DNA from: Paenibacillus sp. FSL W8-0426
GTDB lineage: Bacteria > Bacillota > Bacilli > Paenibacillales > Paenibacillaceae
DNA length: 64,000 nucleotides
Assembly (NCBI RefSeq): GCF_037969725.1
Contig: NZ_CP150203.1
Span: forward strand, 5,806,001-5,870,000
Direction: 5' to 3'
Every line of letters begins with the position of its first letter. Within the stretch, counting starts at the first letter, position 1. Shown here in pieces: positions 1-64,000 of the stretch. The notes beneath the pieces are model-generated. The model made no database searches. It was not told where the DNA came from and saw nothing but the letters and a program-made list of their open reading frames with translations. The translations under genes were made by a program, and so were the position numbers.

Positions 1-484
1 TATCAGATGGACTGTATATACGGAATCCACTATCTTTGTCTCGCTCAGGTCTGATTAATCCTTCCTTCTCCCAATGCCGAATTGCAGAAGTAGACACATT
101 CGCTTCTTTAGCTAACTCTCCGATTGTAAACGAATCTTTATAACTGTACTTGGGGAGATCTGTCATTTCTTTCAAATCAAGCATATCGACAGTTCTTTGT
201 GCGACTTCCCTTTCTGCATGAAGGTTAACTTGAGCTTTATTAATCAGCCATAAAGCATTAAGTATATCCCCATTTATGATGAGTGGCATAACCTCTCGGA
301 CCAAATTCATTCCAAAACCTGCGTACATTGCACGTATGCACTCAAAATAAGCCTCATGTTCCTTTGTATAATTGCGATACCCGTTGGCCGCTCTTTCGAC
401 CTTTGGAATAAGTCCCCAAGCTTCATAATGCCTTAATGCGCTGGTACTTATCTTCAATTTCCTTGCTATCTCGATCCCTTTCAT
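1..484 (-). CDS. MerR-family regulator with two HTH domains (partial)
   Basis: Runs off the left edge; about 161 codons are visible from an ATG at 484 preceded by a GGGGAAG ribosome site. Residues 1-70 form a MerR winged HTH (TSALRHYEAWGLIPKVER, then NGYRNYT). After an about 50-residue helical linker a second MerR HTH begins near residue 120 (TIGELAKEANVSTSAIRHWE, then GLIRPERD). Two DNA-binding domains in one chain is an uncommon MerR layout and suggests binding of an extended or doubled operator. It is divergent from the VOC gene at 653, which is a likely target together with itself (inference). The effector is unknown because the C-terminus is cut off. Confidence 0.85.
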   Translation of the reverse strand, partial: MKGIEIARKLKISTSALRHYEAWGLIPKVERAANGYRNYTKEHEAYFECIRAMYAGFGMNLVREVMPLIINGDILNALWLINKAQVNLHAEREVAQRTVDMLDLKEMTDLPKYSYKDSFTIGELAKEANVSTSAIRHWEKEGLIRPERDKDSGFRIYSPSD

Positions 485-537
485 CTCGCTTCCCCTTTTA
501 TCCTTTACTTAGTCGTTAAACCAGATGACGGCTTTTT

Positions 538-612
538 CTCTCTTATCATTATAAAAAAGGGATATAATAAATAAAACATTAGCATTTGCATGAGTGTTTT
601 ATGATAAGAGAG
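538..612. promoter_or_regulatory. Perfect 12-bp inverted repeat between divergent genes
   Basis: CTCTCTTATCAT at 538-549 is repeated in inverted form at 601-612 (ATGATAAGAGAG), 51 bp apart, in the gap between the MerR gene and the VOC gene. It could be a split operator for the two-HTH MerR protein or the arms of an RNA stem. The function is inferred from position only. Confidence 0.45.
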
Positions 613-652
613 TAATTATGTTAATCAGCCACTTTTCGAGGAGGTTGTACTC

Positions 653-1387
653 TTGTCAACAAAACAATCCGGTACCGCGATCCCCATTTTGCCCAGCAGA
701 TCTATAGACGAACAACTGGATTTTTACCAAGCATTAGGTTTCGAAGTGACGTACCGTCAAGCCAAACCCAACCTGTACGCTTGCGTCCGTCACAGAATCG
801 TAGAACTACATTTCTTTGTACTCAAGCAACTGAATCCGGAAAATTCTTACAGCATGTGCTACGTACACGTTCCAGATGTGGATGCCGTATACAAGGAATT
901 TAGTGAGAATTTAAAAAATGTGTACAGAAAAATCCCCACTAAGGGATTTCCTAAAATTTCAAAACCAAATGACCTGTTGGAAGATCGCAGATTTAATCTC
1001 ATCGATCCTGCTGGTAACCGTCTGTTAATTGGAACTAAGCATACCGAGAATAGACAAATCGTAAAAGGGACCTCCAAATTTGAAGTCGCCTACGAAGCTG
1101 CCTACCGAATGATGTATGCCAAAGATGAGCCAGTTGGTGCAGCAAAAGTACTAGATGTAGTGCTTTCAAAAGCTCAAGATGCATCTTCATTACTTCATTT
1201 TAGAGCGTACGTATTACGTGCAGATATCGCAGTTGCTATGGAGGAATGGTCAATTGTGAATCACTTTGTCCAGAAAACGGATCAGATTTCATTATCTGAC
1301 TCAGAACTTATTGAAAAAGTCACAGAAGAAGAATTTATTAGGCTAAGAGAAATTAAAAAAATGCTTGAAATGCAAGGGGAATATTAA
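653..1387 (+). CDS. VOC/glyoxalase-fold (bleomycin-resistance-like) protein with C-terminal extension
   Basis: Residues 1-130 have the vicinal-oxygen-chelate pattern seen in bleomycin-resistance-like proteins: IPILPSRSIDEQLDFYQALG, then a second module ending in NLIDPAGNRLLIG. Members of this fold sequester small molecules or act as metal-dependent enzymes, and the substrate here cannot be read. Residues 135-244 are a helical extension of unknown role. The start is TTG at 653, 7 bases after the ribosome site GAGGAGG. It lies opposite the two-HTH MerR gene, so it may be its target. The downstream gap holds a copy of the dispersed repeat at 1461. Confidence 0.8.
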   Translation: MSTKQSGTAIPILPSRSIDEQLDFYQALGFEVTYRQAKPNLYACVRHRIVELHFFVLKQLNPENSYSMCYVHVPDVDAVYKEFSENLKNVYRKIPTKGFPKISKPNDLLEDRRFNLIDPAGNRLLIGTKHTENRQIVKGTSKFEVAYEAAYRMMYAKDEPVGAAKVLDVVLSKAQDASSLLHFRAYVLRADIAVAMEEWSIVNHFVQKTDQISLSDSELIEKVTEEEFIRLREIKKMLEMQGEY

Positions 1388-1460
1388 AGTTCAACCAGCG
1401 TTCAATCACTTACGAAACTTATAAAGAATTTCATACGTAAGAGTATTCGCGGAATCATTG

Positions 1461-1555
1461 AACTAACCTGCCCGTTCGTTGAACAAAAGCAGCCGATCAT
1501 TGATCAGCTGCTTTCTTGATATTATTGAGCAATCGTTTCCCGTTAGTTTAATGAC
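1461..1555. repeat. Dispersed intergenic repeat, full copy
   Basis: One of the best full copies. The left end AACCTGCCCGTTCGTTGAAC leads into a hairpin (AGCAGCCGATCA / TGATCAGCTGCT), then TTGATATTATTGAGCAATCG, then the right end TTTCCCGTTAGTTTAATGAC. The two ends share the direct repeat CCCGTTNGTTNAA. On the minus strand the hairpin is followed by TTTTGTT and so resembles an intrinsic terminator. Confidence 0.8.
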
Positions 1556-1638
1556 GGTCTACATATTTTACTCTTGTTTTGAGGCATGGTAACTGAGTCC
1601 TTATCTACAAATATTATTTTGTAACTCCATTATGCTGC

Positions 1639-2793
1639 TTAATTTTTGAAAATCACGACCATATGCTTGCTCCCCATATATTCAACGGAAGTATTTAACT
1701 GCTCCGCCACAAAACGAACAGGAACGAACGCACTGCCGTTCTTCAGAAGTAAAGGAGCATCTTGCATCACCGTTTGCTGGTTTACTTTTACCTGCCTGTT
1801 CCCTACAACCCAACGAATCGTTTTACCATCCTTCTGAATCGTTACCTCTTTGGTGCTCTGCTTCCAATTCACGGCTGCCCCAAGCTTCTCGGAGATGAAA
1901 CGGATCGGCACATAGGTACGTCCTGTCTGAATAAATGGCGCTGCGGTAATACGATAAGCACTTTCTCCAACATAAGCAGTCGTGCTGCCGATCACCAAGC
2001 GCTGTGTCTTACGCTGACCGCCAGGCAACTCATTTCCTGCCATTTTCACAAATAATTTATATGTTTTCGATCCCTTGCTTAAATCTAAATAGTTATTTTG
2101 CAGTGCAAGTGGTTCAATGAATGCACCCGTATCATAATACGGTAAAAAACCACGTTGTTGGAGCGGCTCTAAATCCCAGACTCGATTATTTTTCAAATAG
2201 AGGTAAGACAATCTTTGAAGATTTCTCAACGGCTCCAAATCATAGATCTGGTTAGATGATAAATCCAGAGAAAGTAAGTTAGTTAATTTAGATAAAGGAG
2301 CAAGATCTTTGATGTTATTATTCGCAGCATCGAGTCTCCAAAGATTAACCAATCCTGCTAGCGGCTTTAGATCTGTGATCTTGTTAGAACTTATGGACAA
2401 CGTATTCAGATTAACTAGTCCCGCTAGCGCTGAAAGATCATTGAATTGGTTCCTAGATACCGATAAATCTGTCAACTTCGTTAACTTCCTGAGGGGCTTA
2501 ATATCCTCAATTTGATTGTCACTCAAATCCAAAGTCGTCATATTGACTGCATACTCCAAACCCTGCAAACTCTTAATTCCTTTACCCGATAAATTAACGT
2601 CGGTCAGTGACTCTAAATCCTCTTTTGTCAGTGATTCATCGTCGTTTTTATTCAATAATGACTTAATCGCTTGTTCTAGGTTGATATCCTCAAAAGCTAA
2701 AGGCTGTTGGTTAAACGCCTCCATGTAAGCCTGTCTTGGTAAGCCAAAACATAGGACAAAAATAATTAATAATCCAGCAAGGTATTTCTTCAT
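1639..2793 (-). CDS. Secreted leucine-rich-repeat protein with stalk domain
   Basis: The start is placed at 2793 (MKKYLAGLLIIFVLCFGLP), 10 bases after GGAGAGG; an in-frame ATG 39 bases upstream lacks a site. The N-terminal 20 residues are a signal peptide. Residues about 50-220 contain seven or so 22-residue leucine-rich repeats of the internalin type (NLSGKGIKSLQGLEY, LDLSDNQIEDIKPLRKL). The C-terminal 110 residues carry two halves of a copper-amine-oxidase N-terminal-like (stalk) domain (TYVPIRFISEKLGAAVNW and SAFVPVRFVAEQLNTSVEY), a domain very common in Paenibacillus exported proteins. A surface binding role is likely; the partner is unknown. Confidence 0.88.
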   Translation of the reverse strand: MKKYLAGLLIIFVLCFGLPRQAYMEAFNQQPLAFEDINLEQAIKSLLNKNDDESLTKEDLESLTDVNLSGKGIKSLQGLEYAVNMTTLDLSDNQIEDIKPLRKLTKLTDLSVSRNQFNDLSALAGLVNLNTLSISSNKITDLKPLAGLVNLWRLDAANNNIKDLAPLSKLTNLLSLDLSSNQIYDLEPLRNLQRLSYLYLKNNRVWDLEPLQQRGFLPYYDTGAFIEPLALQNNYLDLSKGSKTYKLFVKMAGNELPGGQRKTQRLVIGSTTAYVGESAYRITAAPFIQTGRTYVPIRFISEKLGAAVNWKQSTKEVTIQKDGKTIRWVVGNRQVKVNQQTVMQDAPLLLKNGSAFVPVRFVAEQLNTSVEYMGSKHMVVIFKN

Positions 2794-2892
2794 TCTGACC
2801 ATTCCTCTCCAATCACTGTATAAACTAGCCAATGTTGCTTGAATTAAGACGCAGTTTGCAAAGAAAAGTTGTATTGAAGAGTAATGTAAGTA

Positions 2893-2925
2893 TTCTGCTC
2901 GTTAGTTGAACAGCCCATCAAAGTT
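2893..2925. repeat. Dispersed repeat, degenerate left end
   Basis: CTGCTCGTTAGTTGAACAGCC matches the left end of the dispersed repeat and then loses similarity. It lies between the divergent LRR gene and the small secreted protein gene. Confidence 0.4.
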
Positions 2926-3038
2926 GATTCTTTCGGAGACCAATTGTCCTGCAACGCCAAATAGGCCCTTACCACTTTTTAGTGAATATAATGTTTTAAA
3001 GTAGGAAATAATTGTTGGTATAGAAAGGCGGGGATAAT

Positions 3039-3509
3039 ATGTTTAAGAAAATATATTTAATAGCCTTTGCAGTGACTATTATTTCAGGAGTGTCATTAAT
3101 TCCCAATTCAAAAGCAGACACCTATCCAGAAATGGAAACCGTAAATAAGACAGATAAAAATCCTGTTAACACGAATTTTTCAACAAATAATGTGAAATCC
3201 GAAGAATCAGTAAAAAACGTAGAATCCGTAGAATCAAAAATCGCAAAAGGGTATTATAGTCAATTCTATACACCTCATGGCATGTTCGTGCGAGCAGATG
3301 AACAAAGTATCTTTAAGGAATCAGAGATAGCAAGAACTATAGATGAAATCGGGCCTAATACGAATCAACTAATTTTTGAAGGCGAGTTTTTTTTAAAAGT
3401 AGATGAAGCAGAATTTTCTAAAAATTATCCCAATTCGTTGCTCTTAGGTAAAACCTTAAATGATGAAAACCCGACTGATACTGATGTTCCATCAAGTTCA
3501 TCAAAATAG
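3039..3509 (+). CDS. Small secreted protein of unknown function
   Basis: A 156-residue product not recognised as a known family. Residues 1-26 form a clear signal peptide ending before ADTYPEM. Residues 30-70 are low-complexity and rich in Asn, Ser, Glu and Val, with short repeats (VKSEESVKNVESVESK). The remainder is a compact acidic-basic domain with FYTPHGMFVRADEQSIF. The start follows the ribosome site AAAGGCGGGG with good spacing. It stands alone and is followed by a terminator hairpin at 3526. AT content is higher than in the neighbouring core genes. Confidence 0.6.
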   Translation: MFKKIYLIAFAVTIISGVSLIPNSKADTYPEMETVNKTDKNPVNTNFSTNNVKSEESVKNVESVESKIAKGYYSQFYTPHGMFVRADEQSIFKESEIARTIDEIGPNTNQLIFEGEFFLKVDEAEFSKNYPNSLLLGKTLNDENPTDTDVPSSSSK

Positions 3510-3523
3510 TAATTTCATTTCAT

Positions 3524-3563
3524 AAAGAAGGAGCCATTGTTTTCGACAACGGCTTCTGATTTT
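3524..3563 (+). terminator. Intrinsic terminator after the secreted protein gene
   Basis: GAAGGAGCCATTGT and GACAACGGCTTC form an imperfect stem followed by TTTTTTTATTTT. Confidence 0.65.
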
Positions 3564-3774
3564 TTTATTTTGGAATTAGCGTGACTCCAGTGAATGTTTC
3601 GACTCCCGGCCGCTGTTGTCCCCAGATATTCACGGTAGAAATCCGGTGGCAAAGGCGGACGCTATCGCTCCTACAGTTCCAAACTTCTCCTCCGTCTCTC
3701 TTCCCTTATAAGATAGTTTTAAGTTCAATCTATATAGATTGATAAGCTCCGTTTCATTCACGTCCCTATCCTAC
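3564..3774. other. Intergenic stretch without recognisable gene
   Basis: About 210 bases between the terminator and the next repeat copy. A GC-rich segment at about 3590-3700 (around CCGGTGGCAAAGGCGGACGC) differs in base composition from its AT-rich surroundings, but no frame codes for a convincing protein and no RNA gene is recognised. Confidence 0.4.
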
Positions 3775-3864
3775 GTTAACCTGCCCTTTAGTTGAACAAA
3801 AGCAGCCGATCACATTGATCAGCTGCTTTCTTGATATTATTGAGCTATTGTTTCCCTTTATCTT
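3775..3864. repeat. Dispersed intergenic repeat, full copy
   Basis: GTTAACCTGCCCTTTAGTTG, then the hairpin AGCAGCCGATCA / TGATCAGCTGCT, then TTGATATTATTGAGCTATTG and TTTCCCTTTA. It is nearly identical to the copy at 1461 apart from the right end. It lies directly after the stop of the leftward flavin reductase gene and probably acts as its terminator. Confidence 0.75.
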
Positions 3865-3868
3865 ATCC

Positions 3869-4414
3869 TCAGATGCGTTTGGTGTAGGCAATCAAATCCA
3901 ATATTGAGGCATCCATACGCTGCTGGATTTCGTGATCTAATTGGAATTGAATGTCTTGGTTAGGAACTTCAATACGTTCGATCTGACTGTCGATGGCAAA
4001 TACATTTTCCGCAAAAGATTTAGTTCCCATCGAGGCTAAAAGGGGCTTCAACGCATAATCGATGGAAAGCAAGTTCGAAAGGGTACCTCCTACAAAATAG
4101 GCAGCTGCGATTTTATCTTTAAAGGCTTTTTGCGGCAATAAATCAACGTAAGCTTTAAGGATGCCTGTATAGGTTGTTTTATACACCGGGCTTGCAATAA
4201 TGATTCCTGTCGCTTCTTCCACTTTGGCATGTGCGCTTAATATGGGCTTGCTGTTGAAATTGGCGTGCATCAAATCAGCCGGAGGCAAGGAGTACACATC
4301 GATGATCGCTACTTCGCAGCCTTGCTGCTCCAATTTCAGTTTGGCATATTGAACAACGCCGTTTACCCGAGATCTATTGTTGGGGCTTCCAGAAATGATC
4401 GCTATTTTACTCAT
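3869..4414 (-). CDS. ssuE: NADPH-dependent FMN reductase, SsuE type
   Basis: A 181-residue flavodoxin-fold protein. The N-terminal phosphate-binding loop is IISGSPNNRSR, followed by the family motif IIIASPVYKTTYTGILKAYV and the FVGGTLSNLLSIDYALKPLL segment. SsuE-type enzymes reduce free FMN with NADPH and hand it to a partner monooxygenase. Here the partner is the acyl-CoA-dehydrogenase-like gene just upstream, whose stop overlaps this start by 8 bases. Sulfonate use, as in the classic SsuE, is not shown by this context. Confidence 0.88.
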   Translation of the reverse strand: MSKIAIISGSPNNRSRVNGVVQYAKLKLEQQGCEVAIIDVYSLPPADLMHANFNSKPILSAHAKVEEATGIIIASPVYKTTYTGILKAYVDLLPQKAFKDKIAAAYFVGGTLSNLLSIDYALKPLLASMGTKSFAENVFAIDSQIERIEVPNQDIQFQLDHEIQQRMDASILDLIAYTKRI

Positions 4415-5678
4415 TGTCTGCTTTAGCTCCAGTAGTTGATCCTAGAGACGATGCGTAAGCTAATGTCATCCCATGCTGTGGCGGTAAGCCCATTAGTACT
4501 CTTCCGTATAGCTCAAGCCCGGTAGATGCCGTAGTCAGCGCATGATTAGAGCCGCCTCTAATGTCACGGAAGATTTGAGACAAGCGATTGGAATCGGCAA
4601 TGACACTCCCTCCGCTCTCCGCCATTAGCATATCTACGGCTTCCCAGCATAACATCGCTGCATAGGTCATATCCGTCTGAAGCTGAGCCACTTCCTTTAG
4701 GCTGAATCCTTCTGCATTTTGCACATGACGCTCCAGATGATCAATGGCTCGACTGATATGAAGATGAGCGGATTCGACTTTCATGGCGGCAAGCCCTACT
4801 TTATACTGAATATGGCCCACTTCCGCCTGAGAATGATGGATGGTCATCGTTATTCCTCGATGAGGCGCTTTTTCAACAAAATACTCGACAGCCCCTCTGG
4901 CCAGTCCGAGAATCGCACTGATCCCGGTCGTAATACTTGTAATAAGCTGTACATAAGGTTTGTATTTGTCACGCCCTTTTAATTCAACAGGCAAAGAACT
5001 CATTTGTTTCGTGTCCTGGCTGACGACATATTTCTCTGGAATAAAGACATTTTTGATTTCCAGACTATTACTTGCCGACCCTTTTAAACTCATCGTGTAC
5101 CAGTCATCTACAATGGTAACTTCACTCATCGGAACGACGGCCAACATCATCCCCAAATTTTTGCTTTCCTGCATGGACTTTGCGTCATTCAAATTTAACA
5201 AAGCATGGGTTGCATGCTTGGAACCTGAACCGAATCCCCAAAAGCCCTCCTCTACCAAATAGCCCCCGTCTACTTTTTTCACTACAGCTTTGCGTGCTCC
5301 CAAGACGGAACAAAAACGTACTTCCTCTTGCTGACCAAAGAGAGAATCCAATGCTTCGGAAGATAAAGACAATGAAGCCGTATAGTTGTTGCCGTTAATG
5401 ATTTGAACGACCCAGCCAACAGAGCCGTTCCCCTTGGCCACCTCGGAAATAATTTCAACCATGGCACGGATACTTACCTCATGACCTCCGTACTCTTTCG
5501 GTGTGCCAAGCTTAAACAAACCCGCATCCGAAACTTTCTGAATAACCTCTTCAGGAATATGTCTTTCTTCATCAATCATCGTTCCGAATTTTTGAAGATA
5601 GGGAACTAACGCTGTAGCGTTGTTTAGTAATTGACGTTCAAGTGTGGTGAGCTGATGGTCGCTGCTTAAGTTAGCCAT
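4407..5678 (-). CDS. Acyl-CoA-dehydrogenase-fold flavin-dependent monooxygenase
   Basis: The start is set at 5678 (MANLSSDHQL), 10 bases after AAGGAG; a longer frame to 5786 lacks a site and crosses the promoter. The 423-residue product has the N-terminal helical domain with KLGTPKEYGGHE, the beta domain around residues 120-220 and a C-terminal four-helix region (GGSVIADSNRLSQIFRDIRG). This pattern is typical of DszC/SfnB/HsaA-type oxygenases that use reduced flavin rather than CoA-thioester dehydrogenases. It overlaps the flavin reductase gene, so the two form a two-component monooxygenase. The substrate is unknown, possibly an organosulfur or aromatic compound. Confidence 0.82.
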   Translation of the reverse strand: MANLSSDHQLTTLERQLLNNATALVPYLQKFGTMIDEERHIPEEVIQKVSDAGLFKLGTPKEYGGHEVSIRAMVEIISEVAKGNGSVGWVVQIINGNNYTASLSLSSEALDSLFGQQEEVRFCSVLGARKAVVKKVDGGYLVEEGFWGFGSGSKHATHALLNLNDAKSMQESKNLGMMLAVVPMSEVTIVDDWYTMSLKGSASNSLEIKNVFIPEKYVVSQDTKQMSSLPVELKGRDKYKPYVQLITSITTGISAILGLARGAVEYFVEKAPHRGITMTIHHSQAEVGHIQYKVGLAAMKVESAHLHISRAIDHLERHVQNAEGFSLKEVAQLQTDMTYAAMLCWEAVDMLMAESGGSVIADSNRLSQIFRDIRGGSNHALTTASTGLELYGRVLMGLPPQHGMTLAYASSLGSTTGAKADNE

Positions 5679-5704
5679 TCGTATATCGCTCCTTGTTTTC
5701 GAAT

Positions 5705-5718
5705 TATACAGGTGTATA
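5705..5718. promoter_or_regulatory. Probable TetR-type operator
   Basis: TATACA GG TGTATA is a perfect dyad located between the divergent monooxygenase operon and the TetR gene. It overlaps a possible -10 (TATAAT read leftward) of the operon. Binding by the adjacent regulator is inferred. Confidence 0.5.
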
Positions 5719-5730
5719 TTTAAAACGTGT

Positions 5731-5758
5731 TTGTAGAATAAATAATATGATGTATAAT
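5731..5758 (+). promoter_or_regulatory. Promoter for the TetR regulator gene
   Basis: -35-like TTGTAG at 5731-5736, a 16-base gap, and a consensus -10 TATAAT at 5753-5758. It lies upstream of the ATG at 5822. Confidence 0.5.
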
Positions 5759-5821
5759 AGGCCTCATCAACCGATAAAAACGCCAATATGTCGAAAAACG
5801 ATACACAGAGAGGAATCTGTC

Positions 5822-6379
5822 ATGGTAAATAAAACAACGGAAGACCTTAGAGTCAGAAGAACCCATAAGCTCCTGTACAATGCTCTATTTGATCTCATGG
5901 GCAAACACTCATTTGAACATATAACGGTGAAGCAAATTTGTGATTTGGCGATGGTGCACCGGACTACGTTCTATACGCATTTTCAGGATAAATTTGATTT
6001 ACTTTCACGTGCCGTGCAGCAAATTGCCGAGGAAGAATTCAAGAACTTTGCCGAGGTATCCCTTTCTCCGTTCGATAATTTTCGGGAATTGTTTTCCGTT
6101 GCAGCGAAACATAAAACATTATTTTCACAGCTTTTATTTGAGGAAAGAGATTCCTTAAGGAATTTGTTGCGGAGGGATATGGGGGCAGGTATGAAGAAAT
6201 ACTTGGTTGAGCATCACTCCATTGAAGTAGATTCCATAGAAATACAAATTAAACTGGAGGCCTACATCGGAGCTGTTCTTGGTGTGTTAAATTGGTGGAT
6301 GGAGAACAACATGTCTATTGATGAAGAGGAATTATACAAAAAGATGAATATCTTTTCAGAATGGACTTTCGCAGAATAG
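5822..6379 (+). CDS. TetR/AcrR-family transcriptional regulator
   Basis: The start is at 5822 (MVNKTTEDLRVRRTHKLLYN) after AGAGAGGAATCTGTC. The 185-residue protein has an N-terminal TetR HTH: residues 12-55 include HSFEHITVKQICDLAMVHRT and TFYTHFQDKFDLL. The C-terminal part resembles the DhaS-like TetR ligand domain. It is divergent from the flavin monooxygenase operon and is probably its repressor, acting at the dyad 5705-5718. The inducer cannot be read from sequence. Confidence 0.88.
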   Translation: MVNKTTEDLRVRRTHKLLYNALFDLMGKHSFEHITVKQICDLAMVHRTTFYTHFQDKFDLLSRAVQQIAEEEFKNFAEVSLSPFDNFRELFSVAAKHKTLFSQLLFEERDSLRNLLRRDMGAGMKKYLVEHHSIEVDSIEIQIKLEAYIGAVLGVLNWWMENNMSIDEEELYKKMNIFSEWTFAE

Positions 6380-6445
6380 TCTCTCATTGCACCAAAAAAC
6401 CGATCACGATGGAACCGACGGACAAGCCAGTCCCTAACGTTGAAC

Positions 6446-6493
6446 GAAGAACCCTTCAAAACCACCATTAACGTGGGTTTGAAGGGTTCTTGT
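6446..6493. terminator. Bidirectional terminator
   Basis: AAGAACCCTTCAAAACCAC and GTGGGTTTGAAGGGTTCTT form a long stem between two convergent genes (TetR regulator and RibD-type reductase). Confidence 0.75.
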
Positions 6494-6500
6494 GCTTCGC

Positions 6501-7055
6501 TTATTTCTCATCTAAATGGTAGATGACTTGCACGACACCGGAAGCAAACGTTCTTGTATCCACCGTTTTCAAGTTTATTCTCTGTTTCATATCCATAAAT
6601 AGCGGTTTTCCTTCTCCTAATATGACAGGGTGAATGGATAATCTAAATTCGTCAACTAACCCCAAATGAATAAACGTAGTCATCAGATTGGCTCCGCCAT
6701 ACAACCAAATATCTTTACCTGGTTTATTCTTTAATTTAATAACTTCTTCAACCATATTATTATTAATGTAGGTGGCTTTATGATCCGTCTCATTTTTAGT
6801 TCTGGAAAACACATATTTCTCTTTCGTATGAACCAGATCCCAAAACTCTTTCTCAGCATCGGTAGATTCATTTTCTGGAGTAAATTGTCCCCATAAATCA
6901 TAGCTTTTTCTTCCGTAGAAAATCGTGTCAATTTGACTCAGAAAGTGATTAAACTCCATATCAGGATCCATGATGCACCAATCCACTTCCCCATTTTTCC
7001 CTTCAATGAAACCATCTAACGTAACGGCTAAATCTAAAATTACTCTTCGGCTCAT
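6501..7055 (-). CDS. Dihydrofolate reductase-family protein (RibD C-terminal domain)
   Basis: The start is at 7055 (MSRRVILDLAVTLDGFIEGK), 9 bases after AAAGGAG. The 184-residue product has the RibD C-terminal/DHFR-like fold signature: VTLDGFIEGKNGEVDW near the start, IFYGRKSYDLWGQ in the middle, IWLYGGANLMTTFIHLGLVD, and HPVILGEGKPLF near the end. Such stand-alone proteins are NADPH-binding reductases of mostly unknown substrate, widespread in Bacilli. It is not a true folA. It is transcribed alone and ends at the shared terminator at 6446. Confidence 0.88.
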   Translation of the reverse strand: MSRRVILDLAVTLDGFIEGKNGEVDWCIMDPDMEFNHFLSQIDTIFYGRKSYDLWGQFTPENESTDAEKEFWDLVHTKEKYVFSRTKNETDHKATYINNNMVEEVIKLKNKPGKDIWLYGGANLMTTFIHLGLVDEFRLSIHPVILGEGKPLFMDMKQRINLKTVDTRTFASGVVQVIYHLDEK

Positions 7056-7334
7056 CACTTGCATCTCCTTTCATTCATCTACGTTCAGTATAGATCTGAA
7101 TTACGACAAATCACGTCGTAGTTAAGAAGCAAGTTTCTTTTCAATTTGGTTAGCAGGGTTACAAATTAATCCGTTGAATCAACGGAATCCTGAATGACGT
7201 CAGCTTCTTTCAGCATTCCGGTTCTTTTCAAATCAAAGTAATCTAAGTGAATATAAATAAATTATATACCTTTGTATAAGTTTACTTTACTTTTATAAAA
7301 ATTTAATTTATAATCGATCCATGAGGTGATGGTC

Positions 7335-7574
7335 GTGAAGAAAGATTTTGGTGATTCGATATCAAACAAGGTTTACGAATATCGTGTACTTGCCAGAATG
7401 TCTCAGCAAGAATTAGCAGAGAAAGTCGGGGTTTCCAAACAAACCATCTTCGTCATGGAAAAGGGAAATTATGTTCCAACTTTGCTGTTAGCTTTTCGAA
7501 TTGCCGATTTTTTTAATGTCGATGTAAACGATATTTTTACTTATGTGAAAGGAAATGATCAAAATGATAACTAA
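7335..7574 (+). CDS. XRE-family HTH regulator
   Basis: A 79-residue single-domain Cro/CI-like HTH (YRVLARMSQQELAEKVGVSK, QTIFVMEKGNYVPTLLLAFR, then FNVDVNDIF), the short type that usually represses its own operon. GTG at 7335 is preferred because AGGTG lies 6 bases upstream; GTG 7326 and ATG 7329 overlap that site. It overlaps the following small membrane-protein gene, a common pairing in Firmicutes in which the membrane partner is co-expressed. Confidence 0.85.
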   Translation: MKKDFGDSISNKVYEYRVLARMSQQELAEKVGVSKQTIFVMEKGNYVPTLLLAFRIADFFNVDVNDIFTYVKGNDQNDN

Positions 7575-7914
7575 GTTCTTCTCAGATGTCCATAATGCTA
7601 TTTTTTCCCCTTTAAAGTCCTGGGCTGAACAATCTACGGCAAATTGGAATATTCTCATTGGAGTTGGTTTTTTACTGGTTATGGGGAGCGCAATTTTAGT
7701 GTATGTATTGTATAAGAAAACCGGGCAAGACGACGAACGGACCAATAAAATCTTTTTGAAAAGCAGTTCCTACATGCTGTTGGCCATTATTCTATGTGAC
7801 ATCATTTTTCCTAAAGACGATATGTGGACCATCTTCTTCTTGTTCAAATATACGCTGGCATTTCTAGCCGGTGGAATTTACATGGCCGTCCAATATAAAA
7901 GGGATTTTTCATAA
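7564..7914 (+). CDS. Small membrane protein in an operon with the XRE regulator
   Basis: 116 residues from ATG 7564, 10 bases after AAAGGA and overlapping the regulator stop by 11 bases. Three hydrophobic segments are visible: NILIGVGFLLVMGSAILVYV, SYMLLAIILCDIIF and IFFLFKYTLAFLAGGIYMAV. The family is not recognised by name. The arrangement (short XRE regulator, then a three-helix membrane protein) is frequent in Bacilli and suggests co-regulation. Confidence 0.7.
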   Translation: MITKFFSDVHNAIFSPLKSWAEQSTANWNILIGVGFLLVMGSAILVYVLYKKTGQDDERTNKIFLKSSSYMLLAIILCDIIFPKDDMWTIFFLFKYTLAFLAGGIYMAVQYKRDFS

Positions 7915-8035
7915 GGAAAGATCGAGAAGCGAGATTGGGGTGCAGTAGGGCTCGTTATTACTGGTTGTACTCGTGTTTTACCTAATGGGCATGGATTTAC
8001 GAATGAATTTGCTCGATACAACGATGAATTGTTCC

Positions 8036-8116
8036 AAGTTTACACCAAAGCAGCTGATCACTATGATCGGCTGCTCTCTTGGTTATATTGAGTTTACGTT
8101 TCCCGTTAGTTCAATG
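8036..8116. repeat. Dispersed intergenic repeat, full copy
   Basis: The hairpin AGCAGCTGATCA / TGATCGGCTGCT lies at about 8047-8076, followed by TTGGTTATATTGAGTTTACG and the right end TTTCCCGTTAGTTCAATG. The stop codon of the leftward gene at 8111 is the TGA read in that right end. The left end is diverged. Confidence 0.7.
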
Positions 8117-8362
8117 TCGTGGCGCATAAATACGGTCAGTATCCGTATCAATTACAACATTTGGCCTGACATCTATTTCTTCTGAAGAAGGTAGACGCTC
8201 AAATTGAAACATCCTACAAAAAATATCTGCAAATTCACTTATGTTTGTACAACAGGTTTTGGCTATTTCATATTTCTTTCTTAATTCCGAAATTGAACAT
8301 GTTTTGCCGATGATAAGTACATTTTCAAAATAACCATCAATTTCAACGATCAAGTTCATCAC
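8111..8362 (-). CDS. Hypothetical small protein ending in the dispersed repeat
   Basis: 83 residues from GTG 8362 (or the ATG codon next to it), a few bases after GGCGG. No family is recognised; there is no signal peptide or membrane segment. It has an acidic middle (SSEEIDVRPNVVIDTDTD) and ends APRH. Its TGA stop lies inside the right end of the repeat copy at 8036. It could be a short remnant of a longer protein; the codon pattern looks coding but support is modest. Confidence 0.45.
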   Translation of the reverse strand: MMNLIVEIDGYFENVLIIGKTCSISELRKKYEIAKTCCTNISEFADIFCRMFQFERLPSSEEIDVRPNVVIDTDTDRIYAPRH

Positions 8363-8420
8363 CGCCAGTTGCTATCCAGCCTGTAAGCTCAAAAGTATTG
8401 ATACATAAAGATTAATAACG

Positions 8421-8460
8421 GCACCTCTTAGTTAAACTAAAGTTTCCCGATAGTTGAATC
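8421..8460. repeat. Dispersed repeat, short copy lacking the hairpin
   Basis: CCTCTTAGTTAAAC followed at once by AAAGTTTCCCGATAGTTGAA. Both ends of the repeat are present but the hairpin core is missing. The 3' end of the gene at 8437 reads into it and takes its last residues and stop codon from it. Confidence 0.5.
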
Positions 8461-8871
8461 TAGAATCTTTAGATTGCCACTTCTTCCATAACTCGACTCA
8501 ATTTCTTTAGACAATACTTTTGTTTGTTCCCCTAGATATTTCAAGGCGTTAGTATAAACTGTTGTATCGTCGCCTAGCCGAGCCATAACGGTTACACTTA
8601 CAACATTTCGAACATCAACATCATTACTTAAAGCCATTTGTTCAATAAACCCAAAAATTATAACAAGTAAATTTTCCTCACTTTTGGTTAATTTATAGTT
8701 AATTTGGAGTCGGTTGATTAAATATGGATTCAGTATATTGCCAAATGCAACGTGAGGCGGAATCTCCCCCTCTTCTTTCCATAGTTCATTTAGCTCTTTT
8801 ATGTATAGCGTATTTAATACCGGCAATAGCCTACGCATTTCGTGAACAACGTTTTTATAATTCAACGTCAT
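8437..8871 (-). CDS. Hypothetical helical protein, possibly an orphan immunity-type protein
   Basis: 144 residues with a strong ribosome site (AAAGGAGGAAAGAG then ATG). The product is cytoplasmic and mostly helical, with SEENLLVIIFGFIEQMALSN and a DVRNVVSVTVMARLGDD segment. The layout resembles small proteins of polymorphic-toxin immunity neighbourhoods, but I do not recognise a named family and no toxin is adjacent. The last six residues (STIGKL) are encoded within the repeat copy at 8421, so the original C-terminus may have been different. Confidence 0.6.
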   Translation of the reverse strand: MTLNYKNVVHEMRRLLPVLNTLYIKELNELWKEEGEIPPHVAFGNILNPYLINRLQINYKLTKSEENLLVIIFGFIEQMALSNDVDVRNVVSVTVMARLGDDTTVYTNALKYLGEQTKVLSKEIESSYGRSGNLKILDSTIGKL

Positions 8872-8922
8872 CTCTTTCCTCCTTTAGCAAGGTTAATCCC
8901 TCTTAACTCTTCGACTTATTTG

Positions 8923-8944
8923 TTAAACTAACCTGCCCATTCGT
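8923..8944. repeat. Dispersed repeat, left half cut by an IS110-family element
   Basis: AAACTAACCTGCCCATTCGT equals the left end of the repeat (compare 1461) and then stops abruptly. The missing right part resumes at 10526 with GTCGAACAAAAGCAGCC. Between them lies the transposase gene. Confidence 0.75.
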
Positions 8945-8949
8945 ATTAT

Positions 8950-9185
8950 GAGGTCAACCAGTTCTTTCTGGTTGATCCTTTTTTCATTAGCTTTGAGAAT
9001 GAAGGTAGCCGGGTCGAACGTACCTGCCCGTGGGACTTGATCCCGAGCGCTATATTGTTCACCCCTACTTGTCATGACCATGTTTGAGGCTGGTTGGGAC
9101 ATAGATCCCGTATAACAAGCGATGCTATGGAGCGACAAGAGGAAATCACAGGGGCTGCCGGTAAATCTAAATTAGGAAGGTGCAT
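8950..9185 (+). ncRNA. Candidate bridge RNA of the IS110-family element
   Basis: The region opens with a hairpin (GGTCAACCAG / CTGGTTGATCC, 8952-8979). Two loop units follow, each with the same inner hairpin: GGGACTTGATCCC at 9032-9044 and GGGACATAGATCCC at 9096-9109. Just before the first is ACCTGCCCGT (9022-9031), identical to the left half of the repeat into which the element is inserted. Just after it is TTGTTCA (9055-9061), the complement of TGAACAA in the right half. Before the second is GCTGGT (9089-9094), also found at the right end of the element (10517-10522). This is how target and donor loops of a bridge RNA are organised. RNA ends are guesses. Confidence 0.6.
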
Positions 9186-9189
9186 TTTA

Positions 9190-10398
9190 ATGAATCCAGT
9201 GATTGGCCTGGATATTTCTAAAGGTGAAAGCTATGGGCAAGCCTTTTTAAAGCGAGGCAAACCGTACAGAGGGACGTTTCAATTTGAACATACCCAAGAA
9301 GGTCTGACGAAGTTACTTCAAGCTATTCAGGATCTTGAACATGCTGCTGGACTACGTCCTACACTACTTCTTGAGGCGACTGGGCATTACCAGAGTCCTG
9401 TTGTTCAGTTCTTAGAGGAGCATCATTATTTGTACATTGTCATTAATCCGCTTATCTCAAATCGGCTTAGAAAGTCCAGCCTTCGTAAGGTAAAAACGGA
9501 TGCCGCTGATGCCTATTTGCTAGGAGAGTTGTACTATAAAGAAGAATTTGAGCCCTTTAAAAAAAGAGGTGTTCAACTGCTTAATTTGCGTTATCTAACA
9601 AGACAATATGAGTCTCTTTCAAAGATGTGTGTACAAAATAAACTGCAGTTTCAAGCTGTTCTTGATCAAGTTTTCCCTACGTACAAAAGTGTTTTTGGAG
9701 ATATCTATTCTCATATTTCACTTCGATTTCTAAGTGAATTTCCAACTTCATATTTGGTACTACAATCGGACGAAGGAATGCTTAAATCCAAATTCAAAGA
9801 GCTGCTTTCCTCAAGACGAGGACGATCAGAGAATTGGATCTGTGTGCGAGTTAAGCGTCTACTTCTTGCGGCAAAACAAAATCCTTTTCAGCAGAATATG
9901 TACTCTAGTCACTTGGTTAACCTGAGAGTTTTGATTTCGCTCATCCTTCAGTACCAAGAACATCTATCTCAATTGGAAAAGAACATAGATGCTCTCGCTG
10001 AAGAAATTCAAGAATATGATTTAATCCAGTCGATTCCCGGTATAGGTCCTAAAATTGCGGCAACAATTTTATCGGAAATTGGAGAAGTCGACCGATTTGA
10101 TCATCCAAAGAAACTAGTAGCCTTTGCGGGCATTGACCCGAGTGTATTCGCATCTGGAAAGTTTACGGCAACACGCAATCGAATTACCAAACGTGGTTCA
10201 CGACAACTTCGTTATGCTCTAGTTATGGCCGTCCAGTGTGGACTCATCCGCTCTCGAAATCTGCGACTTAAAGATTTTTATGATCGCAAAAGAGCCGAAG
10301 GAAAGCCACATAAAGTAGCTTTAATCGCATGCGCAAATAAGCTGGTTCATTGGCTTTATGTCATCCTGAAAAGTAAAAAAACTTTCCGCGCTGTCTAA
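9190..10398 (+). CDS. IS110-family transposase (DEDD recombinase)
   Basis: 402 residues from ATG 9190, which follows GGAAGG; in-frame codons back to 9094 lie in the presumed bridge RNA. The N-terminal RuvC-like DEDD domain shows GLDISKG, LLLEATGHY and KVKTDAADAYLLGEL. The C-terminal Tnp_20 domain shows IPGIGPKIAATILSEIG, AFAGIDP and the serine-containing ASGKFTATRNRITKRGSRQL. Family enzymes insert DNA at sites selected by a bridge RNA. The frame is intact, so the element may be active. Confidence 0.93.
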   Translation: MNPVIGLDISKGESYGQAFLKRGKPYRGTFQFEHTQEGLTKLLQAIQDLEHAAGLRPTLLLEATGHYQSPVVQFLEEHHYLYIVINPLISNRLRKSSLRKVKTDAADAYLLGELYYKEEFEPFKKRGVQLLNLRYLTRQYESLSKMCVQNKLQFQAVLDQVFPTYKSVFGDIYSHISLRFLSEFPTSYLVLQSDEGMLKSKFKELLSSRRGRSENWICVRVKRLLLAAKQNPFQQNMYSSHLVNLRVLISLILQYQEHLSQLEKNIDALAEEIQEYDLIQSIPGIGPKIAATILSEIGEVDRFDHPKKLVAFAGIDPSVFASGKFTATRNRITKRGSRQLRYALVMAVQCGLIRSRNLRLKDFYDRKRAEGKPHKVALIACANKLVHWLYVILKSKKTFRAV

Positions 10399-10410
10399 GC
10401 ACTCATATTG

Positions 10411-10447
10411 GTATAACCTTCCAAAACAAAGAAATTGGAGGGTTATT
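10411..10447 (+). terminator. Hairpin in the right end of the IS
   Basis: ATAACCTTCCAA and TTGGAGGGTTAT form a stem about 13 bases after the transposase stop, followed by TTGTC. It is a probable terminator for the transposase transcript. Confidence 0.5.
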
Positions 10448-10525
10448 TGTCATGCTTAATTTTACTATACCACATGACTTAAGGTTCATTTTGCTGGTAA
10501 TCTTGACAAGCTATTAGCTGGTATA

Positions 10526-10606
10526 GTCGAACAAAAGCAGCCGACCATGTTGAGATCGGCTACCTTAATTGTTTTTATCAAGCTATCGTTTTCCGTTAAT
10601 TTAATC
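10526..10606. repeat. Dispersed repeat, right part displaced by the IS
   Basis: GTCGAACAAAAGCAGCCGA, the hairpin with GATCGGCT, then ATCAAGCTATCG and TTTTCCGTTAATTTAATCAC. It completes the left half at 8923. The following leftward gene ends immediately at its right border. Confidence 0.75.
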
Positions 10607-11126
10607 ACTTGGCAGGCTTCTCAGCATCAATAATCAATGAGACAAAGCCTAATTTACCATTAATATTTCTATGATCAGAACGTTTGGAACGGAAAATTAA
10701 ACCTTTGTTTTTGTCCCACTCCTTGTAACGAAATTTACCTTCTTCATCACAATATTCGAGTAAACGCACATTGAATCCAGCAGCTTTAAACATGATAGTT
10801 AAAGTCTCATAATTGTATACAATCTTATGAGAAGCAGCTGGATGGTCAACTGGTCCTGGTCCTCCAATTTGCACTTCATTTTGATATTCTTCATTGGGAA
10901 AATAACCATCTGGAACCGCGCAACGCACATAACCACCGGGTTTTAAAAATTCAAAGCATATTTTTGCTGCTTTTACACCTTCGTCAAAATCTAAGTGTTC
11001 CCAAACATGTTCTGCTAAGATTGATGTTATCGTATTAGGTGTAAAACGATCTGCCCATTGATTTCTTTGTAGTAAACTCAACTCTGATTTCTGAGTTTGT
11101 ATCCACTCAGGATTGTTATTATACAT
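10605..11126 (-). CDS. SAM-dependent methyltransferase, probably 5'-frameshifted
   Basis: 173 residues from the first usable ATG (11126). It matches class I methyltransferases (ILAEHVWEHLDFDEGVKAAK, FEFLKPGGYVRCAVPDGYFP). The glycine-rich SAM motif, however, lies just upstream in the same frame without a start codon (IRVVIGAG before MYNNNPEW). A ribosome site (AAAGGAG, 11172-11178) and an ATG (11165-11167) sit 5' of it but in another frame, which stops after two codons. One missing base near 11160 would fuse them. The gene is therefore probably inactivated or uses a rare start. Its stop touches the repeat. Confidence 0.7.
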   Translation of the reverse strand: MYNNNPEWIQTQKSELSLLQRNQWADRFTPNTITSILAEHVWEHLDFDEGVKAAKICFEFLKPGGYVRCAVPDGYFPNEEYQNEVQIGGPGPVDHPAASHKIVYNYETLTIMFKAAGFNVRLLEYCDEEGKFRYKEWDKNKGLIFRSKRSDHRNINGKLGFVSLIIDAEKPAK

Positions 11127-11225
11127 TCCAGCGCCAATAACTACTCTGATATCCTCTTTTATACCATGCCACTCCTTTACATATTTATATAAAGTTTAGC
11201 ATACATATTCTGGATATAAATGGAT

Positions 11226-11357
11226 TTAAATCACTTCCGGATGGAACGATGTGATCTCTATCAAAAACTCCTTGTTCAAACAGAGTACTTCCGAGCGAAT
11301 CACGTCATACATCCCCTTAGAAAAGCTTTCAAGCTCCAACTGTGAAATTGCAGAATC
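11226..11357 (-). pseudogene. C-terminal gene remnant next to a repeat copy
   Basis: A 43-codon open frame without a start codon reads as protein (SKGMYDVIRSEVLCLNKEFL then ITSFHPEVI, stop TAA). It begins within a few bases of the border of the repeat copy at 11362. It looks like the tail of a lost gene; the family is not recognised. Confidence 0.35.
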
Positions 11358-11361
11358 ATTG

Positions 11362-11451
11362 TGCTAACCTCCCGTTAGACGAATGAAAGTAGCCAATCAC
11401 AATGATCGGCTTTTTATGTTATTGAGCTATCATTTCCCGTTAGCGTAACAA
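11362..11451. repeat. Dispersed intergenic repeat, diverged full copy
   Basis: TGCTAACCTCCCGTTAGACG, a weaker hairpin (AGCCAATCA / TGATCGGCT), then TTATTGAGCTATC and TTTCCCGTTAGCGTAACA. It belongs to the 'GCGTAAC' right-end variant also seen at 37690 and 32180. Confidence 0.65.
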
Positions 11452-11482
11452 CGAATTATACATCATTTATGCGGCACATAAG

Positions 11483-11914
11483 CTAAATTTTTATGATCCC
11501 ATTTAACCACCATTCTACGTACTTAGTTACTGAAGGCGCGACCCACATTCGGCTATCATTTTCATGATTCCATACAAACACATCATCTCTGCAAACTCTA
11601 TTTTGGGATACTGGAAAGGCAAACAAATCACCAATACCACTCTCTGCAAAGAAGACTAGATTTTCAAACGGCATATAATACTCTTCTAAAAAACCATCTC
11701 TATAATGCTTGTTTTCATTCATAATACGGTCCAATGGCCATATCAGCCCCAGATCATAACTCCCCTTCACCCCATTTGTCTCTAACATGATTTCTTTCAA
11801 TTCCTGTGGGAGAGTCACATTGAGCAAGCTTTCAACCTTGTCAATCTCGTCTTTTGTTGCAGGAATGCTGAACGTACACTCCTCTGAGATTCCCTGAAAG
11901 TAATTTTTCCACAT
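11483..11914 (-). CDS. SMI1/KNR4 (SUKH) family protein
   Basis: 143 residues from ATG 11914 (MWKNYFQGISEE), 11 bases after GGGAGG; an upstream in-frame GTG overlaps that site. The SUKH fold is shown by IPATKDEIDKVESLLNVTLP then QELKEIMLETNG near the start, IWPLDRIMNEN in the middle, and DDVFVWNHENDSRMWVAPSV near the end. In bacteria SUKH proteins are mainly immunity proteins against contact-dependent nuclease toxins. No toxin gene is adjacent, so this is an orphan immunity gene (inference). Confidence 0.85.
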   Translation of the reverse strand: MWKNYFQGISEECTFSIPATKDEIDKVESLLNVTLPQELKEIMLETNGVKGSYDLGLIWPLDRIMNENKHYRDGFLEEYYMPFENLVFFAESGIGDLFAFPVSQNRVCRDDVFVWNHENDSRMWVAPSVTKYVEWWLNGIIKI

Positions 11915-12095
11915 CGAATAGTCCACCTCCCAATATGTCTACTTTGTACTTTTATTGATTAAGAGCAATTTTTTATAATGATCGTTTGCGCTCTTGTTTG
12001 TTTGAGAGGTATTCCTGGTATTCCACGTAATCATGGTTTTGCCTTTTGTTCATGCGGGCAGAACCAGAAAGGAAGTCGTTTAGCTCACTTTCCCC

Positions 12096-12650
12096 CTAAC
12101 CGTGTGTGTCCACTAAATCGTCAGCCATAAAATCGAAATATCCCGGCGCTCCAATTGAGACGGTCGTAAAATAGAAATACCGCTTTTCGAGCTCCTGATT
12201 TTCCTCGCTCATCTCCAGAAAAAGCGGATCTTTCATGATTTCATCGTTCATAATGCCTTCCCGCCAGAAGCTTAGCTGAAGCTCTTGAATTGCAAAAGAA
12301 AATCCCGTCCGCGGATCAACATCCCCAACCATTGGATACTCTTTCCTAAGCGTGTAAATCAGATCCTCTGCCTTGGTCTTGAAGACGTCGACGCCTTGAA
12401 ACAGGCACGGAATGCAGAATTGCCCCAAATAGTGCGGATTCATCAGTTGAATGAACTTTACTCTGCCATTGGAATCGTATTCGAAATGTTCGCGCATAAA
12501 CAGCATCTCGATATAGCTGGGATTAACGGGGCTGCCACCATCAGATCTCCAATGGTCGAGATTCTGAAAAGTCTGCTCCACCTCTTCCCTGGACATCCCT
12601 AGCCGAAAAAGACCGATGCCGATAAGCGGCTTTATCATAATTGCGTCCAC
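12096..12650 (-). CDS. Hypothetical protein, possibly immunity-related
   Basis: 184 residues from GTG 12650, 7 bases after AAAGGAG. It starts with the motif IGIGLFRLGMSREEVEQTF, a pattern I associate with small proteins found near polymorphic toxins, and continues with an alpha/beta domain (FEYDSNGRVKFIQLMNPHYL) and an acidic C-terminus. There is no signal peptide. No named family is assigned with confidence. It lies in a run of leftward single genes separated by repeats, next to the SUKH gene. Confidence 0.6.
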   Translation of the reverse strand: MDAIMIKPLIGIGLFRLGMSREEVEQTFQNLDHWRSDGGSPVNPSYIEMLFMREHFEYDSNGRVKFIQLMNPHYLGQFCIPCLFQGVDVFKTKAEDLIYTLRKEYPMVGDVDPRTGFSFAIQELQLSFWREGIMNDEIMKDPLFLEMSEENQELEKRYFYFTTVSIGAPGYFDFMADDLVDTHG

Positions 12651-12700
12651 CTGCAAACTCCTTTCAATGACAACTTTTATTGTCCTGTATACAGGATCTA

Positions 12701-12761
12701 GCCATCATCAGCTCTTCTTCCCCTTGCTTGAGTGAATTCATATTTCCCCGTCAGTTCAATG
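12701..12761. repeat. Dispersed repeat, right part
   Basis: ATCATCAGCTCTTCTTCCC, then CTTGAGTGAATTCATA and TTTCCCCGTCAGTTCAATGG. The TGA stop of the leftward P-loop kinase gene is read from TTCAATG in this end. Confidence 0.55.
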
Positions 12762-13253
12762 GTTAAATAACTTAAGGATATCCATATTATCTGATACACG
12801 AATCATTTTTTCTTTATAATCGCAATGTTCAATGAATTGTGGAAGCTTCTCCAGATTGTATTTTCTATTCCACTCTAATAAGTTCCTGACTCCTTCAAGA
12901 GTCTCTCGCTTTTTACTTACTACAACTCCAGTAATGCGTTCTTCATATCGTTTCCATATTCTTGTTTCTTGGACAGACAAAGGGGGCATAAGAATAATAA
13001 TCTTGTCAGCAGCTGAAAAACTCGGTTCTACCCATGTCCTATATACGCCTTCCACGATCCAACAATCTCGTCTTACAATTCCCTCCAGTTTTTGATCCCG
13101 CTTTTCTGCTGAAGCTTTTACTCCATAAAGATCCGCTTTATTGTCCCAAAAAATATCGTCTAAATCGTAATGAGGAATATGGAGATGTTGACTTAATAAT
13201 TCTGCAATGTATGACTTACCACTTCCCGATCCACCAATAATATGTATTTTCAT
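12756..13253 (-). CDS. P-loop NTPase, adenylate-kinase-like (FlaR-type)
   Basis: 165 residues from ATG 13253, after AAGGAGG. Walker A is IIGGSGSGKSYIAELLS at the very N-terminus, followed by the substrate-side motif YDLDDIFWDNKA, WIVEGVYRTWVEPSFSAADK and the Walker B-like IIILMPP. Proteins of this group are annotated as adenylate kinase-like or DNA topology modulation protein FlaR; their phosphate acceptor is not established. Its stop codon lies in a repeat end, as for the genes at 8111 and 37395. Confidence 0.82.
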   Translation of the reverse strand: MKIHIIGGSGSGKSYIAELLSQHLHIPHYDLDDIFWDNKADLYGVKASAEKRDQKLEGIVRRDCWIVEGVYRTWVEPSFSAADKIIILMPPLSVQETRIWKRYEERITGVVVSKKRETLEGVRNLLEWNRKYNLEKLPQFIEHCDYKEKMIRVSDNMDILKLFNH

Positions 13254-13308
13254 GGTATTACCCTCCTTGAATTGTATTACCGTAATTATACACCCCCGCA
13301 TTTAGACG

Positions 13309-13352
13309 AACCTGTCCGTTAGTTAAACAAAAAAGCCGCAGCTAAGCGGCTT
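13309..13352. repeat. Dispersed repeat, left end with a substituted hairpin
   Basis: GAACCTGTCCGTTAGTTAAA then AAAGCCGC / GCGGCTT, a shorter hairpin than in full copies. Read leftward the hairpin is followed by TTTTTTGTT and would terminate the RCC1-protein gene. Confidence 0.6.
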
Positions 13353-13389
13353 CTAAGAGTGTACACTCTTTTCATTTTGATGTTCTAGA

Positions 13390-14853
13390 TTAGGAATGAT
13401 TGTACTTCTGCGGGATACTTATATGAATCGTATTACTATCGGGTATCCACTTTACTTCAGCCCCTAATGTTTCAGAAATGAAGCGAATGGGCACCATCGT
13501 TACGTCATTGATGACCTTCGGCTTTAGCTCTTCTGGTAGAGACCTCCCGTTTAATCGAATCTCCTCTGACGGAGCATGAATTTCAATGATAATATCGTCT
13601 TTCTTAACAACACTAGTGAAGCTGCCTTGATTCCATTTAATTGTAGCCCCAATGTATTCAAACACTCCTCTCAGGGGTACATAGCTGATATTATTTATTA
13701 TGATCGGTGGAACAACCAAGCTGAGTGTCTCATCATTTAACTGCACGTTGATGGGCGCCTTAACAAACACAGGTACGGATGGCTTACCCAAAGAATCTAC
13801 CGTCCATTTCACAACAGTTCCGTTCTCAAGTAATGCATACTGCCCCCTGAATTGACTGTTTGCAATGTCCAATGCATTTTTAATTCCCGGTACTTGTACA
13901 GCCGTATATGCAGGCTTATCCCAGTAACTGTCCCACATCCATACCGTGCCGTCATCTTTAATTAGGCTAAAAGAAGATCCTGTACCGCCAGCCACCTGCC
14001 TGACACCATCCGCATTAACTACTTTGGTTGGATTCAGCAGTTTTCCAGGAGTAGGATACATTTTCGAGTTGTTCCACGTCCATAAAGTACCGTCTTCCGT
14101 TAGAGCAGCTGCTCTCTGTTCTAATGTTGCAATCTCTGTAGACTCCATCAACCCACTTATTATTGTCGGCTTCCTTAATTTGTCCGGGTTCGTTTCGTAT
14201 AACAATGTCCCCCAAACATGTACATTTCCTTTGCTATCAAGAATCATCGCTGATCCATAACCTGCGGCAATCGATATGCCTGAAGGAAGCCCTTCTACCT
14301 TAATAGGTTTAAATGAGGGAGTATTAACTCGATCTGTCCTTCCCCATTGCCATACTGTACCGTCTGCTTGTAACGCAAGGCTTTGATCACCTTCGGCAGC
14401 AATGGCTTTAATATCCCTCAAACTTTCTATCTGTACAGGATCTAGTACTGTTTCAGCTGATGAAACATCAATTCCCAGCTGCCCGTCCACATTTGATCCA
14501 GTTGCCCAAACCGTACCATCTTTTTTTAAGATAAGTGCATGTTTCGTGCCACTGGCGACATCGACTGCACCATCCATCTTCATTCGTACAGGGGACTCAG
14601 ACGGAACCGTGTAACCATTACCAATTAGACCACTATTACGCATACCACCCCATACCCAAACTGAGCCGTCTTTTTTAACTGCATAAACGGCCCATTCTCC
14701 TGCAGCAATCGCAGCAACATCAGATAAATGCTTTTGATTCTGACTAGAGTATTCAGTTGCGTGCAAGACCTTGGGCATGAAGAAAACAGTCATCGATATA
14801 AACAAAATTATTAATGTAGATTTTGCACATCTATGTATTCTCCTGTTAGACAC
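13390..14853 (-). CDS. Secreted RCC1-repeat protein with stalk domain
   Basis: 487 residues from GTG 14853, 5 bases after AAAGGGGAAG. Residues 1-32 form a signal peptide. Residues about 45-340 hold six or so RCC1/ATS1-type repeats (GSVWVWGGMRNSGLIGNGYT, GTVWATGSNVDGQLGIDV) that predict a beta-propeller. Residues 370-480 are a copper-amine-oxidase N-terminal-like stalk domain (ISYVPLRGVFEYIGATIKWN, VTMVPIRFISETLGAEVKW). It has the same C-terminal architecture as the LRR protein at 1639 with a different repeat module. A cell-surface role is likely. Confidence 0.87.
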   Translation of the reverse strand: MSNRRIHRCAKSTLIILFISMTVFFMPKVLHATEYSSQNQKHLSDVAAIAAGEWAVYAVKKDGSVWVWGGMRNSGLIGNGYTVPSESPVRMKMDGAVDVASGTKHALILKKDGTVWATGSNVDGQLGIDVSSAETVLDPVQIESLRDIKAIAAEGDQSLALQADGTVWQWGRTDRVNTPSFKPIKVEGLPSGISIAAGYGSAMILDSKGNVHVWGTLLYETNPDKLRKPTIISGLMESTEIATLEQRAAALTEDGTLWTWNNSKMYPTPGKLLNPTKVVNADGVRQVAGGTGSSFSLIKDDGTVWMWDSYWDKPAYTAVQVPGIKNALDIANSQFRGQYALLENGTVVKWTVDSLGKPSVPVFVKAPINVQLNDETLSLVVPPIIINNISYVPLRGVFEYIGATIKWNQGSFTSVVKKDDIIIEIHAPSEEIRLNGRSLPEELKPKVINDVTMVPIRFISETLGAEVKWIPDSNTIHISIPQKYNHS

Positions 14854-15054
14854 GACATCTTCCCCTTTCCGACAATCTGAATTAATGAGTATTTCTTACA
14901 AATAACTGATACACTCATTCTGATTGAGTTAACGTTTGAGGATAAAGGTTTGTTACAACAAAAATTAAAGAAATGTTTAGAAAACAGTTCTCTCGCTTGA
15001 TTCTAAATCAGAAATATCATTAGGCTCTAGTTCGCCATCATTCAATACAACTGG

Positions 15055-15447
15055 ATGTTAAAGGAAACATTTATCCAGCTTGTAGCGTTTATGTTACGTA
15101 AACAATATTACTTTAGGAGGAATCAAGATGAAGCGGATCGTTTCTCTATTGTTGATGTTAACACCATTAAAAATCAGGGAAAAGAATTGATTCTCAATTT
15201 CTCAGGAAAGGACATCGTTGTGGGAAAGAGCCAGGTTACTCTTCCGCAAGATTGGGTCCAATTGAAAAACGGGGTCTCAAGTATCGATGCATTTGTCCTA
15301 GCATATATTTTTGAAGTAGCTGCTGATGACTCGGATCAAGAAAGAGTAAATTTGGAAGAAAAACTTAAATTTTTGGATATCAAAGGAACGACAGGTCTTC
15401 CAGGATTCGATAAGTATATGTATGTGTTTGTTGAGTTTAATGATTAA
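15055..15447 (+). CDS. Hypothetical cytoplasmic protein
   Basis: 130 residues, no recognised family, no signal peptide. The C-terminal two-thirds look like a compact folded domain (KELILNFSGKDIVVGKSQVT, LDIKGTTGLPGFDKYMYVFV). The start is uncertain: no good ribosome site precedes ATG 15055. The strongest site (GGAGG at 15116-15120) sits before ATG 15128, which is in another frame and encodes only 20 codons (MKRIVSLLLMLTPLK...). Either that signal is chance or the 5' end carries a frameshift. Confidence 0.5.
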   Translation: MLKETFIQLVAFMLRKQYYFRRNQDEADRFSIVDVNTIKNQGKELILNFSGKDIVVGKSQVTLPQDWVQLKNGVSSIDAFVLAYIFEVAADDSDQERVNLEEKLKFLDIKGTTGLPGFDKYMYVFVEFND

Positions 15448-15544
15448 TTACAATCGTTTATTTATTCTTACGAGCCTTTTTCGGTTATCACCGGGAGAGG
15501 TTTCTTTTTGTCTTAGTCCCTGGACACCCATCTATAGGATACTC

Positions 15545-15585
15545 GCACGTCAGTTGAATAAAAGCAGCCGCTTGGACAATGCTGC
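15545..15585. repeat. Dispersed repeat, left end fragment
   Basis: GCACGTCAGTTGAATAAAAG then CAGCCGCTTGG. Matches the left border and the start of the hairpin, then diverges. Confidence 0.4.
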
Positions 15586-15626
15586 GTTTGCGACTGATGT
15601 ATGGTATGGCCATTAAAACATCATGA

Positions 15627-15679
15627 GTAACCCCCGTCGCAGGATACCGGCTAGCGGATCGAATGCAGAACGGGGGTTA
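15627..15679 (-). terminator. Hairpin downstream of the GH30 xylanase gene
   Basis: TAACCCCCGT and ACGGGGGTTA form a strong stem about 40 bases after the xylanase stop. There is no clear T-run, so its role may be RNA stabilisation as much as termination. Confidence 0.5.
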
Positions 15680-15715
15680 GCATATTTATTGTCTTACATA
15701 AGCAGAACGGCACAT

Positions 15716-17398
15716 TTATTGCACGGCTGTAACCGTGATATTATCCACATTCGGCCCTTCCGTGCCGGTTGTTACCACTGTAATCGTATTGGTTCCCGCG
15801 TTCATGGGAACCTGAATGGTTTTTTCACTCCAAGTCGACCAGCTGCCGGTTGCCGGGAAAGGTTCGTTGCTGATGACTTTGGTCCCGTTGACATAAATGT
15901 CGAGATTACGCGTTCCGCTTTCCAGCGCATAGCGAAACTTTACGTTTTTGGTACCTGTTATTACGTTATTGATGGCATTCCATTGAATGGCCGATCCCGT
16001 CAATGCGTTGAAGTTCACGTATCCAGACCCTGTGTATCCAGGATAGAGGGTCTCAATGACAGCATCGGTAAGTGTGGTGCCCGTCTCTGCCTCGTATGTG
16101 GTTCCACTACCCGGGTTCACGCCGCCGCCGGTGAGATCGGCTACGAACGTGGTTACGCTTTGGGCTGGCAGTTGTGCCGTAAAGGCTCCACCGGACACCG
16201 TAATCGGTGCTCCGCTTGCCAGGTTTCGACTGCTGTCCGTAACCCATGAGGATACCGTAGAGGCGTTCCCGTTCTGCAGAACGAATTTTTGGCTTGCAGC
16301 CGAGGTACCACGATTAATTGCCACAATGACCACCTTGTTGTCGCCTTTATAGGCCGAAACGAAAGTATTGGTATCCGGATTTTTGGTAGCATCTACTCTG
16401 TAGTAGCCTGGCCGTACAAATTTCGAGAAATGGGCCATATTATATCCACGTTTGCTAATGGTCCCGTTCTCATTCATCGGACCGTATTGTCTCCGAATGT
16501 ACCACCATACATAAGCCTGGAAATCCCCTTCAACCATGGCGTTATGCATATGGTAAGATACGTCCAGTGCCTCAGGCCAGCGGTCCGACGAGTTGTTGTC
16601 ACTGTTCGGGTAATACACCTCGGTCATCCACAGTTCTTTGCCTGCTCCTTTTTGCTTAAAGAGCGGGTATGCAAAATCTTTGAACTGAGTTCCATAGGTA
16701 TGTGCTCCCAGAATGTCCATGTTGGCGAGTGCCTGAGGATCATTCAGGATCGGGTCAGACATGTTTTTCAAATACTGGAACGATTCAGGTGCCATGACCT
16801 TGGTATTTTGAATGGAACCGGCATTCTCCTTCATGAAACGAAGCATCTCCTGCGGTGTCCACCAGGTCCAGTCATGGGCATAATCCGGCTCATTTTGTAC
16901 CGAGATGGCATACAGGTCTACGCCATTATTTTTCATATAAGTGACAAAGTCGTTCAGATGCTGCGCGTACGCGGCATATTTGTCGTATTTCAATCGTTTG
17001 GCGTTCGGATCCCCATTGTGATTAAAGGTTTCGACCATGTCGCTTGGCGGATTCCAAGGTGAAGCGAATACGAGGGCGCCTTGCTCTATCGCTCTTTTCG
17101 CGGTAGCAACCTCTCTGTACCAGTTATTTCTATTTTCGTCGACATAGATTCTTAAAATGGAAAACCCAAGCTGATTTTGTCCGTTACCAAAGGCGGTTTC
17201 ACGCTGAGCTGCCGTCAAGTCGCCGATCCAGGCCGGATGGTTAATTCCCCCAAAACCCTTGATGAGCTGTTTTTCGGAGGATAAATTAATGTTGGCATCA
17301 CTTGCTGCTGACACGTGGGTCGGAGTTAACATTAGAGGCAGAGCCGTCAAACAGGCTAACAGAATATGGACGGATCTTTTTAAGTTCAATTTCAACAT
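15716..17398 (-). CDS. xynC: Secreted GH30 glucuronoxylan endo-xylanase with C-terminal CBM
   Basis: The start is at 17398 (MLKLNLKRSVHILLACLTAL), after GAGGAAGG. Residues 1-31 are a signal peptide. The GH30 subfamily 8-like catalytic domain spans about 33-415; the acid/base is probably Glu170 in AISVQNEPDYAHDW and the nucleophile Glu260 in LWMTEVYYP. A Gly-rich linker (GGGVNPGSG) leads to a CBM6/35-type module (TYEAETGTTLTDAVIETLYP) to the end. Family enzymes cut xylan next to methylglucuronate branches. It lies behind the GH43 gene, with its own 300-base leader, and would supply oligosaccharides to that enzyme. Confidence 0.93.
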   Translation of the reverse strand: MLKLNLKRSVHILLACLTALPLMLTPTHVSAASDANINLSSEKQLIKGFGGINHPAWIGDLTAAQRETAFGNGQNQLGFSILRIYVDENRNNWYREVATAKRAIEQGALVFASPWNPPSDMVETFNHNGDPNAKRLKYDKYAAYAQHLNDFVTYMKNNGVDLYAISVQNEPDYAHDWTWWTPQEMLRFMKENAGSIQNTKVMAPESFQYLKNMSDPILNDPQALANMDILGAHTYGTQFKDFAYPLFKQKGAGKELWMTEVYYPNSDNNSSDRWPEALDVSYHMHNAMVEGDFQAYVWWYIRRQYGPMNENGTISKRGYNMAHFSKFVRPGYYRVDATKNPDTNTFVSAYKGDNKVVIVAINRGTSAASQKFVLQNGNASTVSSWVTDSSRNLASGAPITVSGGAFTAQLPAQSVTTFVADLTGGGVNPGSGTTYEAETGTTLTDAVIETLYPGYTGSGYVNFNALTGSAIQWNAINNVITGTKNVKFRYALESGTRNLDIYVNGTKVISNEPFPATGSWSTWSEKTIQVPMNAGTNTITVVTTGTEGPNVDNITVTAVQ

Positions 17399-17610
17399 GT
17401 TCACCTTCCTCAAATGGATATACATACGAAAGCGCATTCAATACTATAAACTTGTTCAGTGCCCAATAGAATTGTACGTACCACACCCTCTCGAATTGCA
17501 AAAGAATTTGACTTATATTTGTAAATATTACTATATTATTCTCCGCTCCAAAACCTGACAAATTATAGTTCATTCATTTTTTGATCTCAAGCATGTCGGA
17601 TTTCAATGAC

Positions 17611-17651
17611 AATAAAAAAGATGACCCCTAATGAACATAGGAGTCATCTGC
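17611..17651 (-). terminator. Intrinsic terminator of the xylosidase operon
   Basis: Read leftward: AGATGACTCCTA, loop, TAGGGGTCATCT, then TTTTTTATTG. It separates the GH43 gene from xynC, which therefore has its own promoter. Confidence 0.75.
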
Positions 17652-17709
17652 CGATTACGAAGCAAGCTCAAGTTAATATTCCAAAAATGTATACAACAAG
17701 GAGGTTCGT

Positions 17710-19347
17710 TCAGATGTGAATCGAATTGGTCCCTTTTTCATCGGAGGCCGTTGGGTTGTTCGTTTCCTTGTAAACAAAGTAATCAAAATCAGCGTGTTTC
17801 CGGGTCCCGCCAAGATCCTGCGCACACAGACCGATATAGGTTCCCGTGAACCGGATGTATTCCGGGGATTCATCACACAGATGTGTGATATCCGTCCACC
17901 CGCCTGCCGGAACCCATGACGGATCATCGTCTAACGCATAGTAAAAGCAGGCACGATCATGATCGACCACGGTTTTTAAGCGAATCCGATGCCCCGATTT
18001 CAGTGGAATGTCCTCCTCCAAAACTTCATCATACACCCCGTATTTGGACTGAATGATGCCAAGGCACAACCCCTTGTCTTCATGATGCGTTACCCGTAGG
18101 TAGAGGTAATCCTGAGTATCGTAATACAGAATAAGTCCTGCCATTTGCTGCGGATGGTCCGGCGCGAATTCAAGGCACGTCTCGGCTTCGCACTCGAAAG
18201 CCTGCAACCTGCGGGCAAGCATGCTTTGTCTGTGCGTTGAACTCATCGATTCCATCCCATGCAAGCGTAAATAACCTGGACGTTCCGTCAGACTAAGCCA
18301 TGTTGCATCCGGCGGGATGCGAAGTGTATTCCAATCGTGGCGAAGCTCGGCCTGATCAAAATGGTCCATCTCCCCTGGCGGTTCAAACGGGTGCGGCTTG
18401 ATCATCGGTGCTGTAACCTGAAGCTCCGGATACCGATCCCCGCTTGCAAGCCTTAGCCATCCGTCATCACTCCAAGTACAACGCTGCAGAGCCGTCTCAC
18501 GACCAAGGATGCAGTGTTTCTCCTGAACAGGTCTTCCCACTAGGTGCGCCATGTACCATTCGCCCGTGTGCGTCTCGACGAGACTGCCGTGACCCGCCTT
18601 TTGCAGCGGTAAATCCGTCCTGCCGTGTGAAGTGAGAATCGGATTAGCCGGATCAACCTCATAAGGACCTTGTAACGAACGAGAGCGGGCAACCGTAACG
18701 GCATGCTCGTATCCAGTTCCGCCTTCAGCTGTGATCAAATAATAGTATTCGTTGTGTTTATACAGATGAGGCGCTTCCGTCAGTCCCAGTTCCGTTCCCT
18801 TAAAAATGTTAACCGCGGGTCCGACCAGCTTTTGTTCCTGAAACGAATATTCCTGCAGCACGATGCCTGCAAACCGGTTTTTGCCTTTGCGGTGATCCCA
18901 GATCATATTGACCAGCCACTTGCGTCCATCTTCGTCATGAAACAAGGAAGGATCAAAGCCACTGCTGTTCAAATATACCGGATCGGACCAAGGGCCCTCA
19001 ATCTCCGTTGCTGTTACAAGATAATTATGAGTATCTTTAAAAGCGCCTATCCGGCTCTTCACATCGGTGTATATCAGATAAAACACGCCATTATCGTAGC
19101 TGAGACAAGGGGCCCATACGCCTCCCGAATTAATATTTCCCTCCATGTTCAACTGAGCCATGCGAGTCAACGGAGCAGCCATCGCGCGCCAATGAACCAG
19201 ATCCCTGGAGTGGTGAATGCGTACACCCGGGAACCACTCGAAGGTAGACGTAGCGATATAATAATCTTCCCCAGCCCGGCATATGGAGGGATCAGGATGA
19301 AAACCGGGGAGAACGGGATTGGTAATCCTATTTTTGATCGTATTCAT
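17710..19347 (-). CDS. xynB: GH43 beta-xylosidase
   Basis: 545 residues, intracellular (no signal peptide), starting after GGAGG. The five-bladed GH43 propeller occupies about 1-320: catalytic base Asp19 in GFHPDPSICR, Asp132 in SGFDPSLF, and proton donor Glu191 in GLTEAPHLYK. The C-terminal beta-sandwich (GH43_C2/DUF1349-like) runs from about 330 to 530. This is the usual architecture of Bacillus XynB, which releases xylose from xylooligosaccharides. It is the fourth gene of the leftward operon from 23779, 72 bases after the dehydratase, joining xylan hydrolysis to xylonate breakdown. Confidence 0.93.
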   Translation of the reverse strand: MNTIKNRITNPVLPGFHPDPSICRAGEDYYIATSTFEWFPGVRIHHSRDLVHWRAMAAPLTRMAQLNMEGNINSGGVWAPCLSYDNGVFYLIYTDVKSRIGAFKDTHNYLVTATEIEGPWSDPVYLNSSGFDPSLFHDEDGRKWLVNMIWDHRKGKNRFAGIVLQEYSFQEQKLVGPAVNIFKGTELGLTEAPHLYKHNEYYYLITAEGGTGYEHAVTVARSRSLQGPYEVDPANPILTSHGRTDLPLQKAGHGSLVETHTGEWYMAHLVGRPVQEKHCILGRETALQRCTWSDDGWLRLASGDRYPELQVTAPMIKPHPFEPPGEMDHFDQAELRHDWNTLRIPPDATWLSLTERPGYLRLHGMESMSSTHRQSMLARRLQAFECEAETCLEFAPDHPQQMAGLILYYDTQDYLYLRVTHHEDKGLCLGIIQSKYGVYDEVLEEDIPLKSGHRIRLKTVVDHDRACFYYALDDDPSWVPAGGWTDITHLCDESPEYIRFTGTYIGLCAQDLGGTRKHADFDYFVYKETNNPTASDEKGTNSIHI

Positions 19348-19419
19348 TAAAGAAACCTCCGGTAAGTAAATGGTAACTGTACAAAACAGGTAAGAACATG
19401 ATGCCAGAGTTGCTTGGTT

Positions 19420-21396
19420 TCAGTGCCACCCCAGCGCTTTTTTGCCAGCCTCCAGAGCCGTTATGATCCGTTCGACATCGTACACATTGCCTCTCCACGT
19501 ACCACCGCTGACGGATTGCAGTGCTGCCCACAATCGTGTATCCTCCGGCAGCGCTTCATCTGGCCGCATATCCGGATGAAAAGGCCGCTGTGCCAGGATG
19601 AGTGCTCCTTCTTCGGGGGAAACCTCCATGCCTTCTTCTCCGACAAAATTAATGCTTCCATCCAGGGTGCTTCGATCCACCACAATGTCAATCAAGTCAC
19701 CGTTCCGCAGCTTGCCGATCGGCCCGCCGGCCAGAGCTTCGGGACCAACATGCCCAATACACGCACCGGTGGACACACCGGAGAACCGGGCATCGGTAAT
19801 GAGTGACACGTATTTTCCAAAGGACAGATGCTTGAGCGCAGACGTAAGCTGATAGGTCTCCTCCATCCCGGTCCCGGAGGGTCCCCGTCCAAGTAGAACG
19901 ATGATGTCCCCTGCCCGAATTCCGCCTGTTTTGATCGCCCGGATCGCTTCACGTTCCGTTGTAAACACCTTTGCTGTACCCCGATGACGATATACCCCGT
20001 GCTCATCCAGTACATCCGGGTCGATGGAGGTGGATTTGATAACCGAGCCTTCGGGGGCAATATTGCCGGTCGGGAATGTCACGGTGGAGGAAATCCCGAG
20101 ACGCTGCGAGTGTTCTGCACTCATGATGACGCTGTCCGGATCAATGCCGTCCTTCTCCTTCAATTGTTTCCGCATGACATGGCGGCGTTCTGACGATTCC
20201 CACCAATCCAGCACTTGCCCCAAAGATGTGCCGCTTACTGTCGGAACAGACTCATCAAGTAAACCAAGCTGCCTGAGGTGAAGCATGACCTCGGGGACAC
20301 CTCCGGCCTGGAAAACACGAATAGTCGGGTAAAAGATGGGGCCGTTCGGCAGAGCACTCACCAGTCTCGGAACATTCTTGTTGACCTGAATCCAGTCCTG
20401 AACGCCGGGCAGCGTTAAACCAGCCGCATGAGCGATCGCCGGGATGTGAAGAAGCAGATTGGTAGATCCGCCGAACGCGGCATGTACAATCATTGCATTG
20501 CGAATCGATGCATCTGTGACAATGTCCGCCATCTTCATCCCTTGGGTCTCCATATGGATGAGTGCACGCGAGGATTGCCGTGCCATCTCGATCCAGATCG
20601 GCTGCCCCGAAGGAGCCAGAGCGGCATGAGGCACCGTCATGCCCATGGCCTCGGCTACCACCTGGGCTGTTGCCGCTGTCCCCAGGAACTGACAGCCGCC
20701 GCCCGGTGTAGCGCAAGCCCGGCATCCCAATTCCGATGCCATTTCCAGCGAAAGCTCACCATTGGCGTACCTTGCGCCGATGGTTTGAATTTTACCCGCG
20801 TCTTCTCCGTTCGTAGGCGGAAGGGTAACGCCGCCGGGAACGATCACTCCTGGCAGCTGCGGCATACCCGCAAGAGCAAGCATCATGGCGGGCAGTCCCT
20901 TATCACAAGTTGCAACGCCGAGCACGCCTTTTCGCGTGGGCAGGGATCGAATCAATCTGCGGAATACGATAGCGGCATCGTTCCGGTACGGCAGCGAGTC
21001 GAACATGCCGGCTGTTCCTTGCGACCTGCCGTCGCAAGGATCGCTGACATAGCCGGCAAACGGGATTCCGCCGCGGCTGGACAGTTCTTCTGCCGCCGCC
21101 TTCATCAGCAGACCAACCTCCCAGTGCCCCGTATGATAACCGAGAGCAGCAGGACTGCCATCCTCGTTTCGAATACCGCCTTGCGTACTCAGGATCAGAA
21201 ACTGTTTTCCGTTTAATTCTCCAGGCTTCCAGCCCATTCCAACATTCTGGGACATGCCGAACAAGTCGCCGCTTGGAGCATTTCGCAGCAAATCGTCGGT
21301 CAAAGGCAGACGTCCTGCAGCCCCTGGAGCATGAGCTGTAATCCCGAAGAAGTCGGACTCCTTCTCCCCCATAATCGACATGATCTGTTCGTACAT
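19420..21396 (-). CDS. YjhG/YagF-type sugar-acid dehydratase (probable D-xylonate dehydratase)
   Basis: 658 residues, the length of the YjhG/YagF branch of the IlvD/Edd family. Candidate Fe-S ligands are the cysteines in [25 protein letters not shown] and the [20 protein letters not shown] cluster. Other family blocks: [32 protein letters not shown] and [20 protein letters not shown]. Known members convert D-xylonate to 2-keto-3-deoxy-D-xylonate. It lies 17 bases after the semialdehyde dehydrogenase gene in one operon. The substrate assignment rests on subfamily and context. Confidence 0.88.
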
Positions 21397-21413
21397 GATA
21401 CCCTCCCCGCAGT

Positions 21414-22880
21414 TTATGACTTCACGAAGACGGTTTTGATGGCGGTGAAAAATTCGATAGCCGCTTGTCCTTGCTCTCTGGAATGCGAACTGGACATTTT
21501 CATCCCGCCAAACGGAGCCTGCAGCTCTACACCGGCCGTTTCCGCATTGATTCTTACAAGTCCGGCATCCATATCCCGGATGAACGAAAGCATAGCCCCG
21601 ACATTTTGTGTGTAGATCGAAGCACTTAAACCATAATCACTGTCATTTGCCGACGCTATAGCCTCTTCAAGGGAATCCACCGGAATCAAGGCCAGTACCG
21701 GGCCGAATATTTCTTCCCGGGCAATGGACATATGTGATTCGACACCTTCAAACACGGTCGGCTCGACATAGAATCCTTCTGCAAGCTCAGGACTGTCCGG
21801 TCTTTTTCCCCCAGCGAGCAGTACTGCACCTTCATCCTGTCCTTTTTGAATATAGCTCAGTACGGTGTTGAGCTGTCCTTCGCTTGCACATGGCCCCATC
21901 CAGCTGCCGGCAGACATGCCGTCGCCCAACCGGATTTCTTGTATCTGCGACAGAAGCTTTTCTTTGAAAGCATCATAAACTTTGCGTTCAATAATAACGC
22001 GGCTGGTGGCCGTGCATTTTTGACCCGTTGATTTCAGGCCGCCGCTGATCGTTCCCTCTACAGCGAGATCCAGATCAGCGTCGGCTGCAATGATGATCGG
22101 GTTTTTGCCGCCCATTTCAAGCTGGTACTTGGCTCCACGAGCAAGTGCTGCGGCGCCGACCCGCTTTCCGACTTCATTGGAGCCTGTAAACGTTATGCCG
22201 TTCACATCCGGATGCTCGGCAAGTGCGGAACCGATTACCGAGCCTTTGCCGCACACGAGATTGAGAACCCCGGCCGGAATGCCGGCTTCCTCAAAACATT
22301 CCATTATTTTGGCTGCCGTAACCGCCGTTTCCTGGGCCGGCTTCAATACAACCGTGTTGCCATAGATCAAAGCAGGTGCCGTTTTCCAGATGGGAATAGC
22401 CACCGGGAAGTTCCATGGCGCAATTACGCCGACTACGCCAAGCGGTACACGGGTCGTGAACATTAATGCTTCGCTATCCGTCGACGGAATCACATCACCC
22501 GTTTTGCGCATGCCTTCCCCTGCGTAATACCTCAAGATGGCGACGCCGCGCATCGTCTCTCCTTTGGCTTCAGGGAACGTTTTCCCCATTTCTCTCGTCA
22601 TGGCTTCCGCCACCTCGTCGGCCCGGCGTTCCAGCACGTTTGCTGCCTGAAAAAGATAATTGCCCCGTTCTGCGCCGGTTAATCTCCGCCAGGTCTTCGC
22701 AGCCGCTTTTGCCGCTGCCACAGCATCGTTCAGATCCTCTACGCCGGAGACAGGCACATGCCCTACGATTTCTTTTCGATTCGCCGGATTCATGCTGGGT
22801 TCCGTCTTTCCGGACGCTGCCTTCACCCATTCTCCGTTAATAAAATTGTTATAGGTCTGCTCTAACTGAAAAACGCTCAT
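21414..22880 (-). CDS. Aldehyde dehydrogenase, probable 2-oxoglutarate semialdehyde dehydrogenase
   Basis: 488 residues from ATG 22880, 9 bases after AAGGAGG; the in-frame ATG adjoining the site is less likely. The ALDH fold is complete: [10 protein letters not shown] (Lys180), [21 protein letters not shown] (Glu255) and [14 protein letters not shown] (nucleophile Cys289). It resembles the NADP-type enzymes of sugar-acid pathways such as Bacillus YcbD/GucD, which oxidise 2-oxoglutarate semialdehyde. It sits between an FAH-family dehydratase and a xylonate-type dehydratase, exactly the last step of a Weimberg route. Confidence 0.88.
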
Positions 22881-22903
22881 CGCCTTCATCCTCCTTAAGT
22901 CAA

Positions 22904-23779
22904 CTAGTTTGAAATGACAGGATTAACGAGAGTCCCAATCCCGCTTATGGATATTTCAATACGGTCTCCGGATTCAAGCGTAAAATCATTGGGCGGTACA
23001 ATATTGGTACCTGTCAGTAGAACCGTGCCGTCAAACAAATCGTTGTCTCTTGCTAAAAAGGAAACCAGTTCATCCAGCTTTCGGTTTAATTCACTTGTAC
23101 TGGCCTCACTCTTCACCACCAATTCCCCATCGCGGAATATTTCGCAGACGATGTTAAGGTCATAAGGATTCCGGACCGTTTCCGCCAGACGAATCGCCGG
23201 ACCGATCGAGCAGGAACTGCGCCATATTTTGGCCTGCGGCAGATAGAGCGGGTTATCCCCTTCAATGTCCCGGCAGCTCATGTCATTGCCCACGATGTAT
23301 CCCGCAATGGTGCCATCTGCGGCAAGCACCAGTCCGAGCTCTGGCTCCGGGATCTGCCAAGTGGAATCGCTGCGAAGGGTAACCGCTTCATTCGGTCCAA
23401 CGGTGCGGGCTGCTGTGGATTTGAAGAAGATCTCGGGACGTTCTGCATCATATACCTTGTCGTAAAAGGTGTTCGCATCCAGCTTGCCATCCGTTGCTTC
23501 ATAGTTTCGCGCTTCCCTGCTCCGCTGATAAGTTACACCCGCCGCCCATACTTCCGGAGCTTCCACGGGTGTGATCAGGTGCAGGGAAGTCCAGTCGCCG
23601 CTCAGCTCGTTCAGCGGTTTAAAAGCGCTTTCAACCAGTTGAACCGGAGAAATTCCCCGCTCCCTTGCTTGATAGATCAGCGTCATGAAATCTGCTTGCG
23701 GCAAACGATAGGCTTTTTCATCATCCGTAACTGCTGCCAGCCACTTCTGTTGTCCATCCAGAAATCGAATAATTCTCAT
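22904..23779 (-). CDS. FAH-family protein, probable 2-keto-3-deoxy-pentonate dehydratase
   Basis: 291 residues of the fumarylacetoacetate hydrolase fold: [20 protein letters not shown], the metal-site glutamates in [33 protein letters not shown], and a C-terminal [17 protein letters not shown]. Members next to xylonate dehydratases convert 2-keto-3-deoxy-D-xylonate (or the arabonate epimer) to 2-oxoglutarate semialdehyde. It is first in the operon, with the aldehyde dehydrogenase 23 bases downstream and the divergent AraC regulator upstream. Assignment to this step is context-based. Confidence 0.85.
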
Positions 23780-23948
23780 TCATGCTTGCCCCCATTCTCC
23801 CCTTCGGGGTGATAACACTACCATAGCATCAGCTAAGATTCATGACGATGTGCTAATCACTCCGACGACTTACCCTTTTCACGCATTTTTTTTCTGTTAA
23901 TATGAATTTATCAGTATTTGGAATACAGAGCATTAAGAGGAGGTTGCT

Positions 23949-24863
23949 GTGACCAAAATCCCGGAAGCCATGTATTTAGGCCGTCTACCCGATGTTCGCA
24001 TGTCTTTTCAGTTACTGGGGCTGCATGCAAGAAAAGTAGATTCCAACTGGACGTATCCATCCCATGAGCATTCCATGTATGAAATCCACTGGATGTTGAA
24101 CGGTCAGATGGACATGGTGGTTAACGGACAGTTGTACAGTCAGTCTGCTGGAGACCTTCTGTTCATCCGCCCCGGCATGACCCATTCCTGCACCGGTGCC
24201 GGACCGCAGGGCTTCTCTTACTTTTCCGTTCATTTCAGCGTACATGATATCTCCTTTTGCAGAGAGCTCAACCGGTCCAAGGACATTTATTATCCGGCAG
24301 ATTCGAATTTAGCCCTGGGACTTTCCTCTTCACTGTGTACGCTGTATGATCTGGCCACGGAGCACTTATCCATCCCGCTGTCTTCCTCCAAACAAATGAA
24401 GGTGCATGCTGCCGTATTCGAATTGCTCGGCTCCCTGGTCGGCCAGTTATCTCAGAACGCATCCGTGACCTTATCCAGAAAAGAAGCCATCGCCCATCAA
24501 ATCGCTGAGCACATTGAGGATTCCGTTAGATATATCCATCTTCATGGTGAAATCCGGGATAGCGAGCGAACCTGGATCCAGGACATTGCCAAGTCGCTGA
24601 ACATTAGTCCGTCGCAGGTCAATCGAATTTTTCGGCAGGTATATGGCACAGCACCGCGCAAGTTTCTATCAGAAACCCTTCTGAACGAAGCCCAGCGGCT
24701 GTTAAAGCAAACCGACCTGAGCATTGACCACATTGCGATGATGTTAGGATATAAGACCAATGCGCATTTCAGCAGGCAGTTCAAGCGGTGGACAGGCATT
24801 GCGCCAAGCGAATTTCGCAGCCATTCCCAGCAGGCTCCAGCAGCCGACCATCCTGATCATTGA
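23949..24863 (+). CDS. AraC-family regulator with N-terminal cupin
   Basis: 304 residues from GTG 23949 after AGAGGAGG. Residues 30-110 form a cupin-like ligand domain (SHEHSMYEIHWMLNGQMDMV, SAGDLLFIRPGMTH). Residues 195-295 hold two AraC HTH motifs (WIQDIAKSLNISPSQVNRIF, IDHIAMMLGYKTNAHFSRQF, then KRWTGIAPSEF). It is divergent from the xylonate/xylosidase operon and probably activates it in response to a pentose-derived ligand (inference). Confidence 0.9.
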   Translation: MTKIPEAMYLGRLPDVRMSFQLLGLHARKVDSNWTYPSHEHSMYEIHWMLNGQMDMVVNGQLYSQSAGDLLFIRPGMTHSCTGAGPQGFSYFSVHFSVHDISFCRELNRSKDIYYPADSNLALGLSSSLCTLYDLATEHLSIPLSSSKQMKVHAAVFELLGSLVGQLSQNASVTLSRKEAIAHQIAEHIEDSVRYIHLHGEIRDSERTWIQDIAKSLNISPSQVNRIFRQVYGTAPRKFLSETLLNEAQRLLKQTDLSIDHIAMMLGYKTNAHFSRQFKRWTGIAPSEFRSHSQQAPAADHPDH

Positions 24864-24977
24864 AGAATCCGCTCATATCAACGGAGAGCTGTACGAAACA
24901 CGTCTCCGTATAAGATACTCAGGCCCCCACGTAGGGCATTACAAAAATCACATCGAAATATGCACTGCGGATGTTCA

Positions 24978-25020
24978 AATGAAATAGCAGCTGCTGGCGT
25001 CCAGCAGCTGCTATTTCATT
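24978..25020. terminator. 20-bp perfect hairpin downstream of the AraC gene
   Basis: AATGAAATAGCAGCTGCTGG and its exact complement CCAGCAGCTGCTATTTCATT flank the loop CGT. It is a strong terminator-like structure about 115 bases after the AraC stop; no other gene lies in that gap. Confidence 0.7.
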
Positions 25021-25044
25021 ACGTAGGTCGAACCTGCTAAGCCG

Positions 25045-25176
25045 TTAATTCCAAGGTAAATGAAGCCAATCTCGCGCCTTCTGTAAGTAATACACGTTCT
25101 CCCCTTTTCCTTCAAAAGGCCCCCATTCAAGCCGCAGGAAGCCATTTTCCGCCTGAAGAATAGTTCCGTCCACGTT
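25045..25176 (-). pseudogene. Short gene remnant
   Basis: A leftward frame of about 43 codons reads as protein (ILQAENGFLRLEWGPFEGKG, VYYLQKARDWLHLPWN, stop TAA) but has no ribosome site or convincing start. It lies just after the histidine kinase stop, in the same frame. It is probably the tail of a lost gene; the family is not recognised. Confidence 0.35.
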
Positions 25177-25188
25177 AAAAAAGATCCG

Positions 25189-26292
25189 TTAGTGTGGATT
25201 TGATTTCAACAATCGAATGGTAAACGAGGTCCCTTGTGAGAGTTCACTTTTAACCGTGATCGTGCCGTTATGGGCTTGAATCAGCTTATAGACGATGGCC
25301 ATGCCCAATCCCGTGCCCTCGGAAGCAGCATCCGTCGTAGTGCCGCGGAAATATTGCTGGAATACATGTTCTACCGTATGGGGCGGCATGCCTACGCCGT
25401 TGTCTGCAATGCGAATCGTCGCATGCTCTCCTGTTTCCTCGATCTCGACGTAGATATCCGTATGTTCCGGGTTATGGATGATGGAGTTCATCATAATATT
25501 TTGCAGGATACGCTGCATGTATTTCATGTCAAAATCGACGTGAATGACCGACGGATCTGCTTGAAAATGCAAGCGGTAGCTGCTTGCTTGCGGAGTATTG
25601 CTGATATCCGCAACTGCCCTTTTGGTAAATTCGACGATATCCTGCATCGTCTTCTGCAGTGGCAGCGCGCCTTCAGCGCTATGGAGCTGTGTGACGAGGC
25701 TTAAATCTTGTATCAATTCCTCCATATGCTTCCCTTTGCCGTCCATTTCCCGGATGAACGACATCGCCTCTTCCTTCGACCACTCGTATTGCTCATTTAA
25801 TAAGAGAGCCGAATATCCTCTGATATAGGTCAAGGGTGTTTTCAAATCATGGGATATCCCCGCAATCCATTCCTGCTTGGCTTGTTCGATCCGGTTTCTC
25901 TCCACTTCGTTTGCTTGCAAGATACTGCCCAAGGATTGAAGCTGCTGGAGCACCTCCTTATACAAGCGGTACCGCATGCGTAATTTTCCGGTTCGGTTAT
26001 ATATGTTCGCCATATTGCCGGGCTCCATGTAGTTGTCCCGCGAGAGCTGCTGAATCCAGGACATAAGGAAGCCGATCGGACCGCCGAAATACCAGCCGAA
26101 CAAAGCGATGCATAGCAGCGTGCTAACCCCGAAAATCCCCCCTACGATAAGACCCTCATCATCCATATTGATGTGAAAACCAAGCGAGGGAAGAAGGCCT
26201 TCCACAATAATAGCAATAGATATCCCCGTACCCAGAAGCCACAGCACGAGCCCTAATGCCAAGTGAATCGTGAATCGAGTTTTTATTCGCAT
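25189..26292 (-). CDS. Sensor histidine kinase
   Basis: 367 residues. Two N-terminal membrane helices (LALGLVLWLLGTGISIAIIV and GIFGVSTLLCIALFGWYFGG) flank a very short outside loop, so sensing is probably intramembrane. The phosphorylated His is in GISHDLKTPLTYIRGYS. The HATPase domain shows NIMMNSIIHN (N box), IADNGVGMPP (G1) and EGTGLGMAIVYKL (G2). It overlaps the response regulator stop by 10 bases. Together with the facing ABC transporter genes at 27186 it resembles bacitracin/lantibiotic-detoxification modules (inference). Confidence 0.92.
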   Translation of the reverse strand: MRIKTRFTIHLALGLVLWLLGTGISIAIIVEGLLPSLGFHINMDDEGLIVGGIFGVSTLLCIALFGWYFGGPIGFLMSWIQQLSRDNYMEPGNMANIYNRTGKLRMRYRLYKEVLQQLQSLGSILQANEVERNRIEQAKQEWIAGISHDLKTPLTYIRGYSALLLNEQYEWSKEEAMSFIREMDGKGKHMEELIQDLSLVTQLHSAEGALPLQKTMQDIVEFTKRAVADISNTPQASSYRLHFQADPSVIHVDFDMKYMQRILQNIMMNSIIHNPEHTDIYVEIEETGEHATIRIADNGVGMPPHTVEHVFQQYFRGTTTDAASEGTGLGMAIVYKLIQAHNGTITVKSELSQGTSFTIRLLKSNPH

Positions 26293-27002
26293 AGCCGTAC
26301 CTCATTCGGGGGGATGAATTTATAACCGATTCCTCTTAAATTCACGATGATTTTGGGTTTTCGGGTATCGTCGCCGAGCTTCTTGCGCAGCTTGGAAATA
26401 TGAATCGTAACCGTTTTTTCTTCTCCGAACACATCATTTCCCCATACCAACTCGTATAGCTGGCCCGTCGTAAAGATATGATTGGGGTGCTTGCAGAAGA
26501 AATGAAGAAGGTCCAGCTCCTTCGCTGTGCAATCGACGGTTTGGCCCTTCACGGTTAACGTGGCCGACTCCGGATGAAATGAGAAGTACCCGTAATCGTA
26601 CGCCGTGTTTTGTTGGTATGCACGTTTCAGGATCTTTTCCCGGCGAAGGATCGCCTTGATTCGGGCAACGACCTCCAACGGATTAAAAGGTTTGGTGATA
26701 TAATCGTCTCCGCCGATCCCGAGCCCCGTTAATTTGTCGAAGTCGGTGGAGCGGGCGCTTATGAAAATAATCGGTGCATTCGTATGTTTTCGAATCTCCG
26801 TACAGAGCTCAAAGCCGCTTAGATCCGGGAGCATGATATCCAGCAAAATCATATCATACGTCTTTTCTCTGACGCGCTGCAACGCGTCTCTGCCCGATGT
26901 TGCCGTGTCCATATGCGTGAAATTCTCTTTCCGAAGCGTGATCTCCAGCAGCTTCAAAATGCCGATTTCATCATCGACGGCCAGTATGGATGCAGATTCC
27001 AT
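26283..27002 (-). CDS. OmpR/PhoB-family response regulator
   Basis: 239 residues. The receiver domain (1-120) has the acidic pair DDE near residue 11, the phosphoacceptor Asp in YDMILLDIMLPDLSG, the conserved Thr/Ser in IFISARS, and Lys in YITKPFNPLE. The C-terminal winged helix (145-235) shows CTAKELDLLHFFCKHPNHIF and TVTIHISKLRKKLGDD. It is co-transcribed with the kinase and divergent from the ABC transporter operon, which is its likely target. Confidence 0.93.
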   Translation of the reverse strand: MESASILAVDDEIGILKLLEITLRKENFTHMDTATSGRDALQRVREKTYDMILLDIMLPDLSGFELCTEIRKHTNAPIIFISARSTDFDKLTGLGIGGDDYITKPFNPLEVVARIKAILRREKILKRAYQQNTAYDYGYFSFHPESATLTVKGQTVDCTAKELDLLHFFCKHPNHIFTTGQLYELVWGNDVFGEEKTVTIHISKLRKKLGDDTRKPKIIVNLRGIGYKFIPPNEVRLCE

Positions 27003-27185
27003 GTTGATCTTCCCTCATTTCAAACGTGTCCTGAATATTCACTTTCTATCTTACTCCATTTACATTTTCAGGAGGTTGATTCAAGTAAAATGTTACGTGT
27101 TTTTTCCGTACCGTTTACTTTATTTTTACTTTCATTCCCTAAGCTTAGTGTTGCACATCCATAAATGATCGGGAGGAACTCAGGA

Positions 27186-27917
27186 ATGGAAGCCATCATT
27201 CAAATCCATCAAGTCAGTAAGACGTTCCAGGGCACAGATACCATTAAGAACGTAAATATGAGCATCAGCAGAGGAGAAATTTACGGTTTTTTAGGTCCGA
27301 ACGGGGCAGGAAAAACAACGATTATGAAAATGATATTAAATTTGGTCAAACCCTCTTCCGGTGAAATCCGGGTATTCAATCAGATCGTTACGCCAACGTC
27401 CCATCAATACTTAAAAAGAATCGGCAGCATCATTGAATATCCCGTATTTTACGATCGGCTGACGGCGGAAACCAATTTGGAGTTTCATTGCAGGTACATG
27501 GACTACAGCGATAAGCCTGCGATCAAGGACGCGCTGGAGATCGTAGGTCTGCAAGGAGTAGGGAAGAAAAAAATCCATGAATTCTCGCTGGGCATGAAAC
27601 AACGGTTAGGCATTGCACGTGCGATCGTGACGAAGCCGGATATTCTCATCCTCGACGAACCGATCAACGGCCTTGATCCGATCGGGATTAAAGAAATGCG
27701 GGAGCTTCTGCTGTTATTAAAGGAAAAATACAAAACAACCATTTTAATTTCGAGTCATATTGTGTCGGAAATCGAATCGGTCGCCGATACGGTTGGCATT
27801 ATTCATCAAGGCACTTTTTTACAAGAAGTCAAGATGGAAGACATCCGAAAACAACATGCGGGATCGTTAGAAGAGTATTTCATCAATCTCATTCATGGGG
27901 GCCAACGTTATGCTTAA
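27186..27917 (+). CDS. ABC transporter ATP-binding protein (antibiotic-efflux type)
   Basis: 243 residues from ATG 27186 after GGGAGGAACTCAGG; an ATG 21 bases earlier precedes that site. Walker A is GFLGPNGAGKTTIMKMIL, the signature is HEFSLGMKQRLGIARAIV and Walker B is PDILILDEPINGLDPIG, with the switch His in TILISSHIVSEIE. The type is that of bacitracin/lantibiotic immunity transporters (BcrA-like). It is first of a three-gene rightward operon facing the two-component system. Confidence 0.92.
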   Translation: MEAIIQIHQVSKTFQGTDTIKNVNMSISRGEIYGFLGPNGAGKTTIMKMILNLVKPSSGEIRVFNQIVTPTSHQYLKRIGSIIEYPVFYDRLTAETNLEFHCRYMDYSDKPAIKDALEIVGLQGVGKKKIHEFSLGMKQRLGIARAIVTKPDILILDEPINGLDPIGIKEMRELLLLLKEKYKTTILISSHIVSEIESVADTVGIIHQGTFLQEVKMEDIRKQHAGSLEEYFINLIHGGQRYA

Positions 27918-28608
27918 ACTTATCCAACTCGAATGGCAAAAAAACAATCTATCTCACGATCTTAAAGGGGTCGTCATTTGCATGGTGGCCATTTACGCTG
28001 CCGTTGTCCTTATGACGTTAGGTACCCAGGGCGAGAGCGAACCTATGGATTATGCTGAATTTATGTCTTTAACGGATATTTTAATCCGGATCACCTTTAT
28101 CATTTTCGCAAGCGTGATTTTGTCGCGTTTAGTGATTGAAGAATATAAGAGCAAGATGATCCAAGTGTTGTTCACCTACCCGCAGCAGCGAAAAAAAATA
28201 ATGCAAGCCAAGTTATTGATCGTGTATGTATTCTGTTTCTTCAGCATCCTTGTAACGACGTTGATGATTAATCTGTTAACGTACTTCCTGAATCCGGTAA
28301 TAGGGTTATTTGATGCACCGGTTCGTCTTGATGAAATGGCAGCTACCCTTCCGTCAACGCTGCTAAACGCCTTTATGATCGCAGGAATCAGCCTGATTCC
28401 GCTAATTTTTGGCATGAGAAAAAAGTCGACGGCTTCCACCATTACATCCGCTGTCATCATTGGATTTCTGGTTAACGCCACGGTGTCTGACGGAGGAAGC
28501 TCGTCCAGCCTGTTCCAATTCATTGCCATTCCGATCACACTCTGTCTGCTTGGTCTTCTCCTCGGCTATCTTTCTTTTTACAACATCGATCAAAACGACG
28601 TGGCCTAA
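27910..28608 (+). CDS. ABC-2 type permease
   Basis: About 232 residues, overlapping the ATPase gene by 8 bases (translational coupling). Six hydrophobic segments are visible, including GVVICMVAIYAAVVLMTLG, LLIVYVFCFFSILVTTLMIN, AFMIAGISLIPLIFGM and FIAIPITLCLLGLLLGYLSF. It is the membrane partner of the adjacent ATPase. The first helix leaves little extracytoplasmic loop, as in the BcrB/lantibiotic-immunity group. Confidence 0.85.
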   Translation: MLKLIQLEWQKNNLSHDLKGVVICMVAIYAAVVLMTLGTQGESEPMDYAEFMSLTDILIRITFIIFASVILSRLVIEEYKSKMIQVLFTYPQQRKKIMQAKLLIVYVFCFFSILVTTLMINLLTYFLNPVIGLFDAPVRLDEMAATLPSTLLNAFMIAGISLIPLIFGMRKKSTASTITSAVIIGFLVNATVSDGGSSSSLFQFIAIPITLCLLGLLLGYLSFYNIDQNDVA

Positions 28609-28643
28609 TAATGTGCTCCGTACATAAGGGGAGGGAATAGAGC

Positions 28644-29510
28644 ATGGGAAAAATGCTAACCGCTTTGCTTGTCCTGATGGCCATTGGTGTGCTGGTAAGT
28701 GGCTGCCAAGGAATAGGAAAAGCAAGTTATCACCATGAAACATCCTTTGAGGCAAAACGCATAGAAGAAATTGAAGTTCATAATGATTCTTGGGATATCG
28801 AGTTCCAGCATACAGATTCCCCGAACATCATCGTCATTTGCGATGGAAAGCAGTTGGACGGAAAGAGCGATCCGGTAACGATTAATCAGGATGGGAACAA
28901 AATGATCATCACCCAGCAAGATCAAGGAGGAATCACAGGGGGATTTTCATTAGGCAAAAATGGCACGATCTATATCTCCATTCCCGATCATGAAATCGAT
29001 ACGATTACACTCAACAACGACGCAGGCGATATTAAGATGAAGGACATAGCGACCCAAAACATTTTCCTTACCAACAATTCAGGCTCTGAGCATATTGAAG
29101 GACTTTCCGCAGACAAGGGAGAGTTCACATCCAAGGATGGGGAATTCACGCTGAAAGACAGCTCACTAAACGAATCAAAGGTAACTTCCGGCAGCGGCGA
29201 CAGCTCCCTGACCCGTGTAACCAGTCATGATATGACCATCACTTCAACGGCCGGGGAAGTATCCGTCACGGAGGTTGAGGAAGGAAAATGGCTGCACGTA
29301 GAAACAAACTCCGGAGATATCACCGTAGCTTATACTACACCTCCTGCTTCATTAAAGCTGATGGCAAGCAGTGACTCGGCGGATATCCGTGTTGGCTTTG
29401 ATGGCTTTATGGAGCAGCAGAACACGGAAAAATCGATAGAGGGCACGATTGGGAATGGATCTAATACACTGGAGCTTGTCAGCCATGCAGGAACGATAAC
29501 CGTAAAATAA
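28644..29510 (+). CDS. DUF4097-type lipoprotein
   Basis: 288 residues after AAGGGGAGGG. The N-terminus is a lipoprotein signal with lipobox LVSGC (Cys near residue 20). The rest is a right-handed parallel beta-helix-like series of short repeats typical of DUF4097/putative adhesin domains (DTITLNNDAGDIKMKD, HVETNSGDITVAY, HAGTITVK). Third gene of the transporter operon; such proteins are often co-regulated with envelope-stress systems. The precise role is unknown. Confidence 0.82.
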   Translation: MGKMLTALLVLMAIGVLVSGCQGIGKASYHHETSFEAKRIEEIEVHNDSWDIEFQHTDSPNIIVICDGKQLDGKSDPVTINQDGNKMIITQQDQGGITGGFSLGKNGTIYISIPDHEIDTITLNNDAGDIKMKDIATQNIFLTNNSGSEHIEGLSADKGEFTSKDGEFTLKDSSLNESKVTSGSGDSSLTRVTSHDMTITSTAGEVSVTEVEEGKWLHVETNSGDITVAYTTPPASLKLMASSDSADIRVGFDGFMEQQNTEKSIEGTIGNGSNTLELVSHAGTITVK

Positions 29511-29539
29511 TTCAATACCGGTTACCTTACGAATATTTC

Positions 29540-29989
29540 TCAAGCCTTTCGAACGGAGGGCGAGTAAAATACGTCACTATGCATATGCTTGATTTTGTCC
29601 CAGTTGCCGGGATTCATCGTGTCTGGAGAGCGGTGCTCCAAAATGGCCTGATACAGGTCGGTTTTTTGTTCCAGATGAGCAACGTGCAATTTGGCTTCTT
29701 CAAGCTTGGCGATTGCTTCCTCTTTGTGCTTCATCATGAGTGCGTAGCGCTGCGGGAGGGTCGAATCCCCTTCAAGACAGAGGTCGACGTACCTTTTAAT
29801 GACCTCAATCGGCATCCCGGATTGCTTGAGGCATTTGATGCCATGCAGCCAGTTGATCGATTCTTCGTCAAACATGCGAATGTTGTGTTGATTGCGCTGT
29901 ACGCTTGGCACCAGACCTTTATCCGTGTAAAAACGTACTGCATGCTCGGTGAGTCCCGTTATGAGGGCGGCTTCTTTGACCGTATGCAT
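29540..29989 (-). CDS. MerR-family regulator (AdhR-like)
   Basis: 149 residues from ATG 29989 after AAGGAGGG. The N-terminal MerR HTH reads TVKEAALITGLTEHAVRFYT then DKGLVPSV. It continues with helix IKCLKQSGMPIEVIKRYVDL and a dimerisation coiled coil (KHKEEAIAKLEEAKLHVAHL). It is divergent from an aldo/keto reductase gene and close to its operator. AdhR-type MerR proteins sense electrophiles such as aldehydes; no obvious conserved cysteine appears in the visible domain, so the sensing mode is open. Confidence 0.88.
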   Translation of the reverse strand: MHTVKEAALITGLTEHAVRFYTDKGLVPSVQRNQHNIRMFDEESINWLHGIKCLKQSGMPIEVIKRYVDLCLEGDSTLPQRYALMMKHKEEAIAKLEEAKLHVAHLEQKTDLYQAILEHRSPDTMNPGNWDKIKHMHSDVFYSPSVRKA

Positions 29990-30026
29990 GTGAAACCCTC
30001 CTTGAAAAATAAATGTATGAAGACAC

Positions 30027-30057
30027 TTGCCTTCGTGTAACACGAAGGTGGTAGGTT
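30027..30057 (+). promoter_or_regulatory. MerR-type promoter/operator of the aldo/keto reductase
   Basis: -35 TTGCCT (30027-30032) and -10 TAGGTT (30052-30057) are spaced by 19 bases, the stretched spacing typical of MerR promoters. The spacer carries a perfect dyad, CCTTCGTG TAA CACGAAGG (30030-30048). Confidence 0.75.
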
Positions 30058-30161
30058 TATTGTAATGCAAATCGACCGTAAGCGGAAGGCGAGCTGAGAT
30101 ACCCGATTTCCGAGTTTCGTGGCCGTTTGCGTTTTACAATTAAACACTAGGAGGAATTACA

Positions 30162-31013
30162 ATGCAAACTGTAACATTGAACAATGGCGTGAAAATGCCG
30201 ATCATCGGCTTTGGTGTCTACCAAATTCCGGATGCGGAAGAATGCGAAAACGCCGTATACGAAGCGCTGGTGGCCGGTTACCGCTTGATTGATACCGCTG
30301 CCGGTTATCTGAATGAGGAAGCGGTCGGACGCGCGATCAAGCGCAGCGGCGTGCCGCGTGAGGAGCTGTTCATCACGACCAAGCTCTGGGTTCAGGATGC
30401 CGGATACGAGAGTGCCAAGCTGGCTTTTGCCAAATCCCTGAAGAAGCTGCAGCTCGACTATCTCGATCTCTACCTTATTCACCAGCCGTTCGGCGATTAC
30501 TACGGCGCTTGGCGTGCAATGGAAGACCTGTACCGCGAAGGCAAGATCAAGGCGATCGGTGTCAGCAACTTCCTGCCCGACCGTCTGATGGACCTCATTG
30601 TGCATAATGAAATCGTGCCCGCCATCAACCAGATCGAAACGCACCCGTTCTATCAGCAAATCGAGAGTGCCGCTTTTATGAAAGAACAGGGAGTACAACA
30701 CCAGTCGTGGGCGCCGTTCGCGGAAGGGCTCAACAACATGTTCAGCAACGAAGTGCTGGCATCAATCGCGACAAAACATAATAAGTCCGTCGCCCAGGTC
30801 GTGTTGCGTTGGCTTGTTCAGCGTGAAGTCGTTGTCATTCCAAAATCGGTGAAAAAAGAGCGGATCATCGAAAACTTCGACATTTTCGATTTTGAGTTAA
30901 GCGCGGACGATATTGAACAAATCGCGGCCCTCGATACGCGGGAAAGTCTTTTCTTATCGTACCGCGATCCGGAAGTCGCCAAGATGATGGGCAACTGGAG
31001 AGTGGATCTGTAA
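30162..31013 (+). CDS. Aldo/keto reductase
   Basis: 283 residues after TAGGAGG. The family motifs are complete: [20 protein letters not shown], catalytic Asp/Tyr region [20 protein letters not shown], Lys in [31 protein letters not shown] (His), and the NADPH site [19 protein letters not shown]. It reduces carbonyls with NADPH; the likely physiological role is detoxification of reactive aldehydes given the MerR control. The AKR5 (2,5-diketogluconate reductase) branch is the best fit. Confidence 0.93.
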
Positions 31014-31061
31014 ACCATGATCGAATCCTAAACTTATCACGTGTTTTTCCTTATCTAGTGA

Positions 31062-31100
31062 AAAAGGACAGGTCGGTCTGAGTTGACCCCTGTCCTTATT
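31062..31100. terminator. Bidirectional terminator
   Basis: AAGGACAGG and CCCTGTCCTT form a stem between the convergent aldo/keto reductase and DinB genes. Confidence 0.7.
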
Positions 31101-31118
31101 TACTTAAAGCCCGCCCTG

Positions 31119-31574
31119 TTAAAGCCTCGCGAACGTGATGTAATCGACTTGGACCGGCTCTGCCGATTCGCTTCGAAGTGCCCGGTTGATCTGTCCCCGG
31201 TGATATTGCCCATGCAGGATAACCTGCGACAGGATGTCCCGGACGGATGATCGGAACGGCAACCCGCTCTGGTTCGCATAGTCGATCATCTCATCCAACT
31301 CGGATTCCTCGAGCCCTTCGATATAGACGCGATATTGCGCGGCATTTTCTTCGAACATCGTCCGGATTGCCGTCAGGTCTTCCGTTTCCTCCCAGAGCGA
31401 ATATGAAGCGCTGCCCTTGCCCTGCAATCGGGATAACCAAACTCGTTCCGCGACCGCGACGTGCCTAACCAGCTTCAGAAGGTCTTTGTTCTTCGTCCCA
31501 CTCTCTTCGAGCGCGTCCAGGATGCGTCCGTCCGCCCAGTACAGATGGTCCATCATACACTTGATCGTCTTCAT
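31119..31574 (-). CDS. DinB-family protein
   Basis: 151 residues, four-helix bundle of the DinB/YfiT type. The three probable metal-binding histidines are in MMDHLYWADGRIL (first helix) and VILHGQYHRGQINRAL (fourth helix). Many members are thiol-dependent transferases using bacillithiol. The start follows GAGGGGGAAG. It is convergent with the aldo/keto reductase gene. Confidence 0.88.
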   Translation of the reverse strand: MKTIKCMMDHLYWADGRILDALEESGTKNKDLLKLVRHVAVAERVWLSRLQGKGSASYSLWEETEDLTAIRTMFEENAAQYRVYIEGLEESELDEMIDYANQSGLPFRSSVRDILSQVILHGQYHRGQINRALRSESAEPVQVDYITFARL

Positions 31575-31598
31575 TTCGGCTTCCCCCTCTTCGTTTCA

Positions 31599-32120
31599 TC
31601 AACTGGAACCTGCTGGGACCCATTCGTTTAATGGATTCTCGGTTGAAGCATGACCTGAGTGGCTTCCGCCATTCATCATTCGGCAATCATACTGTTCTCC
31701 CATTTTCAATTCAAAATAGCTGTGATTGTTAGAAGTTGGAGGTGTCTCAGTCACATCCCAATCCATACTAAAAGTCACTACACTAGCATTACTATACTGC
31801 CTTATTGAGTTTACAGTATAAAAGCAGTTCCCTTCTTCGACTGATTTTAGCAGGGGGATATGTTTTCTAAAATCCGACGGTTCAACCATGGGCTTAAAAT
31901 GCTCTTCACTGCTAAAAGTTCCAAAAACGGCTTTCAGAAAGTCCTCGTAAAGTTCAAACGTTTCAGCCCATTTAGAGATATATTCAAAGGGCGGGAAACC
32001 AGGATTGTTGTTGGATAGCTGCTTACGGAGTTTCAATAATTCACAAATTTGTTCATCAATATTATAAATTCGCTCGTCATAATGCTCCACTGGGCGTTCA
32101 AAAGGCATCCGTTTCAACAT
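31599..32120 (-). CDS. Hypothetical protein
   Basis: 173 residues after GGGGAGATCC. It opens with a helical segment (ERIYNIDEQICELLKLRKQL) followed by a beta-rich domain containing VVTFSMDWDVTETPPTSNNH and a Gly/His-rich tail (MNGGSHSGHAS). It resembles a family of uncharacterised Bacilli proteins that begin with this chorismate-mutase-like helix, but no function is known to me. It lies 24 bases upstream of the DinB gene in the same direction and may share its transcript. Confidence 0.6.
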   Translation of the reverse strand: MLKRMPFERPVEHYDERIYNIDEQICELLKLRKQLSNNNPGFPPFEYISKWAETFELYEDFLKAVFGTFSSEEHFKPMVEPSDFRKHIPLLKSVEEGNCFYTVNSIRQYSNASVVTFSMDWDVTETPPTSNNHSYFELKMGEQYDCRMMNGGSHSGHASTENPLNEWVPAGSS

Positions 32121-32157
32121 GGATCTCCCCTTTACATGGGTTCAATTACAGGAAAAA

Positions 32158-32200
32158 CGACCAGCCCGCGTCTGGTTATAGGTGTTCCGTTAGCGCAACG
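32158..32200. repeat. Dispersed repeat, right end with a different hairpin
   Basis: ACCAG CCCGCGT CTGGT forms a short stem, followed by GTGTTCCGTTAGCGCAAC, which matches the 'GCGTAAC' variant of the right end. It separates two leftward genes. Confidence 0.45.
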
Positions 32201-32210
32201 CTAAATGGGA

Positions 32211-32549
32211 TTAAATCAAAAGTAAAACTACACAAGAAAAGATACAGCTTAATACGGCAATGAAACTATGAAGACAACTACATGAGATTTTTTCCAGTAG
32301 AATTCTTTGTTTCTTTTGAATGAAGTACGAGTAAATGAACACAGTAATCACAAGGGGCAAATATAAATAGAGATCCGGCCCATCACTACTCGGCAAGACT
32401 TTATTAATATATCCACCTATAGTTTCGTCAATTAACATACATCCGTATATAACTCCGATTATCCCTGAAACAAAAAACTGAGCTGCTACCTGAACTAGAT
32501 TGTTCTTTAAGAAAAGAGGAACCAGTTTCCGGTAGAGGTCATTGATCAT
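32211..32549 (-). CDS. Small membrane protein of unknown function
   Basis: 112 residues from ATG 32549 (MINDLYRKLVPLFLKNN), after GGAGG at 12 bases; an upstream in-frame start is possible. Three transmembrane helices: FFVSGIIGVIYGCMLI, LYLYLPLVITVFIYSYFI and FIAVLSCIFSCVVLLLI. No family is recognised. It ends within a few bases of a repeat end. Confidence 0.6.
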   Translation of the reverse strand: MINDLYRKLVPLFLKNNLVQVAAQFFVSGIIGVIYGCMLIDETIGGYINKVLPSSDGPDLYLYLPLVITVFIYSYFIQKKQRILLEKISCSCLHSFIAVLSCIFSCVVLLLI

Positions 32550-32670
32550 AATATATTTGGATCCTCCCCCATTTTTTAAGATTGCCCTTCTATATTTTAC
32601 CACATGGTTCCGATTCGCGCAGATCGCTTCATTTTAGCAATTCCACGTGATAACGCCACACGTCGAAACG

Positions 32671-32766
32671 ATCCTGCCCGTTAACGTTAAATGAACAAAG
32701 CAGCCGATCACAATGATCGGCTGCTACTTGCTCTTACTGTGCTATTTTTCCCGTTAGCATAATGAC
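32671..32766. repeat. Dispersed intergenic repeat, full copy
   Basis: GATCCTGCCCGTTAACGTT, then GAACAAAGCAGCCGATCA / TGATCGGCTGCT, then TACTGTGCTATT and TTTCCCGTTAGCATAATGAC. It has the complete structure in a region 17 kb from the previous cluster of copies. Confidence 0.8.
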
Positions 32767-32833
32767 CTTGCTGATTAAACGATTGGCCATTCTAGCATTT
32801 TGCTACGTTTTATTTGCTAATCATGCACTTTTA

Positions 32834-33001
32834 TCAATGTGACACCTTGTGCTGATCATTATGATAGGCATCTTCATTAAAGTAATGTTCAAACTGCTTT
32901 TCCATTTTATTCGCTACCAATTGGGTGTGGCGTGAATGCACAATGGCTCTAATGACAAAATAAAGGGAGACTATTGTAATCATGAAATAAATGATTTCCA
33001 T
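32834..33001 (-). CDS. Small single-span membrane protein
   Basis: 55 residues from ATG 33001 (MEIIYFMITIVSLYFVIRAI), 7 bases after GAGAGGAG. One N-terminal transmembrane helix, then a charged tail (VANKMEKQFEHYFNEDAYHN) with several histidines. It is the last gene of a leftward run after the acetyltransferase and MATE genes. Function unknown. Confidence 0.55.
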   Translation of the reverse strand: MEIIYFMITIVSLYFVIRAIVHSRHTQLVANKMEKQFEHYFNEDAYHNDQHKVSH

Positions 33002-33024
33002 CGAAAAACTCCTCTCTGGAAGGT

Positions 33025-33654
33025 TTACCATTCAACCTGATCAAAACGCATATCTTTATAGTAGAACTCTTTATCATGATCCGTAATCTCCCGAAGAACT
33101 CTGCATGGATTTCCAACAGCGATTACATTCGCAGGAATATCCTTGGTTACCACGCTGCCGGCACCAATTACACTCCCTTTGCCAATGGTGACTCCTGGTA
33201 CAATAATCGCTCCGCTTCCGATCCACACCCCATCCTCGATGACCACGGGTAATGCAAACATCCCGCCCTCTTTGCGCTTTTCTGGATGTACAGGATGATT
33301 CGTTACAGCAATCGTAACATTCGGGCCAAACATGACATCGTTACCGATGGTAACTTTATAGTCGTCAACCACGGTGAGATTGAAATTGATATATACATTA
33401 TTTCCTACGGTTGTATTTGAACCGTACGACATGCGAATGGGCGGCTCCAACCATACATGTTCTCCAATGCTTCCAAAAAGTTGTTTCATTAACGTTTTGC
33501 GTTTTTCAACATCATCCGGATGCAAATGGTTAATTTCATAGCATAACGCCTTACCACGCTGGCGTGCTTTGGCCAACGCTTCAGCCTCTTTCGGATAATT
33601 GGCATCATCATCGGTGAATAATTGTTTGCAAGCCATTCGTTCCTGGATATTCAT
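33025..33654 (-). CDS. Maltose/galactoside O-acetyltransferase-type enzyme
   Basis: 209 residues from ATG 33654 after AAAGGAG. The N-terminal mac domain (RMACKQLFTDDDANYPKEAE) is followed by a left-handed beta-helix of hexapeptide repeats (VGNNVYINFNLTVVDDYKVT, then IGNDVMFGPNVTIAVTNHPV, which carries the catalytic His). The C-terminal VIGAGSVVTKDIPANVIAVG is typical of LacA/Maa. It uses acetyl-CoA to acetylate sugars. It lies 57 bases after the MATE transporter gene and is probably co-transcribed. Confidence 0.92.
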   Translation of the reverse strand: MNIQERMACKQLFTDDDANYPKEAEALAKARQRGKALCYEINHLHPDDVEKRKTLMKQLFGSIGEHVWLEPPIRMSYGSNTTVGNNVYINFNLTVVDDYKVTIGNDVMFGPNVTIAVTNHPVHPEKRKEGGMFALPVVIEDGVWIGSGAIIVPGVTIGKGSVIGAGSVVTKDIPANVIAVGNPCRVLREITDHDKEFYYKDMRFDQVEW

Positions 33655-33711
33655 TCGAAATTTCTCCTTTGTATATAAATTTAGATTCAATTGCATAAGT
33701 CTTGGTTATGA

Positions 33712-35097
33712 TCAGGTTTTTGCAAAGTTTCTGGTAAGATTGTTCAGCCACTTAAACTGTCGGTATCGTATAAAAGCAATGGGTAATTTAATCACCTCGT
33801 CTAAGCTGATGACGATATACAAAAGGATCGGTGGTACATGCCAAACAAAAGCACATAGGTAACTAAGCGGCAGAATAATGAACCACATAACAACCGTGTC
33901 ACACCATAATCCAAATTTAGAATCCCCACCAGCTGTGAATATGCCCGCGATCGTTGTGGAGTTTATCGATTTGGCTATACAATAATAAGCCCCAATGTAC
34001 AGCATGCCATCTAGGTAACTTTGAGCCGTTGGATTCAAATTGACGATGGAATATATCAATGGTTTAATGAACAGAATCGTGCAGCCTGCAATGACTCCAA
34101 ATATCAAAGCATAAAAACACATTTTGTTGCCCGCATGCTTTGCTTTCTCGATTTCACCCTGCCCCAAATACTTTCCAACAAGTACAGAACCCCCAGTAGC
34201 AATGCCTCCACAGAGTACAACGGCTAGATTTTTAACTACAGACGCTATGGAATTTGCAGCTACCATATCGGAGTTCACATGGCCAATAATGGCAGCAGTC
34301 GCGGTAAGAGCTCCTCCCCAAACGATATAATTCCCCTGTACAGGCAGCGTATATTTCAAGAAATCTTTTAATAAATTCCGTTGAATGCCGTCATATATGG
34401 GCATCATACAAAAACGAATGGGGCCCTTGGTGATGGAGTGAAACATACAACATGCGAGTTCAACAACCCGTGCCAAAACCGTGGCAAGAGCTACGGCTGA
34501 AATGGCCAGTTCGGGCCTGGACGGGAACAAAACAAAAAGGCAAATGGCATTCAACAAAATGTTTAAAATCAAACATAAGGAACTAATCCATGCACTAAGT
34601 TTTGCATTTTCCATACTTCTAATCACACTGAGATACATCTGGGATATTCCCATCACAAGATAAGAAAAGGAATTCATTTTCAAAAATCTTGAGCCGTATT
34701 GAATCAGTTCTGCATCATTGGTGAATAAACGCAAAAGTGTATCCGGAAAAAAGAAGGAAGATAAACCAAACAAAATAGAGACACAAAGGGAGAACATGCA
34801 AGCGATGTTAAAAATGCGCTGTATGGTTGAAGTATCCTTCTTCCCCCAGTATTGCGCAGTGAGGATACTTGCCCCCGCTGATATCCCCATGTAAAACAAG
34901 GTTAATGCAAAGGTAATTTGCCCTGCGAGTGATACCGCTGACATTGCAGATTGGCTAATCATACCCAGCATAAGTACATCAACGGATATGACGGTTGCCG
35001 ATATTAAATTTTGTAATGCAATGGGAATGACAAGCGTCATTAACTCCCGATCAAAATCACGATGGCCAGTTCCTTTGAGTCGTATGCGGTTTACCAC
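33712..35097 (-). CDS. MATE-family efflux transporter
   Basis: 461 residues with twelve hydrophobic segments. The MATE hallmark is in the N-terminal half (IPIALQNLISATVISVDVLM, SLAGQITFALTLFYMGISAG) and repeated in the second (IATGGSVLVGKYLGQGEIEK). Such proteins export cationic compounds in exchange for Na+ or H+. It starts at GTG 35097, is divergent from an AraC regulator and is followed by an acetyltransferase, so the trio may handle an acetylated substrate (inference). Confidence 0.92.
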   Translation of the reverse strand: MVNRIRLKGTGHRDFDRELMTLVIPIALQNLISATVISVDVLMLGMISQSAMSAVSLAGQITFALTLFYMGISAGASILTAQYWGKKDTSTIQRIFNIACMFSLCVSILFGLSSFFFPDTLLRLFTNDAELIQYGSRFLKMNSFSYLVMGISQMYLSVIRSMENAKLSAWISSLCLILNILLNAICLFVLFPSRPELAISAVALATVLARVVELACCMFHSITKGPIRFCMMPIYDGIQRNLLKDFLKYTLPVQGNYIVWGGALTATAAIIGHVNSDMVAANSIASVVKNLAVVLCGGIATGGSVLVGKYLGQGEIEKAKHAGNKMCFYALIFGVIAGCTILFIKPLIYSIVNLNPTAQSYLDGMLYIGAYYCIAKSINSTTIAGIFTAGGDSKFGLWCDTVVMWFIILPLSYLCAFVWHVPPILLYIVISLDEVIKLPIAFIRYRQFKWLNNLTRNFAKT

Positions 35098-35218
35098 CTA
35101 TATCCTGTCCTCTCCGCTGATCTTCACAATATAAGGATAGGATATTATCATTGTTGTTTCCATTAACATTGGCTATAATTTTATAAAAATCGTATATTTC
35201 TAAAGGATGGTCTCTTTG

Positions 35219-36109
35219 ATGACAAATTTAGAGGTGTTTTCTGATTTATCGGAACGTTTGAATTATAATCTTCCTGATTTACCGCTCTATGTCCGAAAGG
35301 GAAGCCTGCATCAATTTAACAATTATGCTGCAGTCGCGCATTGGCATTTGGACATCGAGTTTATCTACGTATTGCAAGGATCGATGGATTTCTCTGTCAA
35401 CGGAAAGATCACTCGATTGCATCAAGGGGATGGGCTTTTTGTGAATAGCCAGCGTTTGCATTTCGGTTATTCTCTTGCAGACCATAACGATTGTTTATTC
35501 CTTGTCGTCGTCGTTCATCCCTCGATCCTTGGCGAGAAGACTTCATTTATTCAAACATACTGGGGGGAAAAGTTTAGTTTAACGATGGCTGATTTTGTTG
35601 TGCTTACCGATCAGGTTGATTGGCAGCAAAGCATATTACGGTCCATTCAAGAAATCTATCAGGAAATGCACAAGGACCATGCTCCTCCCAATCCACTTCG
35701 TCTGGCATCACAAGCTTTATCTTTGTGTGCAGCAATAGGGGACCATTTGCAGCCCATTTCTGGGCAACCTGGAGTATTGACGCATGTCCAAGAAATGACT
35801 CGTTTCATTCATCAAAATTATGATCAAAAAATAACTCTCGAGGACATCGCCTCCGCAGGAGCTGTTTGCCGAAGCCGCTGCTGCACATTATTTAACAAGT
35901 ATGTGGGCCAGACGCCGGGCAACTATGTCACTCAATATCGCCTTCAAAAAAGCTGCGAAATGTTAAAAGAAACCCGAAGATCCATAAGTGAAATTGCACT
36001 TGCCTGCGGTTTTCAAAGTGCTAGTTATTTTTCGTCCATTTTCCGTAAACAGATGGGCATGGTTCCGCAAAACTATCGAAAACAAGTTGCGAATATCGAC
36101 TTAACGTGA
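35219..36109 (+). CDS. AraC-family regulator with N-terminal cupin
   Basis: 296 residues from ATG 35219 after AAAGGA. The N-terminal cupin domain (HWHLDIEFIYVLQGSMDFSV, HQGDGLFVNSQRLHFGYS) binds a ligand. The C-terminal double HTH reads ITLEDIASAGAVCRSRCCTL and SISEIALACGFQSASYFSSI then FRKQMGMVPQNYRK. It is divergent from the MATE/acetyltransferase operon, its likely target. Regulators of this type often respond to sugars or drugs. Confidence 0.9.
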   Translation: MTNLEVFSDLSERLNYNLPDLPLYVRKGSLHQFNNYAAVAHWHLDIEFIYVLQGSMDFSVNGKITRLHQGDGLFVNSQRLHFGYSLADHNDCLFLVVVVHPSILGEKTSFIQTYWGEKFSLTMADFVVLTDQVDWQQSILRSIQEIYQEMHKDHAPPNPLRLASQALSLCAAIGDHLQPISGQPGVLTHVQEMTRFIHQNYDQKITLEDIASAGAVCRSRCCTLFNKYVGQTPGNYVTQYRLQKSCEMLKETRRSISEIALACGFQSASYFSSIFRKQMGMVPQNYRKQVANIDLT

Positions 36110-36160
36110 ATCAAGGTAATAGGGGGCACCCTTGAAGATGTTATTTCTTTAGCTAAAACA

Positions 36161-36190
36161 AAAAAAGACGGGACAATTATGGCCCCGTCA
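36161..36190 (-). terminator. Intrinsic terminator of the HAD gene
   Basis: Read leftward: GACGGGGCC, loop, GTCCCGTC, then TTTTTTTG. It lies about 30 bases after the stop of the HAD gene. Confidence 0.75.
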
Positions 36191-36221
36191 AGTCAATGCA
36201 ATACCAATGGATAAGAAAGGA

Positions 36222-37022
36222 TCACTGCAAGTCCAGTAATTTTTGAACCGTGAGAAGAACACCGTTTTCTTCGTTTGACTTCGTAATGAAGCTCGCTGCC
36301 TTTTTCGTATTTTCACAAGCATTACTCACTGCAAAACTGTATTTTGCGATGGCCATAAGCTCCACGTCATTCTCTCCATCACCAAATGACATGGTTTCCT
36401 CGTAGGTGACGCCCAACATTTCTTGCAGTTTCTTCACTGTCTCACCTTTATGCGTATGCAATGCCGTAATATCCAGCCATCTGGCTTCCGAATCAACGAT
36501 GTAAATTTGTCCACCCAACGTATTCTCCACATGCGCTCTTAATGCTGTACTTCGCCCCTCCGTATCGAAGACCGTAATTTTGATAAAACGGGTATCTATG
36601 TTTGCAAAGGAATCTGTTTTCACTACACGTTCATAAGAGCCTTTAACCACTTTGTACATATCTTCTGAAATGGAAGAATGAACGTAAGCAGCGTCGCTTG
36701 CACAGACGATCAGGGTCATGTTGTTGTCAAAGTCTTGAATTCGATCAATCGCCTGTAGGGCGAGATCCCGATCAATACTAAATTCTTTAACCACTTGGCC
36801 ATCTTTTTTAATTCGAGCAGCACTGTCACCCAGGATCCAAACGCCTTTGCCATGCTCGTCAAACAATTTCTCAACACGTTCACATTGTTTGCCGGTACAT
36901 GCGACAAATGTGACTCCTTTTTGCTGCATCTCTGCATAAACTGTTTTGAAAAGCTCGACATCGTACAGACCTTCATTGTTCAGAAATGTTCCGTCTAAAT
37001 CCGTGACTACAAGTTTAATCAT
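36222..37022 (-). CDS. HAD-superfamily Cof-type phosphatase
   Basis: 266 residues from ATG 37022 after AGGAGGCG; the longer frame to 37121 has no site. HAD motif I is LVVTDLDGTFLNNEG, motif II is TFVACTGK, and motifs III/IV read KGETVKKLQEMLGV then SFGDGENDVELMAIAKYSFA. A C2-type cap lies in the middle. Cof/YidA-type enzymes dephosphorylate sugar phosphates, flavin precursors and similar metabolites. Transcribed alone. Confidence 0.92.
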   Translation of the reverse strand: MIKLVVTDLDGTFLNNEGLYDVELFKTVYAEMQQKGVTFVACTGKQCERVEKLFDEHGKGVWILGDSAARIKKDGQVVKEFSIDRDLALQAIDRIQDFDNNMTLIVCASDAAYVHSSISEDMYKVVKGSYERVVKTDSFANIDTRFIKITVFDTEGRSTALRAHVENTLGGQIYIVDSEARWLDITALHTHKGETVKKLQEMLGVTYEETMSFGDGENDVELMAIAKYSFAVSNACENTKKAASFITKSNEENGVLLTVQKLLDLQ

Positions 37023-37173
37023 TGTATTCGCCTCCTGTGAAATTTCATAAAATACTTTTTCAGACACTTTATAATAGTAATTTAAAAAGTATCTAAAAAA
37101 ATCATAACGACTTGGTAACATGCTTATCTATGTTCTACTCGCTACAAAACAAGATTAAAATATGTAACTGGTT

Positions 37174-37385
37174 TCATGTCAATAAATGAATTGCAGAAAT
37201 GTTTTCCTTTATCCATGAACGCAACTGATCGGCATCGAAAGCGCGTTCATCTGGATCGGACGGAGAACCTTTATCCCCCAAATACAACAAAATGGCATTC
37301 GTACCCTTCGGGCTGATGTGAAAATGATGCTGTCACCGTTCTCATTCAATTCCTTTTTCCTTTCATGTTCGAATTGCTGTCGTTT
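37174..37385 (-). pseudogene. C-terminal gene remnant with a frameshift, abutting a repeat end
   Basis: Read leftward, the segment codes KKELNENGDSIIF and then, after a one-base shift near 37330, HISPKGTNAILLYLGDKGSP and ADQLRSWIKENISAIHLLT with stop TGA. There is no start codon. Its upstream border coincides with the right end of the repeat fragment at 37373. It is the tail of an inactivated gene; the family is not recognised. Confidence 0.5.
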
Positions 37386-37400
37386 CCCGCTAGTTTAATA
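37373..37400. repeat. Dispersed repeat, right end only
   Basis: GCTGTCGTTTCCCGCTAGTTTAATA. The TAA of the leftward acetyltransferase fragment is read from TTTAATA, and another gene tail follows on the other side. Confidence 0.55.
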
Positions 37401-37658
37401 GCTTGGTAAGAAAAATTCCAATGGTTGTGTATCAAGTAATAGACATTCAGCATCTTGATAGCCTAGCTTTCTATAGAAATGTTGAGCGCCTTCATCAGCC
37501 TGGGTGGATGTCATGACCACGTTGAAGCCCTTTTGTTCCATTTGCTCCTCCCAGAAGAGAACAACTTTACTCCCTGCACCTTTGACCCGAAACGGTTCTT
37601 CGATCCAAATCATGTTCATAACGGTATGTTGTCCCAAAAATAACCATACTTCATTCAT
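37395..37658 (-). CDS. GNAT-type N-acetyltransferase, 5'-truncated
   Basis: 87 residues covering only the C-terminal half of a GNAT fold: WIEEPFRVKGAGSKVVLFWE (the acetyl-CoA loop, with G-x-G-S-K in place of the usual Q/R-x-x-G-x-G/A) and GAQHFYRKLGYQDAECLLL. An in-frame stop lies just upstream of the first ATG and no ribosome site is visible, so the N-terminal half is missing. Repeat right-ends flank it on both sides (37373 and 37690). Probably a non-functional fragment. Confidence 0.65.
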   Translation of the reverse strand: MNEVWLFLGQHTVMNMIWIEEPFRVKGAGSKVVLFWEEQMEQKGFNVVMTSTQADEGAQHFYRKLGYQDAECLLLDTQPLEFFLPSY

Positions 37659-37689
37659 CCGATGTTACTTCCATCCAGGTTTCTTATGA

Positions 37690-37729
37690 TATTGGATTTA
37701 TTGAATTATTGTTTCCCGTTAGCGTAACA
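37690..37729. repeat. Dispersed repeat, right part
   Basis: TATTGGATTTATTGAATTATTG then TTTCCCGTTAGCGTAACA; the hairpin core and left end are absent. A separate terminator hairpin follows at 37729. Confidence 0.6.
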
Positions 37730-37759
37730 AAATCCCACTCCATGGTCGAGTGGGATTTT
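37729..37759 (-). terminator. Intrinsic terminator after the UMP kinase paralogue
   Basis: AAAATCCCACTC and GAGTGGGATTTT form a 12-bp stem with a 7-base loop, about 70 bases after the stop of the leftward kinase gene. Confidence 0.7.
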
Positions 37760-37828
37760 GAATAGAACTTCTCTTTTGTGGAAATATCATTCCGCTAAAT
37801 CAAGGGAGAGTAGTATTTCTAGCATACT

Positions 37829-38566
37829 TCATTCCAACTCTAAAATTGATTCGCCACTAATTATCGTACCATTATTCTTACCCTCACAGATTTCTTTCAT
37901 CGAACCTGGTTTATTGAAGTTAAACACATGCATTGGCAAATTGTAGTCTCTTGCCAAAATGAAAGCTGATTGGTCCATTACCTTTAAGTTGTGTTCTAAA
38001 ACGTCGTTGTAATGGAGCGAACGAAATTTCTTTGCATTTTTATCAAATTTAGGGTCTGCATTAAGAACACCATCAACACCTTGCTTTGCAACTAATAAAG
38101 CGTCACAATTAACCTCGATGGCTCTTTGTACTGAAGGATAGTCTGTTGTAACGTAAGGTTGACCGTTCCCTCCTGCAAAAATTACAATATAGCCTTTTTC
38201 TAGATGGTGAATTGCTTTTAGACGGATGTATGGTTCTGCAACTGAAGTAATAGGAATAGCGGTCATTACCCGTACTTCCTTTTTGGTCTTGGCTTTAAGA
38301 ACTCCACGAAGCATTAAACTATTTACTACAGTCGCAAGTGTTCCAATGTTGTCAGCTTCTGCCCTTTCTATCCCCCAGCTTTCCGCCATATTACCTCGAA
38401 AAATATTACCCCCACCAATAACTAATGATACTTCAACTCCTAAGTTTACTATTGACATAATTTCATCAGCGATATGGTCCAATCTTTCCGGCTCAAAACC
38501 AAATTCAGAATTTCCGGCGACTGCTCCGCCACTTAGCTTAACGAGAACTCTTTTATACCTTGACAA
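37829..38566 (-). CDS. Stand-alone UMP kinase (PyrH-type amino-acid-kinase fold)
   Basis: 245 residues from TTG 38566 after GGGGGTG. Motifs of bacterial UMP kinase: KRVLVKLSGGAVAG, VSLVIGGGNIFRGNMAESWG, ADNIGTLATVVNSLMLRGVL, VIFAGGNGQPYVTTDYPSVQ and CDALLVAKQGVDGVLNADPK. It would phosphorylate UMP to UDP. The housekeeping pyrH normally sits between tsf and frr, which are absent, so this is probably a second, divergent copy. A leader peptide and terminator precede it (38594-38683), suggesting conditional expression. Confidence 0.85.
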   Translation of the reverse strand: MSRYKRVLVKLSGGAVAGNSEFGFEPERLDHIADEIMSIVNLGVEVSLVIGGGNIFRGNMAESWGIERAEADNIGTLATVVNSLMLRGVLKAKTKKEVRVMTAIPITSVAEPYIRLKAIHHLEKGYIVIFAGGNGQPYVTTDYPSVQRAIEVNCDALLVAKQGVDGVLNADPKFDKNAKKFRSLHYNDVLEHNLKVMDQSAFILARDYNLPMHVFNFNKPGSMKEICEGKNNGTIISGESILELE

Positions 38567-38580
38567 TTATTACACCCCCA

Positions 38581-38616
38581 TAAAATAAAAACACTAAAGC
38601 AATAAATGCTCTAGTG
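38581..38616 (-). promoter_or_regulatory. Terminator/attenuator in the leader of the UMP kinase gene
   Basis: Read leftward: CACTAGAGCA, loop, TGCTTTAGTG, then TTTTTATTTTA, ending about 15 bases before the kinase start. The stem contains the stop codon of the leader ORF, so ribosome position should control whether it forms. Confidence 0.65.
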
Positions 38617-38683
38617 TCCTAATGGAATGGAAATATGAAATTACACAAGCCGACTGAATATAAGTCTTACGCTTCCACCTCAT
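38594..38683 (-). CDS. Putative leader peptide upstream of the UMP kinase
   Basis: 29 codons from ATG 38683 after GGGGTGGGGG: begins MRWKRKTYIQSACVISYF and ends LEHLLL. The TAG stop lies in the 3' arm of the terminator hairpin that precedes the kinase gene. Such an ORF-terminator overlap is the classic design of translation-dependent attenuators, including antibiotic-induced ones. The inducing condition is unknown. Confidence 0.55.
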   Translation of the reverse strand: MRWKRKTYIQSACVISYFHSIRTLEHLLL

Positions 38684-38911
38684 ACCCCCACCCCTTCCAT
38701 GTTTTTCCGTTAAGTAATTTTACATTACGTGAGGCTTAATTGCAATTACCGTCAATATTAAATCTGTAAGCAATTTCAATAAGTTATAGAATGATTTACG
38801 ATGATCCGTATCAAAGAGCTACCTTGCCACTATACTGCCCGTTAACTTAATAAACTTCCTCTGTCACTGGGAACCAAGTAATTATTACAACATTACAACT
38901 ACTCTTACTTA
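38684..38911. other. Intergenic stretch with a fragment of the dispersed repeat
   Basis: AT-rich gap between the leader ORF and the small membrane gene. A left-end fragment of the repeat (ATACTGCCCGTTAACTTAAT) lies at 38831-38852 and a weak match to the right end (TTTTTCCGTTAAGT) at about 38702. No gene seen. Confidence 0.4.
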
Positions 38912-39214
38912 GTGAACACTCCTTCAAAGCTCATACATAACTTGAAGCTGGATTTTACGTTAGGTGAAGCATTCTGGACTGAGAGTCAAATCGATCAGAT
39001 TCATGGAAAAATCGCAATATTCACTTTTGTTGTCTGGGACATTCTCCACGCTATCGTAGGGATCGGCGCAGCGATCATATTGCTGTTTATTGGCCCCTTG
39101 ATTGGTCTATTGTTTCACCCAATCCATAGTTTCATTAATTTCCTGCCGACAGTGTGGCAACTTGCGGTTACCACCTGGCATGGGGTAAGCAACTTGATTA
39201 ACTTGTTCAAATAA
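38912..39214 (+). CDS. Small membrane protein
   Basis: 100 residues from GTG 38912; no strong ribosome site is visible, so the start is uncertain. The N-terminal third is polar (LKLDFTLGEAFWTESQIDQI); then come two hydrophobic helices, IAIFTFVVWDILHAIVGIGA with AIILLFIGPLIGLLF, and a C-terminal amphipathic stretch. No family recognised. Stands alone. Confidence 0.5.
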   Translation: MNTPSKLIHNLKLDFTLGEAFWTESQIDQIHGKIAIFTFVVWDILHAIVGIGAAIILLFIGPLIGLLFHPIHSFINFLPTVWQLAVTTWHGVSNLINLFK

Positions 39215-39334
39215 CAAAGCGTTTACAGATGCCACCATCCCCAATCTATAGCTAACCAACAGCACAGCAACCTTCAACGGTTGCTATCTTGCTATCTTTG
39301 CTTTTGGCTCTAGGGTCTTGCTGTACGTTTTGTC

Positions 39335-39886
39335 TTATTCATGACCTTCATTCATTTTCAAGTCATTTTTTAGTCGCTCCAGCTGCAAAAGATGATGTCT
39401 GTAGTGCATTTCGATTAACATAAACCACTCTTTAGCGTTTAATTCACCGAGTCTCGGGTGAGGAACTTTCTTATGATCGGGAGCTTGGTACAGATCAGGT
39501 TCCTTACTTTTCATACGCTCCATTACACGGTTAAGACCATCAGTCAGCTGCTCTTTATTCTGCGGCTGCTGTGGGGTGTATTGCGGCGAAGCAGGTACCC
39601 GTATCCGAACTTGCGGGAAGCTCCCTAGTTTGAATACCGCCTTCCCCTCCTCCGTTTTCTCTCCAACGGTACTCCATGAAAAATCATGATCTGCTAAACA
39701 TTGGTCAACATTCTTCAAATGCATAAATAGCGCGGATTGAATCAAATGCATGTACATTTGCCCGACGGACCATTCCTCCTCACACCTTTTATGGAGCAAT
39801 TGCTCCATATCGAGGTTATTTAACTCGCTTAAATACTGACCGATCGTCTCTTCAAGCGATTGCAATACTTTCTCTGTTTCTCTCAT
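39335..39886 (-). CDS. DinB-family protein
   Basis: 183 residues after AGAGGAG. Helix one carries EEEWSVGQMYMHLIQSA (first His) and the last helix KEWFMLIEMHYRHHLLQLER (H-x-x-H pair), the metal-binding triad of DinB/YfiT proteins. The central Pro-rich loop (VPASPQYTPQQPQNKEQL) is typical of the DinB_2 subgroup. Probably a thiol transferase-like enzyme; substrate unknown. Confidence 0.85.
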   Translation of the reverse strand: MRETEKVLQSLEETIGQYLSELNNLDMEQLLHKRCEEEWSVGQMYMHLIQSALFMHLKNVDQCLADHDFSWSTVGEKTEEGKAVFKLGSFPQVRIRVPASPQYTPQQPQNKEQLTDGLNRVMERMKSKEPDLYQAPDHKKVPHPRLGELNAKEWFMLIEMHYRHHLLQLERLKNDLKMNEGHE

Positions 39887-39930
39887 TTTTCGAACAACTC
39901 CTCTTCTTGTTTTGCTATACCTTCATCATA

Positions 39931-39975
39931 AAAAAACGCTGCTGACAACAGTGTGTCAGTAGCGTTTTGTCATTT
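39931..39975. terminator. Terminator hairpin
   Basis: AAAACGCTGCTGAC and GTCAGTAGCGTTTT form a stem with T/A runs on both sides; it lies between the DinB gene and the small membrane gene at 40029. Confidence 0.65.
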
Positions 39976-40028
39976 TTTTGCCCCTTCTTGATCCCGATCA
40001 CATAGTATGAGACTACTGCTTTTAATAG

Positions 40029-40226
40029 CTAATTCGAGATTAACATCATCAACCCGCTCCCCGCCCAAAGTAAGTACCCGGCTTGAATAATTATATATAA
40101 TACTTTTTCCATAAGCGTTAGTTTTCTTTGTCTTTTAACCTTTCGTAATTGCAGATAAGAAATGAAGGAACCAATGAGTAATAGAATCACTGCCACTTGA
40201 TTAAGCGTATCTAATACCGTTATGAT
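40029..40226 (-). CDS. Small two-helix membrane protein without an ordinary start codon
   Basis: About 65 codons read LNQVAVILLLIGSFISYLQL, then RKVKRQRKLTLMEK and IIIQAGYLLWAGSGLMMLIS: two hydrophobic helices around a basic loop, a typical membrane hairpin. The frame has no ATG, GTG or TTG near its 5' end; ATC or ATA at 40221-40226 after GAAGGGAATG are the only candidates, or a GTG ten or so codons in. Either a rare start is used or the 5' end is damaged. Confidence 0.4.
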   Translation of the reverse strand: MITVLDTLNQVAVILLLIGSFISYLQLRKVKRQRKLTLMEKVLYIIIQAGYLLWAGSGLMMLISN

Positions 40227-40256
40227 ATTTCATTCCCTTCACAGTTATAAAATGAG

Positions 40257-40337
40257 TTAAAACCAAGAGTAATCACCCTCCGTTGCCAATCCACCTGTAT
40301 TTAATAGCAGTGCCCATAATGATAAAAGACTTTTCAT
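40257..40337 (-). CDS. Short peptide ORF upstream of the small membrane gene
   Basis: 26 codons from ATG 40337, 6 bases after AAGGGGA: starts MKSLLSLWALLLNTGG and ends in DYSWF. It could be a small hydrophobic peptide or a leader for the gene at 40029, which begins about 30 bases further on. Support is limited to the ribosome site and spacing. Confidence 0.3.
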   Translation of the reverse strand: MKSLLSLWALLLNTGGLATEGDYSWF

Positions 40338-40460
40338 GGCTTATCCCCTTCATATTTGGCTGCTGCAATTAGAACGGAATGGGTTACATAGATCGTTACG
40401 CTAATTTGAATTTCAATTCCAATTTTGACTTGAGGCAGATTTGCGCTTCCCCATACCTCG

Positions 40461-41774
40461 TTAAGCTTGTTCCATTTCAAGGTTCCTTTCATCAGACTTC
40501 ACCGATGGTTCTGCCTGAGAAACTTTGTCCCGGAAAGCCCGGCGACTTAGCAAGCCTACCAAAAGCGCTAGCATGGTCAGGCCGGCCGCGAACAGGTAGA
40601 GATTCACGATCCCGATATATTCGGCAAGCCCAGCCATGCCCAGCAGCGAAATGCAAAATACGAGATGCATAAGTGAAGCTTGGGCAGATAACACCTTGGG
40701 CAGCAAAAGTTTGGCTACGCTGCGCTGAATTAAGGTGCGCCGGTTAATAACGGAAAGCTCCGCAAAAGGCCCCATCAACATAACCAAAATAAGTGCAACG
40801 TATGGCTCTGTATTGAGCGCGTAAAGTGCGGTTAGAACGCCATAACCGGCCATGCCGATCATCATCACCGCTAAATAGCGGTTGCCAATCGTTCTTGCCA
40901 GTGCCAGTACCAGCATTCCACCACCTATTGTCCCTGCAAAATAAGCGGCATTAATAAATCCCCACCATTCTTCGCCTTGTCCAAGTGCGACTTGAACGAA
41001 CGCAAGGGTAAAGGCGCCAACCCAAATCGAACCGCCAAGCATGTCGATCATGTCCATAAACGTAAGCACCCGCAGGCGAGGCGTATTCCATATCATCTTC
41101 CAGCCTTCGGTCAGCGTATGCCATCTGGATGGGCCAAGTGCCGGTATTTCGTCAGAGGACGCGTTCAATTCCTTATCTCCAGATCCCGATTTCGTTGGTT
41201 CTTTGACGCCCAGCGTAAAAGCCGCGGCAAGACCATAGATAACAGCCGTCAGCAACAACGTGGGGCTGGCACCCAGAAATGCAACGACGATGCCGCTTAA
41301 TCCCCAGCCTGCGAATTGCACGACCTGATCGCTGACGCTAATCAGCCCGTTGGCTTTAAGCAAACCTTGCTCACGCGTTACTAAACGTGGTATAAGTGCA
41401 TTTCGGGCCGGGGTTGTCCATCCGTCGAGAAAAGACATCACGAATACGAGTGAAAATACCAAAACAAGCGATGAAGCCTCTCCCTGAAGCTGTAAATAAA
41501 CGGCCAGGCAAACGAACAGCAGGAATTGCCCCACTTGCGACAATAAAAGAAGGTTAGACAACTTGAAACGATGGATCAGCAAAGGCGCAATCAGGCTGCT
41601 CAACATCTGAGCCCCGCTGCGCATCAGCGGCATCAGCGCCGCCGATACGAGAGACTCGGTCCGATCAAGGACCAGCACCGTAAGGGCCATTATGTAAAGC
41701 ACATCAGCTGCATTCGCCGCGGTTTGGGTCGTCCACAGGAAATAAAAAGGACGGGTCAGATTCGATGACTTCAT
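40461..41774 (-). CDS. MFS transporter
   Basis: 437 residues with twelve predicted helices, in the MFS_3/enterobactin-exporter-like group: RPFYFLWTTQTAANAADVLY at the start, the motif-A-like loop PLLIHRFKLSNLLLLSQVGQ, and SFLDGWTTPARNALIPRLVT in helix 4-5. It probably exports drugs or small metabolites; the substrate cannot be inferred. The basic/acidic C-terminal tail (SQAEPSVKSDERNLEMEQ) is cytoplasmic. Single gene. Confidence 0.88.
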   Translation of the reverse strand: MKSSNLTRPFYFLWTTQTAANAADVLYIMALTVLVLDRTESLVSAALMPLMRSGAQMLSSLIAPLLIHRFKLSNLLLLSQVGQFLLFVCLAVYLQLQGEASSLVLVFSLVFVMSFLDGWTTPARNALIPRLVTREQGLLKANGLISVSDQVVQFAGWGLSGIVVAFLGASPTLLLTAVIYGLAAAFTLGVKEPTKSGSGDKELNASSDEIPALGPSRWHTLTEGWKMIWNTPRLRVLTFMDMIDMLGGSIWVGAFTLAFVQVALGQGEEWWGFINAAYFAGTIGGGMLVLALARTIGNRYLAVMMIGMAGYGVLTALYALNTEPYVALILVMLMGPFAELSVINRRTLIQRSVAKLLLPKVLSAQASLMHLVFCISLLGMAGLAEYIGIVNLYLFAAGLTMLALLVGLLSRRAFRDKVSQAEPSVKSDERNLEMEQA

Positions 41775-42091
41775 GACAAATTTTTCTCCATTTCTTAAAA
41801 GTTACTTATTAAACAACATAAGAGTTATTCACAAAAAATATTCAATAAAAATAAGATTAATGTAATTAAAACAGTTTTACAACAAAAAACAGGAAAAACA
41901 TAACATCTCGCTTATTTAAGATTCCTCATGTAAAAGGGAAACAGACTAACTAGCCGACTTTTTCTGGATTTAAAAAAGACTGGAGAAACGCTCGGGGAAA
42001 GGCCCGGCATTTTCCAGTCTTTGGTCTTGTATGGACGCTGATTTTGCTCCTCCGCGCTCATTTATAGTTGCGGACAGGAAATGTTTCCGTT
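41775..42091. other. AT-rich gap with a terminator
   Basis: An AT-rich upstream region of the MFS gene (41775-41960), then the terminator at 41972-42022, then about 70 bases to the methyltransferase stop. No gene seen. Confidence 0.5.
41972..42022 (-). terminator. Intrinsic terminator of the SpoU methyltransferase gene
   Basis: Read leftward: AAAGACTGGAAAAT, a GC-rich loop, TTTCTCCAGTCTTT, then TTTTAAATCC. Confidence 0.7.
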
Positions 42092-42880
42092 TTACACCAT
42101 CCGCTGTCTCATCGCCTCAAACAACAGAACCGTTGCCGCCATCGCGGCGTTCAGCGACTCGGCTTGCCCCTGCATCGGGATGGTGATCGCATCGTCGACC
42201 CGTCGGGCCGTGGCATCGGAAATACCTTTGCCCTCGTTGCCGATGACCAGCCAAACGGACTGCGTAAAATCATAACTGTAGCACGAGTGCTCTGCCTGCA
42301 GTGACGTGCTGACAAGTCGCACGCCCGCCGCTTTTGCCTCAGGCAGGATCGTCTCCAGATCGCCTTCCACGATCGGCAAATGGAACAAAGAGCCCATCGT
42401 AGATCGAATTGTTTTCGGATTATATACATCGGCAGAGCCGGCTCCCAGCACTACGCCTGCCGCTCCGGCGGCGTCGGCACTGCGAATGATCGTTCCTACA
42501 TTGCCCGGATCCTGCACGCCATCCAGCACAACGACGAGTCCTTTCGCGTCTGACCACAGGTTTTGCAGCGGTTCGCTGCTTTTGCGCACCACGGCAAACA
42601 CAGGCTGGGGCGTCATCGTATCCGTACATTTTGCAATGACCGCTGGGGAGACGCTAATCCACTCCACGTTCTGAAGCGGCGTTTCCAATCCGGCCAGTTC
42701 CTTCGGAATGCCGCGTTCCCCGTCGTAAGCGATGCATTCCAGATCCGCGCCTGCGCGCAATGCCTCCTGCACGAGATGAATGCCTTCAATCATATATTTA
42801 TGCTGACGGGTACGATGCTTCTTCTCCAGCAATTGTGCCCATTCTTTCACGCGGTTATTTTGAGGTGATACGATATCCAT
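42092..42880 (-). CDS. TrmH/SpoU-family rRNA/tRNA 2'-O-methyltransferase
   Basis: 262 residues. An N-terminal substrate-binding domain (VKEWAQLLEKKHRTRQHKYM, then IEGIHLVQEAL) is followed by the SPOUT catalytic domain with the three SpoU motifs: VVLDGVQDPGNVGTIIRSAD, LVIGNEGKGIS and IPMQGQAESLNAAMAATVL. It uses SAM to methylate ribose 2'-OH of structured RNA; the exact site is not known. In Bacillus the homologue ysgA neighbours sspI, and sspI is present here too at 43711, supporting conserved gene order. Confidence 0.92.
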   Translation of the reverse strand: MDIVSPQNNRVKEWAQLLEKKHRTRQHKYMIEGIHLVQEALRAGADLECIAYDGERGIPKELAGLETPLQNVEWISVSPAVIAKCTDTMTPQPVFAVVRKSSEPLQNLWSDAKGLVVVLDGVQDPGNVGTIIRSADAAGAAGVVLGAGSADVYNPKTIRSTMGSLFHLPIVEGDLETILPEAKAAGVRLVSTSLQAEHSCYSYDFTQSVWLVIGNEGKGISDATARRVDDAITIPMQGQAESLNAAMAATVLLFEAMRQRMV

Positions 42881-42917
42881 GATTCCATCCTTCCCGTTCT
42901 CGGGTCATTTCTTTGGC

Positions 42918-43580
42918 TTATTTGGGATACGCCAGCTCCATTTTGGTCAAATGATCCTTGTGGCCCACGATAATGAGCACGTCCCCTTCTTCGATCCGAT
43001 CCTCGGCATACGGCGAAATATTCATCGAGCTGCCTTGGCGAATCGCCATGACGTTACAGCCAAAGCGCGCTCGGATATTCAGTTCCAGCAAGTTTTTGCC
43101 GATCATCTGCTCCGAAGCCTTCATTTCGAGAATGCTGTAATCTTCGGACAACTCGATATAGTCCAAAATGTTGGGCGAAGTCAAATGATGCGCAACCCGC
43201 AGTCCCATATCCCTTTCCGGATAAATGACCTTGTCCGCTCCGATCTTTTGCAACACCTTGCCATGAAGCTCGTTCTGTGCTTTAACAATCAACACCGGAA
43301 CGCCCATATCCTTCAAAATTAGCGTCGTCAGAATGCTCGCTTGAATGTCCTCGCCAATCGCAACCACCACGACGTCAAAATTACGAATGCCCAGCGCCCG
43401 CAGCGCTTCTTCGTCGGTGGAATCGGCCGATACCGCATGCGTTACGATATTCGACATCTCTTGAGTCCGTTGTTCGTCCGCATCGATGGCGAGTACGTCA
43501 AAGCCCATGCTGCTGAGCGCATTCGCCACACTGGACCCAAACCGTCCCATGCCGATGACGGCATATTGCTTTTTTGCCAT
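42918..43580 (-). CDS. Ktr potassium channel regulatory subunit (KtrA/KtrC type)
   Basis: 220 residues. The RCK_N Rossmann domain begins with YAVIGMGRFGSSVANALSSM and holds the acidic residue in DVLAIDADEQR. The RCK_C domain (about 140-220) includes ARFGCNVMAIRQGSSMNISP and the terminal EEGDVLIIVGHKDHL. The octameric ring gates KtrB/KtrD in response to ATP/ADP, and the RCK_C domain is a c-di-AMP receptor in Bacilli. No ktrB/ktrD lies adjacent, as for B. subtilis ktrC. It precedes the SpoU gene. Confidence 0.92.
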   Translation of the reverse strand: MAKKQYAVIGMGRFGSSVANALSSMGFDVLAIDADEQRTQEMSNIVTHAVSADSTDEEALRALGIRNFDVVVVAIGEDIQASILTTLILKDMGVPVLIVKAQNELHGKVLQKIGADKVIYPERDMGLRVAHHLTSPNILDYIELSEDYSILEMKASEQMIGKNLLELNIRARFGCNVMAIRQGSSMNISPYAEDRIEEGDVLIIVGHKDHLTKMELAYPK

Positions 43581-43710
43581 AAGGGTCTAACCTCCCGCTC
43601 CGTGCTTCAACATCCTTCGTAGTATACCACAAAGACCGACAAACTTGAATGCGCTCACGGTCTGCAGGGTACAGTATAAGGGCAGCCGAATATACGAGGA
43701 GGGACTTGCG

Positions 43711-43944
43711 ATGCCAATTACTTTAAGCCTGCGTGAAGCGATTGTTCATAAGGTTCATGACAAAAGCGATGCCCAGCTCCGCGAAATGATTGAAGGTTCT
43801 GTCGACGGCCCTGAAGCGGCCTTGCCCGGACTGGGTGCCATTTTCGAAATGATCTGGAAGAACACCGATCCTGCCAAACAGGATGAACTGATCCAGGTAG
43901 CACAACAGCATCTGCACACGATTCCCGTTAAGCCCCTGCGATAA
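43711..43944 (+). CDS. sspI: Small acid-soluble spore protein SspI
   Basis: 77 residues from ATG 43711 after CGAGGAGGG; a longer in-frame ATG at 43645 lacks a site. The sequence begins MPITLSLREAIVHKVHDKSD and contains GSVDGPEAALPGLGAIFEMI, the pattern of SspI. It is made in the forespore, normally under sigma-G. It shows that the organism forms endospores, and the neighbouring SpoU methylase matches the Bacillus gene order. Confidence 0.9.
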   Translation: MPITLSLREAIVHKVHDKSDAQLREMIEGSVDGPEAALPGLGAIFEMIWKNTDPAKQDELIQVAQQHLHTIPVKPLR

Positions 43945-44087
43945 TGTCGGGAATGGCCGGGAATAGACTGTCACCCGTTATTACGTTGTTCTGTCTGCAC
44001 ACAGCATTTGCCTGATCGGTCCGAATTATGCTCCGCGGTTCTTAACTTGCGGCATTGTTCAGTAAAGCCGATCGGCTTACCGAATCA

Positions 44088-44130
44088 CAAAAACAAGGTA
44101 CAGCTCTTGATGAGCCGTACCTTGTTTCCT
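44088..44130 (+). terminator. Terminator hairpin
   Basis: AAACAAGGTACAGCTC and GAGCCGTACCTTGTTT; an A-run and T-run flank the stem, so it can act in both directions. Confidence 0.7.
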
Positions 44131-44181
44131 ATGAAAGCCCAAGAACTGCACCATCAACTTTATCGACGGCCGAACTGAATT

Positions 44182-44226
44182 AAAAAAAGACCGAAACACC
44201 CTTCACAGGGGCTTCGGTCTTCCTTT
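44182..44226 (-). terminator. Terminator of prfC
   Basis: AAGACCGAA...CCCT and AGGGGCTTCGGTCTT form the stem; read leftward it is followed by TTTTTTTAATTC. Confidence 0.75.
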
Positions 44227-44287
44227 TGTTGCTTTGCATAACACACGTAACTTGTTTTATTAAACGCTACTCCTAGAAAAACGAGGC

Positions 44288-45871
44288 TTATGGCGCCGTC
44301 TCCAGGAATTGGGCGGTTGGGTTTTTGTCCATGGCCGTTCTCATCGCATATTCATTTTCGAACAGGACCACGTAATTTCCTTTTTTGTCCTTCACCAACG
44401 CCGAATTGATGCGGAACTTGCTCGGGTCCAGATTCTCGTCAATGATCCAACGGGCGAACTGATACGGCATGCGCTGAAGCTGCACGTCCACGCCATACTC
44501 GCCTTTCATGCGGTATTCGAACACCTCGAATTGGAGCTGGCCGACTACGCCGAGCAGCGTTTCATCGAAGTTGACCGTCTGGAATACCTGGATGGTGCCT
44601 TCTTCGGTCAGCTGGTCGATCCCTTTTTGATATTGCTTATGCTTGAGCGCGTTCTTCACCGTAACTTTGGCGAAAATCTCAGGAGAGAACGTAGGCAGCT
44701 CGTCAAAGACGATTTCGCTGCCTTGACTCAGGGAATCCCCGATGCGGAAGATGCCTGGGTCGAACAAACCGATGATATCGCCGGCGTATGCCTCTTCCAC
44801 GATATCCCGGTCCTGTGCCAAAAATTGCTGCGGCTGCGACAGCTTGATTTCTTTGCCGACACGAACATGCTTGACGCTCATGCCGCGTTGGAACTTACCG
44901 GATACGATGCGCAGGAACGCAATGCGGTCCCGGTGTGCAGGGTTCATGTTGGCCTGGATTTTGAATACGTATCCGCTGAATTTCTCGTTCGTTGGTTCAA
45001 TTTCGCCAGCCGTGCTGCGGCGAGGCTCCGGTTTCGGCGCGAGCTGCAGGAAGTTCTCCAGGAACGTTTGCACGCCGAAGTTGTTGATGGCACTGCCGAA
45101 AAATACCGGCGTCAATTCGCCGCGCTGTACTTTTTCCATGTCGAACGGATCTCCCGCCACATCCAGCAGCTCCAGGTCCTGACAGAGTTGATCATGCAGG
45201 TACTCGCCCGCCATCTCGCGGATGACCGGATCTTCATATCCGTCCACTTTTTGCACCTTGATCGTCGAATGGTCGTCCCCTTGGAACAGCTCCACCTGAT
45301 TTTTCATCCGATCGTACACGCCGCACAGATCACGTCCCGATCCGATCGGCCAGTTCATTGGCACGGAACGGATACCCAAGACGTTCTCCAGCTCTTCCAT
45401 CAGATCGAACGGGCTTTGCCCCTCGCGGTCCAATTTGTTAATAAACGTAAAGATCGGAATGCCGCGTTTCGCGCAAACCTGGAACAGTTTGATGGTCTGT
45501 GCCTCGACCCCTTTGGCCACGTCGATCAGCATGACCGCGCTATCCGCCGCCGTCAGCGTGCGGTACGTATCCTCGGAAAAGTCTTGGTGACCCGGTGTAT
45601 CCAAAATGTTGACGCGGTGTCCCAAGTAATCGAATTGCATCACGGAGGACGTTACCGAGATCCCCCGCTGTTTCTCGATTTCCATCCAGTCACTTGTCGC
45701 GTGTTTGCTGGCTTTCCGTGCTTTGACCGTTCCGGCGAGGCGAATCGCGCCCCCGAACAGCAACAGCTTCTCGGTTAGTGTCGTTTTACCCGCATCCGGG
45801 TGAGAAATGATGGCAAACGTCCGGCGTTTGTCCACTTCCTGTTGTAAAATCTGATCTTCAGCTTTGCTCAT
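44288..45871 (-). CDS. prfC: Peptide chain release factor 3
   Basis: 527 residues, the usual RF3 length. The GTPase domain shows G1 ISHPDAGKTTLTEKLL, G2 RGISVTSSVMQF, G3 DTPGHQDF and G4 FINKLDREG. Domains II and III follow (FKIQANMNPAHRDRIAFLRI, GVVGQLQFEVFEYRMK). RF3 recycles RF1/RF2 after termination. It stands alone, starting after GAGGGA. Confidence 0.95.
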   Translation of the reverse strand: MSKAEDQILQQEVDKRRTFAIISHPDAGKTTLTEKLLLFGGAIRLAGTVKARKASKHATSDWMEIEKQRGISVTSSVMQFDYLGHRVNILDTPGHQDFSEDTYRTLTAADSAVMLIDVAKGVEAQTIKLFQVCAKRGIPIFTFINKLDREGQSPFDLMEELENVLGIRSVPMNWPIGSGRDLCGVYDRMKNQVELFQGDDHSTIKVQKVDGYEDPVIREMAGEYLHDQLCQDLELLDVAGDPFDMEKVQRGELTPVFFGSAINNFGVQTFLENFLQLAPKPEPRRSTAGEIEPTNEKFSGYVFKIQANMNPAHRDRIAFLRIVSGKFQRGMSVKHVRVGKEIKLSQPQQFLAQDRDIVEEAYAGDIIGLFDPGIFRIGDSLSQGSEIVFDELPTFSPEIFAKVTVKNALKHKQYQKGIDQLTEEGTIQVFQTVNFDETLLGVVGQLQFEVFEYRMKGEYGVDVQLQRMPYQFARWIIDENLDPSKFRINSALVKDKKGNYVVLFENEYAMRTAMDKNPTAQFLETAP

Positions 45872-46221
45872 TCCCTCTATTCCTTTCGTCCGTTCATTCT
45901 AAAGTTCAGTCTCCGGCAGTCGCCGGAAGGTTATTCATCGATATGCAGTCCGGCATTTGCCGGTTGATGTGATCCGCTGGCGTTCAAACCTATGCTTGAA
46001 CCATTTTACGCATTTACAACGGAGTTCATCCTCCCTGACCTGTTGTATTATTGCATGCCGTTACTTAATATGTGTATTCAACTTTCCTATTGTACCATAA
46101 TCCCGGCCGAAAATAACCGATTCCATGCCGCAGAGTTCATCCTTTTTCGCAAAAAAAGAGCACCCGCGGCCCGGTTAAGGCTTAAGGGTACTCAATCCTG
46201 CTTTTGAGCATACACTTCGTA
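45872..46221. other. Intergenic stretch without recognisable gene
   Basis: About 350 bases between prfC and the DoxX gene. Short CCGGCA/TGCCGG inverted motifs occur at 45912-45962 and a loose hairpin (GAGCACCC / GGGTACTC) at about 46160-46195 that could terminate the DoxX transcript. No coding frame or RNA family is recognised. Confidence 0.45.
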
Positions 46222-46620
46222 TTAGAAAATCAATGCATCCAGGGCATATTGACCGCCGCCTGTAAGTGCCAATGCAACCCCGACGGCCAGAATGGCCAGG
46301 TTGTATTCGTATCCGTTTTGCGTAGACCAGTAACCGTTCGCTCCATGCACTTTGACAATGGCAATGACCATCGTGAGCGCAATCAGAACGCCGCCAACCG
46401 GAGTGAGCAATCCCAGGGCCAGCAACAATCCGCCGCCAAATTCCGCAAGTCCTGCTAGCAAGGCAACCACCGCACCCGGTTTCATGCCCATCGATTCAAA
46501 CCAACCGCCTGTGCCTTTAATGCCGTAACCCCCGAACCAACCAAACAGCTTTTGCGCGCCATGCGCCATAAACGATAGTCCAATCACCAAACGAAGCAAC
46601 AACAATCCTACATCCAACAT
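46222..46620 (-). CDS. DoxX-family membrane protein
   Basis: 132 residues after AGGAGGAG, four transmembrane helices. Family motifs: LLLRLVIGLSFMAHGAQKLF at the N-terminus, GWFESMGMKPGAVVALLAGL, then AEFGGGLLLALGLLTPVGGV and the C-terminal LAILAVGVALALTGGGQYAL. DoxX/YfiD-type proteins are linked to thiol or electrophile stress in Bacilli. A promoter lies about 200 bases upstream. Confidence 0.9.
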   Translation of the reverse strand: MLDVGLLLLRLVIGLSFMAHGAQKLFGWFGGYGIKGTGGWFESMGMKPGAVVALLAGLAEFGGGLLLALGLLTPVGGVLIALTMVIAIVKVHGANGYWSTQNGYEYNLAILAVGVALALTGGGQYALDALIF

Positions 46621-46817
46621 GCTTTTCTCCTCCTATCAAATATATGCAAAATAGTATTCTTAGAATAAAGATATTATGCTAAAATATTTCCTTCATGAAT
46701 GATTCTGCTCTGTATCCCCTTCTGTCGCGCCTTTTTCATCTCATGAATCTTTGGGTGATCCCCGCATCGTGCCGACATCACTTTTTCTTTTGCGTAATCT
46801 CTTTATGTCCTGGAATG

Positions 46818-46847
46818 AGTATATGTTATCTACTTACTTTTTGTCAA
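46818..46847 (-). promoter_or_regulatory. Sigma-A-type promoter for the DoxX gene
   Basis: Read leftward: consensus -35 TTGACA (46847-46842), an 18-base spacer and -10 TATACT (46823-46818). The spacer contains AAGTAAGTAGATAAC, a possible regulator site. Confidence 0.6.
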
Positions 46848-46887
46848 TAACTTATTTTAGTAATGTTATTACCATTATTATCATCAT

Positions 46888-46934
46888 CGCGAAAAAAGCC
46901 CGAAAAACGCATAATGATGCGCTTTCCCGAGCTT
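46888..46934 (-). terminator. Terminator of zwf
   Basis: Read leftward: GCTCGGGAAAGCGCAT, loop, ATGCGTTTTTCGGGC, then TTTTTTCGCG. Confidence 0.7.
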
Positions 46935-47000
46935 CGCATATCCCCTGTCCATACGTTCAACCAAATAGGTTGAGCCGTATTTCATCTATTTTTCACCTGA

Positions 47001-48551
47001 TTAATGATTGAATTGCCACACCACTTCGTCTTCAGCCTGCCCGTTTACCGGCCACCAGTGGAATCCGTCTTGTTCCAGCAAAGCATTCGTTGCTTCCGGT
47101 CCCCAGGTTCCTGCCGGGTAGGTGTGCAGTTCCCCCATGTTGTTCGACCAAGCCGCAGCAATGCGATCAACGAAGGACCAAGCCGTCGCAACCTCGTCCC
47201 AACGCGTGAAATACGTGGAGTCCCCTTCCGCCGCATCGTGCAGCAAACGTTCGTATGCCTCCGGCGAATTGATGCCGATCATGCAGCTCTGGCAGAAATC
47301 CATGGCTAAAGGTTGGATTTCCGAATCCGAGCCCGGTTTTTTGGCATTGATTTTGATATAGATGCCTTCCATCGGATTCACGCGAATCACGAGCAGGTTC
47401 GGCTCCAATTTGTACTTTTGACCCAGGTACACGTTGCTCGGCATCGATTTGAACTCCACGACGATTTCGGTCGTTTTGACCGGCAGCCGTTTCCCCGTCC
47501 GGATATAAAAAGGAACTCCTGCCCAGCGGAAATTGTCCACGAAGACCCTTGCTGCAAAATACGTCTCGGTCGTGGACTGCGCATCCACTTTGTCCTCTTC
47601 GCGGTAACCCGGCAGAGGTTCGCCGCGGAACGTTCCTGCCCCGTACTGGGCCCGAACCACATTCCGGCGCACGTCTTCATCCGAGGAAAACGGGCGCAGC
47701 GAGCGAAGCACCTTTACCTTCTCGTCCCGAATATCCTCGGGATACAAACGGCTGGGCGGCTCCATCGCAATCATGGCCAACATTTGCAGCATATGATTTT
47801 GCCCCATGTCCCGCAGTGCACCCGAGTGGTCGTAATATCCGCCGCGCTCTTCCACGCCGACCGTTTCCCCGAGCGTAATCTGTACATTGGCAATATGCTT
47901 GTTGTTCCAGAGCGGCTCAAAAAAGGCATTGCCAAACCGGATTACTTCGATGTTCTGCACCATTTCCTTGCCAAGGTAATGGTCGATCCGGTAAATCTCT
48001 TCTTCTTTGAACACTTCTCGAATCTGCTCGTTCAACTTCTCCGCCGAGGGCAGATCATAGCCGAACGGTTTCTCGATGACCAGCCGATTCCATCCGCTGC
48101 CGTCCAGCATGCCTCCATCACGGAGACTGTAAGAAACGCTGCCGAACAGCTCCGGCGCAAGAGCCAAATAGAACAAACGATTGCCCGGAATGTTGAATTG
48201 TTCTTCCAGCCGTGCAGTCTGGACGTTTAACTCCCTGAAACCATCCACATCATTGATATCCAACGAGGTATACTCGAAATGCTCGGTAAACCGATTCCAC
48301 TTCTCTGTTTCCTCCACAGGGTAACGACAAAATTCCTGGATCGATTCGAGAAGATCTTCTCTGAATTCCTCGGGAGACCGTGGGCGGCGCGCAACGCCAA
48401 TAACGGCGAAATCCTCGCCTAACTTCCCTTCCCGATAAAGACTATAGATTGCTGGAAACAGTTTCCGGCGCGCCAAGTCTCCGGTCGCCCCAAAAATGAG
48501 AAATATTGCGCCTGGCGTCTGAACTTCGTGCTGCATTTGTTTTTCGACCAT
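47001..48551 (-). CDS. zwf: Glucose-6-phosphate 1-dehydrogenase
   Basis: 516 residues from ATG 48551 (MVEKQMQHEVQTPGAIF); the in-frame ATG 21 bases upstream overlaps the ribosome site. The NADP site is FLIFGATGDLARRKLFPAIY. The substrate and catalytic motif is YRIDHYLGKEMVQNI (catalytic His in the GKE context), with GVPFYIRTGKRLPVK and an RWDEVATAWSFVD C-terminal block. It makes 6-phosphogluconolactone and NADPH. Not linked here with gnd or pgl. A possible hairpin (ATGTCATC / GATGACAT, 48634-48661) lies in its leader. Confidence 0.95.
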   Translation of the reverse strand: MVEKQMQHEVQTPGAIFLIFGATGDLARRKLFPAIYSLYREGKLGEDFAVIGVARRPRSPEEFREDLLESIQEFCRYPVEETEKWNRFTEHFEYTSLDINDVDGFRELNVQTARLEEQFNIPGNRLFYLALAPELFGSVSYSLRDGGMLDGSGWNRLVIEKPFGYDLPSAEKLNEQIREVFKEEEIYRIDHYLGKEMVQNIEVIRFGNAFFEPLWNNKHIANVQITLGETVGVEERGGYYDHSGALRDMGQNHMLQMLAMIAMEPPSRLYPEDIRDEKVKVLRSLRPFSSDEDVRRNVVRAQYGAGTFRGEPLPGYREEDKVDAQSTTETYFAARVFVDNFRWAGVPFYIRTGKRLPVKTTEIVVEFKSMPSNVYLGQKYKLEPNLLVIRVNPMEGIYIKINAKKPGSDSEIQPLAMDFCQSCMIGINSPEAYERLLHDAAEGDSTYFTRWDEVATAWSFVDRIAAAWSNNMGELHTYPAGTWGPEATNALLEQDGFHWWPVNGQAEDEVVWQFNH

Positions 48552-48708
48552 GAGCTCCTCTTCCTCCCGCAAAAACGATTCGTATCGCTTCTTTGATTAA
48601 GTCGTAGAAGTTACCAGTTTTAGTCAAAACATATGTCATCGCCTGCAGAGTTGATGACATTTTAGCATAAAGCATGAATACTTGCATTAATTTTCCTGTC
48701 GCTTTCTA

Positions 48709-49470
48709 TCAATATTCAATCGTTATCACCGGGAACCCTACCGTAATTCGATTCTCTTCCCGATTTTGGTCCGTGTGTACGGCCAGCTGCATGTTCAGTT
48801 CGCGAGAGGCGCTCGCGATGGAAAGCGGCAGCCCGGGTACTTCGTAAGATACGGCCACCGTGCCGTTGTCCGTATATCGCTCCGCCTCGTGAACATCAAG
48901 CCGGGAAGCCATCGCTCGTTCGGCCTGCTCCAGTTGTTCCCCTGCATTTGTCAGCGAGGCAGCTTCTGCAGGTGTACTGCCCTGCATGGCAAAATTCCAC
49001 GCCGCCTGGAGCCCTGCTTCGTTCAGCAGCCGCCCGACCTCCTCATGCAGCGAGAGGAATGCGTTCATGTCCGATTTCTCATCGGCCGTTAACTGCACGA
49101 TGAGATAATACTCGCCTTCGTCAACGACGGCTGCGTTTACAAGGACCCCCGCCTGCAGCTCTCCCCCTTGCCGTTCGCTGCGGTATACCTCATGTCCCGT
49201 TTGAATGGTTTGTTCGGGTTCAGGCAGCCCAAGCTGCCGGGACAATACGGATGCGGCTGTCTGCGCATTTCCCTTTCCCTGACCCTGCCATTTAACGATC
49301 ATGCGATCCGCTTTATCCATGGCCAAATGGCCGGTATGTATAAGTGCTTCAAGCTGTGTTCTTTCGGATTCAGACTTAAGCGGCTGTTTGTCCGCGTACA
49401 CCCGACTCACTCCGACCAAAACGATAACCAATGCAAGCATCATGCCCGCTTTCATCCAATGTGCCTTCAT
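48709..49470 (-). CDS. ywmB: YwmB-family exported protein
   Basis: 253 residues from ATG 49470 after AAGGCGGG. The N-terminal 26 residues are a signal peptide or anchor (KAGMMLALVIVLVGVSRVYA). The rest matches the YwmB (TATA-box-binding-like fold) family: LIHTGHLAMDKADRMIVKWQ, EYYLIVQLTADEKSDMNAFL and a C-terminal NRITVGFPVITIEY. The function is not established; in Bacilli ywmB lies near murAA and spoIID, not seen here. Single gene. Confidence 0.85.
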   Translation of the reverse strand: MKAHWMKAGMMLALVIVLVGVSRVYADKQPLKSESERTQLEALIHTGHLAMDKADRMIVKWQGQGKGNAQTAASVLSRQLGLPEPEQTIQTGHEVYRSERQGGELQAGVLVNAAVVDEGEYYLIVQLTADEKSDMNAFLSLHEEVGRLLNEAGLQAAWNFAMQGSTPAEAASLTNAGEQLEQAERAMASRLDVHEAERYTDNGTVAVSYEVPGLPLSIASASRELNMQLAVHTDQNREENRITVGFPVITIEY

Positions 49471-49550
49471 GTTCAGCCCGCCTTTTCTATAATCTATCAA
49501 TCTATCAACAGCATGCCCCGGATGATCCGGCTGTAAACACAGCAACACAA

Positions 49551-49593
49551 AAAAGCCCAACCTGCCATAAAGAGGATGGCAAATTGGGCTTCC
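49551..49593. terminator. Terminator between liaR and ywmB regions
   Basis: AAGCCCAACCTGCCAT and ATGGCAAATTGGGCTT form the stem; read leftward it is followed by TTTTTTGTG. It ends the Lia/Psp operon transcript. Confidence 0.75.
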
Positions 49594-49709
49594 GACCGAG
49601 TCAGGAAGGTATACCTGATGATCAGTTATTGCATTTTCTGCAATTAGTGCAGTTTTCGGGTTATCCGTTCATTCGATATGTTCGGCCCTGCTCAAGGCAT
49701 AGCTCGCTT

Positions 49710-50390
49710 TTATTCGGCAAGGCCGTTTTTATATGCATAAATCGCTGCTTGCGTGCGATCATCCACGCCGAGTTTGGCCAAAATGTTGGTCACGTGGAAT
49801 TTGACCGTTTTGATGCCGATCACGAGGTCGTCCGCGATGTCCTGATTCGACTTCCCTTGCGCCAACAGCCTCAGCACGTCCATCTCCCGATCCGTAAGCT
49901 CTTCATGGGCAGGCGCGGTCGCCTGCGGTTGACGGAAACGGTTCATCATTTTGGAGGCCACCTGGGACTCCAATACAGACTGGCCGCGAGCGGCAGCACG
50001 AATGGCATCGGCAACTTCGTTGGCCCTTGACGTTTTCAGCAAATAACTGAACGCGCCCGCCTCAATGACCGGATACATCTTCTCGTCATCCAAATAACTG
50101 GTAAGCACAATGACCTTGCATTCCGGATACATTTTAAGCAGTTGTCGAGTTGCCTCGATGCCGTCCATGCCCTCCATCACGAGATCCATAAGCACCACGT
50201 CCGGTTTGTACTCCTGAGCCAGGCGAATGCCTTCTTCTCCGCTGCCGGCTTCGCCCACGACTTCAATGCCGTCCTCCGTATCCAGCACCGCGGCCAGACC
50301 GATGCGCACCATTTCATGATCGTCCACGAGCAGTACCTTGATCGACGTTTCGTTATCCGATTCCATCTCGATTTCCGTTTCCGTTGCCAT
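49710..50390 (-). CDS. liaR: Response regulator LiaR (NarL/LuxR type)
   Basis: 226 residues from ATG 50390 after GGGGAAG, overlapping the kinase gene by 38 bases. The receiver shows KVLLVDDHEMVRIGLAAVLD, phospho-Asp in PDVVLMDLVMEGMDG and Lys in FSYLLKTSRANEVADAI. The LuxR HTH is LTDREMDVLRLLAQGKSNQD then IADDLVIGIKTVKFHVTNIL. LiaR/VraR regulators activate envelope-stress genes, here probably the same operon. Confidence 0.93.
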   Translation of the reverse strand: MATETEIEMESDNETSIKVLLVDDHEMVRIGLAAVLDTEDGIEVVGEAGSGEEGIRLAQEYKPDVVLMDLVMEGMDGIEATRQLLKMYPECKVIVLTSYLDDEKMYPVIEAGAFSYLLKTSRANEVADAIRAAARGQSVLESQVASKMMNRFRQPQATAPAHEELTDREMDVLRLLAQGKSNQDIADDLVIGIKTVKFHVTNILAKLGVDDRTQAAIYAYKNGLAE

Positions 50391-51441
50391 GTTCTTCCCC
50401 GCTTTCATCGTTCATCAAAGGTATCGTAATCTCAATTCTTGTTCCCTTCCCGGGAGCGGTGACAAATTGGATCGCTCCGCCGATTTCTGTAACGCGCTCA
50501 CGCATGTTCGCGAGCCCATAGGAGGCCTGCTTCTGGTCATTCAACTCAAAGCCTTGCCCGTCATCGCGAATGAGCACCCGAATCGCATCCATTTTGCGCT
50601 GCAGCCGAATCTCCATTTTGTCCGCCTTCGCATGGCGCAACGTGTTGGACATGGCTTCCTGGATGATCCGGAACAAATGGTTCTCAATGCCCTTCACTAA
50701 GTGAATATTGTCATCCATTTCAAGCACGATTTCCATCGGCACTTTCGTTTTCAATTCCATCACCAGGTCGCGAAGTCCCTGCTCCAGCTGTTTGCCCTCC
50801 AAGTATACCGGCCTCAAGTGGAGCAATAATGCGCGCATCTCCGATTGCGCGACGGATGCCATCTCTTCGATGAGTGCCACTTGTCTCTGTGCCCGATCAA
50901 AATCTTGGCCCATTTTGCGCCCGACTGCCGTCGCCGTCATGGAAATGGCGAACAACTGCTGTGATACGGCATCATGCAGTTCACGAGCCAAGCGCTGTCG
51001 TTCCTCCACGATCGCCGTAATGCGCGCCTGTTCCGCAAGCTGTGCATTGTTGGTGGACAAACGCTGCAATGAAGTCACCTGTTCTTCCCACTTTTTGCCG
51101 ATGCGTCCGAGTTGTTCACTCAGGCGGCCCACATCATCCGGGCCGAGATCGGGCACCGTACGGGAAAGCGATCCTTTCTCCCATTGAAGCAGCGTCTCCC
51201 GCAGCAGTTCAAGCCTTCGTTTGACGCGGTAGCTTTGGTAAAACCCGAATATTGCCCCGATGGCAACCAGGAGCAATAGCAGCGGCAGACCCGCTTGCAG
51301 CAAATGCCGCCAGCCTGCAAAAGGAGCCAAAAAACCATATGTATACAATACATACAAAATGACGGCCAGCACAACGAAAACAAGGAGGATCCCCTCACCC
51401 ATGCTTCGGGTTACCATATCGGCATGTCGTTTCGTTTTCAA
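50353..51441 (-). CDS. liaS: Sensor histidine kinase LiaS
   Basis: 362 residues from TTG 51441 after GAGGAGGAG. Two membrane helices (LVFVVLAVILYVLYTYGFLA and LLQAGLPLLLLLVAIGAIFG) with a short outside loop, a HAMP-like linker and coiled coil, then HisKA_3: RQRLARELHDAVSQQLFAIS (phospho-His). HATPase: NHLFRIIQEAMSNTLRHAKA and DDGQGFELNDQKQASYGLAN. It pairs with LiaR; LiaF normally inhibits it. The C-terminus ends in a Gly/Asn repeat (GEEHGNGNGNRDG). Confidence 0.93.
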   Translation of the reverse strand: MKTKRHADMVTRSMGEGILLVFVVLAVILYVLYTYGFLAPFAGWRHLLQAGLPLLLLLVAIGAIFGFYQSYRVKRRLELLRETLLQWEKGSLSRTVPDLGPDDVGRLSEQLGRIGKKWEEQVTSLQRLSTNNAQLAEQARITAIVEERQRLARELHDAVSQQLFAISMTATAVGRKMGQDFDRAQRQVALIEEMASVAQSEMRALLLHLRPVYLEGKQLEQGLRDLVMELKTKVPMEIVLEMDDNIHLVKGIENHLFRIIQEAMSNTLRHAKADKMEIRLQRKMDAIRVLIRDDGQGFELNDQKQASYGLANMRERVTEIGGAIQFVTAPGKGTRIEITIPLMNDESGEEHGNGNGNRDGIG

Positions 51442-51474
51442 CAGGGTCTCCTCCTCTTTGCATTTATTAACTTA

Positions 51475-52122
51475 CTACGGTTTACTGATGAATAAGTCGC
51501 CAACAATATAGGAAATGACAAATTTTGCTTTATGTTCACTGGATTCATATCCAGGAGTTCTCCATACCAGTTTGTTCATCATTCCGCTGTCCTGCTCGCC
51601 CAGAAATTGAATGCGCCCGAACAAGACAGAGGCTTCGATTTCGACGCCGTAATCTTCAGGCAAGTTCAAACGTACATTTCCCATGACACCTTGGAGCAAT
51701 ACGACGGTTTGCTTTTCTTCCGGCAGGGAGAGGGACAGATCGGCATTCACTTCGCCGAGGACATGCCACAGGCTCATGCTGCGCAGCGTCCAAGGCGCAC
51801 GATCCCAATAATAACGGGCCATAAAGTTTTGTTTGCGCATCACTTTTTGATGCAAATCCATCTTTTTGTTATTCGAATAAAAATAAGCGAGTGAACCAAG
51901 CACAATCAAAAACACGATCATTAAGTTGTCCAGCAATAGCAAGCCTGCGCCGATGCCCAGACAACGGTAACCTTTGCGCGTATCTCCTTTGCGGACTTGA
52001 AGCATCCCGATCGTTAACAGGATGAGTGCGGCAGCCGTCAGCACGTTAATATGGCGATTCAGCAGCATCACAACGCCGATGGCAATGATCACTACGGCAA
52101 GCCATTGCGCTTTTCTGTTCAT
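51475..52122 (-). CDS. liaF: LiaF, inhibitor of the LiaRS system
   Basis: 215 residues from ATG 52122 after GAGGAGG; the longer frame has no site. Three or four short hydrophobic helices (WLAVVIIAIGVVMLLNRHIN, AGLLLLDNLMIVFLIVLGSL) precede the C-terminal LiaF-like beta-helix domain (DLSLSLPEEKQTVVLLQGVM, EDYGVEIEASVLFGRIQFLG). LiaF keeps LiaS inactive in the absence of cell-envelope stress. It is placed between the psp-type genes and liaS. Confidence 0.9.
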   Translation of the reverse strand: MNRKAQWLAVVIIAIGVVMLLNRHINVLTAAALILLTIGMLQVRKGDTRKGYRCLGIGAGLLLLDNLMIVFLIVLGSLAYFYSNNKKMDLHQKVMRKQNFMARYYWDRAPWTLRSMSLWHVLGEVNADLSLSLPEEKQTVVLLQGVMGNVRLNLPEDYGVEIEASVLFGRIQFLGEQDSGMMNKLVWRTPGYESSEHKAKFVISYIVGDLFISKP

Positions 52123-52273
52123 ATCTGCCACACCTCCTCTGTATGCTGGTGAACCCTTGTCGTTGGAAAAGCCATACCAGGCATCTTTCATCCCGTATGG
52201 CTTTACCTTTTACTCTACAAACCGTTCTCTATTCACGATTTATAGAATATCATATTGTTTGCTGACCGAACAG

Positions 52274-52987
52274 TTATTCTTTGGTTGTACCTGCATCATT
52301 TTTGGCGCCATTGCCCAATTTGTTTTTGAGCGCTTGCAGCTGCTGGTCGACTTTGAATTGTTTTTCAGCGTCCGCTGGGTTGGTGTACGTTGCGTTAGTC
52401 GCATGAGCATTGCGATACGGTGCACGCATTACGTCAGCCTCTGCTTCCATTTGCATGATTTTTTCTTCCATACGGTGGAACCCAAGCGATGCGCTTCCGC
52501 TCTCGATCGTATGCAGGCTGTTGATTTGCGACATTTGTTTTTTCGCTTTGGCCATTTGAGCACGGGATACAAGCTCATTGCGTTTGTTGCGCATTTTGTA
52601 AAACTCGTCTTTCATGTCATGCAGCTGTTGCAGCAGGTCTTTGGCTTGTGCTTCGGATTGTGCATGCAGCTCGCTGTACTCGGTGATCTTTTGATCGAAA
52701 TAGATTTTTTCTTCCAGCAGCTTGCGTGCTACCTCTTCCTGACCGTTTGCCAAAGCCGCTTCGGCTTGAGATTCGCGTTGTACGGAAGTACGCTCAGCTT
52801 CATCCAGACGCTGCTTCATGCGGCGCTCGTTGGCCATTTGTTTTGCTACCGTTACTTCAGCCTCATGAATTTCGGCCTCCATATCGCGCAAATATTGGTT
52901 GAGCATTACGATTGGGTCTTCTACTTTATCCAAAAGATCATTCACCGACGCCTTTGTCATATCCTTAATCCGTTTAAATACTCCCAT
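52274..52987 (-). CDS. pspA: PspA/IM30-family protein (copy 2, LiaH-like)
   Basis: 237 residues. N-terminal amphipathic helix [20 protein letters not shown], motif [20 protein letters not shown], then long coiled coil ([20 protein letters not shown]), as in ESCRT-III-like PspA/LiaH. These proteins bind stressed membranes and form rings or rods. The C-terminal 40 residues are Asn/Lys-rich and probably disordered. It follows two PspC genes in the operon and is paralogous to the gene at 53755. Confidence 0.92.
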
Positions 52988-52988
52988 G

Positions 52989-53492
52989 TTATTTTTCTCC
53001 TTTCTCGTAACGAGATAATTTTTGGCGAAGCTCTTCGACTTCTTTTTGCAATGCTTTTTTCTCGATATCCTTCATCATGGAATCCAGTTCGCTTTCCTGC
53101 TGGTTTCCTGCGTAATTGCCGTCATAACGCGTTCCCTGATTAGGTCTGTTGTTATACCCTGGACCCGGTCCGAAACCGCCGGAACCCTGGTTGAACGGGC
53201 CTTGGTTGAATGGACCTTGGTTGAACGGCCCTCTTGGCGGATGTTGATCGTGACCCTGGAAACCTCGGCCGGGACCTGGCCCGGGGCCATATGGATCATA
53301 TGGAGGGTAAGGTTCCTTCGGCACAACCAGTGCGGCGATGAAGTAGATCAGTAACGACGTGCCGCCCGTAACGAAGATGCTGATGACAAAGATGATACGC
53401 AGCAGCGTAGAATCCATGCCGATCGATTCGGAGATGCCGCCGATTAATCCGGTAAGCATCCGGTCACGCGTTGAGCGATATAGTTTGCTCAT
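52989..53492 (-). CDS. PspC-domain membrane protein with Gly/Pro/Asn-rich linker and coiled coil
   Basis: 167 residues. Residues 1-60 form a PspC domain ([20 protein letters not shown], then a membrane helix [20 protein letters not shown]). A long low-complexity linker (about 63-125) includes three tandem GPFNQ units. The C-terminal 35 residues are a coiled coil ([20 protein letters not shown]). PspC anchors PspA-type stress responses at the membrane. The stop is only one base before the next gene's start region, indicating coupled translation. Confidence 0.88.
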
Positions 53493-53511
53493 GTCGTGTT
53501 ACTCCTTTCTG

Positions 53512-53748
53512 TCATTTGTATCCTCTTCCGAAATCAGGGCCGTATCCGTACGACTCACCGGGGTAAGTTTCCTTCGGTACCAACAGTGAAGCGATGAAAT
53601 AGATCAGCAGCGACGTGCCGCCCGTGGCAAAAATACTGATGAAAAAGATGATGCGCAGCAGCGCGGAACTCACGCCGAGGTTTTCGGAAATGCCGCCGAT
53701 TAGGCCTGTCAGCCTACGATTACGCGTCGACCGAAATAATCTGTTCAT
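53512..53748 (-). CDS. PspC-domain membrane protein (short copy)
   Basis: 78 residues. It has nearly the same PspC domain as the longer gene downstream ([40 protein letters not shown]) but stops after a short GYGPDFGRGY tail. It lacks the linker and coiled coil. Tandem duplication of PspC is apparent from residue identity and equal ribosome sites (AGAAAGGAGTAAC). Confidence 0.9.
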   Translation of the reverse strand: MNRLFRSTRNRRLTGLIGGISENLGVSSALLRIIFFISIFATGGTSLLIYFIASLLVPKETYPGESYGYGPDFGRGYK

Positions 53749-53754
53749 GCTTGG

Positions 53755-54420
53755 TTACTCCTTTCTGTCGGTATTCAGCTTCTGTCTCAGGCGCTCCAGC
53801 TCTTTATCGAGCTGGGAGGATGAGATTCCGCTTGAGGTGTCTCCCTGCCCCATTCTTCGCAAATCCCGAAGACTCTGGGTTTCATATTCAAGATCCGATA
53901 CTTGATCATCCAAACGATTGAACATGCGAGGAACATTTTGGCCGTTATACTGGCTGCGCTGATTCATCCGCTGCTGCAGTTGAATCGTCTGCATCCGGGC
54001 GTAATAATATTGGCGCTTGCTGTATACGGTTTGATATTCAACCTTCAGTTGGTTGATTTGCTCATCCAGTTCCTGCAAAGCGGAGTTGCTTTGTTGGTAC
54101 AGTTCGTTGTACTGCTCCATCTTTTCTTCGTAGATGATTTTTTCCTGCAAGGCTAGCTTGGCAAGGTGCTCTTCCCCGGCTTTCAAAGCCATCGAAGCTT
54201 GCTCCTCCCGTTTGTGTACCATGGCGGCGGCCTGATCGGCCTGTTGTTTCATTTGTCTTGTGTGTGAAGCATACTGGTGACGGAGCTTCTCGGCTTCGCC
54301 AATATCCTGGCGGGTCGAGACCAGAAACTGGTCGATCAATTTCACTGGATCCTGACTTTGCTCCAAATGCTCATTCAATGTTGCTACGGTAATGTCCCGC
54401 ATTCGACGAAATACACTCAT
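53755..54420 (-). CDS. pspA: PspA/IM30-family protein (copy 1)
   Basis: 221 residues. Same architecture as the gene at 52274: MSVFRRMRDITVATLNEHLE, SQDPVKLIDQFLVSTRQDIG and a long coiled coil (LALQEKIIYEEKMEQYNELY). Sequence identity between the two is modest, so the duplication is old or one copy was acquired separately. It lies directly after the LiaI-like gene and six bases before the short PspC gene. Confidence 0.92.
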   Translation of the reverse strand: MSVFRRMRDITVATLNEHLEQSQDPVKLIDQFLVSTRQDIGEAEKLRHQYASHTRQMKQQADQAAAMVHKREEQASMALKAGEEHLAKLALQEKIIYEEKMEQYNELYQQSNSALQELDEQINQLKVEYQTVYSKRQYYYARMQTIQLQQRMNQRSQYNGQNVPRMFNRLDDQVSDLEYETQSLRDLRRMGQGDTSSGISSSQLDKELERLRQKLNTDRKE

Positions 54421-54456
54421 TATGCTCTGGCCCTCCTTTTCATAATCGTTAATGGC

Positions 54457-54762
54457 TTAGTACCGACGATATCCGCGTTTGTTGTTCAGCATGGAGATTC
54501 CGAAGATGATTAATCCGATAGCGATGATCGGACCGATCAACCAGGACAGTTTGACCATCAGCGAAAGAATACCGATGAGGAGAACGATCCATCCCAGAGC
54601 CACATTGCCTCGCTTCACGCCGTAGTATCCAAGTGCAATCATCAGAATCGGAATCAGATAACCTGTCAGATGTCCCAACAATGGAGTCAATTTTCCGAAG
54701 AGAAGCAGTACGCCGAGTGCGATAAAGACGATCGCCCAGCCATTTCCTTTGTTCCATCTCAT
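54457..54762 (-). CDS. LiaI/LiaF-like transmembrane protein
   Basis: 101 residues from ATG 54762; GTG 54774 is possible but too close to the ribosome site. Four short hydrophobic segments joined by tight turns: GWAIVFIALGVLLLFGKLTP, GHLTGYLIPILMIALGYYGV, NVALGWIVLLIGILSLMVKL and LIGPIIAIGLIIFGISMLNN. This matches the LiaI/LiaF N-terminal domain family. First gene of the Lia/Psp operon; LiaI is the membrane anchor of LiaH in B. subtilis. Confidence 0.85.
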   Translation of the reverse strand: MRWNKGNGWAIVFIALGVLLLFGKLTPLLGHLTGYLIPILMIALGYYGVKRGNVALGWIVLLIGILSLMVKLSWLIGPIIAIGLIIFGISMLNNKRGYRRY

Positions 54763-55182
54763 GTTCTTGTTCACCGCCCTTTCAGTTCGTTTGTTTCTTG
54801 TTTAACCTTATGTCCTTATTCTAGGGGAATCCGACGTTTTTCAAAACAGACCGCGGACGGTTTTTCATCCTAGACTCTGGTCGGGGAAGGATTTGGACCT
54901 TCGGCTGTCCGTACGCTGGACCTCGATTCTCTGCATGGATCCCGGCCTGTTATGCTTCATAACCATGTCAAACGCGTCTTCATCCAAGATGAAATCAGTG
55001 CAACGAAGCACATGCAAGCACTGTGCACGTTTGCTGTCCCTCTTTTATGAGGTAATGAACGGCAATCCTTCTTTAACACATTACTTTTTTATCCAATTAA
55101 ACAAAATGTTGTTGTTCTTTATGTAAGCGTTTACTAAAATAGAGTTGAAACCAACTTCATTCCAGAACGTCAGGAGTTGACT
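54763..55182. other. Intergenic region between the Lia operon and the AraC regulator
   Basis: About 420 bases holding two divergent promoters, presumably, and the cre-like site at 55121. No reading frame with coding character. A LiaR box could not be assigned by eye. Confidence 0.45.
55121..55135 (+). promoter_or_regulatory. cre-like site (CcpA)
   Basis: ATGTAAGCGTTTACT matches the catabolite-responsive element consensus WTGNAARCGNWWWCA at 14 of 15 positions. It lies about 48 bases upstream of the AraC-type regulator start, so carbon catabolite control of that gene is likely. Confidence 0.6.
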
Positions 55183-57564
55183 ATGGGAGCACACAGTTAT
55201 CTTCATCGGATGATCATTTTTGGCATGCTGTTAAGCACTCTCCCCATGCTGTTAACCGGAATTGCCGCTTTTTTCTATACAACGAACCAGAGCGAGCTGC
55301 ATCAGCTTCAGACGAACAAACAGCTGCTGAATCAGATGCAGTCCAACGTAGAACATAAACTCGGTACTATAAGCTACATGCTGGATCAAGCAACACGTTG
55401 GCCAGCCACGCTGGAGCAGCTGTCAGCCCCACGCCTCGACGCGAAGACACCCAGCGCCGACCGGCTGCAGACCGAATTTCAAAATATGCGTTCCTGGGAG
55501 CCTTCCATGGATATCGCGCTCATTAACCAAACGCAGGACTGGCTGATCGATCATGCCGGAATGTATTTAAGCACAGAATTTCCGCTGGCTCTTCCCATGA
55601 AAGAAATGCTCTCGAAAACGTTAACGTCCGGTTGGCAGCTCATACCCTCGAGCGTGTTCAACAACCCGGAACACATCTCGGATAACGGTTGCATCTATCA
55701 TATTGCCCTTGCCAGGCCAGTTCCGCACCTGAGTGCGCCGACCCATTCCGCTGTCATTGCAGGAATTCCTGCCTGCTCGTTGCAAAGCCCGGCCGATATG
55801 GAGCAAACCTCGGCTGCAGGCTTAATTATCGTCAACCGGGAACAACGCATTTTGGCCCATCCCAACCCCGCTTATATCGGCAAGCCGCTTGCGGGAATGG
55901 ATATGCGGGAAGAAGAGTCTGGAAGCAACATGTCTGAACGGCTGCCTTCGGCATCATCCCATGCAGCGGGAGAAGCCAAAGTACGTCTGGGCGACTCGCG
56001 GTACTCTTTGTCCTACACCCAATCCTCATTAAGAGGCTGGACCTACATGCTTTTGACGCCAATGAACGTGCTGACCCAGGAATACACGCGCATCGCCGAG
56101 CATACCCTGCATGTCAGCCTGATCATGTTGTTGGTCTCTTTAGGGTTAACCTGGCTAGGCTCCAAACGAATGCATGTCCCGATTCGCAAACTGTTGGCCC
56201 ATGTCGGCCTTCATTACCATCCATCCGTGCGTCAAGCGATGGCTAAGAAGCGTGCAAATGCTTTCCCCACTGAGTTCGAACAGATTCAGGCACGCTTTAC
56301 GCAGATGGTGGATTCCAGCTCACGGCTTGAAAACCGCCTGAATCAGTACGTGCTTCAAACGCGTGTTTTTTTTGTCATGGACATGCTTCTTGGCAAATGC
56401 TCCCCTTCGGCTCTTCAAAGCGGCTTGATTGAGCATGGGTACGGTCACTATCTGGACCAGTGGCAACATGTTGCCGTTATTGTCATTCAGGCAGATCTTG
56501 TGCATCAATCCAAGTATACGGTGAGCGATCTCGATTTATTGTTGTTCGCCGTGCAAAATATGATGGAGGAAACGTTAGACGAACATCACCAGCTATACCC
56601 TGTAGTATTGGAACAAACTGTAGTCACCATATTGGGGGACGCTGAATCGGATCCGGTGAAATTTGCCGCACATCTGCATGCCATTACAGGACAATTGCAG
56701 CAGCAGGTCGAACAAGTGCTTCAACTCACAGTGAGCATCGGGTTCAGCCAACCTTGGACATCTCTCCTGCAAATACATCGTGCCTATTCCGAGGCCTTAA
56801 AAGCACTGCACCAGCGTTTGCGGCTGGGCACAGGCATTATCATTCAATATGAGCAGCCGATTCATAGCAGCAGCCCCGCATCTATCAGTTATCCTTCATC
56901 CTTGGAGTACGCTCTCGTTCAAGCGATTCAGGCCGGCGACGAAGGTGAAGCGGAAGTGCTGCTGTCCCAGATGCTCGAGCATGTTTTGGATCCGGAATGC
57001 CATTCTGAAGATTATCATCTTGCTCTGGCCCGACTGCTCACCCGTATTCTGCAGATGCTGCATGAGAGCGGGATTCGGCTTGATCCGACAACTTCCGGCT
57101 ATGATTCATTGTACAAGGAACTATTTAACCTTCGATACGCCTCAGAAGTGGAGCATTGGTTCAGTCAGCGGATGATCAAACCCATCATTTTGCTTTTCAA
57201 GGAGAGACAAGTTACACAGTACCGTCATATTTCGGACAAAATGATTGCGATCATCCATCAGGAATATGATAGAGATCTCACGCTAGAGGAGTGTGCTGCC
57301 AGGCTTCACTATAATGCCAACTACTTAAGCAGTGTGTTCCGCAAGGAAACGGGATCGTCATTCAGCGAATATTTGGCCAAACATCGGTTCACCATCGCCA
57401 AAAGATGGTTGGAAGAAACGGATCTGACCGTAAAGGACATCTCTAACCGGCTTCAGTATAACAATCCGCAAAACTTCATCCGTTCCTTCCGCAAATGGGA
57501 GGGAATAACCCCGGGCCAATACCGGCTTCGGCAGCAGAACCTGCATGCCGAAAGACAGGTTTAA
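55183..57564 (+). CDS. AraC-family regulator with extracytoplasmic sensor domain (YesS-like)
   Basis: 793 residues from ATG 55183, 6 bases after AGGAG. One N-terminal membrane helix (MIIFGMLLSTLPMLLTGIAA), an outside sensor domain to about residue 300, a second helix (VSLIMLLVSLGLTWLG), a cytoplasmic middle domain, and a C-terminal AraC HTH pair: LTLEECAARLHYNANYLSSV then TVKDISNRLQYNNPQNFIRS. Paenibacillus genomes carry many such regulators next to carbohydrate uptake or glycosidase genes, but none is adjacent here. A cre-like site precedes it. Confidence 0.9.
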   Translation: MGAHSYLHRMIIFGMLLSTLPMLLTGIAAFFYTTNQSELHQLQTNKQLLNQMQSNVEHKLGTISYMLDQATRWPATLEQLSAPRLDAKTPSADRLQTEFQNMRSWEPSMDIALINQTQDWLIDHAGMYLSTEFPLALPMKEMLSKTLTSGWQLIPSSVFNNPEHISDNGCIYHIALARPVPHLSAPTHSAVIAGIPACSLQSPADMEQTSAAGLIIVNREQRILAHPNPAYIGKPLAGMDMREEESGSNMSERLPSASSHAAGEAKVRLGDSRYSLSYTQSSLRGWTYMLLTPMNVLTQEYTRIAEHTLHVSLIMLLVSLGLTWLGSKRMHVPIRKLLAHVGLHYHPSVRQAMAKKRANAFPTEFEQIQARFTQMVDSSSRLENRLNQYVLQTRVFFVMDMLLGKCSPSALQSGLIEHGYGHYLDQWQHVAVIVIQADLVHQSKYTVSDLDLLLFAVQNMMEETLDEHHQLYPVVLEQTVVTILGDAESDPVKFAAHLHAITGQLQQQVEQVLQLTVSIGFSQPWTSLLQIHRAYSEALKALHQRLRLGTGIIIQYEQPIHSSSPASISYPSSLEYALVQAIQAGDEGEAEVLLSQMLEHVLDPECHSEDYHLALARLLTRILQMLHESGIRLDPTTSGYDSLYKELFNLRYASEVEHWFSQRMIKPIILLFKERQVTQYRHISDKMIAIIHQEYDRDLTLEECAARLHYNANYLSSVFRKETGSSFSEYLAKHRFTIAKRWLEETDLTVKDISNRLQYNNPQNFIRSFRKWEGITPGQYRLRQQNLHAERQV

Positions 57565-57866
57565 TTTCTAATGAGCTGCCCAGGCCATGAAATACATTCG
57601 CTGTTCTATAGCTGCAATCCAGTTTTCTGAAGGATAATTTTTGAAAATTTTCGGGTTTCCTCTATCATATGAGCTTCAGCCCGTTCTAAAGACCTGTTTG
57701 AAGGCGCACTACAAGGGGGGTGGTCTGTTATTTATGGGGAGAATCCATTTCGTGAAAGGGTACAAGGTATACCTCGGAACCATGCATGCAAAAGGGGCAG
57801 CTTCCACTGCCCCTCTTGGTTTTTCTGATCATACTATTATATGAACAACCGCTCGTAACTTCATGC
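57565..57866. other. Intergenic region with a terminator
   Basis: AT-rich gap between the convergent AraC regulator and methyltransferase genes; holds the hairpin at 57791 and no gene. Confidence 0.5.
57791..57827 (+). terminator. Terminator hairpin
   Basis: AGGGGCAG and CTGCCCCT with loop CTTCCA, followed rightward by CTTGGTTTTT; leftward it is followed by TTTTGC. Confidence 0.65.
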
Positions 57867-58784
57867 TTATTTCCGTACAGTTTTCATCTGAGGTTGATCG
57901 AGTTGAATCAATATTTTTCCGAATCGTCCTCCCCGCGTAAACGTGACGACGCCATCCGGAAATGTCTTTCTAATGTGCTCTTCAGCAAGTCGCAGAGTCT
58001 GTTCATCCGTTGGCAGCTTGTACGTTTTGAGCCATTCCGGCAGCTTATGCACGACATCCTCCAACGGCATCTCCAACGTAGTCGTTTCTTTGGTGATAAT
58101 GCTCGTATAAGAATATCCCTTCAAATATAGAAGCTGTTGGATGTATGCCATATCTCCTGCTCTGAATGTCGATTTTACCCCCAACACCTCTTTCAACTCA
58201 TCCATTAGGGTGTGCTCGCGTGGAGCCGCCATCGTGCTGATATACACATATTGCCTGGCGCAGAGGATGGCTTGTTCCACCGTCTCCCAGTCGGACATGG
58301 CTGGACACATGGAGGCAAACACCAAATCGAACTTCTTTTCCCAGCCTTTGTCCTGAATGGACAATTCCTCAAAACGTTCCGACACAATGTCGATCCTGGA
58401 TCTTAATTCGGCAGGAATGGTTTCTTTCATCAAAGCGGTCAGAAAATGCGAAGGTTCAACAGCAGTAACCGTTGCTCCTTTTTCCGCGAATGGTATGCTG
58501 AACGCACCTGAGGCGGCGCCGACATCCAGTATCGTTAACCCCTTATATTCGACGCCCTGATTCTCAATCCAGCCCATAATGCGACCAGAACGTTGTTTGC
58601 CTTCTTCCGTGAACGACTGATGGTGGTATTCTCTGGCCCACCGTTCAAAGGCTTCCTCCGTATCGAACGGATAGCTCCCTTTCCTGGGAGGCATGGACGC
58701 CTTTCTCTTTCTCCAGGCTTCTTCCCAAAGAGATAGGTCAAATAATAATTGTGAATAATCGTGTTCTGTATGCAAATCCGGCAC
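57867..58784 (-). CDS. Class I SAM-dependent methyltransferase
   Basis: 305 residues from GTG 58784 after GGTGGGAG. SAM motif I is LTILDVGAASGAFSIPFAEK, followed by the acidic residue in VTAVEPSHFLTALM; motif II/III lies around KFDLVFASMCPAMSDWETVE. The N-terminal 75 residues and the C-terminal region (DGVVTFTRGGRFGKILIQL) are outside the core fold. The substrate is unknown; the SMCPAMSDW segment is found in methyltransferases acting on small molecules. Single gene between the regulator and the tRNA cluster. Confidence 0.85.
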   Translation of the reverse strand: MPDLHTEHDYSQLLFDLSLWEEAWRKRKASMPPRKGSYPFDTEEAFERWAREYHHQSFTEEGKQRSGRIMGWIENQGVEYKGLTILDVGAASGAFSIPFAEKGATVTAVEPSHFLTALMKETIPAELRSRIDIVSERFEELSIQDKGWEKKFDLVFASMCPAMSDWETVEQAILCARQYVYISTMAAPREHTLMDELKEVLGVKSTFRAGDMAYIQQLLYLKGYSYTSIITKETTTLEMPLEDVVHKLPEWLKTYKLPTDEQTLRLAEEHIRKTFPDGVVTFTRGGRFGKILIQLDQPQMKTVRK

Positions 58785-58829
58785 TGTACTCCCACCTAAT
58801 CATTTCATTTTGTAAGCATATAGATAAAC

Positions 58830-58872
58830 AAAAAAACAGCCCATTAGATGTAATCTCTACTGGACTGTTTTC
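58830..58872 (-). terminator. Terminator of the rRNA/tRNA operon
   Basis: Read leftward: AACAGTCCAGTAGA, loop, TCTAATGGGCTGTT, then TTTTTTTG; it follows the last tRNA gene. Confidence 0.8.
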
Positions 58873-58883
58873 TTAATACTGAA

Positions 58884-58962
58884 TACCGGCGAGAGGACTC
58901 GAACCTCCACGGTTTCCCACTCGATTTTGAGTCGAGCGCGTCTGCCATTCCGCCACGCCGGC
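58884..58962 (-). tRNA. tRNA-Leu(CAA)
   Basis: Acceptor GCCGGCG pairs with CGCCGGT; the anticodon loop CTCAAAA gives CAA; a class II variable arm (short) is present. CCA not encoded. Last tRNA of the block. Confidence 0.93.
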
Positions 58963-58970
58963 ATATTTAC

Positions 58971-59044
58971 TGGAGGCGCCACCCAGATTCGAACTGGGGA
59001 TAAAGCTTTTGCAGAGCTGTGCCTTACCACTTGGCTATGGCGCC
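58971..59044 (-). tRNA. tRNA-Cys(GCA)
   Basis: Acceptor GGCGCCA/TGGCGCC, anticodon loop CTGCAAA, encoded CCA. Confidence 0.95.
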
Positions 59045-59053
59045 ATATTCTAT

Positions 59054-59128
59054 TGGAGCGGACGACGGGAATCGAACCCGCGACCCTCGCCTTGGCAAGG
59101 CGATGCTCTACCGCTGAGCCACGTCCGC
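59054..59128 (-). tRNA. tRNA-Gly(GCC)
   Basis: Acceptor GCGGACG, anticodon loop TTGCCAA, T-loop GGTTCGATTCC, encoded CCA. Confidence 0.95.
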
Positions 59129-59134
59129 AAATAA

Positions 59135-59209
59135 TGGCTGGGGATATAGGATTTGAACCTATGCATGACGGAGTCAAAGTCCGTTGCCTTACCGCTTGGC
59201 TAATCCCCA
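59135..59209 (-). tRNA. tRNA-Gln(TTG)
   Basis: Acceptor TGGGGAT, anticodon loop CTTTGAC, T-loop GGTTCAAATCC, encoded CCA. Confidence 0.95.
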
Positions 59210-59215
59210 CTAGAG

Positions 59216-59289
59216 GGCGATCGAGGGGAATTGAACCCCCGAATGCCGGATCCACAAACCGGTGCGTTAACCACTTCGCCACGATCGCC
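59216..59289 (-). tRNA. tRNA-His(GTG)
   Basis: Encoded extra 5' G (G-1) opposite a C discriminator, as required for histidine; anticodon loop TTGTGGA. Confidence 0.95.
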
Positions 59290-59312
59290 ATAATACATAA
59301 TTAATAAAGAAT

Positions 59313-59386
59313 TGGCAGGGGCAGCAGGAATTGAACCCACACTAACGGTTTTGGAGACCGCTGTTCTACCTTTAAACTATGCCCCT
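59313..59386 (-). tRNA. tRNA-Trp(CCA)
   Basis: Acceptor AGGGGCA, anticodon loop CTCCAAA, encoded CCA end. Confidence 0.95.
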
Positions 59387-59394
59387 AAAAGCAA

Positions 59395-59480
59395 TGGTGG
59401 AGGCTGATGGATTCGAACCACCGAACCCGTACGGGAGCAGATTTACAGTCTGATGCGTTTGGCCACTTCGCTAAGCCTCC
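59395..59480 (-). tRNA. tRNA-Tyr(GTA)
   Basis: Class II tRNA with a long variable arm (CTCCCGTACGG), anticodon loop CTGTAAA, encoded CCA. Confidence 0.95.
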
Positions 59481-59484
59481 ACAA

Positions 59485-59560
<76 letters not shown>

Positions 59561-59581
59561 ATATTCGATTATTAGATTCAA

Positions 59582-59657
<76 letters not shown>

Positions 59658-59751
59658 ATAATAAAGTTAATCTTGAAACGTTGCACTTTATCCAGGCGTC
59701 AGTGCCTTACAGCAGATTTAGTGAACAGCTTCCTCAATGTTTGAAAGAAAA

Positions 59752-59829
59752 TGGCGGAACCGACGGGATTCGAACCCGCGATCTCCTGCGTGACAGGCAG
59801 GCATGTTAGGCCAACTACACCACGGTTCC
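59752..59829 (-). tRNA. tRNA-Asp(GTC)
   Basis: Acceptor GGAACCG, anticodon loop CTGTCAC, encoded CCA. A 94-base spacer, the longest of the tRNA block, separates it from tRNA-Phe downstream. Confidence 0.95.
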
Positions 59830-59856
59830 AAGATCCCTTATTTAAAATAAGTTCAA

Positions 59857-59930
<74 letters not shown>

Positions 59931-59946
59931 TCGTTAAAAAAGTATA

Positions 59947-60022
59947 TGGTGGAGGCTGAGGGGTTCGAACCCCCGACCCTCTGCTTGTAAGGCAGATGCT
60001 CTCCCAGCTGAGCTAAGCCTCC
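59947..60022 (-). tRNA. tRNA-Val(TAC)
   Basis: Acceptor GGAGGCT, anticodon loop CTTACAA, encoded CCA. Confidence 0.95.
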
Positions 60023-60084
60023 GAACAAGACATTTATGATCATATCATATAATCAATGATAAAATCAAGTCTTTTGGATAAACA

Positions 60085-60156
60085 TGACCCGTAGGGGATT
60101 CGAACCCCTGTTACCTCCGTGAAAGGGAGGTGTCTTAACCCCTTGACCAACGGGCC
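60085..60156 (-). tRNA. tRNA-Glu(TTC)
   Basis: Acceptor GGCCCGT/ACGGGTC, anticodon loop CTTTCAC; CCA not encoded. Confidence 0.95.
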
Positions 60157-60175
60157 TTGCATTTAAAAATCAGAA

Positions 60176-60264
60176 CGGAGAGAGAGGGATTCGAACCCTC
60201 GAGACGCTTTTGGCGCCTACACGATTTCCAATCGTGCTCCTTCGGCCAACTCGGACACCTCTCC
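60176..60264 (-). tRNA. tRNA-Ser(GGA)
   Basis: Class II with a long variable arm (GGCGCCAAAAGCGTC region), anticodon loop TTGGAAA, acceptor GGAGAGG, discriminator G. Confidence 0.95.
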
Positions 60265-60267
60265 ATA

Positions 60268-60343
60268 TGGCTCCCCGAACAGGACTCGAACCTGTGACAA
60301 CTCGATTAACAGTCGAGTGCTCTACCAACTGAGCTATCAGGGA
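60268..60343 (-). tRNA. tRNA-Asn(GTT)
   Basis: Acceptor TCCCTGA, anticodon loop CTGTTAA, encoded CCA. First tRNA after 23S; the order Asn-Ser-Glu-Val-fMet-Asp-Phe-Thr-Tyr-Trp-His-Gln-Gly-Cys-Leu follows the Bacillus trnD block. Confidence 0.95.
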
Positions 60344-60465
60344 ATATTGTTTTGTATTGAAAAACGATCCGCACATCAACTGATGTACCCGTTTTTCACT
60401 CAGAGATTGCTCTCTGAAAACTGGATTCGAAACGAAATCTGCGACTTAGAACCTGCATTTTTTGG

Positions 60466-63392
<2,927 letters not shown>

Positions 63393-63569
63393 CTCAGATG
63401 AGCAATGCAGTTTTCACTAATATATAAACTTGTTTGACACAAGTTCAGCTAGGATGATTGTTCATCGGTTGCTTGAACCGAATGAGCATTCATCCGAAAA
63501 GGAATGTTCTAATTCGCATTTTTCGTTTCGATATCCAGTTTTCAAAGAACAAGCTTAGAAAATCATTGT

Positions 63570-63645
63570 TGGTGGAGCCAAGCGGGATCGAACCGCTGAC
63601 CTCCTGCTTGCAAGGCAGGCGCTCTCCCAGCTGAGCTATGGCCCC
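63570..63645 (-). tRNA. tRNA-Ala(TGC)
   Basis: Acceptor GGGGCCA, anticodon loop CTTGCAA, encoded CCA. Lies in the spacer upstream of 23S. Confidence 0.95.
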
Positions 63646-63736
63646 AAACCTTACTCCAAAGAGTGAAGTTTGCCTACGAGATTGATTCCAATTACTTTTC
63701 AGCTACCCCGCATACAAAAACCTTATGAAGTTTAAA

Positions 63737-63813
63737 TGGTGGGCCCTGGTGGACTCGAACCACCGACCTCACCCTTATCAGAGGTGCGCTCTAACCAACT
63801 GAGCTAAGGGCCC
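63737..63813 (-). tRNA. tRNA-Ile(GAT)
   Basis: Acceptor GGGCCCT, anticodon loop CTGATAA, encoded CCA. Between the 5S gene and tRNA-Ala in the spacer. Confidence 0.95.
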
Positions 63814-63847
63814 ACAATAATATTGAATTGTCACCCGAAACGGGTTA

Positions 63848-63964
63848 CGCTTGGCGGCTTTCTACTCTCCCAGGACCCTGCGGTCCAAGTACCATCGACG
63901 ATGAAGGGCTTAACGGTCGTGTTCGGGATGGGAACGTGTGGAACCCCTTCGCTATCGCCACCAA
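63848..63964 (-). rRNA. rrf: 5S ribosomal RNA
   Basis: Read leftward: TTTGGTGGCGATAGCGAAGG, then the conserved CCATCCCGAACACGACCGTT and GTCCTGGGAGAGTAGAAAGC, about 117 bases. It lies upstream of tRNA-Ile and 23S instead of downstream of 23S. Confidence 0.95.
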
Positions 63965-64000
63965 ACGTATGAGAGTTTGAACTCTCAAAACTGAGCAACG

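Follow-up and report, generated by a model that had tools for sequence, protein, structure and literature searches.

A bridge RNA candidate in the left end of a Paenibacillus IS110-family element: a revised right target guide and the pattern of core dinucleotides

The element and its insertion sites

The window, a 64,000-nucleotide stretch of the Paenibacillus sp. FSL W8-0426 genome, carries an IS110-family element at positions 8942-10524 (1583 bp, one core dinucleotide included). Window positions are used unless another locus is named, and all features lie on the plus strand unless otherwise stated. The placement follows from the junctions seen against the empty site in G195, a genome listed as the same species, in which the element is absent. 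Reading from left to right, the left target CCTGCCCA and the left-junction core TT (8932-8941, from the empty site) are followed by the right donor CGTATTATG (8942-8950), which is kept in relatives and contains a -10-like TATTAT at 8944-8949. A non-coding left end and the recombinase gene (9190-10398) come next, then the left donor GCTGGT (10517-10522, assigned from the sequence) and the right-junction or donor core AT (10523-10524, from the empty-site comparison and core counts). The right half of the target repeat, consisting of AGTCGAACAA, a hairpin and a second arm, occupies 10525-10607.

A second copy elsewhere in the same genome is 99.87% identical over 1583 bp, with one mismatch and one gap, and the genome also holds relics of the element (three left ends and one right end). 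In G195, the unoccupied sequence corresponding to the window copy is AACCTGCCCG-TT-AGTCGAACAA, also quoted as CCTGCCCG-TT-AGTCGAACAA, and that corresponding to the second copy is CCTGTCCG-TT-AGCTTGTTAG; as judged from these empty sites, both copies sit at CCG-TT-AG. The left and right arms at an empty site share a single core T (judged by eye for the window copy), and the left junctions therefore retain the target TT while the right junctions have AT. On these sequences the insertion is explained without a target duplication, and none is needed. A core of GT within CCCGT had been favored because the left target guide and the left donor guide both end in GT before a hairpin; it was ruled out, as both empty sites are one base short for it and the conserved CGTATTAT end points to [A/T]T. 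Geneless left ends were also seen at L005 (1501-1645), L006 (1501-1644), and L003 (1501-1677), those in L005 and L006 losing similarity just past the target loop.

The 402-amino-acid recombinase matches the Pfam profiles DEDD_Tnp_IS110 and Transposase_20 and scores 247 bits, against a cut-off of 140, with NF033542, "IS110 family RNA-guided transposase". Both the DEDD RuvC-like domain and the Transposase_20 domain with a catalytic serine, which the IS110 group requires, are present. Its closest named relatives are from Paenibacillus, and the nearest solved structure by sequence is IS621 (8wt6). The catalytic residues of IS621 are D11, E60, D102, D105, and S241 (PMC11208158); D8, E62, D104, D107, and S322 are taken as their probable counterparts, the last four lying within the IS621 alignment and D8 being assigned by motif only. 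The match to the Tas protein of TIGR-Tas (46.8 bits) is below the family cut-off of 100.

Structure of the left-end RNA

The sequence-only reading had placed a bridge RNA in the left end, with a 5' hairpin and two loop units, and this much is borne out by the protein family, the RNA structure, the guide covariation and the two empty sites. The strings on which it was built are all present: ACCTGCCCGT at 9022-9031, GGGACTTGATCCC at 9032-9044, TTGTTCA at 9055-9061, and GGGACATAGATCCC at 9096-9109, with GCTGGT at 9089-9094 and again at the right end of the element. The left end folds better than shuffled versions of itself (z -2.5), with 2 of 200 shuffles equally good. Twenty-eight left ends of diverse relatives were aligned and then folded, giving 35 pairs with 98.3% of cells paired; pairs with double changes numbered 12, as opposed to 5.9 in shuffles, and none of 500 shuffles reached as many. 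Sliding the register lowered the paired share to 29-42%, a comparison that, as the structure was drawn from the same alignment, favors the real register over slid versions.

The predicted RNA starts with a stem-loop at 8952-8977 (helix 1), in which three of eight pairs show double changes. An outer stem (helix 2) joins 9008-9012 to 9158-9162. Inside it, the target loop is closed by GAACG (9016-9020) pairing with TGTTC (9056-9060); this stem (helix 3) is 100% paired, with double changes in three of its five pairs. The target-loop hairpin GGGACTTGATCCC (helix 4) and the donor-loop hairpin GGGACATAGATCCC (helix 7) complete the two units, and a structured RNA with two guide loops is accordingly found in the left end, as in IS621-like members of the IS110 group. 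A search of 8000-11500 against Rfam returned no bridge RNA family, and two sub-threshold matches were taken as chance. The left end of L026 is without the TGTTCAC stretch after the right guide, including the partner of the closing stem.

Target guides

The left target guide, ACCTGCCCGT at 9022-9031, had been described as identical to the left half of the repeat. It does track the left flank: over 35 distinct guides, the covarying bases 9023-9030 match at 5.73 of 8 positions, as opposed to 3.39 when permuted, and none of 20,000 permutations was as high. The predicted covariation of related left ends with their insertion sites is thereby found on this side, but the identity itself holds only to one mismatch at the element's own site, where the flanks are ACCTGCCCAT and CGAACAA, each differing by one base from the strings first quoted.

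On the other side, the covariation and the core counts identify the right target guide as the 11 nucleotides GAGCGCTATAT at 9045-9055, ending where the segment first proposed begins. Bases 9047-9053 read the right flank and the core (the latter at 9052-9053), and 9054-9055 are the handshake bases. Over 28 guide groups, the match to core plus right flank was 5.79 of 8, against 3.64 permuted (0 of 20,000 as high); the expected register gave a z of 10.0, and the other registers among the eight tried gave -0.8 to 1.7. Each guide thus tracks its own side of the target, as in IS621-like elements. That one guide copies the top strand and the other complements it was correctly anticipated, although the second of the two segments is 9045-9055 and not TTGTTCA. 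A bipartite right guide, GUUCA...CUA, was also considered and discarded on the covariation matrix.

The original assignment, in which TTGTTCA (9055-9061) serves as the right guide and pairs with TGAACAA, can hardly be correct. The segment is a literal seven-nucleotide complement of the repeat consensus, and six of the seven bases fit at the element's own right junction, but in that register it matches at 2.71 of 7 positions, as opposed to 2.80 permuted (16,786 of 20,000 permutations as high), and the three neighboring registers show no covariation either. Its core is instead the 3' arm of the closing stem: of 50 distinct target loops, 44 have TGTTC or TGTCC at the position of 9056-9060, irrespective of their target, and TGTTC is kept where the right flank is unrelated, as in L048 (TTCCTCACC). 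Compensatory change in the pairing with GAACG, from AU to GC at one pair, occurs in 6 of the 28 sequences.

Two further readings concern the left end as a whole. It lies directly upstream of the gene, whose ORF is also readable from a TTG at 9094 inside the RNA region, so it might be a structured mRNA leader controlling the transposase, its similarity to the target a relic of past insertion. We consider this very improbable: two separate segments covary with opposite strands of the two flanks over 35 and 28 guide groups, and in L041 they have changed naturally and jointly with those flanks. The best protein segment of L041 is 92% identical to the window's recombinase; its left guide and left flank both read CTGCCGG, where the window copy's guide has CTGCCCG, and its right guide GAGTGCAATCA (TGCAAT) complements ATTGCA in its right flank, where the window copy's guide has CTATA. 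The term programmable, as applied to this recombinase, would draw on the way in which the two guides of L041 have shifted along with its target, and on IS621. There is a somewhat greater, though still small, chance that the window copy is dead and its guides no longer work: its own site is mismatched to both of them, and relics of both ends exist in the genome. The reading frame is nevertheless open with the expected active-site residues, and the nearly identical second copy sits at another target, both copies being absent from the same-species genome. The preferred reading, at a probability of about 0.93, is an intact IS110-group insertion sequence with its bridge RNA encoded in the left end.

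Donor loop and junction promoter

In the donor loop, the left donor guide GGCTGGTT (9088-9095) matches the element end at 10517-10522, and the right donor guide ATAACAAGCGA (9112-9122) was assigned by sequence and by the discontiguous layout of the IS621 type; its predicted pairing is in two blocks, with TCG and with TTAT of the left end, separated by unpaired bases. The element ends and the donor loop are almost invariant across the set of relatives. GCTGG or GCCGG occurs at nearly all of the right ends printed from relatives, with none nearby in L029 and L090. Because GCTGGT hardly varies, its proposed role as a donor guide is supported by position and by this near-constant presence, and not by covariation. 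In L019, the donor core is separated from the right flank by an extra CGTAT.

A -35-like TTGACA at 10503-10508 would stand 18 nucleotides from TATTAT once the element ends were joined, and the joined ends would then assemble a promoter, TTGACA-18-TATTAT. The best upstream match in the integrated copy is TTGTTA. The right-end motif TTGAC[AT] was found in 81 of 90 elements, with a spacing to TATTAT of 18 in 56 and of 17 in 25; as the motifs used demand TTGAC near the end and nearly fix TATTAT, the spacing is the informative part of this count. A circle promoter is known for IS621 (PMC11208158, PMC11208160).

Core dinucleotide

Eighty elements with both junctions were compared. The second core base is T in all 80 left junctions and 77 right junctions, and the first is A or T in 77 and 79, respectively. 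In 76 of 80 elements, the core carried by the right guide is the same as that at the right junction; agreement with the left junction is seen in 41. The two junction cores differ in 42 elements, and there the guide agrees with the right in 38, with the left in three, and with neither in one. The guide base after the core is complementary to the final base of the donor in all elements but L041 and L128 (78 of 80); among the 78 are nine whose donor ends in GA and whose guide has changed along with it. Fifty-two of the 80 elements have a fit at both handshake bases, and the window copy has it at the first alone. These counts are of elements, not of independent changes, and the target core could be read from an empty site for two copies only; moreover, as each element carries its guide and its right end together, part of the agreement in core and handshake bases is linkage.

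In IS621, the right target guide pairs with the incoming donor core after strand exchange, and positions 81-82 pair with the donor (PMC11208158). The preference for the right-junction core suggests, consistently with that handshake pairing, that the right guide of the present clade, with its core and handshake bases, may be adapted to the product of strand exchange, in which the donor end is followed by the donor core and the right target, and not to the intact target, a tentative reading that we hold at well short of even odds.

The target repeat

The target is one arm of a double repeat made up of an arm, a variable hairpin, and a second arm; by eye, each arm is imperfectly palindromic around a spacer of 6-8 nucleotides. 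Further copies in the window lie at 1464-1554, 3777-3869, 8046-8117, 11364-11451, 12747-12762, 13308-13343, 15539-15574, 32186-32201, 32696-32778, and 37698-37730. By eye, those beginning at 1464, 3777, 8046, 11364, 12747, 13308, 15539, 32186, and 37698, like the target repeat at 10525, are within 150 nucleotides of the 3' end of a minus-strand ORF, and copies or weaker matches at 2898, 32696, 37386, and 38838 have no such ORF end. The window also contains a 209-nucleotide direct repeat at 53305-53769 (79% identical, spacing 256).

Across the genome, the left-arm pattern with up to two mismatches has seven matches, at 3.53, 5.19, and 5.80-5.84 Mb, and the right-arm pattern with up to three mismatches has nine, at 3.53-3.54, 5.24, and 5.81-5.84 Mb. 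With three mismatches allowed, the left-arm pattern is found at 24 places, as opposed to six for a reversed control, so the weak matches are partly chance. The target had been called a genome-wide repeat; its closest copies are in fact confined to three chromosome regions, more degenerate copies elsewhere being possible, and these pattern searches show a repeat that is clustered and present in modest numbers. The layout of the repeat, with two inverted arms flanking a variable hairpin, resembles by eye that of integron attC sites. No integron integrase (TIGR02249) scored over the cut-off in any of 20 genomes, the window's own included, and we take the resemblance as an observation on geometry and no more.

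Eight strain differences were inspected by eye, and the repeat or the left-guide motif was at the boundary in four and in none of the other four; one of the repeat-bounded differences is another IS110-family insertion. This different element, with both Pfam domains, occupies about 13927-15670 of L171 (G000:C1:5178927-5180670, G000 being the window's genome), inserted in the second arm (GTTTCCCGTTAG) of the same repeat, and G195 has the site without it. At about 7090-7700 of L178, G195 has a minus-strand ORF of 146 amino acids (7167-7607) between two repeat copies; the counterpart in the window's genome has a single copy and no such ORF. A 3.2-kb stretch missing in G195 (G000:C1:5184689-5187890, L171/L172) starts at a CCTGCCC motif and ends near the relic L006.

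Among the relatives, the left guides of L104, L106, L108, and L129 (ATCGTATCC, TTCGTGTCC, TTCGTTTCC) are closer to the second arm (CGTTTCCC) than to the first. A more distant clade (L115, L118-L123, and L130-L135) has mostly T-rich left guides and right guides that mostly end in AAAAAC. A hairpin abuts a T run in 6 of its 13 folded left flanks, and L122 has a strong hairpin one nucleotide away, as though this clade aimed at intrinsic terminators; 11 elements from the clade of the window copy had no such hairpin at a T run.

Discussion

The features described are compatible with the following course of events. On excision, the element ends would join in a circle, placing TTGACA 18 nucleotides before TATTAT, and the junction promoter would drive the bridge RNA and probably the gene too. 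The RNA would have two loops, one for the target and one for the donor. In the first, 9023-9030 copies the left target and would pair with the bottom strand, and 9047-9053 complements the core and right target and would pair with the top strand; in the second, the right end of the element would be read by GGCTGGTT and the left end by ATAACAAGCGA. Strand exchange by the recombinase would take place within one arm of the clustered palindromic repeat, at a mostly [A/T]T core. Transcription, the circle, and base pairing as the mechanism are inferred, and the chemistry of the recombinase is presumed to be that of IS621.

The Escherichia coli element IS621, as described in PMC11208160 and PMC11208158, shares a DEDD domain with a serine in the Tnp domain and a left-end bridge RNA with two loops, in which the left guide copies and the right guide complements the top strand. 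It also shares the discontiguous right donor guide, the handshake bases after the right target guide, the junction promoter, and insertion in palindromic repeats. The present protein is longer (402 as opposed to 326 amino acids), its target is a clustered repeat where that of IS621 is REP, its two junction cores often differ, and its core is mostly [A/T]T where IS621 has CT, although IS621 is reported to accept AT and TT cores too (PMC11208158). ISEc21, with its IS110-type seekRNA (PMC11187229), shares the upstream non-coding region and the target-strand guide order given there for the IS110 family, the reverse of that of IS1111, but has another target; the main text of that paper makes no mention of Paenibacillus. 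In the IS1111 group, the RNA is encoded at the right end of the element (PMC11208160), whereas the guide loops here are upstream of the gene, in the left end (9016-9122), and the element does not belong to that group. In their targets, the elements of the IS1111-attC group are nonetheless similar, being DEDD elements aimed at palindromic recombination-like repeats in arrays. Among the listed titles and opening lines of abstracts on bridge RNA, IS110/IS1111, and Paenibacillus, we recognized no description of this lineage.

What the analysis adds to the sequence-only reading, which is largely right, is the relocation of the right guide and the pattern in the cores. The guides, ends, and core of a Gram-positive lineage of bridge recombinases are defined, with two verified empty sites, and the elements form a natural set in which the two junction cores often differ. 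As IS621 has CT in both target and donor, it cannot easily tell a guide that reads the target from one that reads the product; this clade can. If the right guide is indeed matched to the product, a mismatch before exchange would become a match after it, and this would drive the reaction forward.
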